Assembly: GCA_018902385.1 (NCBI GenBank)
Contig: JABSSW010000018.1
Coordinates: forward strand, 310,001-374,000
Origin: Physcia stellaris
Lineage: Eukaryota > Ascomycota > Lecanoromycetes > Caliciales > Physciaceae
Reading direction: 5' to 3'
Length of the DNA: 64,000 nucleotides
Part shown: positions 1 through 64,000 of the stretch, piece after piece
How positions within the stretch are numbered: the stretch's first letter is position 1
How the letters are laid out: each line of letters starts with the position of its first letter
Position numbers and translations under genes: made by a program
The notes under the pieces: generated by a model
Databases searched by the model: none
What the model was told of the DNA's origin: nothing
Seen by the model: only the letters and a program-made list of their open reading frames with translations

Positions 1-437
1 AATCGCATGCCACCAGCAATTGTCAATGGGCAGAATGGTTACATTGCTACGAACCAAAACAGCGTTGCGGCTAATGGACAGGTTGCTCCTCGCGCCTCGC
101 CACGTGTATCTCCTAGCATGAGTCCTCAGCGACTACCGCAAACAAATGCTCCGGAGCCAGATGTCGATTTCGTCCTACAGTCTGGACCACCACGTGGATC
201 GACTCGTGGAAGAGGAAAGCTTTGGATCCCCTAGTCACCACATGGGCTTCTGGAGCTCTTCTACGAGCAACGAACTTGACAATCCACTACACCAAAACAC
301 GAACATGGGCCACATATACCATCACCATTCGAGACAGCATCTCCGCACTCGTAGATTGCCTCAACGGCGCTAAGTCTTCGAGATTAGGAGCAGAATCCGT
401 TGAGGTTTTCGAATCTTTGCGTACTCGCGCATACTGA
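1..437 (+). CDS. 3' end of an unrecognised protein gene (partial)
   Basis: The gene enters from the left edge. An open frame runs from position 1 to a stop at 232-234. It encodes a Ser/Pro-rich linker (SPRVSPSMSPQRLP) followed by an Arg/Gly stretch (RGSTRGRGKLWIP). A second frame from about 222 to the stop at 435-437 continues with a structured-looking tail (PLVTTWASGALL, then TIHYTKTRTWATYTITIRD, and a VDCLNG motif). One extra C in the CCCC run at 228-231 would join them smoothly as KLWIP-LVTTWASG. A 41-nt GT-AG intron (191-231) is the alternative, though short. I do not recognise the family. It lies tail to tail with the polymerase kappa gene. The reading through the junction is inference. 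Confidence 0.5.
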
Positions 438-827
438 ATGTGTGGAATGGAGTTGGCACTGTTGTGATCAGATTCGCAGACAGGAGCATAGGCGACTTTC
501 TTTGTCGAGTGAGGAGGGAGCAAGCAGGTGGAAGATGGTTTGAAAAATAAAAACAAGGGGACGATCAGATTGTTACCAAAAGTCTTTCTTTTTCCTTTGT
601 AAGTATCTGCGTTAGGGGACGGGTTGCAAATATGCTTCCAGATTGTACTGTCATTGGTAGTTTTAGCTTGCACACAGAATGGAAACATGCATTGCTTTTT
701 GAGTTCGGTCATAGGTTTGGAGGTTCTCATGCTAGGTAAATAAACGCCTCTAAATGCAAGGGTATCACCGTTGTCCAAAACCCAACGCCCTGAAATGCCG
801 CTATGCCTTCCTTCCCATTTCCTGGAT
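438..827. other. Convergent intergenic region
   Basis: This stretch separates the 3' ends of the left-edge gene and the polymerase kappa gene. It must hold both 3' UTRs. I see no further gene; the open frames here are antisense or unsupported. Confidence 0.5.
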
Positions 828-2827
828 TCATTTCCCAAAGAACAGCTTCTTCCTCGCCGCATTACCCGTCGTGACCGCGACTTTCCTTTTCGAGCCCCTA
901 TTCTCCTTCCCACCACTCCCCAGAGGCTGCTCTGCCTTCGCCGCCTCCTTGATCGTCTGTCTAGAAAGACAATAGTCGATATGATCGTTGAATGCCCGAT
1001 CCTGCGCCACTTGCGGGAGCCCGCAGATGGGGCACGCCCAGGCTTCTGGCCCTGCTTTTGCTGGGGACGACTTCCCACTTGCTCCTTTCTGTGGCGATGG
1101 GTTGGGAAGGACTTCGCGTCCGTGTTTGCGGCGTCGGTTCGCTTCCTCGATGTCCTCGGCGTTGCGCAGGCTTCTGCTTTCGTTATAATTTTCCACTTTC
1201 GATACCGGATTGAGAGGTTGGGGAGGTTGTTCTTGGCTCAAACGCTCGAGCTCGTCCATCTCTTCCTGTCGTTCCTGGCGCGCGGCTTCCTCGAACTCGG
1301 CTTCTGCTTCGGGCCAGATCTCCCAGCCTTCGTCGTCCGTGGTGGTGCGTTTCACGGAGCTGGGTTCTACGCGCCGCATGCCGAAGAAGTCGACCTCGTC
1401 TTTTTTGGTGCTTACGAGGTGGGTGCAGCGGAGACCCATCAGTCGGAGCTTCATGCCTGGGATCTCGCGCTCGAGCTTGGTGAGCATGGGGAGAGAGTAG
1501 GTGTAGAGGTCTTCGGCGGCGTTGATCGCTTTGGGCACCACAGTCTGTCGGGTGAGGACTTCGTAAGTGTGGAGCTTGGTTTTGAGGACGAGAGTGCGGC
1601 CTTTGAATTGTGTTCGCGTTAGATCCTTTTCGAGCTCTTCGGCGATCCAGCGGAGTTTGGCGCGCAGCTCGCTTTTGTCGCTCATGTCTTTGAAGGTACT
1701 TTCGGTGCCTACGCTTTTGCGCTCGTGCTCGGCTGCTGGTGCGACTTGGGTGCGGCCGAGGCCGAGGTAGCATTGCATCAGGAATTGGAAGGCTTTGTGC
1801 CCGAAGAGCTTGGAGAGGTATGCACGCTGAGCGTAGAGGTCGCCGCAGGTTTTGACTCCGATGGCGTCTAGCTCGCGCTCAAAGACTCGACCGACGCCGT
1901 TGACTTTGCGACAGGGTAGATCTCGCATGAATGCTAAGATGGTGGCTCGGTCGCTGGCGACCCGGAATTGTCCATTCGGCTTGTTTCTGTTGGAGGCGAT
2001 TTTCGCAATCTTAGCATTTGCTGCTATGCCTGCGGAGATGGTGATTTTCGTCTTTTCGGCGACTTCGTTGCGGAGTTGGGTAACGACTTCTTCGGGATCC
2101 ATCTCTTTCTCCTGACAGTACTCGGTGATGTTGAGGTAGGCTTCGTCAATGCTTGCGCTCTCGAATCGCGGATCGTAGTCTGCCAGAATGGTCCGGACCT
2201 CTTGCGCTTTTGATGTATATTTCTCAAAGTTAAGTGGGAGGCAGATGAGTTGTGGGCATAATTTCATTGCAACGAATCCTGCCATCCCACTCCGACAGCC
2301 GAATTTCCGGGCGTGGTAGTTGCATGTTGTGAGCACACCTTTTCCCACTGCCATAGGCACATCCTTAAGCTCGGGTCGATCCAACTCTTCCACAGCTGCA
2401 TAAAAGGCATCGCAATCGATGTGAACGACCGTCTGCGATAGATCTCGACTTAGCTCTAGTTCCGCGATATATTCATCTGCCCGGCGAAGGTCGCTTGCAA
2501 GATCAACTTTCTCCAATTGCTTCTTGCGGGCTAAGATCCTCTCGATCTTTTGGGTCAGGTTTTTGTCCTTGAACTCTTCGTTGTTGAAAAATTTGGAACC
2601 TTTCGAGGCATTGTAGATGATTTCGGAGACCTACTAGGATCAGTCCTGTGCTCGGAGTGATGAGAGATATTCACCTTCTGCTGGTCGACACTATCCTGAC
2701 CAGCTTTTGTCAGGGAGGGACCCAGAAGATGGTACTTGAGCGTATCGTGCTCGGCGACCTCTGTCTTCCCAGTGGCAGCCGCCACTGGGCTCTCCTCAGT
2801 TGGTGGGTCTTCGTCATCGCCGGGCAT
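828..2827 (-). CDS. POLK: DNA polymerase kappa (Y-family, DinB type) with UBZ zinc finger
   Basis: Translesion DNA polymerase that inserts opposite and extends from damaged bases in the nucleus. Exon 1 is 2675-2827 (51 codons). A 44-nt intron (2631-2674, GTGAAT...GTAG) leads to exon 2 at 828-2630, giving 651 residues. The Y-family palm is clear: HIDCDAFYAAVEEL at about residues 121-134 with metal-binding Asp123, and SIDEAYL with Asp213/Glu214. NCNYHARKFGCRSGM-like finger residues precede it, and the FGHKAF/LGRT thumb and little-finger regions follow. The N-terminal extension ahead of the palm (about 120 residues) is a kappa hallmark and separates it from eta and Rev1. Near the C terminus Cys584, Cys587, His601 and Cys605 form a UBZ4-type ubiquitin-binding finger expected to bind ubiquitinated PCNA, and the basic tail ends KKLFFGK. 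It is divergently transcribed from the coiled-coil gene at 3319. Confidence 0.93.
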
Positions 2828-3318
2828 CTTCTTGTATTTCGTAGAAATGCTCGTGCTTCCACCATCTGTTCAGTTTTGGGACGCGTAATTCGCGTCTGGG
2901 CTGAAAGTGTAGGAGCCCAGTCTTGAAGTCGGGGAAGCGTACTGGTGTTGAGTGATCATCGTAAAGCTACTATTTCCCCATCAACTTTACTTTTCTCTCA
3001 TTCACTCTATGATGATACTCGAGATGAGCTGGACCGATTTGGTGTCAGGGGTGTTGAGTCAGTGTTGTTTTTCCAGATCCTTCATGCCGTCACCGCGTAA
3101 ATTTGGCGATTCGGTGATGCAGCGCTAGCCAAACTAGCTTTGTTTTCGCCTGCACTTGCTCGAGTTGATGAAGTCAACACTGGCAACCATCAACTCATCT
3201 TGCGCCACAACAACCATATTCCTCCAAAACCCGTTGGGAGTTCAAGAATAAAACATGGCCAAGGTCTGGAGCTCCTAGCTATCACAAATCCCGACTTCCT
3301 CGACCGTGCCTTCGTGAA
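2828..3318. promoter_or_regulatory. Divergent promoter region (polymerase kappa / coiled-coil protein)
   Basis: The 491 bases lie between two divergent start codons, so they should carry both promoters and 5' UTRs. I see no clear TATA box and no other gene. The open frames here lack homology-like features. Confidence 0.45.
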
Positions 3319-5681
3319 ATGGCGTTCGAGAAACAAGCATTGCCGAATGGCCGGCCAGTTCTGAAGGCGAGCGCACCACGACTGGCAGGTCGTGGCACTG
3401 TCCAACCAAAGTTCTCAGGGTCCTCAGTATCAAGTACTCCTTCCACGCTTCGAAAAGATACTAGCAGCAAATCACCGGTCACCCCTACGAGTCAGAAGGA
3501 AGATGTTTCTACTCCGGTCAAAGCATTCCTAAGCTCGAATATAACGCCAAGGTCAGGCTCAAGGAGAGCTCGGGTTGATAGCGCATCAACAACACCCAAT
3601 GGAACTCCCGATGGTACCCCAAAGGCAACAAGACCGGTGTCTATGGTAGAACGATGGGACGATGGCGTTTCAGGAAGAGCCGTGGGCAGCTCGGCGCTGG
3701 GAATATCAGGCCTCGACGAAGGGCGGGCGATGAGAACGCAGAGCGTTGTCAGTGAAGGAGCTCGAGTTTCAAGGCCATACTCTCGACCATCATCAGCCCA
3801 GTCCGGTGCAAGGAGAGGAAATGTTGCCAGTCCAGAGGATTTGCCCAAATTCTTCCATGCCGACGAAGCAAAGCCCAGACTCTCTTCGAAGTCCGAGTCT
3901 CAGCGTCCCCCTTTGCAAACAGTTTTCTCTGGATACACGCAAAACGGCGGAGAGGACAGGGAGGATAGCATGTCCTCGCTGAGCACGAGCCCGTCACTGA
4001 GCCTGGAAAGGCCCAAATTCTTTCGCGCCAATAGTTCGGCTGAAGCAGTGAAGCCTGCAGTTGGGCCCCCTTCGAGGTCCACTACTCGCCAGCCACCATT
4101 TCAGTCACCATCCAACGCGCAGCTTACTAGTGGCCAACGAGCGGCGTCGCCCCTCAAGGACGAGGTCAAAACTAGAGATACGTCTTGTCAAGAGGCCTCC
4201 AATGTTACCCCGTTATCGAGACGATCTTCACTGAATATATCGGCACCCGACAATGGGTCATTATCAAGGAAGCCTTCTGTGGGCAAACCATCACCGAGAC
4301 GACATACAAGACTTGTTTCAAATAGTGCTCCCATCACAGCACAGGACATCAGGCCTCCATCAGTGGTACCACCCTCAACAACATCCACTACGAAAACGAC
4401 GGACCTGTCACGAAGATCAAGCCTCAATCTTTCTTCTCCCCGTAAAGCAAGCCATGCTCGGTCATCGAGTATCAGCGGCATAAATCCGCCACACTCACGA
4501 AGAAGTAGCATCGCTCTGTCAGATACCATCACGAGAACATCGCCCAACGCCGCTCGCCCCTCTCCATCGATTCAGCCTCTACAGTCACCCCCTCAAAACT
4601 CCAACATTTCTATGTCTTTGCAACCTCAGCCAACGCCTCCTCTGTCTCCCACTCGCTTTAGCCAGCCCCCAGTTCAAAGCAAACTTGACCACCTTAATGA
4701 ATTAGCCGCCCAAGCTCGCCGTGAGCGCAAGGTCCTAGACCTTGAGATCAGTAACTCATCCCTTCTCGCAATCAACCGTACCTTGGAACGCGAGATGCGC
4801 AAGCAGAAAGAAGAACTACGTAAACTACGACGCTCTTCACGACGGACTGCAGATGGGAGGGTAATCTCGATGGCTACAAATAGGACCGTCAGCAGTCGTA
4901 TGAGTGGCCTAAGCGAGACGACGGGCAACGATGGCGACCTGGATATCGGGTTCAATGGCAACATCTCATCCGAAGCAGAAGAAGAGACTCTCTCCGACGC
5001 GTACAACGACGATGAAACCCGTTCTCTTTCTTCCTCCACCTCATCTCCACCACCAATCAGCTCGTCATTCGCAAAAGACACTAAACGCCTAAACCTCGAT
5101 CTCTCACGGCACCGCGCCCTGCTCGTTGATTCCCAGAAGCTGAACCAAACCATAAAGCGCTGTCTCGACACCACCGAATCTCTGATCTCAGACGGGAAGA
5201 AAGCCCTAGACTACCGAATCGACGTCTCCGAGATCGAGAATCTACCCCTTCACCTAGGAAAGCAGGCGGACGCGTCCTGGAACGGGACGAAGACGACGAT
5301 GATTTCGGTCAACGAGGTCAAGGACTCCTAAGTCCAGCCATCATCTCGCCCGAAACCAGCAATCCGTGGGATTCCCTCAACCTCACCACCACCACATACC
5401 CGCAGCAAGAAGAAGCAGATGCGGATGCAGACCCGGAATGGGACATTGACGGCATCGGCACCGCCATCACGTCCCCCCTCGCGTCTCCCTCCCCCGCAAC
5501 CTCTCACCCCACCTTCCCGCCGGACGCGGAGCTGTCGCCGAGGAGCTCGGCGGCGCTGAAGACGGGGTGGGATGCCATTAAGCAGGATGTTAAGACGCCG
5601 GATGGGTTGAGGGCTGCGGCGCCGTTGGGGCTGGGGAATTATCTGCAGAGTTTGGGGTGGTCGCCTGGGTCGGTGGGATAA
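3319..5681 (+). CDS. Ser/Pro-rich coiled-coil protein, fungal family of unknown function
   Basis: The main frame 3319-5331 gives 670 residues. A long disordered Ser/Thr/Pro/Arg-rich N-terminal part carries many RRSSL/RRSSI-type phosphosite-like motifs. A coiled coil at about residues 455-520 (LDHLNELAAQARRERKVLDL, then EREMRKQKEELRKLRR) follows, and then an acidic linker and a conserved-looking helix (SRHRALLVDSQKLNQTIKRC). At about 5245 the sense switches to another frame, which stays open to the stop at 5679-5681. That frame encodes GGRVLERDEDDD, GLLSPAIISPE and LGNYLQSLGWSPGSVG. From memory, related fungal proteins carry a GGRVL...GLLSP element at this place. A fifth C in the CCCC run at 5245-5248 would restore the frame; no GT-AG intron of suitable length spans it without removing conserved sequence. 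Function unknown; a cytoskeletal or polarity scaffold is only a guess. Confidence 0.7.
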
Positions 5682-6049
5682 GGCATGGTTGTGCGTAATT
5701 ACTTGCTTTCGGAAGGAGTTTGATATTTTTTGGGGGCCTCCGGCGCGGGTTTTGGATGGAGATTGCTTGCTTGATACCCCCATTTTTGTTTTGTAGGTTT
5801 GGTGATTTAGGAAGGGAATAAAACTTCGCTCTGGTTGCTTGCTTTTATAAGACTTGGGCAGATCCATGGAGTGAAATTAAATGCGGCTCCATTACTAAAG
5901 TGCGTAGCCTGACAACAATGGTGAAGTACAGATTCCTAACCTTCCAACGCCTGAATGCCCTAGTCGCGCTCACCGAGCGACATTACTACAGCAAACGACT
6001 TTCGCACCCGGTCCTTCTCCACTGCTCCTTCCTCTAATCTCCTCGTTAC
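5682..6049. other. Convergent intergenic region
   Basis: This region lies between the stops of the coiled-coil gene and kinesin-5. It is likely 3' UTR sequence. The 179-residue antisense frame at 5328-5867 is low-complexity shadow sequence. I see no other gene. Confidence 0.5.
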
Positions 6050-9000
6050 CTACCCACTATGACTATGACTACTCCTCAACATTCTCCTCCCCTGCTGACC
6101 CTCCACATTCTCCTTCCCGCCCTCCACCCCACCACCTCTAAGGCCCACCCCAGCTCCCTTGCCCCCAAACTTCGTCGGCAATTTACTCTCCCCGCTGCCC
6201 ATCGTATGCTGCCGCTTGAAGGGTGGGGGACCCATACCGCCTCCTACACTCTTTGAAAAATCCGCATTGATGCTCTTGCTGAAGTCCGCTTTATCGGATT
6301 TCGTGGGCTCGGCGCCGGGGATGGCGGAGTCGCTGTGTCGAGACACGGGAGCGGAGGGGTTGAGCGCGACGTTCATGTCGACTTCCTTGAGGCCGGAGGA
6401 CGATGGAGCTAACAGGGAGGATTTGGTGGGTGACGGCGGAGCGCTGGTCGTGGTGTGGCTGTCGGTGTAGATGAGGCCTTTGCTGGAGCTTGTTTTGTTT
6501 GGCGAGGTGGCTTGCTGACGGAGGAAGTGCTTCGCGAGGAGCTTGTCGTGCGGTTCTGTTCGGGGGAGAGTGGACGGGATGTGGTAGGTCGTCTTTTGGG
6601 GCGTTTCCCCGGTTGGAGTATACTCTTTTAGGGGTGCGTCGGTGATCGTTGTCCGTAGACTTGAGAGCGGTTGGGCAATGGTTTCGTTGAGAGGCGGTAA
6701 AGATGATTGAAGGGTCGAAGTATGTCGGGACATGTCGGTGCCAAGATCACGAACGCGGGCGTAGGTAGATTGGAAGTGGTCGCCGATAGAAGAGTAGGAG
6801 CCATTGACAGTTGAGGCGAGGTTTTGGAGTGACTGTACATGCCCGGTGTGATGGACTTCATTCTGAGAGCGAGCGCGGGTGACGAAGTCGTCAAGAGCTT
6901 GCATCTGGGTGGCCATGTCCTTCATCTGGGCGTCTACTATCCGGATTGTCTCTTGGTGGACAGATTTGGTAGTTGTTTGGATAGCTGTGTTGTGCTCGTT
7001 GATCGCCTAGAAGACAACGTTAGTGCATGGCTTCTCCGACATACATAGATAGCTTACAGTCCAGTCCTTCTTCATTTTGCTTTTTAGTGTATCTCGAGAC
7101 TTGAGAACGTCTTGGACAAGATTCTGTTCTTTCTTTAACCACTGATCCATCCCATCGTTATACGTTTTATCTGCAGATTCAAAGTCTGTCTTCGAGGTAG
7201 TAATGTCGGTCCGTATGGCATTAATCCTAGCTTCAAGTCTTGCTTCCTGCTCTTCGCCAGACTTGTTAACTAAGTTACTAATCTGGGTAAGTAGGTTGCT
7301 TCGATCTGCGGCAGCCCGTTGGCGTTCTTCAACAAGGCAAGCCTGGAGATGATCTGAAGCCTCCATGTCTGCTTGCATTGCAGTCTTTGCTGCAGTTGAC
7401 AGACTGGCTCTCAAATCTTCCGCCTCAGCCTTCTGAGAACCAAGGTGTCTGATTAGTTCTTCGAATATATTCTTGAAGTCTTTGCCTAATGAACTGTACG
7501 ATGTGTGTAGCTACCCGACTCGTAAGCTCCAAGTAGTCATTTGAAGATCATGTTTGTGCTCACCTGTGTATGGAAACCTCCCAATTCGTTGATTACTTCA
7601 GCCGAAATACGTCCAGCTGCTGCCGACAGACCATTGAGCCCTTCCCCAATGTTTTGCTTGACCTCCTCTCGAAGTACTTTGATTTCCTCCAGGACTTCAT
7701 TCATGTCCTGCTTCGCACCAGAACTTTGCTGAATTACTTCCTTCTCGGAAGCTTCAAAGACAGAAGCTTTGTCTTTGAGCATTTCTTGTGTTGATTGTAG
7801 CTTATTCAGCTCTTCTTGGACAAATCCCTGCATTCTTTCTGATAGCGTCAGGAGAAGCTGCTCTTGATGGGACTGGAAATTGGCTAGCTTAGACTCAACC
7901 ATTTGGGTGACATCTGTAACTTGACTTTGTGACAACTGCCATCCCTGACGGTTCGTAATGTGGAGATCAGACTTCCGTCGTATCTTTGAGTGCAGGCCTC
8001 CGACATCGCTAACTGACTTCTCCAGAGTAGCAACGAGCTCGCTGCCGACATTGTTGAGCTGCTCTTCTGTCGATTGATGAGCTTGGCGTAATACTGTCTC
8101 TTCTGCAAGATTCTGCTTGGTGTCTGCTAGGACTATTTCTGTTTTTTCCAAGACGCCCTTGGTGTCGTCCAAAAGTTGCTTAGTCCCTTCGTTGTCTTTC
8201 TTTAGGAGCGTGAAATTGTTAGTCAGACAAAACAGCTCCTGAACCTTGTTGCGAAGATTGGTCTCCATGGTCTCGATCCTAGCAGCTTGTTCCTCACTTA
8301 AGATTCTTCTAGATTCACTTTCTCCAGTGATCTCCTCATAAGTTTCGCTGGTTAAATAGACACCGTTTCGCTGTCTCGCTGCTATGAGTTCTCCTTTGAG
8401 CTTCTCGATCTCTGACGTAAACTCTTTGAGGAGTGTCTTCTTCGAGATAGTTTGGTTCACCTGGGGCTTGTTCTTGATATTCTTGGCGCGAAAAGCATAG
8501 TCAAGTGTAGATATCGTTTCCTCAAGATTGCTCTTCGCCGGCGACACTGTAGCTATGATACACGTCTTAGTTCTGCCACCCAATGAGTCTTGTAGTAGTC
8601 TTGTAAGCTTGGATTCTCTAAAGATCGTTAGCTACTATGGCACCCGCATCACATTCTCATCCTACCTGTATGGAATGTGGGAGCCCCGCTCAACGAGGGC
8701 ATTGATGACACGCCCGAGAGTCAATAAGCTCTTGTTGATGAGTCCTGCCTCTGCAGCGCGCTTATTCTCTGCTCCACTTCGTTGAATGTTTTCGCTACCA
8801 GCAAGATCCACTAGGTTCAGCTTTCCAGCGCTCACGAAGTCTTCCCCGTTCTCTGCTGTTCGCTTGATGTACACCGTGACCGTGAAGACCGTATGACTCC
8901 GGGAACTCAGATCATTGCATTTTGTAGCAGCCACCTGCCGCTTATGACTGCCATCTTGTAGAAGCTTGATACCGCCGCTGGCGCTCTTGATATGTGACTC

Positions 9001-9861
9001 CTCCATGCCTTGAACCATCGTGGCGCTGTGCCCCTTCTTCTGACTATCCTCAAAAATCTTTAGCTTGGTGTTCTCCTCTTTTGACAGGAGATCCCGAAGC
9101 GCTTCGTTGTATAACTCAATGAAGGAGCATTTCACTGAGCTTTTCGCTTCTTCGGCTTCCAGCTTGGTAAAAAGAGAGTGTAATACACGCGGAATGATGC
9201 CGGCCGAGTCAGAGAGAAGGCCAGCTGTATCCGTCATGTCTCCGGACATAGTGTACGTCTTCCCAGTACCGGTTTGGCCATAAGCAAAGATGGTGCAATT
9301 GTAGCCTTGGAGCATCTAGATCCCAGATTTAGTCCTATGCCATACATCTTTTCAAAAGAGGAAAAGGGGATATACTTCGTCTAGGATCGGCGTCACAACA
9401 TCTTCATAGATCATAGACTGATCAGCTGCTGGTGAAAAGACCTTATCAAAATGATACGTCTTGTTGCTTAGGGCACTGGCGCCCATCGAGAGCTCAACGT
9501 TCTTCCCCTTCACTCCATCGGTTGAAACTACGACTCCACTGTTCTCCCTTACTTCACGATCATTGCGCCCTCGGCAGCGAACAACGACATGAATATTGGT
9601 CTCTTGCGCGCCGCCATCACCATCGAAGTCTCTTTCCTTCCGTTTTGTGCCACCGTTAGGTCTTGTAGGTGATTTTGACTGCGATGTTGTCGTTGACATG
9701 GACATGAAACTTTCTGCTGGCGACACAGTTCCTGATTGCATTCGTGCGTTGAGCATGGGTGCGCTTGATTGCGATCTTGCAGTTGAAGGTCTTGCGATTG
9801 GTGGTCGCATTGGGTTTCTCTTAGAAGCGAGACCATTACCAGATCGTGGTAGTCCAGCCAT
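6050..9861 (-). CDS. bimC: Kinesin-5 motor (BimC/Cut7/Eg5 family)
   Basis: Plus-end-directed homotetrameric motor that slides antiparallel spindle microtubules to build the bipolar spindle. Five exons (9376-9861, 8666-9315, 7564-8617, 7058-7510, 6050-7006) joined by GT-AG introns of 60, 48, 53 and 51 nt give 1199 residues, normal for the family. An N-terminal Ser/Thr/Pro tail precedes the motor. Its P-loop GQTGTGKT is at 175-182, switch I NDLSSRSH at 296-303 and switch [10 protein letters not shown] at 330-337, with [14 protein letters not shown] just after intron 2. A long coiled-coil stalk follows. In the tail, the BimC box ([11 protein letters not shown], about 1009-1019) carries the expected Cdk1 site Thr1016-Pro that recruits the motor to spindles. 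The C terminus has a KEN sequence (GGKENVEG), a possible APC/C degron. All diagnostic motifs are intact. Confidence 0.97.
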
Positions 9862-10171
9862 ATTTCAAGGCTTCCTGCCTACGATGCGTGATTGGAAAGA
9901 TTGCGTTAAGAGAATTCTGGAGAGCTGCCCTGTTTACAGGTAAGGCCGAGTGAAGGAAAGATGTAAACAATGCGGGCTCATTCCGCGTGCCAAGGGTTAT
10001 GTAATCGTACAGCTGAGCTTCGCGCATGTGCCGAAAACATGTGATAGACAAACAATGACCAGAGATCAACCGTAGACCAGATCGCCTGTTCAAGGTGTCT
10101 GGTTTGGTCTCTCATTATTGTAGCCTCTTCGATGAAAAGCCTTTTGTTTGGGGCCCTACATCTAGTCCAAG
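9862..10171. promoter_or_regulatory. Divergent promoter region (kinesin-5 / PHAF1-like)
   Basis: These 310 bases separate the two divergent start codons and must supply both promoters. I see no strong TATA box and no extra gene. Confidence 0.4.
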
Positions 10172-11760
10172 ATGCTTACATTGCAGGTTCACCCTAATAA
10201 AGGCGTTGGATTCCTAAGTATTCCCATCCTTCCCTACACTGTCCGTACCTCAACTGAAAGAATCGCAGCTCTGGGCTCCACGTTATACGAGATCCTAACT
10301 CGCCTCAAGGCTTTGCCTGTTGTCTATCCGAGTATAGACATTTCTTATGCGCCTTCAAGCCCTCTTACCTCCCCACTGGTTCTAAACTTGCCTGCAAATG
10401 GCCTACGACTACGATTTGATGGGCCCGAGCAAACCCTTCGACTGGTTGAAGTTCTGGATTTTGGTCAGACTCAGCTGTCGTATAGGGATGTTGAGTTTGT
10501 CAAATTGCCTGAGTCGCACGCAGCTACGTCTGTGGGACCTACCTTTCGACAGGTCTATAATATGATGGGTCCAACCTTTCCAGGAGAATATTTGCCCCCA
10601 TCATCTTCTTCACGTAAGGACCTAGGCTCATATGTTCTGTCATACCCTGGTATAGCCTTCTCCTTCCCTCTCCACAGTTCCGCCTGGAATCCTGAACTCG
10701 ATCACGTCTCTCTCCTTTCTTCAAGCGCAGCCCTACCAGCAAGGTCACTTGCGATTTATGAAGGAGCCTCATGGCAAGATGTTCGCCAGGGTTTATTAAG
10801 TCCAAAGGCCACGGACCCAAAATCGAAGCCTGCAGCATATCGGCTCAAAGATCACCGAGCAGATGAGATCGCGCTCGTGAAGATTCATGGGCATGGTAAG
10901 CTGGAGATGACACGGCATGCGTCGCCCTCGTTGCAGCTGCAGTTGGGCGAGACTACTGTCCAAGACCTTGTCATGGAATTAGGCCCGCCTGATGCCATCT
11001 ACTACAAAAATGATGATAGGCTGTCCATACACCGGGCCCCTAGACAAACCCATCCATCGAATCACGAATATGAGGAATCTTCGACCATCGAAGAAGATGT
11101 GACAGATGATGACCCCCCTTTCACTCACTCGAATCCACCTACTTCGGAGGAAGAGGATGGTACGACTGGGACGATGAAAAATAACAACAACGGCAAGTCT
11201 ACGGCGGAATGTTTCTATAATTATTTCCATCATGGTCTTGACATTTTTCTGTCTTACCCAACAAATCCATCGCCACCATTTCCCTCTTCGGTGCCACATG
11301 GTGAGGAATGTCCACAAACAAGAGGTGCCGATTATCTTGTTGCTACGAAGCTTATTCTACATGGGAATGTTCCGGGGTCCTATCCATTCAACCGCTACCG
11401 CCGCATCAGGTGGGCGATCCATCCTGGGAAGTCTAGCGAGGAGGCCTCTGTACTTAATTCGGAAACACCCTTCGCTGCCGTCTCTCAGTCCCTCCAGCAG
11501 ATATGGAGGGGAGCTCCGAACATTGACAGCAACGCAATGGTGTCTCAAAACGCATGGTTCTCAATAGAGGCTGGGGCGGTAGTCCCAGCGATAGCTGTGA
11601 ATTGCTTGGGGGTTGGGAAGAAAGCGCAGACACAACCAAGAAAGAGGGCAGTATTGGTTTGGGCGGTCCAGGCTCTAGCAATACTGAGCTTTTCGGCTTT
11701 CCTGGTCTTGTCTTCGAGGTGCTCAAGAACGGCGCAGTCAGCTGCTGGAAGATCTACTAA
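10172..11760 (+). CDS. PHAF1/UPF0183 (C16orf70-like) family protein
   Basis: Member of the conserved UPF0183 family, whose animal member PHAF1 (C16orf70/MYTHO) is linked to phagophore and autophagy membranes; the role in fungi is inferred. The start QVHPNKGVGFL and the LPANGLRLRFDGPEQTLRL block match the family. An exactly 51-nt, in-frame GT-AG intron with a CTGAAAG-type branch site lies at 10218-10268. Removing it gives GVGFL-TLGSTLYEILTRLK, the family pattern. Further blocks include LGPPDAIYYKNDDRL and HGNVPGSYPFNRYRRIRW. The true C terminus (MVLNRGWG, SCELLGGWEES, ELFGFPGLVFEVLKNG) lies in another frame ending at 11758-11760. The switch is near 11547-11550, an AAAA run, and one extra A would join the frames. 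A 50-nt GTCTCT...ACAG intron is a weaker alternative. The frame open to 11833 is therefore probably not the real end. Confidence 0.85.
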
Positions 11761-12073
11761 GCCACGGATTCGAGAGAACTCGTCAATGTCACAGAATTAT
11801 GTTCACTTCGAGTTTGCTTATTCGTTTAGATAGCCTGGGTCGGTTTGGGTTGCTGAATGTAGACACTGTAGAAAAGGCAAGGGCGATTTTACTTTCAATA
11901 TTCTCGAATCAGACATCTCGCAACCTGGTCCTACTAGTAGTTGCGTGATTATCTGGAACCGTTCTCGCCGTTATTGTCTTCATGTCAGCCCAAGATAGGG
12001 GTCGGTCTCCAGTGCACAACCCCAACCTCACAGATACTATTTTTCGTCAGCGGAAACATGTCTTGATCATACC
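11761..12073. other. Intergenic region, same-strand genes
   Basis: About 313 bases between two plus-strand genes, holding the PHAF1 3' UTR and the IleRS promoter. No usable upstream coding exon for the synthetase could be found: its reading frame has a stop at 12064 and there is no AG acceptor between there and the conserved start of the protein. Confidence 0.4.
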
Positions 12074-15000
12074 ATGCTCTCTTGTTACCTAAATCACCCT
12101 TTCCACCTCGAGCGATCCTTGAGGATAGGCCAAAGTACTTCAGGAGATGTACCGACGACCTCCACAGACGGCAACACGAGAAGCTGACAGGAGGCACATT
12201 CACGCTTCATGATGGACCACCGTACGCGAACGGGAGTTTACATGTGGGCCATGCTCTCAACAAGGTTCTCAAGGACATAGTTTGTAGAATTAAGATAAAT
12301 CAAGGCTATCGAGTCGACTACGTGCCTGGTTGGGATTGCCATGGATTACCCATTGAGTTGAAAGCCATTGAGCAACACGCGTCACTCAAATCTCAAGACG
12401 GCACATATACATCAAGAGCTGCAAACATTAGGGCAGCTGCGCGGAGACTGGCATTGGATGCGGTGGACGAGCAGAAAAGATCTTTCCGACAATGGGGGAT
12501 CATGGCCGATTGGGACCGCGCGTGGAAGACTATGGACAAGGATTTTGAAATAAAGCAACTGGCAGTGTTCAGAAACCTGGTCAAGAAGGGGATCATATAT
12601 CGGAGATTTAAGCCAGTCTACTGGTCTCCCTCTACACGTACAGCATTAGCAGAGGCCGAACTTGAATACAAGGATGATCACATCTCTACAGCTGCCTTCG
12701 TCAAGTACCCGCTACGAAAATTGCCCGCAGCTGTCACGCTCGAAGGCGAAGGATTAAGTGCTGTCATATGGACCACAACTCCTTGGACTCTCCCGGCGAA
12801 TAAGGCTATCGGCGTTCATTCGGGATTAGATTACACCATCGTCAAATCAGAGAGGCATGGATACTTACTGGTCGCAAAGTCACGAGTTGAGGAGGTCGAG
12901 AAAGCGTGCAAGGAAACATTCAGTCTCTTTTGCAACGTCCCTGGCTCTGAAATTGTAGGCTGTACATATGATGTCAACGGATTTACACAAGAGACAAGGC
13001 CATTCCTGCATGCCGAGTTCGTTTCTGCTGAATCTGGCACTGGTCTCGTTCATCTTGCGCCTGGCCATGGTATGGAAGACTATCAACTTTGCCTCAAACA
13101 CAACATTTCAGCATTCGCGCCGCTTGATGACCAAGGCCGATTCACTGGCCTCGCTTCACCACATGAACCAGAACTACTTTCCGGTAAGGATGTTTTGTAT
13201 TCCGGAAACCAATCTGTGATCGACTTTCTTCTATCAAAGGGTCTACTTCTTGCTACTCAGAAGTTCAATCATAGATACCCCTACGATTGGCGCTCGAAAC
13301 AGCCAGTTATTGTTCGAGCTACAGAGCAATGGTTCGCCGACGTGGGAGAAATCCAAGATGCAGCTCTACAGTCACTAGATTCTGTGAAGTTTATCCCCAC
13401 AGCAGGGAAGGATCGTTTGCGAAGTTTCATCAAGAATCGCACCGAATGGTGTATCTCACGACAACGGAGCTGGGGGGTGCCTATACCTGCGCTCTATCAT
13501 AAGGAGACTGGAGCACCAATCATGACGGAGGCGAGCATCAACCATATATTGACAGTTATCGAGGACCGCGGGCTTGACGCATGGTGGACAGACGATGCTT
13601 CAGATCCTGCCTGGGTGCTTCCTTCGCTAATCTCCTTAGACTCTGTGGACGGCGGTCAACCTAAGCCTACCTACGTAAGAGGGAGGGATACTATGGACGT
13701 CTGGTTTGACAGTGGAACAAGCTGGACTCAGATGAGCGACACAGTAGCTCATTCTAGTGAACCGTTGGCTGATGTGTACCTTGAGGGTTCTGACCAGCAC
13801 CGCGGGTGGTTTCAGTCAAGCCTCCTGACTTACATTGCTCAATCACATGCTAAGGACACAAACATCAAACCACAAGCGCCGTTCAGAACTCTGATTACCC
13901 ATGGATTTACGCTAGATGAGCGCAGCCGAAAGATGAGCAAGTCCATCGGAAATGTAATATCTCCGGATCAGGTCATGGACGGTACATTGCTTCCGCCGCT
14001 CAAGCGCAAAGCAAAGCATGCTAAAGACTTAGACGCTACCAGCAAGCAGGTAACTTACGATGCTATGGGTCCGGATGCACTGCGGCTCTGGGTTGCGAGC
14101 TGTGACTTCACCAACGATGTGGTAATTAGTTCAACAGTTCTCAAAGCCATCAACGGTACTCTTTCGAAGTATCGTGTGACTTTCAAACTGCTACTGGGCA
14201 TGCTTGACGACTTCGACCCTGCTGGAAAATTTGATTTCGAGCATCTCGAAACGGTACACCAAATCGCCCTATTACAGCTTGAAACTGCAATCAGGAAGAT
14301 ACAATGTCACTACCAAGATTTCGAGTTTAATAGAGCTGTCCAGGAGATAAATAAGTATATAAATACCGATCTTTCATCGTTCTACATAGAAAGCATCAAA
14401 GATACGATTTACGCCGACTCACGCCTTGCAAGAAATCGCCTCCAAGCGCAAAGCGTTCTGTACCAGATCTATTCTGCCCTGCAATCTTCCTTATATCCAG
14501 TCACACCACTACTAATTGAAGAAGTACTCGAATATGCACCAGCTCCTTTCAAGAAGCTGCCATCTCATCCAATCCTTTCGAGGCCGATCCTGGCAGACAT
14601 CGCAGGCTGGGTAAACGACCATAGTATTAAGAGAAACTTGCCCTGGATACTTGAGGCGAACGGCGCCGTTAAGATGGCACAAGAAGAAGCCAGGGCTGCT
14701 AAGAAGATGGGATCCTCTCTTCAGTCCGAAGTTCTTTTTCAAGTACCTCAACGCTATGGATATGAGAACAAGGCGGCTATAGAGGTCTTGAAGCACCATC
14801 GCTCCGCTCTCGAGACGCTCCTTGTGGTGTCACGCGTGGATGTTTGTGAGGGTGTTGTGCCCCCCGCCGTCGAATCAGCAGAATGGAAGTATCGAGCGGA
14901 GTTCGAGCTTTTAGGCTCCCAGGTGGTTGCCCATATCTATACGCCGCGGAGAAAGAAGTGTATTCGATGCTGGAAGTTTAATGCCGATATAAGTAAAGGG

Positions 15001-15090
15001 GCAGAGGAGGCTCTGTGTGGGAGGTGTGAGGAGGTCATAGAGGAGTTGGCCCAAAGAAGGCCTGATCTTTTTACCACCCCTGTCTCCTGA
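12074..15090 (+). CDS. ISM1: Mitochondrial isoleucyl-tRNA synthetase
   Basis: Class I aminoacyl-tRNA synthetase charging mitochondrial tRNA-Ile. From the first in-frame codon at 12082 the protein is about 1002 residues. It contains the HIGH motif as HVGH at about 54-57 (DGPPYANGSLHVGHALNK), the GWDCHGLPIE signature, WTTTPWTLPAN of the editing domain, DVWFDSG, SDQHRGWFQSSL and the KMSKS loop at about 617-621. The anticodon-binding domain follows, and a C-terminal Zn site (CIRCWKF ... CGRCEE). It resembles the bacterial/mitochondrial rather than the cytosolic enzyme. The start is odd: the frame opens with TTG at 12082 and no ATG is in frame. An ATG at 12074 would enter the frame if one base were missing at about 12080-12082 (MLSLLPKSPFPPR). 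A recognisable mitochondrial presequence is short or absent, so the N terminus is uncertain. Confidence 0.92.
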
Positions 15091-15355
15091 TGCTTGTACT
15101 GTAGGCTCACTGTATCTTATCTTATCTCCCCTTTGAGCCAGGTAGCTTTCCCATCTGCGTAGCCCCTTCGGACGAGAATTGTGATATCGGCATCTTTCTT
15201 TAGAGTTTAAGCTTAAAGACACTAGTTGTTCTTGTTGTAAGGTACTGTACTGTAGTATCCAAAACAAGAGCACCTTCCAAACCTCAGATTTCACCGAGGC
15301 CGGCCACTCGTTGCTTGTACGAACCATTGCTGACCTTGTGGTCTGGTTACTGAAG

Positions 15356-18336
15356 ATGGATGATCACGTGCTTGTAACTCATGTTGACCTGGAGCCGATC
15401 CGAGCTGCCGTCCTTCACTTCTCCCAGACGGTCCCTGCCCTGAATCAAGTGCTCCTTAATAACTCAACTCAAGTCGCTCGTGAGCTTCATACAATCAGGA
15501 TGGAGATTGCGAGACAGTCAATGATCACCGATCAACATCATCGGGCTCATTTGACTATGAACAATAACATGGTAAATAACATCGCCGAATTGCAGGACCG
15601 CATCATGGATTTCGCTCATCGACATCCCCTGGAGATGCTGCAAGGCGACGTTACTGTACTAAGGGAGCAGATAGACGAGGTCCGCAAGCAGGCTGCTGCT
15701 GGTGGACGGGCAGAGAATGATCTTCGTCAATTGAAAGAGGTAGTGCAGAAAATTGAAAATCGATTTACAGGCATTGAGCAAACGATTGGCGATCTTGGGA
15801 CTCGAGTGGCCAATTATGAAGGCCAGATTGATAAACTCACTCATGTCCATCGCCTTCAACAAAGTAAGTCAAAGGATGAATTCCGAAAATGTAGAGACTG
15901 ACATGAAGATAAAGATGAAATCAACCGGCTAAACACAGAATTGGCTGCATTGAAAGCTCTTCTGATCAATGCCGGTCTAATCGAAACAAACATACATGCA
16001 GACATTCGGAAGTGGATAGATAAATTCAATGAACCCCAAGCTTGCCAGGTTGGTCAGGCATCACCCAAGTTCACTGGAAAGTTTCCTCCACCGATAGTCG
16101 CTAGAGCTGGACCTACTCTTGACCAGATATTAGAAGCTGAAGGACCTGCTGTCATGGCTAATCCTCATACCAAGAAGCACGAATACTCGAGTGCAATCCT
16201 ACCCCAACCTTCCACTACCACCCTATCCTTTCGCGCTGGGCTAAATCCTGAGGCGCCTTCTTTCAATCGTACAAGTTCTCTGCTCGGAGAAGATTGTGAG
16301 TAGAGCCTCGCGTTCATCAAATTTGGGACTGAGCTCACATTCTTAATTACAGCCACAGCAGAACTCACGAGCAAACCCGCAAACGCTGCAAAAGATAGCG
16401 CCGATAGGTCCAGTAAGAAACAAACTCAAGGGCTGGAGCATTCTATATGGTCCCTTGGTAGTGTCACCGCTCATCCAGCCCACCAGCAGGAGCCTCGTCA
16501 ACCTACAATATCTAGCCCCAGCTCAGTATCTCCTGTTCTAAATTTGCGTGGGGGAGCTTGTGAGTACATCCTCGTGTTCATCAAAATTGGAACTGAGCTC
16601 ACACTTTCGATTACAGCTGCTGCGAGTTATATGGCCGAGCAAACTCAGGGATTGAACAGTTCTACATCGGCCCCTGGTTATACCACCGATCCTTATGCCC
16701 GCAAGCAAGAGCCTCATCAACATATAACATCTAGCTCTAGCCCAGTAGCTGACGGCGATGTCCCTACCGATAACGACTGGAGCGCAGGTCTGCGGCAGTC
16801 TATGTGGGCTCCGCAGACAGGTGAAGCCAATCGCCGCGAAGCTCGTCAGCCTAAGATATCTCACGCTGTGCCCATTCTTGATCCGCATGGCAAACCGGTG
16901 TCTGGAACAGTTGTACAAGGCCGCGAGGGGACCGCCATCGTCGATAGCACAAGAGGAGCATCGATTTCGCCTAGGTCAAGTCCGTTTACTGGGCACTCTT
17001 CGGCTTCTCATGAATCCGGGTATAGAGCTTATCAAGCCACGATTGATGACCTAGGCACGATCAGCAGTACTGCGACTGCCCAGAGTAGTAGTAGTAGCCC
17101 CATACCGCGGAACTCCTCTAAGACAAGGATCACCAACAACACGGCTAAATTTATTGCGGACTTTCATCGCCTAATCCAGAAGTACAATCTTACTATCATT
17201 CAGGCCGCAGCCATCATTTATCGCGAAGCTTATGGGGCCGTCGACGGACTAGGTGAAGGTACGTAACCGTGATTTTCACATTTACAAAAGTTTCTCACTC
17301 ATCGTTCAACCTACGGCCGGTGCAGGGGTTCGAAACAATATCGACAATAGCCAAATGGCTTCAAACTTTGCGGGACTTGTCCTTCTAGACGACAATGCAC
17401 ACATAGAGCACGTAAAGTCTCCCGTCATACCAATTGGAGTGAAGGAGGAGCCGAGACCTCTAAATCTGAAAACGGAATTAGAGGGCGCTCTTCGCTTTAA
17501 CGAGCAATTGGTCAACAATGATCAGGGAGATGGCGGCGAAGGAGCTCCTAGAGAAGTCAAGAGCATGAATACTGAGGTAATTAGTGCAAATTCCGACCTT
17601 AACATTCCACGACTAACAGCTCCAGAACTCTACTGCACCTCGCCTTGCTGGTGCAACTACCGATGCTTCTCGGACGGACAAGGCTGGCACTGACACTATC
17701 GTACCTAACATCGTCGTTTCAACTGCCCGTGGTCCTGTCACGGTTGATGGAAACGCCTCCATCACCTTCCATAACGTCAAGTACAAAGTGAAGGCCAATG
17801 GCAATTACGGTAATAAACCCACCTACATGGTTGGCCATCTTCACAAAGCGGCATTCGATCACATCAGTATCGACCTTACCTTCACAGTCGCTAGGGGAAG
17901 CCCCCCAGAGGTTGCCATCACAGCCGCTACAGCTAATGAGACCCTTATCAAGATTACCTTCATCATCCCTGTCTACGTGCAAACATTGGGCTTCATCAAG
18001 CGCATTGCTAATGACCCTAATGTCTTCGCCGAAGGGTCTGAGCCCATGAACGAGCTCAGGGCCCTGGAAAACCATGAGACTGGCGCCATTCCCGGTCACC
18101 TACGCAAGATTGAGTTCACTTATAATACTTGCAACCTCGACTCGGCTCTGGTGATTCGGAAAGGCGAGTCCGAGCTTCGAGCCATGGAGCCCTCGGAGGC
18201 TAATATGCACCGTTTCTTTGCTGCGATCACCGATTGGCAGGGAGGGGCAATTGAGGCTCTGTTCACTGATGAGGAGAATGACGCTCGGGTTGTGGACGAG
18301 ATACTTGGTGCGTTTGAGGCTCTGTACGTGAGATAG
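15356..18336 (+). CDS. Unrecognised 903-residue protein with N-terminal coiled coil
   Basis: Six exons (15356-15863, 15909-16295, 16353-16559, 16617-17258, 17326-17576, 17620-18336) with introns of 45, 57, 57, 67 and 43 nt keep one frame and give 903 residues. The ATG at 15356 is the first in frame. Residues 1 to about 170 are helical and rich in coiled-coil heptads (LREQIDEVRKQ, LKEVVQKIENRF). A Ser/Pro/Gln-rich low-complexity middle follows, then a short helical block (FIADFHRLIQKYNLTIIQAA). A C-terminal folded-looking domain of about 230 residues (VTVDGNASITFHNVKYKVK, then HISIDLTFTVARGSPPEV) ends ALYVR. I do not recognise any domain. Introns 2 and 3 are near copies of each other, and the exons after them share QTQGL and QEP(R/H)Q motifs, showing internal tandem duplication. 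It is probably a lineage-restricted gene. Confidence 0.75.
16296..16760 (+). repeat. Tandem duplication of an intron-exon unit
   Basis: Introns 16296-16352 and 16560-16616 are both 57 nt. By eye they match at 48 of 57 positions, sharing GTGAGTA, CGTTCATCAAA-like and ACTGAGCTCACA blocks and a final ATTACAG. The exon sequence after each also aligns (CAAACTCA-GGG, GAGCCTC-TCAAC, ATCTAGC). The unit length is about 264 bp. Both introns are phase 1, so the duplicated exon keeps the frame. Confidence 0.85.
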
Positions 18337-20078
18337 TGAGGACTGGGGATTTATGTCTTCTCTTCCAGCTAGTCGCAGGTTACGTAGGTTGAGATGGAGT
18401 AGCTCAGCAGATAGGCATCGAATCAAGCTGAACTTCTAACGATGTCGATGGCTTGCTTTCTCTTTGCCAAATCTTCTGGTTTTATCAACTCTCGGCCAAG
18501 TATTGAGCGTCATCCGTGTCTAATACGGGTTTCTCGTCCCGGCCATTTTGATACCCCCGCAACTTACTTGCCATCCAACGCCCGGCCGAGTGAGGAATCA
18601 TTCTCCCTGTGGATCCTCTGGGTCAGATAGTGTGTAATGGGGCAGGATGGGTTCATAAGCTACGGCTGGAGCATGGAACATGCTGTATCATGTTTCCTAC
18701 CCGCTGCTTTATGTAAGTAGAAGGGGGAGTTTTCCCCTTTGACCGTTTCAGTTCCTCCGACTTGGCTGGGTACGGGGTCATTGATTTCATTTTCGCTTTT
18801 CCAGTTTTTGTTCATGTCATCCGACTCGATCTTGGATGCATTGGTCTCCTCTAAATCCCTTCATTGTTGTGAGATTGATTCTTCAGTACCCTCTCCACAA
18901 GATCTTAATTCTACCCTGCCATCTATCGATGTTAAGAGCACGGTTACGTCGTGTTCTACTTTCCGCTGACATGTCATGAGATATCTCGAAGGTTGGCAAG
19001 CGGCTTTGTGATCAAGATTATGCGAACAGTGAGGCTGAATTTGGCTTTTGGAAAGGGGTCTTGGTTTGAGAGATAATTTTACATGTTGATCTTCTTCTCA
19101 CCGTGGGAATTGGATAGGCTTAACGATCATGGCTGATCAATTCATCTCCCCCACCCCTATTGTTATTTTCGTCTGTTACTATCCTCGACCATCCTATAAA
19201 TTTCCATCACCACCCTCAAGAAGCATTCCGATCCCCCTTTTTTCATCAACAGCAAACCCCGTTCTAATTTGCCTTTCATTCATCCAATTCTTGATCTGAG
19301 CAGTAGCACATCGCTACCTCCGAAGAATCTACTTTCATCCTTCCTTTTTCTTGATTCGGAAATCGGCAGGCCCTTCTGCGTTTGGATTCGAAGTACAAAT
19401 GATCGCTCTCGATTTCAGTAGACTCATGGAAACGAAAGAATTTGGTCTATCCCCCTTACCCCAAGCCCCTAGCATCTCATATCATACGACACATGCACCC
19501 AGATATACAAACTCACCCTATCTTACTCACATCATCAAAGTTCCCTTCACTTCCCGCCGACTCTCCATCTCCCCATCTCCGCATCACTCCTCATCCGTTC
19601 CAGAAACCAAAAACACCAACAATGACCATACTATTCCACTCCCAAAGCCTACTACTCCATGACAATTTTCCAGATAAGGCGCTGAGGTAGTGTAGAAGCC
19701 GGTACTTGATCTACTTTTTATTTGATAGAGTCCAGCCTGCGATAATGACCCTGACCGCGTGGGATTTGAGGGAATGGGATCGAAGCAAAGGGTAGCTAGT
19801 GGAGATCATTGTGTGTACACTCTTATGTTGATTTGATATAGCTCTATTCGACTGTGCCTATGTAGTGTATGCATGCACACGAACGCTCTCGTAACTAAAG
19901 TATTAGTTGCCGGACATCATGATTAGCCAATGCCCTCCACGAAAAGCGATGCGATCCTAGAATATAAAAGGGGCTAGAATGACCTCGAGAGATTAACCAC
20001 TGATGCTCCTCCCCTGTACTCCCTCATGCAAATTAGCTTGTTAACCCCTCCCTTTTCGCCTCTCCTCTGATCATATCC
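18337..20078. other. 1.7-kb intergenic region
   Basis: This region lies between the ends of the orphan gene and the NEDD1-like gene (convergent). I see no gene with recognisable features. A TATA-led stretch near 19195 may drive a short transcript. The 103-residue frame at 19351-19662 starts without a clear ATG context and looks like pyrimidine-rich UTR sequence. Confidence 0.4.
19192..19232 (+). promoter_or_regulatory. Candidate core promoter of a short or non-coding transcript
   Basis: CCTATAAATTTCC at about 19194 is a good TATA box. A CT-rich initiator-like tract follows about 30 bases later. Downstream, a 22-codon frame (19622-19690) starts in a favourable ACACCAACAATGACC context, but there is no other coding support. 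The transcript is inferred only. Confidence 0.25.
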
Positions 20079-22947
20079 CTAACGCCTCCTCATCCTACCC
20101 AACTCATGCCTCAAGCGCCCATTCTCCTCCTCCAGCTTCTCGATCCAGAGATCCTTATCCCGCGTCTCGTTCTGAAACCACGCCCTCTGCATCTCGAATT
20201 GGTGCATCATCTCGCGATGGAACAGCTTCAGCTCTCTATGCAGATAGTGCTGCAGTACGTGCCCCAGATCGTGGGGGTCATGGTGCGGATCGCTTTGCTG
20301 GGACGTGCTCCTCGGGTTTACCTGAGGGGTATGCTGAGCGTTAGGGAAGTGCGGTGGTGTTGTTGTATGCTTGGAGGAGGATGCATGGAGCGGGACGGTC
20401 GGTTGCGAGGTCCTGGGTGGAAGGTTCGGGGCCTTGGTAGCATTAGCGTTGGTCTCGCTCAAGGGCTTAGCACCTGGGTTGCGAACCACTCTGTCCGGAA
20501 GCGGGGGCGGGCGCACGACGTTCGTGGCTTCTGGCGCCGGCTTTGCGTCCACTTGGAGGTCGTTGAGGATGTCAAAGACACGGGGTGATTTCTTGAGTGA
20601 GGACCATTGTACCACTGTGTCGTCGGATTTTGAACCCTGGGTGGGGTCGAAGGAGGCAGGTGCAGGTCTTTTTGGCTTGCTGGGTGAAGAAGGCCTTTTC
20701 GACGTTTCGACCTCCAGTGTGGTGGTGCGTGTGATGTTCATTGTCGGTGCTGGTGGAAGGGACGTGTTGGTGGACCAATCAACCACAGTATCGTTCGAAC
20801 CCTCAGATAGATGTGATGTTGGAGACAAGACAGCAGCTGCTCTAGGGTTTTCTTTGTTGGAAGAGGATTCTTGGTCTTTATCGGCAGGATTGGGGCTTAT
20901 GTCAACCCAAGGTCCAGCATAAGGCTCGCCAGGCACCTCGATCGAACGAGTCGTAGCTCTATCTGGCGACATAACCTTTGACGCACGCTTGTTGGTGCTG
21001 CTCTTCATAACACCCATACTCTTACTGTGCTTCGAAGATCCTACATGGTGAGCTCCAGCAAGGCTTGTGCCCGAAGTCTGAGCACGCCGTAGGTATAGTC
21101 GTCCGCCAGGTCTCGGATTAGGTCGAGGCGGGATACTGGGAACCTGAGAGGTTTTGACTATAGTAGACTGAGAAGATTCTTCATTCATCCCATCAGTCCC
21201 TATGACGCCTCTGCGCTTTCTTTCTCTTTCTGTTTCTTTCGTTCCTTGGGGAAGGCTCGTAGAACTGTCGAGGTCCTCTTTAGCTGTTTGGTATTCAGTA
21301 CTGTCGCTAACAGCAGTAGGTACTGGCTGAAAGAGGTCCATGTGCCCTAACGTTGGCCGATGAGTGCCGGATTCCGAGACAACGGTTGGCTCAACAACTC
21401 TGATGGAAGAGAGGAGACCAAGTCTGTTGAGAGCTGATGTAGACAATTCGGGGTATTGCCTTGCTGCTGCCCTTGAGGTTTCCCTCGACGATGAGGACGA
21501 AGTAGTAGAGCGTGGGTCTGAAGTGGCGTGAGAGTTTGGGTTAATGATGACGTCTCTACGTACCGTGCGACCTGCTGCAAGTACTGAACTTAGACTCTTC
21601 CTTCTGGATCTAGAGATGGATTGTCTATGACCCCTTCTCCTCGGACCGAGTCTGGATTCAGTGGTAGCCCATTCGACGCCCACAGTTTGTACGAGGGGAG
21701 TAGTCGAATCAAAAGAGTGTTGACCTTCCAAGTTGCCCTTGAGATCGTAAATAACGACTTTTGCATTTCCAAGACCGATCGCAGCGAGGACTCTGTTGTA
21801 ATTCGTCGGATGAGAAGTGTGCCTTCCTCTCATGGAATGGGAAGGAGCATGTGGTCGATCAGCAAGACATAGAGCTAGGCTTGTTGCAGAGGTCCCCAAA
21901 TGCCAGGAATTGGCAATTCTGATCTTGGACGAACTGCTGCTTTGGCGTTTCGAAACGGCGAAGTCTATTACACAGCATTTCCCATCAGCTCCTACGGTCA
22001 TGACAGTAGCCTTCAGGCCGGGTACAAAGGCAATAGCCATTATCCCAAGGGCTGCGTTGCCAATACCGACGGTACCTGTGCTTGGATCGTAACCGTGAAA
22101 GGCAGCATCACCCTCTTCGCCATCGGCGCTTTGAATTTGATTCACGGTGGCGTGCACTTTGGTGATATACCCAATCTCCACTTTGTGATCTGAGCTGGCT
22201 GAACTCTCTCCATGCGAAGACGTCCTGGTTTTCGGATGTAAGCAAGCTGCGTCGTAAACAGCAACAGTCCCATCTGCAAAGGCCAAAGCAAAGATATCGT
22301 CGATCTCGGGGTGAAAAGCTGCTGCGACTGCTGCAGAAGCAGAACATCCTGGTTGTAGGAGGAAGGGCGGTGAATAACGCGCAATGTTTGTCAGGTAAAC
22401 GATTGGCGGCTTGGAAGATGCGGACAGTAAGCGATGCGACGACGGCGATACCGCGAGGACATTGGGTGGCGACGGATGAGACTGCGTTGCATCTTGTAGC
22501 TCAAGATGATCCAGAGAATAAGATTGTACACCGTGCTGGAGGGTCGTCGTGAAGTACAGTTTTGCAGAATTGCTCGCATATTGAAGCAATCCAACCTGGC
22601 CCTACACAGCCATCAGTTGACGCACTCCCAGGATGTAAGCTCAGAACACTAACGTCTGAACCTTTCAGTCTGTAATTCCTTTTCTGCATCCCCTTGTCCA
22701 TATCATGGAGAACAACTACTCGTCCGTCCGCGATTGCGAGCATATTGCCGGCCTTCGTCGCCGCGATAATTCCCCGAGTATGGGAGCAAAATAATACGGC
22801 GACGCCAGCGCTATTCCACGAGTAGACGCCTGTGGATGTCGTGACAATCAAGTGACGGCCTTTGGGGAACGAAGGACTTCGATCAAGCTCATCAGCAAGG
22901 TTGAGTGCGGGTTTGTTTGGGAAGGCCATAGTCGAAGATAGAGGCAC
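20079..22947 (-). CDS. NEDD1/GCP-WD-like WD40 protein
   Basis: Likely adaptor that attaches gamma-tubulin complexes to spindle poles or microtubules. Exon 1 is 22654-22947. A 52-nt intron (22602-22653) leads to exon 2 at 20079-22601. Total 938 residues; a second in-frame ATG at 22929 (MAFPNKPAL) is an equally good start. The N-terminal half reads as WD40 blades (HLIVTTSTGVYSWN, MLAIADGRVVVLHD, FALAFADGTVAVYDAA, KATVMTVGADGKCCVIDF, AAIGLGNAKVVIYDLKG). A long Ser/Pro-rich disordered region follows. The last about 65 residues form a helix with HRELKLFHREMMHQFEMQ. This resembles the NEDD1 C-terminal signature that binds gamma-tubulin complexes. The similarity of the C-terminal helix is what points to NEDD1; other WD40 plus coiled-coil proteins remain possible. 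Confidence 0.68.
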
Positions 22948-25900
22948 CGCCTGAGCCAGTGCAGTCTTCTAGCCTTCTGTCGCATTTGGGGTTTGACCTC
23001 TTTAGAATCTATCCTCAACTGAAACCGAGGCGCGACTGCCATATTTGCAAGGCTGACGGTACGGTCTGGCTGTTGAAGGAAGGTGATATGCACAGGACCG
23101 GTCGTGGCAGTCCCGAGCACACATTTACGCCTGCTTCATGTCATTGCACCTCTCAATGGATTGAGCTCCAACTCGCGTGTGGATAAATTGATGCATGCTT
23201 TTCGGTCGCAATCGTTTTGGAAAGCCCTTGAATTGATAACAATCCTCTTGTGTGGGCATTTGCCGTGCGCTGCATCTGCCAGTGCGCAAGTGAAGCATTA
23301 CGCGTCGAGCTTAGGTTGATCGAAGTCTAGTCTGTAGAAAAGACGACGTTGACGGCCGAGAATGTGTGGTTGCAGGTCTCCTAAGACTGGCAGCAATCAG
23401 GATCATCTGGACGTGCTCGAAGTTTGTGGGAAGTGAACCACAAAACTAACCCTGACCCTACTTATATCCTAGATTCTCGGAGACGAGCTTAACGCCGGCT
23501 TTACGCCCGAGGAATGTCATTGCCGACTTTTCCGAGATTGAGACCTGCTTTAATTTGACGTCTCCTCGAAAATGGCTTATGAATCCTCGGGGATCACTCA
23601 GATTTATTCCCTACTGATGACAGAATGTCCTAATGAATGCCACTGCGCTCTCCAGAGGTCGAGCCGAGCGCCCACTACTCGGATACACTCGCTCCATCAA
23701 AAGATATTGAGCTTTCAGCTTGTTTTCCAAAGGGTTATGCATACCATCCTCTGATCCCACCGCAACAGGAGCTTCCGAGCAATGTCAATCAGAGACCGAT
23801 TGCGATGGTGCCCTTTCGCCGCATACCCCACACCTCATCCACTGCTCCTGTCAGCCATGTCGAGCGACCTAGTCTGCTGAAGAAGGTTACAAAGCAGCTG
23901 CTTATTGGTACATCCGTTGAACCAGAGATAGGAAAAGAGACTGGCAGAGCTTAGTACACTCTATTGAAAACGCTTCATCGGCTCAAGAAAGCGAGAAAGC
24001 AACGAATGTGGGGCGATTACGTTCATCATATGTCTGGGTGCTTTCAGTGGGTCCTTTGAATATTAGTTCCTCGTGACTCTTTAAGGACCTGGTTCAGATA
24101 CGAGGATGACTTCGCAAAAACTGACTAAGTGACGGTCTGGACGAAGTTACGGGAGCCCTCATTATTACGGCTACATTCTATGATACTGCCCGGGCGTCTG
24201 AAGACAAGGTCGGAGCTCGTAGAATCAGCTCGTGAGACACGCCTAAATGGTGAAGAAGGTGCTTTTGGATAGGCTTCGCATAGAAGCTCTACATTGGTGT
24301 CTACATCTCACCGAATGCAAGTTGCTGCACTCCTATACGGTTATGCAGATCGTTATCCTCCTGAGCCATCCTCCGGAAGCATAGTCAGTATTACGATGGA
24401 CAAAATGTTCAGATGACGTAACTCCTACCCAAGTTGAACATCGCATAGAGACCCGTTAAGCGCCTAGACAAACTGAAAAAGCTGTTCCAGTCTTAACGTC
24501 GGGCTATCCTCGAAAGACGACAAGGGAATGGCACAGTCAGGGCTGTTGTTGCTACTCTGATCATGATACTCAGAATATTGGTTCTGCAAGAAACGACGTC
24601 CTAGGACCTTATTACCTACAGGCTTGGATCAGGACCCGAATAAAAAATGTCCTTGGTGACCTTACTCATGATTAGACTTTTCAAAGCCTGGATATCAGGA
24701 CTGGAATATCTCAACAACGTACGTTTTCCCTTCTCAGCTTTTTTGCCTATGTATTGATGAATCTACCTTCGATTCCTTGTTGTGTAACGAGGATCCTGCT
24801 TTATATGCTCTTTGAAGTCATGAATCACAATCTCTTCTTATTCAGCTTCAAAGCTAGTCATGCGTGATTTACATCTATCAATCACTGCTAATGGGCCCCT
24901 CACGCAGGATTCTTGGACAATTGGACATGTGGTATGGCCCTTGCTCTATTTTGGTCATTTCCCCTGTTGTTCCTCCTGATGGATTCGTGCGCCTTATATT
25001 CGGGCCATTCTGCCGGAAAATTGCTACAGACATCCCGCCAATTCTTTGATTCACCGGATAGGTATTTTTAGCAGTTCAGTCGCGTGGAGAGGGCACGCTG
25101 CTGCCAAGGCAAAGATGAATGTGACCATCGAGATGTCAATTCAGAGGCCTTGACATCGGAAGTTGAATTTCACTAGTGGGAAAAAGCAGGTAGAGATTTG
25201 GCCCCCAAGAGAGACAATTCGTTGCACTGGGGGAGATGGTGGGGAAACTCCCGACCGAAATGTGGGTAGCAGTAATATCACCAAGCCCCAATGACGACGT
25301 TGTTACTGATTATAGAGCGGATAGTGACATGTACGCTGACGCCAATTCCACATGGGCGATGAAATCTCGGAGGCTTATACCTAGCTCAACGGTAATGGTC
25401 TTGGGGGCTCTGCGGATTTGCTCCGGTTTGCCAAATTTAGCATCATCCATACGCCAAGCGCAAGACTATCTCCCGTCGACCCCACGAGAGCTTGTGTTAT
25501 CTTCATGACTCCCACCTTATTCCACGTGCGTCTCTCTGGGCACGATCTCGATGTCACAGTGGTAGAGGCGGTATATACTAAACGCTCCAGCGCCGGCGAT
25601 TAGATTACCAGCTAACTCGGCTTCAAGGCCTTGCGGATGTCTTTGAATTTTGATCACGAGAGCCTTCTCTAGTGCTCATCTCGAGATGCGCCCATCGAGA
25701 GTTTGGACCCATCCTGATCGATCAATTCCGAAGGGCTGAGTTCGTCTGCTTTGAGGAAGGGTTGGGGCCGTGAACCCCATCTTTGACGGCAAGCTTCGCG
25801 ACGCAGGGGAATACGAAGATACAAGATTGCGATCAAGAGCAATATCACAGCAATTGAAAGAGGCCCATGTGGGCTGTGATGGTAATAAGGCTGGCTTACC

Positions 25901-27018
25901 TTCCCACCGAAGCAGGTCGCTAGCAGAGGCGAAGTAGGCATCCGCTCTGTTCGCTGCATTTGGCTATGGCTTCGATCATCGGTGCGACACTCCAAAACCG
26001 CTTATGAGGGCCGTGAAACCTGGTTGGATCATTAAGGAGTTGGTCAATCTGCCTTGGGTTGGTGGAACGATGGTCACATTCAGCCCTAGAGGTTTAGCCG
26101 AGCCAAGCCTGCAAGCCACCTCCAGCTCTACCACCCTTCGTCAACGAAGTCATCAGCCTTTAGCACCTTCTTCATCGACCCCCTGGGGGCCATCTTAATG
26201 ATCCTATGGCAACATGGACGAAGCTACCAGTAAATCCCAGGAGCAAGACTGGATTTGAGGCTAACGGTGGATCACTCTGCAAACGCCATACCTTCTGGCC
26301 CGTGTTCTAAATACTTCACCGCACAATCCAAGCATGATGTTTGAGGACAGTCCGGTACGTCCCGCACGCCAGCAAACCCGCACTAGCATCATCGAAGGTC
26401 AAGGTACGCGACTTATGACGTTCAAGGTACTGAGATCCACTGGGACAAGCAATGTTTCCCTTGGCCTCTCGATTATCATGGAGGGGTTTCTCGTGATTGC
26501 ACCAAGTTCAGCAGAGGGCGGTATGCTGACCTGAAGATGGTAAATTCCGGAGTGAATTGACAATGGTGAGATTTGCTATAATGCTGCCTTGCGGCTGCGC
26601 TGAAAAGATGGCTTGCGTCTAAAGCACCATCGATTGCCAAGGATTACTTTACTGGCCCCGCTTCGACTATCCCAGTCGACCACGTTGGCCCATCATCATT
26701 ATCTCCTTCCCCTGACTGCTTTCCTGTGGTTACTCAAAGCTATAGTTGTCGAATATAGCATCCAATGATAGCAGTGCTGTTGCAGGTGTCCCGAGGCTCA
26801 GCGTTTTTGGCCCAATATGCGTCATTCGACCAGTCCTGGCTGCGTCGTAAATTGTGGTTCATACTTCTCTGCACGGGTTGCTGAAGGGTGACTCGATTGC
26901 AAGATAGATTAGCTGTTAGAACCCAGGGTCTGACGATTCATGAAGATCCATTAGATTTCCTGCACCTTTCTCCCCACCCTACAATTTGCTGTCCAACTCC
27001 CTATCAGCCCAAAACTCC
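22948..27018. other. 4-kb gene-poor region
   Basis: No gene is supported by recognisable domains. Two weak candidates were seen. A plus frame at 23637-23954 (PEVEPSAHYSD ... PPQQELP) has the flavour of Pro-rich fungal membrane-protein N termini. A minus frame at 25669-25995 contains one strongly hydrophobic helix (LSIAVILLLIAILYLRI). Neither has a convincing gene structure. The rest shows short unrelated frames only. Confidence 0.35.
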
Positions 27019-28239
27019 ATGGCTAATTCTCGCCGACGAGCTTCTAATAACAAGCCCCAGCGGCCCTTGGTAAGCTCCTCCTCATTGCATTGCCACGTAC
27101 TTCATCATGAGAGATTGTTCCCGTCGACTGACAATGATTCGGTATCAGCCAGCTATGTCAACCATGGCCGGAAGTTCCTGGGCACCGCTTGAGGCCCCTA
27201 CTTCCCCTTTCTCGCCTCTTGATCCTTCTCTCCCTTATCATGGTACTTTGAGTGCGCAAGCCTTGCAATCACCTCATCCAAATGCAAATCCATGGGCTTC
27301 TCCCAGAGGCACCTTTGCTCAAGAAAGACCCCTCGTGGATAATCAGTCGATGTATACACCACGCAGTGAGCCTACTGGGTCGAGCTTCAACGCACACGGA
27401 TCAAGACCAAAGGCTTTCGTACATGGCGAGTTGGTCGATGCTACTTACATTGGAGAAAGCGTCTCTTCTCCAATGTCCCTAGACCCGCTTCAGCCGATCC
27501 AGCACAATACGAACTTCAGAGCAGGTATGCGTTCAGGGAATTTAGCCTCTCCTACCAGTGCCGCTATGGACATGTTTGGACCTCCGACTGGTTGTTCTAC
27601 CCATACAGATCCTAGATTTGTATGGCCAACAGAGGAGAAATCAACAGTGCGAAATCCAAGCGTTCAGAGTTACTCAACACAGAGCTTGTCACCAGCATTA
27701 AGCAGCGAAGCCAATCCATTACACTCGCCAAAGTTAGGGAGGAAGACAGTGACTCGTCACACAAAAGATCGGCCAGCAAAAGTCGGAAGAAGCCTCGCCG
27801 CAGTACCCACAATGCCATCGAAAAACGCTATCGAGTCAGACTGAATGAGAAGATTGCAGAGCTTCGAGACAGCATCCCAAGTCTTCGCCAACAAGCAGCA
27901 ACAACACCCGGTGGCTCTCCCCTGGGTGAATCCTCCGCTACAGATCCAGTATCTGGGCAGAAGATCAACAAGGCCAATATCCTTGAAAAGGCAACTGAGT
28001 ACGTCAAACATCTTGAGAATTGTAATCGAAGACTTCAATCCGAGTTGCAACGCGCAAGGGCAGAAGCTGGAGCACAGTGTCAGCATCTAAGTCACTCGAT
28101 GCCGCCACCATCCTATCAGGCTCAGGAAAGCAGTCATGGCCCCGTTTACGGCTACGATACTGGGCTCCGGAGACAGAACCAGGGCGGCGCATTCTATGCG
28201 GTTGAGGACCTATTCATGGACGATGTTCGGCAGGGATGA
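27019..28239 (+). CDS. SREBP-type bHLH transcription factor
   Basis: DNA-binding regulator. Exon 1 is 27019-27069 (MANSRRRASNNKPQRPL). A 79-nt GTAAGC...TCAG intron leads to exon 2 (27149-27646). A proposed 59-nt intron (27647-27705, GTGCGA...GCAG) leads to exon 3 (27706-28239), giving 360 residues. The bHLH is at about 214-295: basic region STHNAIEKRYRVRLN with Tyr225 between arginines, the SREBP-class residue that allows binding to E-box and SRE-like sites. Helix 1 is KIAELRDSIPSL, the loop is long and Ser/Pro-rich, and helix 2 KINKANILEKATEYVKHLE runs into a short zipper-like helix. No membrane helices are present, so it is not a membrane-tethered Sre1/SrbA protein. The second intron is weaker than the first; a single missing base in the 27622-27800 overlap is the alternative explanation for the frame change. 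Confidence 0.85.
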
Positions 28240-30397
28240 GAATGAATATATTTGCGTTCACCAAGTACACAGTCTCTAGAAACACGGGATGTCCAGCTTC
28301 TGATTCCTTGGAAAGGTCCATCATCTTTATTGCATTCGTTTATCACGCCGGCATAATGATTCTCGGAATGAGTCGCAAACATAGAGGTCTTTCGCTCATC
28401 ACTTTGAAACAGATACTATCGTATTAGATGGGCATTAATCAGCTTTCGAATCCTGTAACATTAAGCACTCTTTACTTCTGGAAAGCTCAATCTCCTTTCC
28501 CCAAAATATTGCCGTGATCAGCTCTCGTCCCGTCAGAAGCCTTCCATACCATATTCACATCTGCGTCCACCTCAGCCCATCATCCCATTCGAGGCTGCGA
28601 ATGATGCTGGACATGTCATCCGGCCCTACAAAGAACAATAACCGATCATCTAACATGAGAGGGTAGGCGAAAAGAAACTCCATCAAGCCAAAACGCCTCC
28701 TAGCGTCTCGGGATTGGCTTCTAGAATTTCGAGCACACCCTCCACCACAACGTCTCATTACGAAACAATCATAAAAGCAAAGTCCTATTAAGCCACCCTA
28801 CCTTCTAATGCCTCGAGCTTGGCTTTCCAGAATTTCTAGAACACCCTCCATCCAAATGTGCTATCCAGTGCACACCATCAGGGTCTTCAGCCTTTCAAAC
28901 ACGTGGAGATTAGTTGATGCCCAGTGCCGACCACAACAACGAGATTAGTTAGATCTACCGCTGAAGATCGGAGATTAAGGCTTACTTTTGAGCTGTTAGA
29001 TCTGAAACGGGGGAATCGAGTTATCCGGATCTATCTGTTGGGACGTGAGCTGAGTAGTGGTGTCGAGGAAATCCGAATGCAAAAATCCAAGCGTCAATTG
29101 GGGGTTAGGGTTTTGCAATTGATTCCCCTCTGATAGCCCCCAACAGTGATGAACACGTGTGGCTCATTTATGCTTTGCGAGGTTGTACGTACCTCGTATG
29201 CAAGAAAAGGGGCGGCATGCAGCAAAGATCGAAATCTGCGCCAGGTAGTGGGGCTGTTGGGGGAGGGGAAGTGGCTAGAAAAGAAAAGTACGCAAGAGGA
29301 AGCAGAGGAGGACGTTATGACGCAATTGCTATTACGAGGAGAGCATTTTAACGAGCGTGATTGATTGCGGATCAATGATCAGATGTTGATGATCAAGATG
29401 TTGTCGCTCTGTCCACGTTACTTGAAGGAAACGGAGAGATTCCCCAGCATTTGCCCCCCGCACAAAATTTACAGCCTTCACCCCGCCTGTTCTGTTCAAT
29501 TTTTCTTCAACGATAAGGTGGACGTACTGTAGGTATAGAAAGCTGGGAGACTGACGACTTATAGGACCACATCATTGATGATTGGGAGAGCACTCAATAA
29601 TGGACCTGAAGTACTGTAGGAAAAGGGGACACATGATCGCGTTTCATGCGGTGAAGATCCCCACATGCAAAGAGTGACGATTTGTGGGGAAAGTTCTCCG
29701 GAGGTCATGTCCGATGTCTTACTCCGTAGTAGCAGGAGAACGTCACGCACAAGACTGAACCCCATTCACAGCACAATTTGATGGAGTTATGATAGCAAAA
29801 GAGAATTGAAGATTATGGATGTGAAATTGTCTGTGAAGCCAGCTAATTTTCTTTAAAAAACCAAGGCGGCTAGCTTCTCTGAGAAGTGCATCAGGCTGAC
29901 TGCCACCAACTGGAACTGCCAAAAGATGGGAGAAATAAAGGCTTGGAGTTCGAGTACTCAAGGATGGTATCCCTCTGGAGACATGGCTAGATACATGGGA
30001 GTGCGAGACTCGTCTCAAGTAGAAAGTGTCTATGAGTGTTAATTCAATAGCAAGATGAAGCGGTTCTCTTATCAGACCGATGTCACTTTGTATCTGCCAA
30101 GCTTCACTATGTGCTGACAGCCAATCATCGAGCTCCGTCTCAGCACTCGTGACGCATCTGGTCGCAGTCCTTGGCACATCTCGACCCCGCAGTGAGCGGC
30201 TAAGTTGGGGTTAGGCGAAACGCTAAAGACCAGAGCTTGGGTTGCCTCCCCCAAAGGAAGCTTCTCCTCTCCCTTCCAACATCTTCTCACTCTCCTCCTC
30301 CAAATACCCCAGAAGCTCAATAGCCTCTGTTATACTTGGTACTTTGCAGCTGACATACTTGTCGTCTACTCATTCAATCTCAGTACCTCTCGCGAAC
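28240..30397. other. 2.2-kb intergenic region upstream of the rhodopsin gene
   Basis: No gene is supported. The minus frame at 29743-30177 lacks domain-like sequence and overlaps the probable rhodopsin promoter. A diverged direct duplication lies near 28694-28855. The last about 150 bases before the rhodopsin ATG are CT-rich, as in many fungal 5' UTRs. Confidence 0.4.
28694..28855. repeat. Diverged direct repeat of about 56 bp
   Basis: Copies at about 28694-28750 and 28799-28855 share TTGGCTT, AGAATTTC and ACACCCTCCA blocks in the same order, roughly three-quarters identical by eye. The copies are non-coding. Confidence 0.5.
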
Positions 30398-31484
30398 ATG
30401 ATGGACCCAATGGAAGTCATGAAGAAGCATGATGCTCTGCCTATGCCGACCGTGCTGCCAGACGACATCTCTTACCAAAAAGCTGGCACCACTGGCACCA
30501 ATGCACTCTGGTAAGCTGATCTTCATCATCCCACTGTAGCTCAAAGCTCACCTTATCAGGGTTGTCTTTGTCATCATGCTGGTTTCCTCTCTCGCCTTCT
30601 ACGTGATGGCCTTCCGTGTCCCAGTGGTAAGTACCCTCCAAAAACCCTGAAGCCTGAGCCACACTAACATTAGACAGCAAAAACGCCTTTTCCATATATT
30701 GACCGCCTTCATCACTACCTTCGCGACCATCTCTTACTACGCTATGGCCGTCAAGGCTGGTGTTAGTGAGAATGAGATCACCATCAAGCACTCCCAGAAG
30801 CACTTCCCAGACACCTTCTCGTACATCTACCGTGAGGTCTACTGGGCACGTTACGTCGACTGGAGCGTCACCACCCCACTCTTGCTCTTGGATCTTTCCT
30901 TCCTCTGCGGTCTAGCTGGCGCCAACATTCTTGTTGCCGTCGTCGCTGACATCATCATGATTATGACTGGCCTCTTCGCTGCTCTTACCGTGCCTGAGAG
31001 CCCCAAGTGGGGCTGGTATGCTATGGCCTGCCTTGCCTACTTGGTCGTCATCTACCAACTTGCTATTAACGGACGTGGTGTTGTCCAGCAAAAAGACAAG
31101 AAGACCGGCACCTTCTTCGTTGCTATCGCTAGCTTCACCTTGGTCCTCTGGACTGTTTATCCCATGTAAGCCGATCCGTACAAGCCTTGAAGTCATGTCA
31201 CTAAGAGAAGATAGCATCTGGGGCGTTGCTGATGGCTCTCGCATTGCGAGCGTCGACGCTGAGATTATTGCTTATGCCGTCCTCGACATCCTTGCCAAGC
31301 CCGTCTTTGGTTTCTGGCTTCTCTTCACCCATGATAGCATGTCAAGGTAAATCCACTGATACGTGTTCTACTGCTATCTGTCACTAATCACGGATATAGC
31401 TCTGCGTCTATTGAAGGCTTCTGGGCCCACGGTCTCGGCAAAGAGGGTACCCTCACTGTTGGTGATGATGAAGACGGTGCTTAA
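30398..31484 (+). CDS. Microbial (type I) rhodopsin, proton-pump type (CarO/LR-like)
   Basis: Seven-helix retinal protein, probably a light-driven outward proton pump. Five exons (30398-30510, 30560-30626, 30678-31165, 31215-31346, 31400-31484) with introns of 49, 51, 49 and 53 nt give 294 residues, the usual length. Helix C reads ARYVDWSVTTPLLLLDLSF. Arg118, Asp121 and Asp132 match bacteriorhodopsin Arg82, Asp85 (proton acceptor) and Asp96 (donor). In helix G (VLDILAK) Asp247 and Lys251 match Asp212 and the retinal Schiff-base Lys216. Asp229 and Glu239 line up with the proton-release pair Glu194/Glu204. The acidic residue at the donor position separates it from slow-cycling NOP-1-type sensors and from opsin-related proteins lacking Lys. 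Residues 1-60 form the extracellular tail and helix A. All introns are canonical and nothing is broken. Confidence 0.96.
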
Positions 31485-33070
31485 ATCATCAAATCATTCA
31501 AATATTCTCGCGAGTCGGATCTGCTGCATCGACGCTGGTAGCGAACATTGCAAAGTACATTGGTCAAGATTGAGTTGAGGGGAGGGATAGCCGAGGTGGC
31601 TGAGGGTTGTTAATAACGATGCTGAAGGGCTTACGGAAAGTTTGCGTGTCTCCAAAAATGCAGTTTATTTCTCTTGTCCCATCTTCCATTCGTGGTTGAT
31701 GGTTGGTGGTTGTTAGCATAGATAGCAGCTTGTACGCTATGAAGATGAATTGAGAGTCTCCGCCCAAGGTAGATTACTTGAAAGATGGTGCCGCCATTGC
31801 TTGCAAAGTACTCGACCACCAGGCCTTGATATGTAAGCTATGTTCGACACTGCTAAAGTCTGCTTCCTGCCCGTCATGCGCTTTGAAAGTCCTTCCATGA
31901 ATACTATACACCAATGATCGAAGTCTCAGATACATGCAGACAGAGTCACCCGCGCATTTCTCTTCTCCGGCCCGAAACCGACGATCTGTGTCAAAAGCAA
32001 ATTGCAATTGTGCCTTGTTTCGACCGGCCTCGAAAGCGTCCTCATCGTGATTTTTACCTATGGAATAGAAATTGTAGGTAAGGGCAATAACGCTGCTTCA
32101 TCACCTGCCATACTCTCGAGTATTACACTGATGGCTTATAAAAAACACTCTGGTGGTACGTAGAGAGTGGTGAATTGGTCCAGGTGGGATTGGACGTGCA
32201 GAAATGGATATTGCGAATACCATGCATTCGAGTATAGAGACTCTTCGAGGAGAGGACGATTGTTGAGGTTCAGACTATGACCGACGCCAGTCTGATTCTT
32301 CATCTGGGAAGTAACAAGATGGTAGGTAGCTGTGCCATCTACTCCGAACCAAGCTGGTGCGGAGCTGGCAGTCTTCCGTTTCGCGATCAGGTGGAATCGT
32401 GTGTCTTACCTTTAGCCTCGTGGAACATGGAAGGTAGAGTAGCATTATTTGGGTGGAGCACAGAGTGCGCCAATAAGGGTCGAGACCACGATGAAAGCAT
32501 GCAGCGGGACTTCTTGGGTCATGGAAATGGTCAAATGGATATTAAGGCTTTCCCTCTAAGCCGTGGTCGGGAAAGTGCGTTTCCATACCAAGCAAGCGTC
32601 TGGGCATGCAGCAGATAAGCGAGCGAGAATGAGGACCTTGTTGGCGTGGAGGAATTGCAACTCTTTTGCTCCGAAAATGGCAATCATACGCCGTGGATGC
32701 TCATGTTGTAGAACCCGATGTTCATCATGCTATTTCTGACTGTTTGCCTGCTTTGCCTCGTCCCTCAAGGTCCTCACGCTTTTACCCTCTTATAATGCCA
32801 CCCTGGATTTCCGACCCTATTCCCTCCTTCCCACGTTCTTTAAAAGCTTGATACTGCAGGCTATCCGTTCACTTCCGAACCCACTCCACATTCCTCTAGC
32901 TTGCGTAGGTAAGCGTATCTCCCGAAGGGCTGCGAATCGACGCGGTCTTGCCCATGTAGCCTTCTGCGACTACCTGCTGACATGCTGCAGCTACCCCAGA
33001 GACCCCTCGCGGCCTTGGAGAATCCCTTTCGAGTCTCGTGGCCCAAGTCAACTCATCCAAGTCCAATATC
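31485..33070. other. 1.6-kb intergenic region
   Basis: It lies between the rhodopsin and ZIP genes. A plus frame at 32277-32618 (about 113 codons, ATG in MTDASLILHLGSN) follows a TATA-like CTTATAAAAAAC at about 32135. No domain or codon support was found, so it is not called. The final 300 bases hold the ZIP promoter and 5' UTR. Confidence 0.35.
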
Positions 33071-34359
33071 ATGTCTCGAGTCATGGATATTCCCATCCTG
33101 CTAGGCCGCGAGGCTTTAGCTACGGCGGCAGCTGCGGCAGCTACGTCAGCAGCAGCAGACGACGCCGCTCCAGAGGCATGCACTGCAGGTAACGACTATG
33201 ACGGGAGGATCGGAGTCCGCATCTCTGCCCTCTTTGTTATCCTGATCACCTCTTCACTTGGTGAGCTCTGTCGATCTTTTTACTTGATCATGGATCTTAC
33301 TCGGTATGATAGGAGCTGCCTTTCCGGTCTTTGCTGCTCGAAATCGAGGCATAGGCGTGCCAGCGTGGGCATTTTTCATTGCCAAATACTTTGGCTCCGG
33401 GGTCATTATTGCTACGGCATTTATACACGTCAGTGATCTGCTATCGCTCATCAGACTGTATCTGGCGAGCATTAAGCTGACCTGTCTCAGCTACTCGCCC
33501 CGGCCAACGACGCCCTTACTGACCCCTGCCTCACCGGTCCCATCACAGAGTATGACTGGGTAGAAGGTATAGCCTTGATGGCAGTATTTGTCTTGTTCTT
33601 TACCGAGCTGTTAGCTATGCGGTACGCGAAGTTCGGCGACCCTCTCAACACTGAAGACCATGGCCACAACCTATCATCTAAACGTGACCAGTCTCTCGAA
33701 GGAAATGATACGACCACCCGCCAGGGCAGTATCGGCGTAGATCATCTAGGCCACTCTCGCTCCCACACGGCGAATGAACTTGAGCAGTACCCAGACATTC
33801 ATATCGAGGACTACGCCGCACAGATAACTGCGGTATTCATCCTCGAATTTGGTGTAGTTTTCCATTCGGTCTTTGTAGGCTTGACTCTAGCAGTCGCAGG
33901 AGAAGAATTCAAGACTCTGTACGTGGTTCTTGTATTTCACCAAACGTTCGAAGGGCTAGGTCTTGGGTCAAGATTGGCTGCAGTTGCTTGGCCAAAGGAC
34001 AAACGCTGGACGCCTTATTTCCTTGCTTTCGCATATGGTCTCTCCACTCCTATATCGATTGCCATCGGCTTGGGTGTGAGGAATGCCTATGCACCTGGCA
34101 GCCAGACGGCGCTGATCGTCAACGGTGTCTTTGACAGCATCAGTGCTGGTATCCTGATCTACACTGGTCTAGTGGAGCTGATGGCACATGAATTCATGTT
34201 CAGCCCGACCATGAGGCGCGCGCCAATTAGAAGGGTAATGGCTGCGTCTGGATTGATGTGTTTAGGAGCGGGTAAGTAACTTCACTGCTTTGATATAAAG
34301 GTACGACGCTGAACTGACTTAATTCAGGCTTGATGGCGCTCCTTGGAAAATGGGCCTAA
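33071..34359 (+). CDS. ZIP-family zinc/iron transporter (Zrt1/Zrt2-like)
   Basis: Plasma-membrane importer of Zn2+ (possibly Fe2+) with eight predicted helices. Exons 33071-33260, 33313-33428, 33491-34271 and 34328-34359 with introns of 52, 62, 56 nt give 372 residues, normal for fungal Zrt proteins. The N-terminal part is unusually Ala-rich (ALATAAAAAATSAAA). Helices I-III end in FGSGVIIATAFIH and WVEGIALMAVFVLFF. The cytosolic loop between helices III and IV is His-rich in a modest way (DHGHNL, DHLGHSRSH), as expected for a metal-sensing loop. The metal path is intact: EFGVVFHSVFVG (His227) in helix IV and FHQTFEG (His252, Glu256) in helix V. The very short last exon (LMALLGKWA) is the usual family C terminus and supports the final intron. 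Confidence 0.94.
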
Positions 34360-35278
34360 TGGGAGACTGGAGCCAGTTGCACAACACTGTGCCAGGTTCC
34401 CAGACGCAGGAATCTAGATTCTTCACAACCCCTAATCACACAATTTCTTGTACACCTTTTCGAAATCAACCAGGAAAATAAAGACTAGCATGCGGTAAAT
34501 ATGGGAATGGCCAAAGTGGGTTAAGTAAATACACTTGATCCAAGGAGTTGTCATAATCGAACATCTCAGTTGCCATAGGAGTTCCCATAGGTCAGATCGA
34601 ATCAGATAGAGCTGAGATGTTTTATAACCAGTCCCTTTGACTTCCTTTTTATTTCTTTCCAGTCGTCCCTTAATGCGCTATTTGTGTCTGTTGCTTTGAT
34701 TGGCCGAGTAACTCGATGGCTGCTAACTCATTGACCTTCCCAAATCTACACGACGAGGGAATTGTGCATAAAGTTCGGAAATTCCATGTTTGGCGAGAGG
34801 AGAGTAAGGAGATAATAAATCCTAAGCTAACGGCATATTCCGCGAGCGGAAGTTTCCGCTGGCAGGTTTCCGCTCGTGCCTACGAAACTTCTTTTCGTTT
34901 AGTTTCTTTTGTTTATCCATCTTTCGCTACTACTTCGAGATACCGGCAAGGCTGTTTGTGGTTCTTGAGCTCGGGTTTCGAACTCCCGTTTCATACTCCA
35001 CTTCAACCCTTTAGTGAGTTCTAACTGCGAGCAACCCCGTCGATCAGAGCTTTACGGATGTGTTATCGACTCACAACGCCAAGAATCGTAGGGTCTCTTC
35101 ACGCTTCACCTCTCGCATACTGAAGTGTATCTAGTAGTCCTCCTCTGACTAAGTATCACGACTCTGCGGCACCTCGTCAAATTCCAGTCTTCGTAAGCTT
35201 TATCCCGCAGCAATTCTGCCTTCGCTGACAGCATCAACAGATTGTCTTGCTACATGCTTAGCGATTTTCACTGCCAGA
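34360..35278. other. Intergenic region upstream of the F-box gene
   Basis: About 0.9 kb with no gene called. It contains a near-perfect hairpin at 34843-34876. It also contains a GGGTTTCGAACTCCC stretch at about 34973 that resembles a tRNA B box but has no tRNA fold around it. Confidence 0.4.
34843..34876. repeat. Short inverted repeat (hairpin)
   Basis: CGAGCGGAA at 34843-34851 is perfectly complementary to TTCCGCTCG at 34868-34876, with a 16-nt loop. The loop itself contains a direct copy of GTTTCCGCT. It lies 400 bases upstream of the F-box ATG. A protein-binding site is possible; the role is unknown. Confidence 0.5.
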
Positions 35279-36709
35279 ATGGCCTTCTCGCGACTACCCA
35301 CGGAGCTTCTCGACATGGTCCTCCGTCATCTATCTAAGCCAGAGCTGAAGGTTGCACGCCAAACATGCAAATCACTTAACAAAAGTGTCGTCCCTCTACT
35401 CTTTGACACCGTTTATGTTGCAGCAAACCGCCTCGATATGGAGAAAGCGGCTCTTTTGTGTTCGAGCTTCGGCCCTTTCGTTCATCACATGGTATACGGC
35501 TCGCTCTCCTGGTATGGCCTACCATTCAACCTGTTCCTCGAGGAAAACTACGAGTACTTCAAAGGGGATGGTTCGAAAACTCCATCCGAAAACAATAACA
35601 ATATTGAGCTAATCTACAAGAGCCTCCCGCAACCTAGGCAGCTCGATCTTCATATGTTATGGACACAGGTCTGCTACCTCGCCGATGAATCAGAGGGTTT
35701 TATGAAGAGCGGAGATCTCCAGTCTCAGCTCTGCCAGCTGTTGCGAGTATTGCGCAAGCTCGACACAGTTACCATCGATGATCATGATCACATAGATGAT
35801 GATTGTTGCTGTTACCAGATTCTGGTGGACGCTTGTAACCGTCAACGTAAGCAAATACCAAGTGCGACGGATTTTTTCTCTGCAGTGCAGTGCAAGGAAG
35901 ACCATCTCCGTCGTTCGCGAGGGTGTGGTCTGACGGGGGAATATTACAACCCGATGACGTACCTACTGGAGGCATTGGCTACTACACAAGTCTCAGTATC
36001 CAATATCTCGATAGACATCGAATATCCCCAGATAAGGTGTGCGAATGGGCTGTGTCTAGATGCGATACGTCTACCTGGAGAGAGCGTTCAACAATTGAGC
36101 AGACCACTATCCGGATTAACCGAGTTGAAACTGCTTTTTGAGGTACCATATTACTGGGTTCACCCGATCACAATTTTGCCCTGTCAAAAAACCATCTTGT
36201 CTGCTGCTGTGAATCTACGGAAATTACATCTTGAGATACTGGATGTGGATGATGCTCAAATATGGCTGCACGAGAATGCCATATTACCGAATATCTTTGA
36301 TGCTTTTTTGGGATCCTGCGCATTCCCAAGGCTTGAACGCTTTTTTCTACAGAACATTGACGGGACCGAGTCCGCTCTCTTGCAGTTTCTGCAAGGGTCA
36401 CCTAAGCTCAAAGATCTGACAATTCGTTGGTTTTATATGACATCAGGGAATTGGGCACAGCTACTCAAGGAATTGCGGAACTCCTTGATGTTAGAGACAG
36501 TCGAGATCGGAAATTTTGAGGGAGAGCCGGGTGAGATATACTCTGAGTATCTTGAACCGTGGTCGAATAGCTTTTACAGGGACTGGGCTTCCGTGGTAAC
36601 GAGGTTCTTCCTGAATGATGGTCCAAACCCCTTCGATAAGAGCACCTGGGTGGAAAATAGAGGTGACGACAAGGGGTACTACCGTTACTGTCCTGTAAAA
36701 AGCCAATAA
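35279..36709 (+). CDS. F-box protein
   Basis: Single-exon gene of 476 residues. The N terminus is a clear F-box (FSRLPTELLDMVLRHLSKPE, then LKVARQTCKSLNKSVVPLLF, residues about 3-45), expected to bind Skp1 in an SCF ubiquitin ligase. The remainder has weak leucine-rich, LRR-like features (LTELKLLFEVP, NLRKLHLEILDV, SPKLKDLTIRWF) without obvious WD40 or Kelch repeats. This is the common layout of the expanded fungal F-box families whose substrates are mostly unknown. The gene stands alone, with long intergenic stretches on both sides, and looks intact. Confidence 0.88.
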   Translation: MAFSRLPTELLDMVLRHLSKPELKVARQTCKSLNKSVVPLLFDTVYVAANRLDMEKAALLCSSFGPFVHHMVYGSLSWYGLPFNLFLEENYEYFKGDGSKTPSENNNNIELIYKSLPQPRQLDLHMLWTQVCYLADESEGFMKSGDLQSQLCQLLRVLRKLDTVTIDDHDHIDDDCCCYQILVDACNRQRKQIPSATDFFSAVQCKEDHLRRSRGCGLTGEYYNPMTYLLEALATTQVSVSNISIDIEYPQIRCANGLCLDAIRLPGESVQQLSRPLSGLTELKLLFEVPYYWVHPITILPCQKTILSAAVNLRKLHLEILDVDDAQIWLHENAILPNIFDAFLGSCAFPRLERFFLQNIDGTESALLQFLQGSPKLKDLTIRWFYMTSGNWAQLLKELRNSLMLETVEIGNFEGEPGEIYSEYLEPWSNSFYRDWASVVTRFFLNDGPNPFDKSTWVENRGDDKGYYRYCPVKSQ

Positions 36710-39700
36710 ATCCAAACGATAGGCTTTTCTTTGTCCTCATCGTGTGGTTGGCAGTCACTACAATTTCGGCGAACCTCGACATCAGCATTTTACGGCCTTC
36801 TACGGTGGAAGCAGGATTGAGAAGCAAACGGCAGAGCCGTGTAATGGCGCGGGATGGTTATCGGCGATAGTCGTGAAGAGCCATGCAATTGAGATAGGGC
36901 CACTTCTGAGAAGCCAGTTCATCATGATGACTTGAGCGCGGCAGAAGACTTGAACATACTTCGCAGTTTGCGGGCCAGCATTATGGCGTAGCACAATCAT
37001 TATCCAGTAATCTTGCTCGAGCCTTTGGCGCTTTACACTTACTCCCAAGAAACCAACAGAGTAACCAAACTTGTACCCGAGTTCGGAAACACGACGATGA
37101 CATTCAATCTTCGAATAACACCTATACTTCACGAATAAAATCGGATAATGGTGCAGTCTCATTATCAAAATCTCTCCATGCTATCTAAGCTTTATGGGTC
37201 TTTCACATTCACAAGATGGCTACTGATCACCAAGAGATTGAAATTTACAAATATTGATGTGCGTATTTGATATATTCAGCGCTTAAAGAAAAGCGAAACA
37301 TTCTTCTCCAAACTGTGGTTTTCCAAGATACTTTTGACCTCATTTCGGCATGTTTGCAACAATACCTTATTTCTTATTGCTGGCGGTTGGCGTGTGGATC
37401 ATCAAATGGCCATGTCTCACTTTCTTGTCCTGTACATCTCGTTTCTTCATCAGCCTTATCACAGCCTGGACATCGCTTCTCAGATCCTGGATATCCCATC
37501 CCTACATTCTCTGATATTATTCGACGGGCTTGGGATGGGGCATCCGTGATGATTCGATTCGAAGTACTTAAGAATGGGTAGCGTCGACCTTTCTGAGCTG
37601 CGATGGGATATTTTTCATGTGCATAGCATCAACTCTCCGTCACTTCTTCATTAGATGGCCAAGGTAGGATGGAATGATATCTCCAATAGGCTATCTCATC
37701 CGCGTCTCAGTCAAGTCCCGACGACTGCTTGTCAGGAGTATAAGTTTGATCGCTGAGCTTGGTCTCGATGACAGTGAGAGGTGTTTGCGCACTTTTCAAA
37801 GAGTTACGCAAGTCAGCGACAGCAGTGTTGAATTCATGATTCGCTGCTGCCGCAACGATCCAACCGGCATGAGTTTTGCTCAATTTCCTGACCGTCTCCT
37901 AATCCTTCCTCCCTTGATCTACTCTTGTGATCAAATCTTCTATGCGCGTTATTTTCTTCACTTGCTCCTCCAACCCTTATTTCGATCTCCAGCTCATTTA
38001 TCCTTTCGCATTGTGTAATGTATCTCAAGTCCTTTTTTGTGTCTTCATCCACCGGCATCGACACCAAGAATCTCCCCTCTGTAGATTGCATCCCGAGTTG
38101 GGGGTGCGTATCATGCCTCCGGCATGCCAAATGTTTGTACCCCCAAGGTAAGAATGGGATCCGCATAGCAGGGAGCCGACGATCTCGGCTGCTCCACACA
38201 GCCTTTTGTTTCTAACCTCGATAGGGAACAAGGATGTTTGTGGGAGCTAAGTTTTGTGAGGGTTTTGAGGCGGTAGCACTTGTTTGTGTCTGATTTATTG
38301 CTTTTGCGGATTGGGAGGATTGTGGTCTACTGTCACCGGATGTCTCCTCTAGCTTTTGAGCGACTCGCTGGTCTCTGGGCTAGATCTGCACGTTTGCGCT
38401 TCTCGCTCGCAGGTATGCGGCTTTGATTCTTGAACTGTTTCACGAAATCCATTGATCCTTGCAGTGGTTCTGCGTGAGTCGAGGTGAATTTGATCATTTG
38501 CCTGGGAATGCAGCTTTTTCATAACTGTCAACAGTGATAGCGTCTGTTGCGTTGACTGATATACCGTACATCTCGCTGCCGCCGTTGAATTGTACGTTCT
38601 CTATCTCAGCTGTTAACGAAAAATATTCGAAGTTTTTCGATGTGCTTACCTCTATGCTCACCTCTATGCTCACACCCAAAAACCCATCCAGATACTATAA
38701 CTGTCCTTGGACCGATTCCTCCCCAGCATCTCTGCCAATCTCTCTGCTTGATCTTCATGTCCTGAATCTTTCTGCCTAACATTTGCGTATTCGCTTTCAA
38801 ATGAAACAGTTGTGGGACTCAAAGAATTCCCACCGAAAAGTAACGTGTTCCCGTAGTCGAGCATCATACCCCTCCTCTTCGCTTTTCTTGCTTTTGTCCT
38901 TAATCATTCCTTCGAACAGTGATTCTGTCCGAGGAGGGCGATCCTTGGTTGGGTTGTTCACTGCTGGCAAGGCTCCCAGCACCGCGCTCCATGTGCCCTG
39001 TTCTGGCAGCGCGGGCACTTTGAAAGAACGTATCCTCCTCCGTCATCGCCATGATGGCTAGGTCTGGAGTTGTTGTTTTTGCGTCGAAGGGATTCGCCTT
39101 TGGCGCCGAAAGGTACGATTGCGAAGTTCATACTGTGACATACTTTTAGCGAGCGGTCAGATGGATGATGGTTGACTGTCTTGCTTTTGTTCTTCTCGGT
39201 TGGGTCAGCGCGAACGAGGGCTGTTTGTTACGAGAGGTTTGGTAGTTGTTTAGCCTACATCGGTTTCAGTTGCTGATTGGTAGCTGTGTTTTGTATTGAT
39301 GATAGCTCTGACGCTTGACTTGTTTGCTAGACTTGCATTTGTTTCCAGTGAGCTTCTAGCAGCTGGAAGACGAAAAGAATCAATGGCTTTGTCGCCTTGA
39401 TGTCTAGCCTGTCGCATAACAGCTTCATGGTGTCTGCTTTTATATGTGGTTTGACTTTGTGGTCGGGGCTTGGGACTGTGAGATGAGCATCAAAGAGATT
39501 TAGATGAGGTAGGTTGATCGCTTCTTTGGATGATTGTGGTTATGATGAGGACAGATTTTATTTTCGAGGACAGGATTTCCCAAGTGATATTGCAGGCAAG
39601 CTCGTCTGCTGTCATCTGTAGCTTTCTCGTCTGTAAGCTTTGTTTACAGTACTTTAGTCTGTGTGATATACTGAATCATAATCTGCTAGAATAAAGACGT

Positions 39701-42700
39701 GTATAGAGTTGTTTTCGACAACTTCGATTCTTCGATATAGGAAATCGCAAAGCTCAGAGATCGAATTCAGGAGCGAAAATACGAAGCATTCTGCAATTTC
39801 TCTCGCTCATGCTGGGATTGCTTCTTTGCGTCGTCTTCGCTCGCCCTTCAAACTCTTCGATATCGTGGACTTGAACTGTTTCGAAAAGTGCGGATCATCT
39901 CTTTTTCAAGATCCGCTTCGTGTTGATTTCATTTTCCCTTTGATCTGGATAAGAATTTGGCCTTTAGATAGCTTGAGGAATAGTTGTCGTTCATGATGAA
40001 AAGTGAGAATTCTAGCGCATTTTAGCAAGGAGTGAGCTGGTGATTTTTTGGATTCGCGCTCTTGAAAGTGCTATATTAGGGATGTTGGCTGAGAAGTAGT
40101 AAGGAAAACGAGAGACGGAAGTAGGTGGGCTTGTCCTTAGTATCATTAGGAAGTGCAAAAGTGAGTTCTTTTAAAAGCTCGAAGATGCAGGTATCACAGC
40201 TAGAGAAAGCTTGAAATTGGGATCGGAAATGGGGATGCTGTAGCAGTTTGTCTTCTTTCTATGATATAACATAATGATTATACAATATGTCCAAGTTCTT
40301 AGAGTTCTCTTTTTCAGTACAGAATGAAGAAAACAAAGAGAGATAAATTAGCAAGAATCAATTGACAGTATTGTGATGAATTGTCTGTTTGTTGACAGAT
40401 ATTATAGCTGATTCAATTGAAACACAGTCGTGCAGAAACCGTGAAAAGGGAGCTGCTGATGATTGGCTGATTGTGCCAAAATAGAAGAAGGTGGTTGCCC
40501 GACCTCGATTTCAATGTCGATCCAATGATTGAATGTAAGCTCCCCTCGTGAAATCGAATTCGTCTCCAAATATCTGATATCAGAGTTTTCTCTGTCTAGT
40601 CGGATATGACTAGATAAGCTTGCTGCTCAGCCTTTTGCTTTGGCTTTGTCGGCTTCCGCTTCCTTGTGTCTTTCGGAGATCATCCCGAAAATCAGTGTAG
40701 ATTCACTTGTGCATGGATGATTGATTCGTCGTAGTTCGAACTTGAATCCTCGTGCTTACGTTTGAGAGGTTTCTCCTGAGACGTATGGCTTTGTAGTCGT
40801 TGTTGACAAATCGATAATGACATATTGATAGACAGATGACGAGATAGGAAAAGACATAACAGCCATCCTCTACAAGAAGTTGATCTTCAAGGTTAAAAGA
40901 TCATTCTTAAGGCTCGAGCCAACGTTCGACTTTTGAAAATACCATTCCTGTATTCCTATTGGTCACGGAAAACCTATTGGGGAAGGTTTGAAATCCGAGC
41001 TTCGCGACGTAACTTTGTGCGATTGCGTTCGACGATGAATCACACGTAGTCATACGAATTTTCTTGGTTTTAAGTATATAGCATACACTGCATTGGCAAC
41101 TTTGGCGCTTGTCGACTCCAGATCGAACACAAAGCTGGTGGTACTAGTGATTATGATGTGAGCATGAGACTGGAAGGAATAAATATAACAAGGAGCAGAC
41201 TTAATTCAATCTTATTGATTCGAACTTGAATGAGTCCGTTTTTAGAATCTGCCGCGTCCAGTAGTGTCATTCCGAACTTGTTGCCTTATTGGGGGAGCCG
41301 TGGTATTCCGTATCCAAGGCTACGACACCCCCATTACCACGTCCTCGAAGATAACGACATCCACGAGCTCCTGACGCAAGGACGCCTCGCGTGCCAAGCC
41401 GCAGAGCATCAGATCTGGCGAGGTTTTACCAGAATATGATAGTACGACTTCTAAGGACAGATGATAGCATGTTCTCCTTGAAAACTGGTTCATTTGACAT
41501 TGTGCAGCTTGAAGTGGTGGTTTCGTGAGTCCGGAATGAAGCGGTGGGATGACAGAGTCAAGTTTGAACTGATGAGAAACAAGATATCTGGAAAAATAGA
41601 TTGTCGTCTTTATTTTCTCTTGGGAATCATCGCTTTTGCTGCTCCTCCTAGATCGCCATACATTTCGCAGGCAAGCGTAGGTCCGTTTTCAGTCTTTCCG
41701 GGAGTAGTCTTCCATCTTTTAGCAATTTTTTCTCTGGAGTTTGTAAATGGAATGATCGCTATAAAATTAAGGATAGACATGACTGATAACATAAACTTGT
41801 AATGTATGTAGAGCAGGATTGCCGAGACTACTCAAGGATGGTGTAGACTTTTCAACGCATTTACAACTCCTACTAATGATGCGAAACGTAATGTGATAGA
41901 AGTGATGCTATTAAGATCAGCCATGATCCAGCTTGAGCCGATGATTCCGATTAGAGTGTAGCAAGATACCAAGATGATTGATTTCATCTCGTAGTACTAG
42001 TAGCTCTGATTCGACATCGTCGATATCGTCATTGATATCCACTTTGATTCCGAAGCTAGTCAATAAAATTAAGTAAAGCGGACAATGATCGATGAATCAT
42101 AGAAATTTACTGTGATTAGCTGCCTATTGACTTATCAAAGGGTGCGAAGAGAGCAGGGAAAGAAGTCCTAGAGGAGGGCAAGAGAATGCTGTGAGAATAT
42201 CGAGAGACTTTCTAGAGATTTTGAAGAAAGACTGAGAAGGGTAGGGTGGGGTCTCCTCCTCTTCTTCCTTAGACTGTTCGTCAAAGCTGATTGCTTTTGA
42301 AGTCTTGTTCCTAATCCTGGCGACCATTAGCTGGAATTTGGAGCTGGCAAGACGTTTGGTAAATTGAATCGGCTTTTCATAGCCTTCGACTGCCCGTTCG
42401 TCAGTACCAATGCTGAGGAACAGCACAAACTTTTGAGGAATCCTTCTTTCCGGACTCCCAATTTTCACCATACATGTAAGGGTGACTTACCGATCGTGTT
42501 GAACACCTTTTGGGACTCGACAGGTGGCGGAGGGACTGGTGCATCATCCTCAGCTGTAGTGGCTGGTGACCTGAGGTACTGTGCTCGGGCTAGGTTTATA
42601 CAGTCCAATTCCTTCAGGGATAAGCAACGGATATGGCTCTTACAATTAGATATAGGATTTCATGTAATGAAGCTTGATTGACTCGAGTCTCGAAGTGTGC

Positions 42701-43897
42701 GATGATGTAGCAAGGCTAGGAATTATTCCGGTAGTTGTCCTATCAGGTTGCGGTGAAGGAATGATTCAGGAAGCAAAGAAGCAAGTATGAAGGACATAGT
42801 GGCCCTAAAAAGTCTATAATAGAAGTTGCTCTTTGTTTGTCAGAGTTTATCTTATAGTAAGGATGCAGAAACTTACGCTATGTTCGCGTGTCCCCGGCGC
42901 AAAGTACAGGAGAGAGCAGTCTGAGACCCACAGTGCTAAGGGCAGACATCTAATCACATATCTTTGCGTTCCAAGTGTGGGTGCCCATGACCTGTAATTT
43001 TGACAAAGTGAGCCTAGAACCCAGTAGAAGAAAAGACGTAGCACAGCGTAAGGTGCACTCTGTCGAGATAGATAGTGTCGTGACTTCGCGTGAGTAAGAC
43101 AAACATAACAGTCTTGTTGGCTAACTTCCGATTGCGATACGTGTTTTGAACCTAATCGCCAATTTCACCAATTGTGACGAGATGCATGCCGAGGAGCCGT
43201 AGAGAACCGAGCAAAATGAGAGAAGGTATACACGACAGAATGAAAGTACTGAAAAGATGAGACTCAGCCGTCCGAGATCAAATACTTTGATATTAAATCA
43301 TGCTATGTAACCGAAGGCTCATCAAACCATCCAAGGCATAGACGGATAGAAAACATGATGGAAAACGGGAACAAGGCAAGTCATCCGTCCGATGAAGTTG
43401 ATAATACAGCAAGTGATAATGCTGTCTGTTGCATCGAAGTCATTATATAGGAGGTAATGAAGAAGTTGCGCTGAAGTGGTATTTGCACACAAAACTTATC
43501 GCTATAAGAATATCTGTAATCCTCCGACAAACCTCTTGACAAGGCTGGATTTGCGGCGGGACGGGTCTGGCGACATCAAGGCTAGGTTTTTGATGGCGTT
43601 GCAGGACAACATCAATTCGCTGAATCACCGAATTGACCAAGATCTCAGTAACCTGATCTTCTTGAAGTACGTGTTCCACAGGACTCGAACATGGACAAAG
43701 CGGAGCAACTTTGTGCGCAGGGAGTACTACCATAACATTGGTAGACGTTGCGCGGGAATCTTTTCCAAAGAAAACAACTCTGGCGATCTGAGGAGCTAAT
43801 GTAGTTCCATACTGGATGAAATCGGATGGGATTATTGGCGCCCCTTCACTATATCTGGCGTTTTATCCAGAGCATATTCCTAAGCTAGAATTTGCTG
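36710..43897. other. 7.2-kb gene desert next to the transposon block
   Basis: I find no gene with recognisable domains or a multi-exon structure. A minus-strand stretch at 38600-39060 has a few overlapping frames of about 65-75 codons with protein-like composition (LPEQGTWSAVLGALPAV; RSKDSYSIWMGFWV) and could be a decayed gene. A GC-richer patch at 41230-41440 encodes a 69-codon frame with no known match. A plus frame at 43476-43799 (QDNINSLNHRIDQDL) is also unassigned. The sequence does not show the strong CpT/CpC depletion seen right of about 44010. Confidence 0.4.
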
Positions 43898-44049
43898 AAT
43901 CGGCCTGCTGGACAGGGATGCTGATGCAGGGAAGGCGCATGGATGCTCAATCGTCAGAGAAATTGCTCGGATCTTCTGCTCGTTATATTGCAGACGATCG
44001 CTCATTGTTTTTTTTTTTTTGTTTTTCATTTTTCGAAACGTTTGTTTTC
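43898..44049 (+). repeat. Split direct repeat copy A1 (left end of outer element)
   Basis: A1 aligns to A2 at 54994-55142 over about 150 bp, ending after a shared CGAAACGTTTGTTTT. The first about 110 bases of A1 keep normal base composition, whereas A2 shows C-to-T and G-to-A changes at many CpT/CpC positions. A1 therefore serves as a largely undamaged reference. Confidence 0.8.
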
Positions 44050-45077
44050 AATATATCGAAATTCTGTATATCAATTCGTTGTTGTTTTGATGTTGCAATT
44101 TCAAATATCATTTTTTCGATATTTTTATATCAAATTATTTATTTTTTGTTCATACACGCGTCGCGTATTCACGTCGTCGTCGTTATAATTAAACAAAAAA
44201 TCGTTAAACAATCAAACGTCAACAAATTAAATGTCAAATTTTTCAAAAAATCGAATGTTATTTTCGATGATTTCACGTTTCGTCAAACACGTTTTGTCGA
44301 CGTCAAAAAAATCATTTATTTGACGTCAAATTTAACATCGCGATTTCGATTTCGTCAATCGTTTTTTCGTTTTTTCGATATGAAAAAATTCGTGAAAAAC
44401 GAATTCATCAACGCAAACAAACAAAAATTTTTCGTTTTCAAACGAAAAAACGACATCGACGCGACGAAATATCAAATAAAAAAATGCAATTGAAACGAAA
44501 TCGTACGATTTCGTTGATTTTTCAAATGTTTTCGTCGTCAATCAACGATAATACGTTTTTTTTGATATCAAACGTGCATTTTATTTTTTTCGTTGTATCA
44601 CAATTTTTTTTTTTACAATTCATACGCAATTGCGATGTTCGCGAAATTTCGAACGTTTTTTATTGATTTCAATCAACAAATCGTGAAATTCGTTTTATTT
44701 GTCATTTTTTCGATTATCGATCGCAAACATTTCGAAAATATTCGAATCGACAAATTCAAAATCAAAAACATGTTAAAATTCGATGAAAATTTTGTTTCGA
44801 CGTCAAATAAAATCATTTTTGTCGACGAAACGATTCAAATAATCAAATTCAAAAAACATTTTTTTCGTTGTTTGATAATTTATTTTCAAATTGTTTTTTT
44901 TATCGCGTCGACAACGATGCGATACGATTTGTCAATAATTCAATCAACATATATGCGAAATTTGTTAACGATAATAAATTAAAAAATTTTCGTTTTCGTG
45001 TTGTTGTATCACGAAAAATTCGTGATTCGTATCATATTCATGAATCAAAACAATTTCAAATTTTGAATGAAATCGTA

Positions 45078-45301
45078 TGTTACGAACATGTCTGACAAAT
45101 AGATTTGACAAATAAATAATTGATATGATATGTGATCGAACAACGAATTATGTTTTAATTTTACGTTGAAATTAACGTGATTTGAAACTTGACGTCGCAC
45201 ATTGCTTGCAATTTCAACATTTTGTATTTATTTGTTTTTGCAAATTTATTGTTTTCGTTTAATTAATCAATAATACGTTTATTCAAGCACGATTCATGAT
45301 A
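45078..45301 (+). repeat. 5' LTR of the Ty3/gypsy element
   Basis: Starts TGTTACGAACATG and ends CATGATA. About 94% identical to the 3' LTR, with one single-base length difference. The start TG is kept; the end is TA, as expected if an original CA was mutated. The boundary is fixed by the TCGTA duplication. Confidence 0.88.
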
Positions 45302-48300
45302 TTACAATAAATTTTCAATTTTATCGTTCGTCGTGATACGCGAACGTTCAAAAATAAAATTTCAAATCGATCAAGTTTTTTTGACGAAACAAACGACGAA
45401 AATTTTTGTTGATCAAACAAACGATCAAAAGTCTTTTTAACGAATCATTTGACGAAAATCGTAAAATAACAAATCGAATTTTCACGCAAACGACGATATT
45501 TTCGACGATAAAAAAAATTGATTCGATTAATTTTTTTTTATTATTTTTCAACTTTTCATTTTCAATTATGACTCGAAATCATCACGAAACAACTTTTTCG
45601 AATTTTTTATTTCGATGAAACAACGTTTCAAAACGTTACGTTTCAATGTGAATCGTATGTTACAAAAAATCAATGACAATTTTTTCGACGAAAATTTCGT
45701 CGAACAATTCAAACGTCGTCGATTTGTTTCAACGATCGAATTCATAAAAATGAAAAATAACGAAATCATTCATTTTTTGAACATCGTCATCATCGATCAA
45801 TTGAAATGATGAATCAATCAAAAAGTCATCGATTTTTTGAAAAAATTTGATCGATTACGCATTGATCGTGACAACTATTTGAACGTTTTGATTCAATATC
45901 AGAATTTGTACAATATCGTCAACGTCGATCGTGACGAGTTGATCAATACAAACGTTGAATTCGATGAAATTCGCAAAAAAATGAATACATTGAAAATTAA
46001 TTACGAGCAAACGCGTGATCGATTTTTAATCAAACAACACGATTATATTTTTCTCAAAAAAATCATGACGTTTTGTTAGTGACGACTCGCGATCGTACAC
46101 GAAATTCTAATAACGATAATGAAAACAACGACGACGAAATCAACGTAATTAATTTTTTGAATAAAAGCAAACGACGTTCAAAAATTCATTTAAATTTTCT
46201 TAAATTCATCGACGAAATGAAATTTATTTGACGTGTTTAAAAAACAAAAATGCATGATAAAATGACGATCAACGTCGATTATTACGACACGAACATAATC
46301 GCAATTATTATTGTGATTGATTGAATTGAAAATGATGTCGATAATCACATACAATCGATACGTGATATCGACATGAATCATTTCAAAAATTGACATATGA
46401 TATTGAAATTTCTGAATTTCATTTTCGAAAATTCTGATTTCAAACGCAATATACGTATTCAATTTCGAATATTGATCATGAATATTCAAAACTTTCAGTT
46501 TTTTTATTTCATTTTTTTCGTTTTAGCAATTTAATCGATTATAACGAAATCATTAAAATCGAAAAATTGATGAACAAAATTTTTTGAAATTTGAAAAAAA
46601 CGATGAATGTATATTTACGTGAATTCATCACGTTCGATGAAATTCGAATCATTTTGCAACAAATTTACAATTGACAATCGAATTTTCGAAAAAAAAAAAT
46701 CGCGACACGTCGACAACGTTTTAAATTGTTTCAATTCAAATCAATTTTTGTCGTTTCGATTTCGATGCTCTTTACGAAATTTGTTATTTCGATTTTTTTC
46801 GTGAAATTTGTCGTTCATTTTCATTTCAACGCTGAAATCAAAATTTATGATTCGATGACAAACAAATTGATCGTCACGAGCAAATGTTTCACATGCGATG
46901 AAATCGATCACGTATGAAAAATGTGTTCGAACGTTCACAAACATCAAAAACGTCATTGACACAAAATGCAAATGTTTTACATGAACATGATCAACGAATC
47001 GAACGAATTTGATTCGAAAAATTGATAATTCACATCAAAAACGCGATTGATGAATGTTTAAAAATTTTCTTTATTCATCATGACGAATTGTTTGATTTTT
47101 TTGTCAAACGATTTTTAGTCATCAATTGTACGTTGTCATTCAACGATAATAAACATAAATTAGAAATTTTAATAAACATTGATGCAATTGATTATGCTTT
47201 CATTGATAAAGAAATTGCGCAATTTGTATGCAACATGCTGAACATGAATTTCGTATTTTTATTAAAATCGAAATTTATTATCGAATTCGACGATCGTTAA
47301 ATTTTTTCAATAATTCATGTCATTTATTTCAAATTGACAATTGATTTGCATTTCGAATTGACAGTTTTTTTTGTTTATCATCGATTTGAACAATCATTCG
47401 ATAATTTTAGAAAAATCGTGAATGAACAAACATGAAATTATTCTGAATATAATTTACGATAAATTGATTTTTAAATCGTTCAAATGTAATCATCATGACA
47501 ATATATTTATCAAAACAATGCAAATTCGACGTTTGAAAATTTCTGATTCAAATCGTCGATAAAACGTATTTAATTGACGTCGCGATGTTTTTTTATCGAA
47601 AACAGATAACGCGAAACATATTGCTGCAATAGAATTTCGATATACGATTTTATTTCGTTCGCAATTTAATTTTTCGACGTTTTATGTACAAAACGAATCA
47701 AACGTATTCGATTCAAAATGTTTCGATTGCTTTATTCATTCGAAAATCGATCAAAATGACGAATCGTTCGTCGCAAAATCAAATCATTCAAAAATTAATA
47801 TCATAACGATTACGAAAACGACATTCGTCAAAAAAAGAAATTTGAAAAAACAACGCAACAAACGTTGAAAAATCAAAAACAACAATTCGAAATCTTTTCA
47901 TTCTCGAGATTGAATTCAGACGATTCGATGAATATCGCGATAATTGATGCGATTTTTTTGTTTATTCGTCGATTTCAAAAATCGAAAACAAGAAATGCAA
48001 TGTTTTTTCATTACGATCAATCAAATCGATTTCGCATTCAAAACATTGCGAACAGATTTTGAATCGTTGAAAATTGTCGTCATGATCAAGAAAATTCTGA
48101 AACACGAACAAATCAAGTCGATTTTTGAACGTATAATGAAAAAAATATCGAAATATTTCAAATATTTGTCAGAAATATTCGATTTTCAAAAACAATTGAA
48201 TTGTCGTCGTATCGAATTTACGATCACAAAATCGAATTTTTAAACGATAACATTACATTGTTTCGAAATCGAATATATTTTCTGTTCGAATTCAAATTTC

Positions 48301-51300
48301 AAAAACTCAAAAATATTTGAAAAATAATTTTCAAAAAAATTTCATCGTATTCAATCAAATAACATACGTTTCGTTCGTTTTATTTGCAATCAAATCAAAT
48401 GATCAATTACGTTTGTGTGTGAATTATCGACGACTTAATCACATCACGAAACGCAATCGATATTTCATTTTTCTGATTGAAAAAATTCTAGCTAAAATGC
48501 AAAATTGCAAATATTTGATCAAGCTGAATATTATATCGATTTTCAACAAACTTCGAATGAGTGAAAAAAATGAAAAATTCATTACATTCGTTATTTTCAT
48601 GAAATCGTACAAATATCGAATATTATTTTTCGAATTGATCAACGAATTCGCGAGTTGACAACATTACATGAACGATTTGTTGTTCAATTTTTTGAACGAT
48701 TTTTGTCAAATTTATTTAGATGATATTTTCATTTACAGCAAATTCAAAAAAGAGCATATCGTTCACGTTCGTAAAATGTTGAAAAAATTCAAAAAAATCG
48801 AATTACAAATGAATATTGAGAAATACGAATTTTTCAAAAAAAAAAAATGACATTTTTGAACGTCATATTATCGATGAATGATTTTCGCATGAATTCGAAA
48901 AAATAAAAATCATTATCAATTGAAAACGCTTTACAAATTTGAAAAAATGCAAATTTTCGTGAATTTCGTCAATTTTTACAGACGATTCATTCGTGACTTT
49001 TCGAAAAAAGTTCGAATTTTCATTCGAATGATCAAGAAATTCGTGAATTTCGAATGAATTGTTGAAATCGAAAAAATTTTCAATTTTTTTCAAAAAAACG
49101 ATGATCGAAATTTTCATATTACGACATTACGATCGAATCAAACAAATCATTTTGAAAATTGATTTTTCTGATTACGTCAATGCGAAAATATTATTTCAAT
49201 ACGACGACGAAAAAATTTTGCATTTCGTTGTTTTTTATAATCGCAACATGATTTCAATCGAATGCAATTACGAAATTTATGACAAAAAATTGCTGATCAT
49301 TATTCGTTGTTTAAAACATTGACGTTTTGAATTTGAAAACATTGAAAAATCGATCAAAATTTTCATCGATCACAAAAATCTGAAAATTTTCATGACGTCA
49401 AAAAAACTAATTTTTCGTCAAATTCGTTGAGCAGAAATTTTTTCGAAATTCAATATTGTCATTCAATTTCAATTCGAAATTCAGAACGTTAAAACAGATA
49501 TTTTGATTCGTATGTTTGATTCACGATCAAAAAACGATATTGACGAACGACATCAATATCGAAAACAAATACTGTTTATTTCGAAACGATTCGAAATTCA
49601 CGCGATAAAAATTGACGAATTTATTTATGAACGAATTTTGTTGTCAACAGAATTGACGATGATTGCGCGATTTATCGTGAAATCATCGAACAAAATTTCA
49701 TTTCAATGAATGAAATCGATTTACGAAATTGCATTGAAAAAAACGACGTTTTGTATCGAGAAAATCGATTCTGAATGTTCGTCGATACTTTTTTATTCGT
49801 TAATTTTCTCAAAAAAATTTATGAATTTTTTGTTTCGAGACATTCAAATTTTAATCGCATGAAAAATTTTATACGTCGCGATTATTATTGATTCAACATG
49901 CGCAAAACGATTCGTCGATACGTACGTAATTGTCATGAATATCAACGCACGAAAATTTTCAAAAATCGCAAAAACGATTTATTTATTTTTTGATTATATT
50001 TTTGCAACGTTGAATCGACATATTAATGAATTTCATTATCGAATTGTTCGACGTTCACGATCATAATGTCATATGCACGATAATTGACAAATTAATAAAA
50101 AACGTTATTACGTGTTTTGTATCGTCGACGACGAAAATATCAATGTTGAAATCACGATCAAAATATTTATCAATTACGTATTTCGTACACATGAATTATT
50201 TTTTTCGATAACGTTTGATCGAAATTTTCAATTCATATCGTTCGTTTGACAAATATTTTGTCGAATTCTCGACATCAAATGTAAATTTTTCATCGTTTTT
50301 CATTCAGAAATCGATGAACAAATCGAAAAAATCAATCAAAATATCGAAAAACAATTGCGACAATATTGCAATTACATGCAAAACGATTGAAACGTTTAAT
50401 TATTTATAATCGAATTTGCAAACAACAACGCAATATTTGCAACAACAAAATTATTTTCATTTTTCATCAATAAAGATTTTCATTTTCGTATAAATTTTTC
50501 ATCAAATTTTATCTCGTATGTTACAACGAGAAAGCGACTTTTAATCGTCAAAACAAAAAATATTATCGACACGATGCAAAATATTTTCAATTACGTACGA
50601 GAACATGCAGAAATGATTCAAAAGCGTATAACAATTCAAGTCAACAAACATCGAAAAATCGTAAAATACGTCGAGAAAAATTTCGTTTTTTTCGATCGAC
50701 GAAACATCAAAACGATCAAATCGTTTGACAAATTCGATGACAAAAAATTAAATTTTTACAAAATATTACAACGTATGAGCAATTTATATCGATTCGAATT
50801 GTTTGAAATCATGCATATTTACGATGTGTTTCATTGTTAATTTTTGCGCAAAATTTTCGTGATTCGTTCGAAAATCAAATCAATAATTTTTTTGATTTTG
50901 TCATAATCAACGAAAATTTCGAATGAAAAATGAACGATATTTTGAAATTTCGATATCATTACAATCGTTTTCAATATCGTGTCAATTGATCGAGTTGATC
51001 GCATAATCGAACATGATATTATGTCGACAACGAAAAATTCGATAATGTTCGCGACATGATGAACGATTTTCATCGCATTCATTTCACGATTGCAAATTCA
51101 AAATCGTTCAAAACGTTGATTTCAATATTTCAAAACGTCGTTAACGAATCAAATTTTTCAGCGAATCGTCGTCGTTTTCGAAAAAAATCGTCATGTTGAC
51201 ATTAATCGAAATTACATTCGATTAAAATTTGAAAATTTCGAATTCAATACATTCATTTCGATTTTATTTTCGCAACATTCACGCAATTTCTAGTTTTCGT

Positions 51301-51559
51301 TATCGTTTCGATGTTATTTACAATCAAAATTTACGTCGCATAAAGAATGAATCGTGTCAAAAACATTTTCAAAAATTGTTGTCAAATTTTATCGAACTTT
51401 GAAACAATAACGAAATATCTGAAAATGAAAAATGATGATCGTGAAATTTTTGAATTTTGCAAACATTCAAATCAGTCAACAAAATTTTCAACAAAATTTT
51501 TCAATTTCGAAATAACAACGAATCGTCAAAACGACGTTCGCGAAAAAAAAAAAAAAATA

Positions 51560-51784
51560 ATGTTACGAACATGTTTGACAAATAAATTTGACAAATAAAT
51601 AATTGATATGATATGTAATCGAACAGCGAATTATGCTTTAATTTTACGTTGAAATTAACGTGATTTAAAATTTGACGTCGCACATTGTTTGCAATTTCAA
51701 CATTTTGTATTTATTTGTTTTTGCAAACTTATTGTTTTCGTTTAGTTAATCAATAATACGTTTATTCAAACACGACTCATGATA
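51560..51784 (+). repeat. 3' LTR of the Ty3/gypsy element
   Basis: Same start and end as the 5' LTR, followed at once by the second TCGTA. It is preceded by an A-rich purine tract (A-run at about 51543-51556) that fits a polypurine tract after mutation. Confidence 0.88.
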
Positions 51785-54700
51785 TCGTACGAAAAAACGC
51801 GTTGAAAATTGATAAATTTGTCATCGTCAATGTCAACGAAACGAAAAAAACAAATTATTAATTCGCAAAAAACACGTTTATCGTCGTTCGATTTTCAATT
51901 TCGAACGACGACGTTTCGTCGATTTTTCGACAAAAATTTCAACGATTTTTACAATCGTTTCAACGACGATTGTGACAATTTTCAAATCATCGAAAATTGC
52001 ATCAAATCGAATTGCAAATTCGTTTATATTTGTTTCATATGTCAACAATCAAATCACGACGAAACAACGTGTTTTATTCGTCGTCGATTTTGATTCGTGC
52101 GAAAAAAAAAAAATTCGTCGCGAATTTCGAAATCGTTTCTTTTTTCATGACATAAAAATATTTTTTTTTTTTGATATAAATTTTCGAAAACTTTTCATAT
52201 GATATTGCATCAAATGACGAGAAAAAATTGAAAATCGAAAATTCGTTGATTCATGATGATTGAAAAACAATGTTGCGTTTTCATTTCGATAAATTTTTCG
52301 TCAAAATTTTTTTGCGTATAATTCGTTTCGATGCGAAAATAAATTACGAAAATTTTTCACAATGTTTTATATCGAAAAATCACGTTTCGATCGAAAAAAT
52401 TTTTGACGTTTTTATCGTCGATATACAAAAACAATTAACGTTGAATAAATTGTTGATCGTGAAATCACAATTGAAAACAAATTCGTACATATGTTTTTCG
52501 TTGAAATTGATATCGAAAAACGATAAAAATTGAAAACGAATTTATTATTTTTCGTATTTTGCAAATTCGTCAATTAATTATTATATACGCAAAAAATATG
52601 ATGTTTTCGAATATATCGTTATAAACGAAATTATAATCGCAATAATGCGACAAAATTATCACGTTCAAATATTCAAAAAAAATTTTATTGATGTTTTCAA
52701 ACATGTATCGTTGATCGTATCGATTCGTTAAATGTTCGATTTTTATTGATTAAATGTTTATTATTTGAAATTGTTTTTATTTTTCGAATTGCGCACGACG
52801 TTTTTTTTATTCGATTTGTTCAATAAAATTTTCAATTACATATTCATCAAATTGTTTCGATGTGTTTCACAATTTATCATTATTTCGATAATTTTTTTTT
52901 CGTGTTGTCATTCGACGCAAACACGAAATTGTACAAAAAATTATGAATTCATATTTGCGAAAAATTGAATTTTCGCATCAATGCAAAAAAAAAACAATCA
53001 AATATCGTGATGTCGTTTTTGAACATCGAATTGAATTCAAATTTTATGAAAATCAAATTATTTGCTAATAAATTCGAACGCGTCAAAAAATTGATTTATG
53101 ACGTCAATAACGAATTTTTCAATTCGATTAATTATCAAAAATTCGATAAATTCGTTGATTTTTTTTTTGCGCGAAAATGATTGTGTTTGAAAAAAATTTT
53201 TTTGATTTCGTTTTACAAAATTTTCGATTCGAAAACACGATTAATACACATCAACGATGACATGCGAACGAATTTGATTTGATAAATCGAATTTTTATCG
53301 CAATAAAACGAAATCAAAATGATACGAAAATTTGAAACACGTTTCGAATGTTTGATGTGAATCGACGTTTCAAAAAAATGAAACATTGATGATTATCGAA
53401 TTCGTTATCGACGTGATTTTTTTGACGAAATATTCAATTAACGTTTCATCATTCGAAATCGCAAAAAAAAACGAAACATACAAATCAAAAAAATGCAAAT
53501 CGTTTTGCACGTCATGCGTATTTGATTCGAAAATTTCAACGATTGCGAATTTATCGTTTATTGTAACAATCAAACAATTTGCGAAAATTTACGTTCAAAC
53601 ATCATGCGAAATTTTGTCATGAAAAATTTACGCAAAATCATGATGTTGTTGATCGTTCATGACATCGAAATTCACGTCGTTTGAATCGAATTCAAAAAAA
53701 ATCGTTTTGTTGATTTGTTGTCACGAAATAAATATGATATTATTGCTAACGAATTTGAACAATTAATTTATTTGACATTTTGATTTCAAATTTTTTTCGT
53801 AATTTATATGCGATTCGAAATTCGTTCGAAAATTGATACGCAAAATGTTTTTTGTTCAAAAAAACGACGAATCACATTTAATGAAATTTGATTTTCAATA
53901 CGCGTCACAATTATGATATTGCGATAAATAATTACAAACGACATTGTTCGACGAAATTGATTGCGTTGAATTTTTAATCGATTAACGAATAAATATTACA
54001 TCATTGAATAATTTTCATGAACATAAATCGTTTGAAATTCAAAATTATCAAAACATATATCGATGCATTGAAATCTGCACATATTAATCGCGATTATTCA
54101 AATTTTTCGATTTTCAACTCGTCGTTATTGCAACGTCATATACGCGAAATAAAGAAAAAATATCAAAAAAACGATCGTCGAGAGCGTAAATTCATTACTC
54201 GTGATATTTTGTTGAAATTGTTAACAAAATTCAATATCAATATCAAATAAAACGTCACGATGCACGTTGTTTTTTGCTTGATTTTCGCAAATTTTTTTCG
54301 TGTAAAAAAATTTACGTATAAAACGAACGAACAAAACGAATTCGATTTTGTTCAATGACACGTTATTCGCTTTTTCGTTGTTTTATAAATCGATTTTTTG
54401 AAATTGATTTTATTTTTTTTTTTAAAATGAATTTTTTCGTCACGACGTTATCATTATTATTGTTGCAACGAGCGATGCGAATTGTTTTGTCAATTTTTGC
54501 GTTATTTTTTCATTAAATATTTTGCAACAACGAATACGTTATTGTTCGAAATTAAATTATACAAATTTTTCAATGCACAAATGATCACGAATGTGTTACG
54601 CAAAAAATTTTGTATCGTTGAAAAACGTGAACATTATTCAAAACATTTTTTTCGTCGAAAAATCGTTACAAAAATCAAAATTCAAAACGTTATCGAAATC

Positions 54701-54872
54701 ATGATTCAAATGTTGAATCGTTGATCGTTCAATTCGTATTTGTTATACATTGACGTCAATAAAACAATCAAATTAATTGTTTTTCGATGTTTTCAAATTT
54801 TTCGAATTCGTTGAACGCACGTCGTTTTGTTTGCAACGATTTTCGTCGCGCGACGTTGTTTTGAAATTTGAA

Positions 54873-54993
54873 AATTAATCGACGATATTATTGTTCAACA
54901 AAATTTTTGTTGTGAATGTTTTTTTGCATAAACGATGTTCGTTGATCGAATCAATCATCAAAATTTTTATACAAAAATTTTCAAAAACATTAA
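54873..54993 (+). repeat. Split direct repeat copy B1
   Basis: 121 bp, from AATTAATCGACG to AACATTAA, matching B2 at 55215-55335 at the same length with only about six differences by eye, all or nearly all transitions. It abuts A2 directly. Confidence 0.88.
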
Positions 54994-55142
54994 TTCGATT
55001 TGTTGAACAAAAATGTTGATACAAAAAAAACGCATAAAAATTCAATCGTCAAAAAAATTGTTCGAATTTTTTGTTCGTTATATTGCAAACGATCGTTCAT
55101 TGTTTTTTTTTTTGTTTTTCATTGTTTCGAAACGTTTGTTTT
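54994..55142 (+). repeat. Split direct repeat copy A2
   Basis: Homologous to A1 at the left end of the outer element. Shared anchors are CAATCGTCA, CGTTATATTGCA and CATTG-T(n)-GTTTTTCAT. It is much more mutated than A1. Confidence 0.82.
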
Positions 55143-55214
55143 TTCGTTCATTCGTTTTTGAAAAATCGTTTTATGTACATATTATTTCATAATTCGATCG
55201 CGATAAATAAAAAA

Positions 55215-55335
55215 AATTAATCGACGATGTTATTGTTCAACAAAATTTTTGTTGTGAATGTTTTTTTGCATAAACGATGTTCGCTGATCGAATCAATCAT
55301 CAAAATTTTTATACAGAAGTTTTCAGAAACATTAA
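55215..55335 (+). repeat. Split direct repeat copy B2 (right end of outer element)
   Basis: Copy of B1. Its last about 60 bases regain CpT and ApG dinucleotides, marking the right edge of the mutated block. About 70 bp of unique AT-rich sequence separate it from A2. Confidence 0.88.
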
Positions 55336-56518
55336 CGCTACTGAATAACATTTTTCGTTCATTTTTCAGTTCTGACTCGTAACGCAATTTTTCAGTTTTG
55401 AAGAATTTTGCAAACGAACATTTATTTTTCTTAATAGATTTGATCAGTTTGTTGTTGAGCTTTTCTGACAATCTGAGTTGTGTGGTAAGTCAGTAGTATG
55501 TAATAGTAAAATGATCGATTTCATTCGATCATATATCCCTGCTCATTAATTGAAAAGACTGATGGATGGAAAAGTAATATTGTTGTGAATGTTATATCAA
55601 GTAACTCTCTCTACCTCAGAAGAAAACAGCCAGTTAAACTACGTCTTCGAGAATGCTGATGTGATTCGTGAGACGCTGATGCAATTCGAAAGAATCTAAT
55701 GATGTTCAACGGTAAAATCACGAAAGCCAAGCATCATATTTTCTCCAAGCCTTGGTATCGGATAGAAATTTTTGGGACATCTTCGAGACTTGGACTGCGG
55801 AGCGTTTAATGTTTTACCTATAGCAGCATGTTCTAGTCTTGTGTATAAGTCTGAACATGCGTACCAGTGATGAAAATTATCTGTTGACAAGCACTTTCCC
55901 ATGGTCTGGTAGTAAGTAGTGCTAGTTTTGTTGAATGCACGGACAAATCTACGATTACCCGACTTGGGACTGAATCAAAAATTGATGCCATCTTCACCGA
56001 GATGCACAATTCATGGGAATCCTCGGCATCGAAAATTTTCATCTTTCCCCTCGCCCCGCGAACATCCAAAAGCTTCAACTTATTCAAAACAGATGATTCT
56101 GTTTCAAAAAATGATATTATTTACATTACATTCTTGTTATCACGGCGATCTCATTTTATGAATTTGATACATTATTGAATGTGTTGTAATTGATTGAAAA
56201 GAAACATTGGAGGAGGAATTTGAGTACACAATTTTTAAGCTCAATGTAACGTCGAGTAGCTCAATCTAGGGAAGGGTAACACCATCCATTCCACCAATCC
56301 CCGCTCTGCCATAGTTCAGTTTGTTCGCTCTGGGATGATTTGAAGCCTAACACTCTTGCTGGGGGACTTCAGCTGTGTTGGGGGGTCCCTTCAGTAATCG
56401 GCAAGAACGACAGGCACGCTTGGTGTGCGACAGGAGAGGGAACCACAAATATTCATCACTGCATGCAGGGAGAGAGGGACAACAACTCGAGCATATGAGT
56501 TACTAGAGAAAAGATCGT
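55336..56518. other. 1.2-kb intergenic region right of the transposon block
   Basis: Base composition returns to normal. The short frames at 55696-56161 have no recognisable content. The stretch 56391-56518 may hold an alternative last exon of the secreted-protein gene, as a frame there ends at 56391 with protein-like sequence (SLHAVMNICGSLSCRTPSVP). Confidence 0.4.
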
Positions 56519-57028
56519 TCATGTCAATACTAGTCCAGACGAACTCGATACAGACGACCCCCTTTCCATTATCATCAACCACCATGTTTTCCTGCATTCA
56601 GTAAAGACGGAGAGATACACGGCTGTGCGCTTCAAAGAAAGCCAAAAGGGTCCGCCTATTCCAGCACCGACGACGACGCCGCTACTAGAGTCTTGCATAT
56701 TGTGCAGAATAGACGGGGACGTCCAATTATCGCTTGGCCCTGCAGTAAAGCAAATGCATAGCGCTGCGCATCCCAAAGCGCAGGTGATGAATATACTCAT
56801 TTCCCAGTATCCTCGCCTAATATACCATTGATAATTTTAAGGAGTTCATCAAGATATTGTTGTCGCTTGAGCCTAGAGTAAGGCAAAGGCATTAGCGCTG
56901 CGCATCCCAAGGGGCAGGGGATGAACCTACAGATCCTCTCCAGGACTTCCTGGAGAAGCGAGAGGTGCTGCGAACACAGCGATGGGAGCCGCCGCCAGAA
57001 GGACTACGAGGAGGCTGTTCAAAAGCAT
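56519..57028 (-). CDS. Small secreted protein with Kex2-type site
   Basis: Three exons (56931-57028, 56826-56872, 56519-56739) with introns of 58 and 86 nt give 121 residues. Residues 1-20 are a textbook signal peptide (MLLNSLLVVLLAAAPIAVFA). A short Pro-rich propeptide (APLASPGSPGEDLL) ends in Lys-Arg at 35-36, a Kex2 processing site. QQYLDELLKIING follows, and a second Lys-Arg is at 85-86. This is the layout of secreted fungal peptides or small effectors; no family is recognised. The C terminus is uncertain: the frame ends at 56519, but an alternative splice using the AG before about 56594 would lead to a frame ending at 56391 with two cysteines. The 3' parts of both introns are near copies of each other, reflecting a tandem duplication. 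Start choice rests on the signal peptide. Confidence 0.6.
56742..56932 (-). repeat. Direct repeat shared by two neighbouring introns
   Basis: Copies at about 56742-56797 and 56877-56932 share GCGCTGCGCATCCCAA and the flanking GATGAA and GCA(A/G)-rich blocks, 135 bp apart. Each copy covers most of an intron of the secreted-protein gene, including its 3' splice site. The exon bases after each copy also match in part (CAAGCGA). Confidence 0.85.
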
Positions 57029-58162
57029 GGTGAGAGCGTCGTCGATTGTTCTAGGTAGTATCTTGAAGGAGGTGCGAGTGAGAGGCTGCTGATGACTTGA
57101 TGCGGATGTTGCAACAGAGAAATCCTTGTGCGAAGGATGGGCACTCTTATATACGCGATGAGGGTTTGTGTGGCAAAGCCAGAATTCAGGTCTCAAGTCA
57201 CGCGAGTTTGTGGTGGCATCTTCGCAGGAACGATGCTGACGTTGTCGATATTCCTCTTACGGATATTGAGATTTTTGAAATAGTCGGTCACTTTTAGTCG
57301 AGGTGTACAAGATTAGTTAGTCTGCACTCGGAGCTCGTCGGACGTTATGAATCACGTGATTTTGAGCAATCTCCACAACGTTTCTTGGAGTCTAGAATCG
57401 CACCTTAACCGGATGTAAAGGTTGATCATCAGAACATGTTCTTTACCTGGACGCCATTAGATCAGCAGGTTACACACCATCTCAAGGAACTAGTTTCTCT
57501 TCTAGCGGTCTCAGGGTCAAGATGATGACAAGATGGATGATCGAGGCGTCAAATCCACCGATGAAGGTGCCTCGGTTCCTATGAATGGGAATAGGAAGGT
57601 GTTCACGATGCGACGTGATAGGAGGTTCAAAAAGCCAGTGCCGATGTCGCGAAGCCACACAAGCATCACATGAACTCACCAGAATGTATTCTCCAGGAAC
57701 GATCAACCCTCCAGGTAGCGTTACCACCGATCACCCCACAGGACCGAACACCATCTCTTCGGGATCCCCAGACGCCATGTATTCTTCAGTGTCGATCGGA
57801 CGGGAGATCTCGGTGTTTTGACGATCATCTGAGACTGCTGTAAAGGGGGGGCCGATGACATCAATACCATACATTGAAGAAGTCGCCACGAGATGCAGCA
57901 GGGGGAGGGGGGGCGGCCCATAGCTGTTCCAAGGACGGAAATTTGATTGGAACAGAGTGTATAATGAGGAGAGACTGCGATCCATCCCCTATATTTGCTT
58001 GGAGATGATCACGAGACCTTGATCGTCGAGCTGTCCATCCCGTACCATCAAATATGGTAGGAAGCGAACAAATAGACCGTGAAGCTGGTGGGTAGTTGGG
58101 AGTCGGGCTGCATGTGGAGAACTTTATGTAAGAGGTTAAGGCCACACGTGGTATGACGCATA
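57029..58162. other. 1.1-kb intergenic region
   Basis: It holds the promoter of the secreted-protein gene (minus strand, just right of 57028). The minus frames at 57482-58166 may contain decayed 3' sequence of the CorA-like gene, but I could not recognise its missing membrane segments there. Confidence 0.35.
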
Positions 58163-59084
58163 TCAAAGTATTAGGGGCAAGCTCGAAAAGGCTACTCTCA
58201 GATCTCCTGCGCAGTGCGCTTTGATTGAGTACATAGTATCAAGAATGTCTCTCAGGGTCTGGACTTTGTCGAAGCCTTGAGCAAGACCGGCCACAGTCTT
58301 TAGATCAGTAGTCATCGCCGGATCTTTCTAGCGGCTGATTAGCAGATATCACTTTTTCTCATACACAAGACTCACAATCTGTTGGAATTTTACACCCCAG
58401 TAATTCAAGCACCAACGCCAATTTGAGACATACGAAGCGAACGATATCACGTGGATTTGCTGTGGAGCGCCCGCAATGGATGAAAGTGTCTCTTGACAAG
58501 CATTCGGTTCGCTAAAGAAAGAAAGCTGCTTCTCCAGCATGCTATGTTCCAGCGGATTGATCAAGATGTACAGATCACATCGGATCAAAGCTGAGTGATG
58601 GTGATAAATGCCAGTTTGCCTAATCGACCAAGGCAGGCTGCGCGGCCTACGATTTTCCTCGGCGTACCGAAGCTGATAACTCATATCTGACCACCATTAA
58701 CAGAGTCAATGGTATCGCGAAGGCCTCTTACCATAGGCTCCACTTAGATGATGAGACATGGAGAAATTTGTAACACCAGTATCCCCTACTTTAATACCAC
58801 CCGCGAATGAGAAGAGAACTGACAGGAATGAAGGATCGACTTCGTATCGTACCATTCGCGTTATTCGTAGAGGCGGCGCTGAATTTGGGGAATGTATTGA
58901 CCTGGAAGCATTGGCCAGCGCAAGAACGACCCCGGAGACGTCGGTGGGATACATACAGTATACTTATTCTCGGCAAGTGTTCATCAGTTTCGCCTAGCAT
59001 CTGCTCCACAGCGACGGCTAGGTCTAGGACTTTTTGTTCGCACCAGAATTTCCCTAGACTGACAGTCAACGTCTGCTTTAGCAT
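58163..59084 (-). pseudogene. Truncated fungal CorA-like domain protein
   Basis: Four exons (58964-59084, 58732-58878, 58376-58686, 58163-58327) with GT-AG introns of 85, 45, 48 nt read as one 247-residue frame. The middle matches the fungal CorA-like domain: PPLRITRMVRYEVDPSFLSV, then SYQLRYAEENRRPRSLPWSI, RQTGIYHHHS, SFASYVSNWRWCLNYWG and VQTLRDILDTM. Full-length relatives are about 450-600 residues and continue into a long helix and two C-terminal membrane segments with a GxN-like loop. Here the frame stops before those, so ion transport is not expected. Upstream, sequence with the feel of the missing N-terminal domain (YDLKERDGKSVRVAL) lies out of frame at about 59090-59150. Together this suggests a decaying copy, though a short functional isoform cannot be excluded. 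Confidence 0.6.
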
Positions 59085-61350
59085 GTCAACGCAACTCTCA
59101 CTGACTTGCCGTCTCTCTCCTTAAGGTCATAGATACGCAACCGCGTTTCTGTCTCTGAGAACAGTCATGGAACTGTACCGAACCTCTCTCTCAGTCTGGA
59201 CATCGGAAGAGAATCCATGCTCCCCTTCCTGATACATGGAATGGGTCACTCGGAAGTCCATCTGAGGTCTTTAAATACGTATTGCGCAATGCGCTGTATG
59301 ACATTGTCTTCGGATATCAAAGTGCCGAGCGATGCCTAGCAAAGCGAGAACACTACAAAACGTCAATCAACTACGCCCGTCGCAGGCCGACAACACCTGG
59401 TCAAGCCAGGTATGATGCGTATGAGACCATAAAACACATCAACAAGAATGCGAAGGCTCACACCACATTAACCAAGCACCAAGTCACCTCCAAAACCCTG
59501 GAAAGAACTTCGCGACCTCAATACCTGGGTTTTAGATCAAACGCCCGGAAACGGCAACACCAAAGAAAGTTGTTTACTAAGGAATCCAAGGCTTCTCAGG
59601 TTCTACACTGCTCCACCTCCTTGGTGGGCATTACGCTGTGCCTGCAAGTCTGCGACCCATTTCCTACACCAGGTTAATACGAGACTTAATCCGAGACGAT
59701 GCAGGGAGAAAGTGCGCACTCAAAGATGTTCTGTGGCACGTTCTCCGGAGCCTGAAAGATTCACCGACCGTTCTTCGTCTACGCAACACAAGAGACGCCA
59801 TTAGCCATCTCCTAGCTATTTGAAAGACCCATCAACTTGATCAAAGAAATTACAGATTACGAACCGAGATATCAAAGTCTTTGCAACCAGGATAGCGCTT
59901 CCGTAGAGCACCCTCCAGATCCGTCTTTTCTACGTATCCTGGGGCGTCAAGACGTTGGTCACAGGGCTGGCGAAGTGCGAGGAAGAAGCGGCAGTGCGAC
60001 ACTCATTGTAGTGTGGAGGGGTTTTGGTTTGGGTTGGTAGGATTGGGGGCCGTTTTTGGGGAGACGGCGTAGCTGTTGACGCCTTTCTCCCACTGCGGGG
60101 GTTGATTGCAGCGAGGGGCAGAGCTGGGCAGAGCCGCGTGTGCTGTTGGACAGGTATGGTCAAGCTGCATATTTGGTGCCTCTATAGAGGAGGCATGAGG
60201 TGGGGCGGGGCAACCAATCATCTTGGAAGGGCTTTTGGATTCGTTCTGCCAGTGCATATTGAATCGGTTCTTATTTTAGATCCAGTAGTGAATCGTCAAC
60301 CATCCCTGTACTAGAACTACTGCGTCTACAAGTACTCGCAGCCTTGATGTTGACCCGGGGAAAAAAGAGCCGGGAGTCAGTCAACAAGCGTTCATATTCT
60401 ACGATGATGGCTGAGCTGTCATTGCAAAGCTCTAGGGTGCTTTCGTTGTAATAGCTTCATTCGATCTTCTAACTCGACCCTCTTTCTCCGTCTAGAGTTT
60501 CTCGTCTGGCTTAGTGGATAAGTAAGCAAAAGCCAGAGCTGGACGAGAAAACTGACATCTGGGGTTGAGATGATGCACAGGGATTATTCATCATTTGTTC
60601 ATGTAGGCTGGCGCATTGAGCTTGAGTCGTAATCAATATTCCACGCAAGGTAAGGTAGAGAGAGATAGGGAGTCATTCCTTCGACGGTTCCCTCGCGCCA
60701 AGCCTCTGATTCTGGGTCAAATTAAGCGAGAGCTTGGCGTTGGCTATCTTATTGGGGCACTTCGGGGCTTGCCAAGGACGCCTTCTTCGATCAACGTCAT
60801 GGCAGCTAATCGATAGGACTCTTGAGTGTTTCAGTACTTCCCGTCCATAGAAATTCGAATCGCTAGGAATGACCAAAGTCAAGCTCGTACTCAATGGCGC
60901 AATGGCGAAGGACTCAGCGGCAAAGCTGGTACCTAGTAGGGTAAGGAGTATCAGGTTCGCCAGAGGATCTCACGGGCTGATTTTTGCCGTCTGCATTTCC
61001 AGCCTCCTTGTTGAGATCATGCTTAATTGATTCTGACCGGGGCAAGCGACCAATGAAGGTGACATCTGTTCCCAACACTTTGGCACCCCACCACACCGTT
61101 GTAGATATCACAGCTCCAGGCAAGAGAAGCCGACGCGAGCTCTGATATGCTAGAGAACAGCCTCCCGATCTCCGGCTTGGTGCCACAGCAGTTGGCTGTG
61201 GAAACGACCGACTGAAGGAAGGATCGACCCCGCATTATCTTCAGCCTTGTTTCACCCACCATGAGCTGTTTGTAGGCAACGACTCGGGAGGTCTCGCTTT
61301 TGCTGGACATGTAGGAAGAGCAATGAAGAACCATTTTGCAAGAAAAAGTC
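59085..61350. other. 2.3-kb intergenic region
   Basis: No gene supported. Possible remnants of the CorA-like N-terminal part lie at 59090-59280 (minus). The plus frame 59282-59677 has no ATG start and no domain. Minus frames at 60003-60257 and 60914-61397 lack recognisable content, and the latter overlaps the promoter and start of the ankyrin gene. Confidence 0.35.
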
Positions 61351-62724
61351 ATGTCTGGCGCTGAGCTCTTATTGAGTGTCTTGGGTAGGAGAAGCATACT
61401 CTTATCTCATGTATGTCAAAGGCTAACCACTCCTATAGGGGTAGTCATTCCTGTTCTGCAAGCTGCTATCACCGCGAAAGACCGTTCAGCAAAACTTGAA
61501 CAACCTCGAGTCCACGCCAGAACCGTTGCTGAGCTCCATGGTGACATTGGTCGAGAACAGTTCTTAGCCATCTACCTGAATCTAGAAAAATATCGTGCGG
61601 TTGTGGAGCCATATGTTGATGAGAACGACCGCATTTTCGCATCGACCGTACAAAAGCGCATCTACAGGACGGTTGAAAAAATACAAGAGACCGCGCAAGA
61701 GCTATACAAGGCGAGCGAAAACAACCAAAGAAAGCCCGAAGATTTAACGGCAATGGAATACAGGCTCGAAACATATGCGAGACGCTTGAACAACGACCAG
61801 CAACATTTGATGCAGTCTGTTGGATCCCCTAGCCCCTTTCGTGGCTCATCTCGGTCGCTAAGATAATGCAGTCGTTTGTCTCTCCAGATGTTCCAGCGAC
61901 TCGGTCCACAAGGAGGCGTTGTCTTCTTGCAACCCCCAACAGAACAGTCGGAGATCTCTGGAATTACATCAAGATCTGATATTCAGCCCGTCCAAGTGAG
62001 CTATGACAGCGATCCAGAGCTCAAAGGGCTGATCATGAGGAGAGATGCGGCTCTCTTTGATGGCTTATTCGATCGAGAAGACGACGTCACAGAGGTAAGT
62101 CGCGATGCTAGCCGGTCACTCGCAATTTCTGTCATCCTGAAGTACAGTTCATTAATCTGACCTCTCTCGAGCCTGATGTCAAGCTTAATCAACAGCAGTG
62201 CTGACCAAAAACAGCCCACGTCCCGTCAATCCCTCGCTCTTCTACTTGCGTGCCGCAAACGCCTTCCAGAAATTGTCAAAATCTGCCTTGACAAATTTGC
62301 AGACCCAACTGTTACTGGCGACGATGGACTGGGGGCCATTCACAACGCTATTGGCACAGCAGACGTAGTGCAGGAGTCTTCGGAAACAATAGAAATTCTG
62401 GCTATGTTGATAGATAAAGGGGTGGATCCCTCGGCTTGTGACTGTACGAGAGAGCGATTAAGGCCCCTACACCGGGCTGCAATGACGAAAAACGTTGGTG
62501 CTATGAGGTTCTTGCTTGAGAAGTATCCAGATAAGGTCAATCTGGTCGATGCCGAGGGAAAAACAGCGCTGTATCATGCATGTGCAACACCAGACCAGAA
62601 GAAGCCGCTGATTGAAGAAATGGTTCATAGAGGCGCAAACTTTGCCGGCGAATCTAGGCCCCCTATGCCAGATCGCGAAGGGAAAAAATTAGCTAGGTAC
62701 TTGGATGAAAAGAACCTCAGGTAG
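61351..62724 (+). CDS. Ankyrin-repeat protein with fungal N-terminal helical domain
   Basis: Exons 61351-61384, 61439-61818, 61888-62094 and 62215-62724 give 376 residues. Introns are 54, 69 and 120 nt; the 69-nt one has a weak GTTGGA donor and is the least certain. The start MSGAELLLSVLGVVIPVLQA is typical of the hydrophobic helical N-terminal domain common in fungal NLR-like and ankyrin proteins. A coiled helical region follows (NLEKYRAVVEPYVDENDRIF; RRLNNDQQHLMQS). The C-terminal half carries ankyrin-type repeats: SLALLLACRKRLPEIVKICL, DGLGAIHNAIG, LRPLHRAAMTKNVGAMRFLL and GKTALYHACATPDQKKPLIE. No nucleotide-binding domain is present, so it is not a full NLR. A role in heterokaryon or immune-like signalling is inference from architecture alone. 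Confidence 0.82.
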
Positions 62725-63495
62725 CAAAGTTTTGTTGATATAGAAAGTACAAAGCCACTGGAATCGTAGTGGAGTGTCGCTCACACCCTGCATACAGCAG
62801 AACTTGAGAGGTGCTCCAATGACTGGCTAAGATGGAACTGAGGCTGCAATATCTTCTATGGTGAAGTAGGAGACATGGGAAGCGATGAACACGCGTACAC
62901 GATTGACATCGTTTGGAATCACCAACCCCGGGGGAGCTGGGCGTTACCCGTGAATGAGGCGTAGCAGTTTCAACCATTCCCTGTCTCACCAAAAAAGGGC
63001 CCTGACAGTGGGCCTCATGTTGTCGAACCATATCATGCAAGACATGTTGCTCGACCCTCGTACTGCATTGAATTGATGCCGAGTGCTTCAGCTGACGACA
63101 ACCATTCTAGACAGCTACATGGCCTGGGTCGATCCGGAAGTCACCATGCATCGATGGTATCAAAAGACAAGGCTGAGACTGGCTCTCCCAGCAGAGTGCA
63201 CGCGCCTTGCAGATACATGAAGGTTGTCCGGGTTGGACTCGGCGTTATCTGCACAATGTCAGCCTGCTGTTAGTTACCGCAAATTCCCAGGCTGCGGCGC
63301 CTAGTGGTTTTGGGGGATTGCAGTTGGCATTCCCGAGTCGCAGACTCATACAAATAGCGAAGCGCCGATTGGCCCTCTCATTTCGTCGCACAAGGTTGGG
63401 GAACCACTTTATGAATGCCGCTCAGCCGTCTCGACTATTTTCGTTTTTATTTTTCTTTATGCTCTTCCCTGTCGCCCTGCTGATATTCGAGAAAT
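62725..63495. other. Intergenic region upstream of the MFS transporter
   Basis: About 0.8 kb between two plus-strand genes. It should contain the transporter promoter. I see no other gene. Confidence 0.45.
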
Positions 63496-64000
63496 ATGTC
63501 TGAACCCAACCTTTCCCTGACGCACCGCCCTACCCTCATCCGAACGGTATGTAAGCCTACATCGGTTCAGAAATCTGTAACTAACATATATATTTCCAGC
63601 CATCATACCGCAGACTCCTCGAGCGCTTTGAAAAGTACTTGACAAACAATGAAGGGGGTGTTATTGACCATCCAATACGGTACATCGAGGACCACAAGCT
63701 TCCCAAATTCCTTGCGCCGCTTCATGAAAAACTTGAAGGCCTTGTAACCATCGAGGAACTCATCGAAAGCGCAATATTAGCCAAAAAGCAACACTTGATT
63801 GACATTGGACAACACGTGGAGAGTCTGACCGAAGCCGAGAAAAAGGCGATCGATATACAACGATCAAATGCTTTCTGGGACGAGCCTAAAGAAGTTCAGC
63901 TCACTCTCATGGCTTGCTGCTTTGCTAGTATGGTGCAAGGTTGGGACCAAGTCGCAAATGGCAACCTGGGCTGGAACGACGAATTTGGAGTTAGTACTAA
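63496..64000 (+). CDS. MFS sugar-porter-type transporter (5' part, runs off the edge)
   Basis: Exon 1 is 63496-63546 (MSEPNLSLTHRPTLIRT). A 53-nt GTATGT...TCCAG intron leads to exon 2 from 63600, which stays open to the window end. About 148 residues are seen. A long cytosolic N terminus (FLAPLHEKLEGLVTIEELIE) leads into FWDEPKEVQLTLMACCFASM and VQGWDQVANGNLGW. This is the start of helix 1 as found in a fungal branch of the sugar-porter MFS family (QGWNQ...NLGW motif). Twelve helices would be expected beyond the edge. GTTAGT at 63991 could be another donor. The substrate cannot be told from this part. Confidence 0.75.

Follow-up and report, generated by a model that had tools for sequence, protein, structure and literature searches.

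Fungal defences of the RIP type have been described with more than one context preference. In Neurospora crassa, the order is given as CpA>CpT>CpG>CpC, and in T. reesei as CpA about equal to CpG, followed by CpT and then by CpC (PMC5496416). Other examples are Magnaporthe oryzae, Botrytis cinerea and Sclerotinia sclerotiorum, where mutation at CpT together with CpA has been tied to RID-class genes (PMC4352252), and Anisogramma anomala, with CpA and CpT contexts and two rid genes (PMC10998396); the term CpC is absent from the texts of these last two papers. A survey published in 2025, covering 1,239 genomes of fungi, presents a CpA preference as common to RIP-like defences (PMC12543289). Among other Lecanoromycetes, AT-rich repeat compartments have been reported in Gyalolechia flavorubescens and Cladonia metacorallifera, with RIP called by CpA/TpA indices (PMC7882544), and, with sharp borders and alongside RID and DIM-2 homologues, in Cladonia rangiformis (PMC12542154).

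The locus described here belongs to Physcia stellaris, a lichen-forming ascomycete (Physciaceae, Caliciales) whose genome paper gives 46.57 Mb and 43.32% G+C for ascospore-derived cultures (PMC7513301); the term "repeat-induced" has 0 occurrences in that paper. The genome analysed comprised 43.97 Mb in 147 contigs and may be a filtered version of the published assembly. Within the window, i.e., the whole stretch of 64,000 nucleotides that was analysed, lies a block of mutated DNA formed by two nested repeats (Table 1). It has in common with N. crassa RIP the C:G-to-T:A changes on both strands, their confinement to repeats and the company of DIM-2-class and RID/Masc1-class genes, the latter class being assigned from sequence. 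The preference, on the contrary, is best read as CpC>CpT>>CpA>=CpG, CpA being a very weak target and CpG not a detectable one, and TpA is depleted, not enriched as in N. crassa.

Table 1. Features of the nested repeats and of the mutated block (window coordinates).
Feature	Position	Strand	Remarks
Outer repeat	43900..55340 (right end about 55334-55340)	+	Split by the inner element; long partial copies elsewhere
Inner 6.7-kb LTR retrotransposon	45078..51784	+	LTRs 45078-45301 and 51561-51784; within the outer repeat
Outer repeat, left end	43900..44007	+	Within the repeat; unmutated in the window copy
Outer repeat, right end	55286..55340	+	Within the repeat; little mutated
CpY-mutated block	44008..55285	both	Nearly all C preceding C/T, and G following A/G, changed to T/A

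The original prediction held that nearly all cytosines left in 44010-55310 are followed by A or G, and that guanine is left only after T or C. Comparison of dinucleotides with the left flank (1-36700) confirmed this beyond the strength claimed. In the block (GC 27.1%), CC and GG are both 0, and CT (66) and AG (69) reach 0.11 and 0.13 of expectation, while neither CA (741, obs/exp 1.27) nor CG (785, 3.79) is depleted. TA stands at 600 (0.40), a depletion with no sign of excess. The corresponding ratios in the flank are ordinary (CC 0.94, CT 1.12, CA 1.09, CG 0.85 and TA 0.69). The typical, although not universal, signature of RIP, i.e., CpA preference with TpA excess, was also tested in the P. 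stellaris copies and is absent. The block indices are 0.40 for TpA/ApT, 1.30 for (CpA+TpG)/(ApC+GpT) and -0.90 for the composite. Under RIPper-type thresholds (product >1.1, substrate <0.75, composite >0.01), none of the 21 block windows was flagged, nor any of the 294 AT-rich 1-kb windows among the P. stellaris stretches examined; survey thresholds are product >1.15, substrate <=0.75 and composite >0. Indices built on TpA and CpA do therefore under-call this DNA, as had been anticipated, and censuses based on them would undercount such systems. Since the same kind of index signals RIP in G. flavorubescens and C. metacorallifera (PMC7882544), with no signal in P. stellaris, the CpY pattern (mutation of C before a pyrimidine) is not class-wide in the Lecanoromycetes.

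Mutation in the window is confined to repeats: the inner and the outer part of the block each belong to a repeat family, and the remainder is normal. The outer repeat has long partial copies elsewhere in the genome (86-94% identity) and a candidate 5-bp target-site duplication, CTGAA. The inner retrotransposon has LTRs of 224 bases, is flanked on either side by the five bases TCGTA and has a reverse transcriptase (RT) match on the + strand at about 48395-48856. At least 13 further long copies of it, with 91-95% identity, were found among the best candidates scored, and the 14 mutated copies (that of the window plus these 13) have 24-29% GC each; in C. rangiformis, the mutated DNA is mostly at 10-20% GC (PMC12542154). 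A mitochondrial or merely AT-rich origin of the block is ruled out by the LTRs, the RT match and the existence of unmutated copies on large contigs. At either edge of the mutated tract (about 44008 and 55285), normal sequence gives way to mutated sequence in the space of tens of bases. At all six outer-repeat copies read (the window copy and five others), the left flanks, which are all different, are unmutated. In four of the six, the first bases of the repeat, about 100 at most, are spared as well, the remaining two (L044 and L045) being partly mutated there, and at four right ends the spared tail measures roughly 25-100 bases. The mutated tract is thus bounded from within the repeat, which would fit a requirement for homologous pairing.

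The strength of each context was measured against unmutated relatives. An RT search of the genome, in which 150 matches of 527 candidates were scored, included some open copies in GC-normal DNA. L031 (52.2% GC) and L032 (52.8% GC) are unmutated and belong to the family of the inner element; once CpY-converted in silico, their sequences match mutated copies at 94-98% in alignments of more than 1.9 kb. With L032 as reference, C-to-T changes in the 14 mutated copies affect 6283 of 6431 CpC (97.7%; 96-100% among copies), 5228 of 5741 CpT (91.1%), 625 of 5895 CpA (10.6%) and 227 of 6048 CpG (3.8%), and with L031 the values are 98.0, 90.8, 10.5 and 3.9%, respectively. A second retrotransposon family (five mutated copies against the reference L030) gives 97.9, 86.4, 8.7 and 4.6%. 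These main alignments were made in CpY-converted letters; when the window copy was realigned in purine/pyrimidine letters, the four fractions were 96.7, 87.6, 9.7 and 2.0%, and in plain letters 96.7, 87.4, 9.5 and 2.0%. The background, taken as the difference between L031 and L032, is about 3-5% at every context. Mutated copies exceed it at CpA (P 5e-7) and not at CpG (P 0.61), both values treating non-independent copies as independent. The proposed CpC/CpT target holds in this comparison, with the refinement that CpC is mutated more than CpT. The proposed sparing stands for CpG, which also lacks the mutation above background that decay of CpG methylation would leave, and stands in part for CpA, mutated at about 10% in old copies versus a background of about 4%.

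The coexistence of these copies in one assembly bears on a possible artefact, namely methylated C miscalled as T. Nanopore reads were indeed used for the assembly, and the same study obtained Illumina reads at about 30-fold coverage (PMC7513301). Such miscalling is implausible in an assembly that contains unmutated, half-mutated and 96-100% CpC-converted copies, separated moreover by substitutions other than C-to-T, and this explanation is scarcely credible. Another explanation is an APOBEC/AID-type deaminase that edits retroelement cDNA or single-stranded DNA, with which the preference of the C-to-T changes for CC would agree. Enzymes of this type read the 5' neighbour. Here, however, mutation shows no clear dependence on the 5' base (ACC 97, CCC 98, GCC 96 and TCC 99% mutated), both strands are mutated, and the outer repeat in which the retrotransposon sits is mutated to the same extent, which makes such editing very improbable.

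The order of targets can be read from a half-mutated copy, L042 (36% GC, 81% identity to L032). In this copy, 378 of 487 CpC (77.6%) and 195 of 426 CpT (45.8%) are changed, the CpC rate being about 2.5 times the CpT rate, while CpA (16 of 439, 3.6%) and CpG (10 of 453, 2.2%) remain at background; CpC is therefore the preferred target. L042 is also relevant to a third alternative, in which DIM-2-type methylation of heterochromatin at CpC and CpT is followed over time by deamination of 5mC to T, with no RIP involved. A DIM-2 homologue is present in P. stellaris, a review gives a CpT preference for the Neurospora enzyme (PMC13297926), and Dim2 of Z. tritici promotes mitotic C-to-T changes (PMC8016269). 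Against this route, the Dim2-dependent mutations of Z. tritici fall at CpA, and its CpT sites are described as almost without 5mC (PMC8016269); in P. stellaris, CpC conversion is nearly complete with CpG at background, and the half-mutated L042 has unequal strands at CpC (127/200 vs 251/287). Decay of this kind is accordingly considered unlikely.

The original prediction, which took differences between the LTRs to be mostly C-to-T at CpT or CpC, agrees with the window element, whose own LTRs differ by 10 CpT and 2 CpA. Two LTRs were found in 11 of the 14 copies (only one in the other three), and these pairs differ by 118 CpT, 23 CpA, 6 CpG and 1 CpC transitions and 5 transversions, so that CpA is not the main context; the C shared within the same pairs are 15 CpT, 347 CpA and 204 CpG. 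In an alignment of mutated copies only, CpA and CpT come close to each other (5174 vs 5396 on the + strand and, mirrored, 4558 vs 5856), an effect of the near exhaustion of CpT, and the comparison with unmutated copies rules out CpA as a target nearly as frequent as CpT. Alignment-based counts can also show CpT leading in fungi with classical RIP, namely in the Tad1 element of N. crassa (PMC2621366) and in RIP-capable controls (PMC7882544), and CpT is raised too in N. crassa rDNA (PMC5555474). These observations weigh against an easy claim of novelty, although such counts set mutated copies against one another, which the unmutated references used here avoid.

CpY mutation recurs in many places of the P. 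stellaris genome. Around the other 13 copies, over flanks of 1.5 kb, CpY falls to 23.6 per kb in 109 AT-rich windows, versus 246.1 in 15 GC-normal windows, with CpA at 119.6 vs 128.0 and CpG at 106.8 vs 116.3 per kb. Six 10-kb stretches, taken one per contig from C1 to C6 out of 60 evenly spaced ones, form a small and non-random sample; three of them contain AT-rich blocks, all poor in CpY (0-33 per 500 bases vs about 100-150 in normal DNA). Across GC classes of windows, CpC and CpT drop steeply under 35% GC, and CpA and CpG are maintained. In the 18 most AT-rich windows (15-20% GC), CpA and CpG are reduced as well, to 101 and 75 per kb, which, together with the CpA excess over background in old copies, indicates that the sparing of CpA is strong, not absolute. 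Only 4 of 313 AT-rich 500-base windows, a non-random set mostly from loci chosen as element copies, exceed 70 CpY per kb, and none has fewer than 80 CpA per kb. Over the 150 RT matches, which span at least three sequence groups, the stops are TGA (250), TAA (33) and TAG (3), and 10 matches have no stop. The excess of TGA fits CpY mutation because TGG becomes TGA, whereas CpA mutation would mainly give TAA or TAG. The predicted defence, one that mutates cytosine ahead of a pyrimidine on either strand, is thus supported by two families, the flanks of 13 loci, the six stretches and the RT stops. On the other hand, L031 and L032 are 95% identical over 3.4 kb with no CpY bias between them, and at least 38 diverged relatives (69-81% identity) are present beside them; either the system currently leaves some copies untouched, or these two are of recent origin.

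Taken together, the transitions on both strands, the context in which they occur, their confinement to repeats (with edges lying within these) and their recurrence in many genomic places lead us to conclude, with a probability of roughly 0.82, that a RIP-like mutator directed at repeats, which changes C to T before a pyrimidine, has inactivated the repeat DNA of the block, most of which is retrotransposon. It would be classified as a RIP-like variant with an inverted context preference. Its first target is CpC, which ranks last among the contexts given for Neurospora and T. reesei (PMC5496416), and P. stellaris departs from the surveyed CpA rule in that CpA is nearly spared. Magnaporthe, Botrytis, Sclerotinia and Anisogramma resemble it in having CpT as a main context and Masc1/RID-class genes, two in some of them, but in these fungi CpA joins CpT (PMC4352252, PMC10998396). 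A signature that is CpC-first or CpY-only did not come up in searches of open-access literature, and a term search of PMC11969663 gave no context preferences.

Repeats would be sensed by homology during the sexual cycle, as in Neurospora RIP, and a RID/Masc1-class C5-methyltransferase would select C by its 3' neighbour; the selected C would then be converted to T via that enzyme. Coding sequence is broken chiefly by TGG-to-TGA changes (Trp to stop) and by missense changes. The genetic cost under a CpY rule is different, since CAA, CAG and CGA codons give no stops and TGG does. The search for RID and Dim-2 type genes that had been suggested was successful at the level of sequence: a PF00145 profile gave four matches in the genome, corresponding to three genes, on C3, C5 and C6. 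That on C3 is a DIM-2 homologue, which may take part in the process; it matches chain 9bap (E 4e-180), which we take to be Neurospora DIM-2. The C5 gene encodes a RID/Masc1-class protein (P0001) with the motif EQT, and the C6 gene, with several exons, a second RID-class protein with the motif EET, later motifs in place and a Heterodermia homologue of 72% identity; either could be the selecting enzyme. We presume these RID-class and DIM-2 names from similarity to relatives and from motifs. It seems somewhat probable that P. stellaris, and perhaps close relatives, runs an inverted-target defence by a RID-class enzyme or paralogue with altered recognition, invisible to CpA/TpA surveys. If a RID-class enzyme is responsible, there would be natural enzymes with opposite base preference, and RID target choice and conversion could be tested by enzyme swaps. 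In an alignment for which 32 proteins were chosen, nine of these being left out because the domain pattern missed them, the P. stellaris RID departs from its relatives at S638, A657, N672, C698, D709 and E850, candidate recognition residues that serve as leads only. Finally, this protein has LIHPSG where 9 of 22 other proteins have NYHPSG and the rest vary.

Two copies of the inner retrotransposon family (L031 and L032) share 95% identity across 3.4 kb and are accompanied in the genome by at least 38 diverged relatives with 69–81% identity. Their escape from CpY mutation would mean either that these copies are recent or that the defence is weak at present. In the half-mutated copy L042, CpC mutation is clearly unequal between strands (127/200 vs 251/287). 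Homologues of the putative second RID-class gene have been found in Heterodermia and in metagenomes.

The outer-repeat termini are largely spared from mutation despite being repeat sequence, in the window and at the loci tied to these ends (L043–L050). Among the copies read, up to about 100 bases are spared at the left terminus in four of six, this end being partly mutated in the remaining two, and roughly 25–100 bases at the right terminus in 4/4. Left of the mutated block, CpC is somewhat low (18–38 per kb in 39001-44000), whereas CpT is ordinary.

Features and their coordinates
Feature	Sequence	Positions	Remark
Spared left end, outer repeat	window	43900-44007	
Spared right end, outer repeat	window	55286-55340	
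Retrotransposon copy without CpY mutation (L031)	C5		
Retrotransposon copy without CpY mutation (L032)	C12		
Stretch left of mutated block	window	36701-44009	44% GC
Second RID-class methyltransferase gene (L001)	C6	790057-794028	putative; class by similarity
Half-mutated retrotransposon copy (L042)	C95	25101-28551
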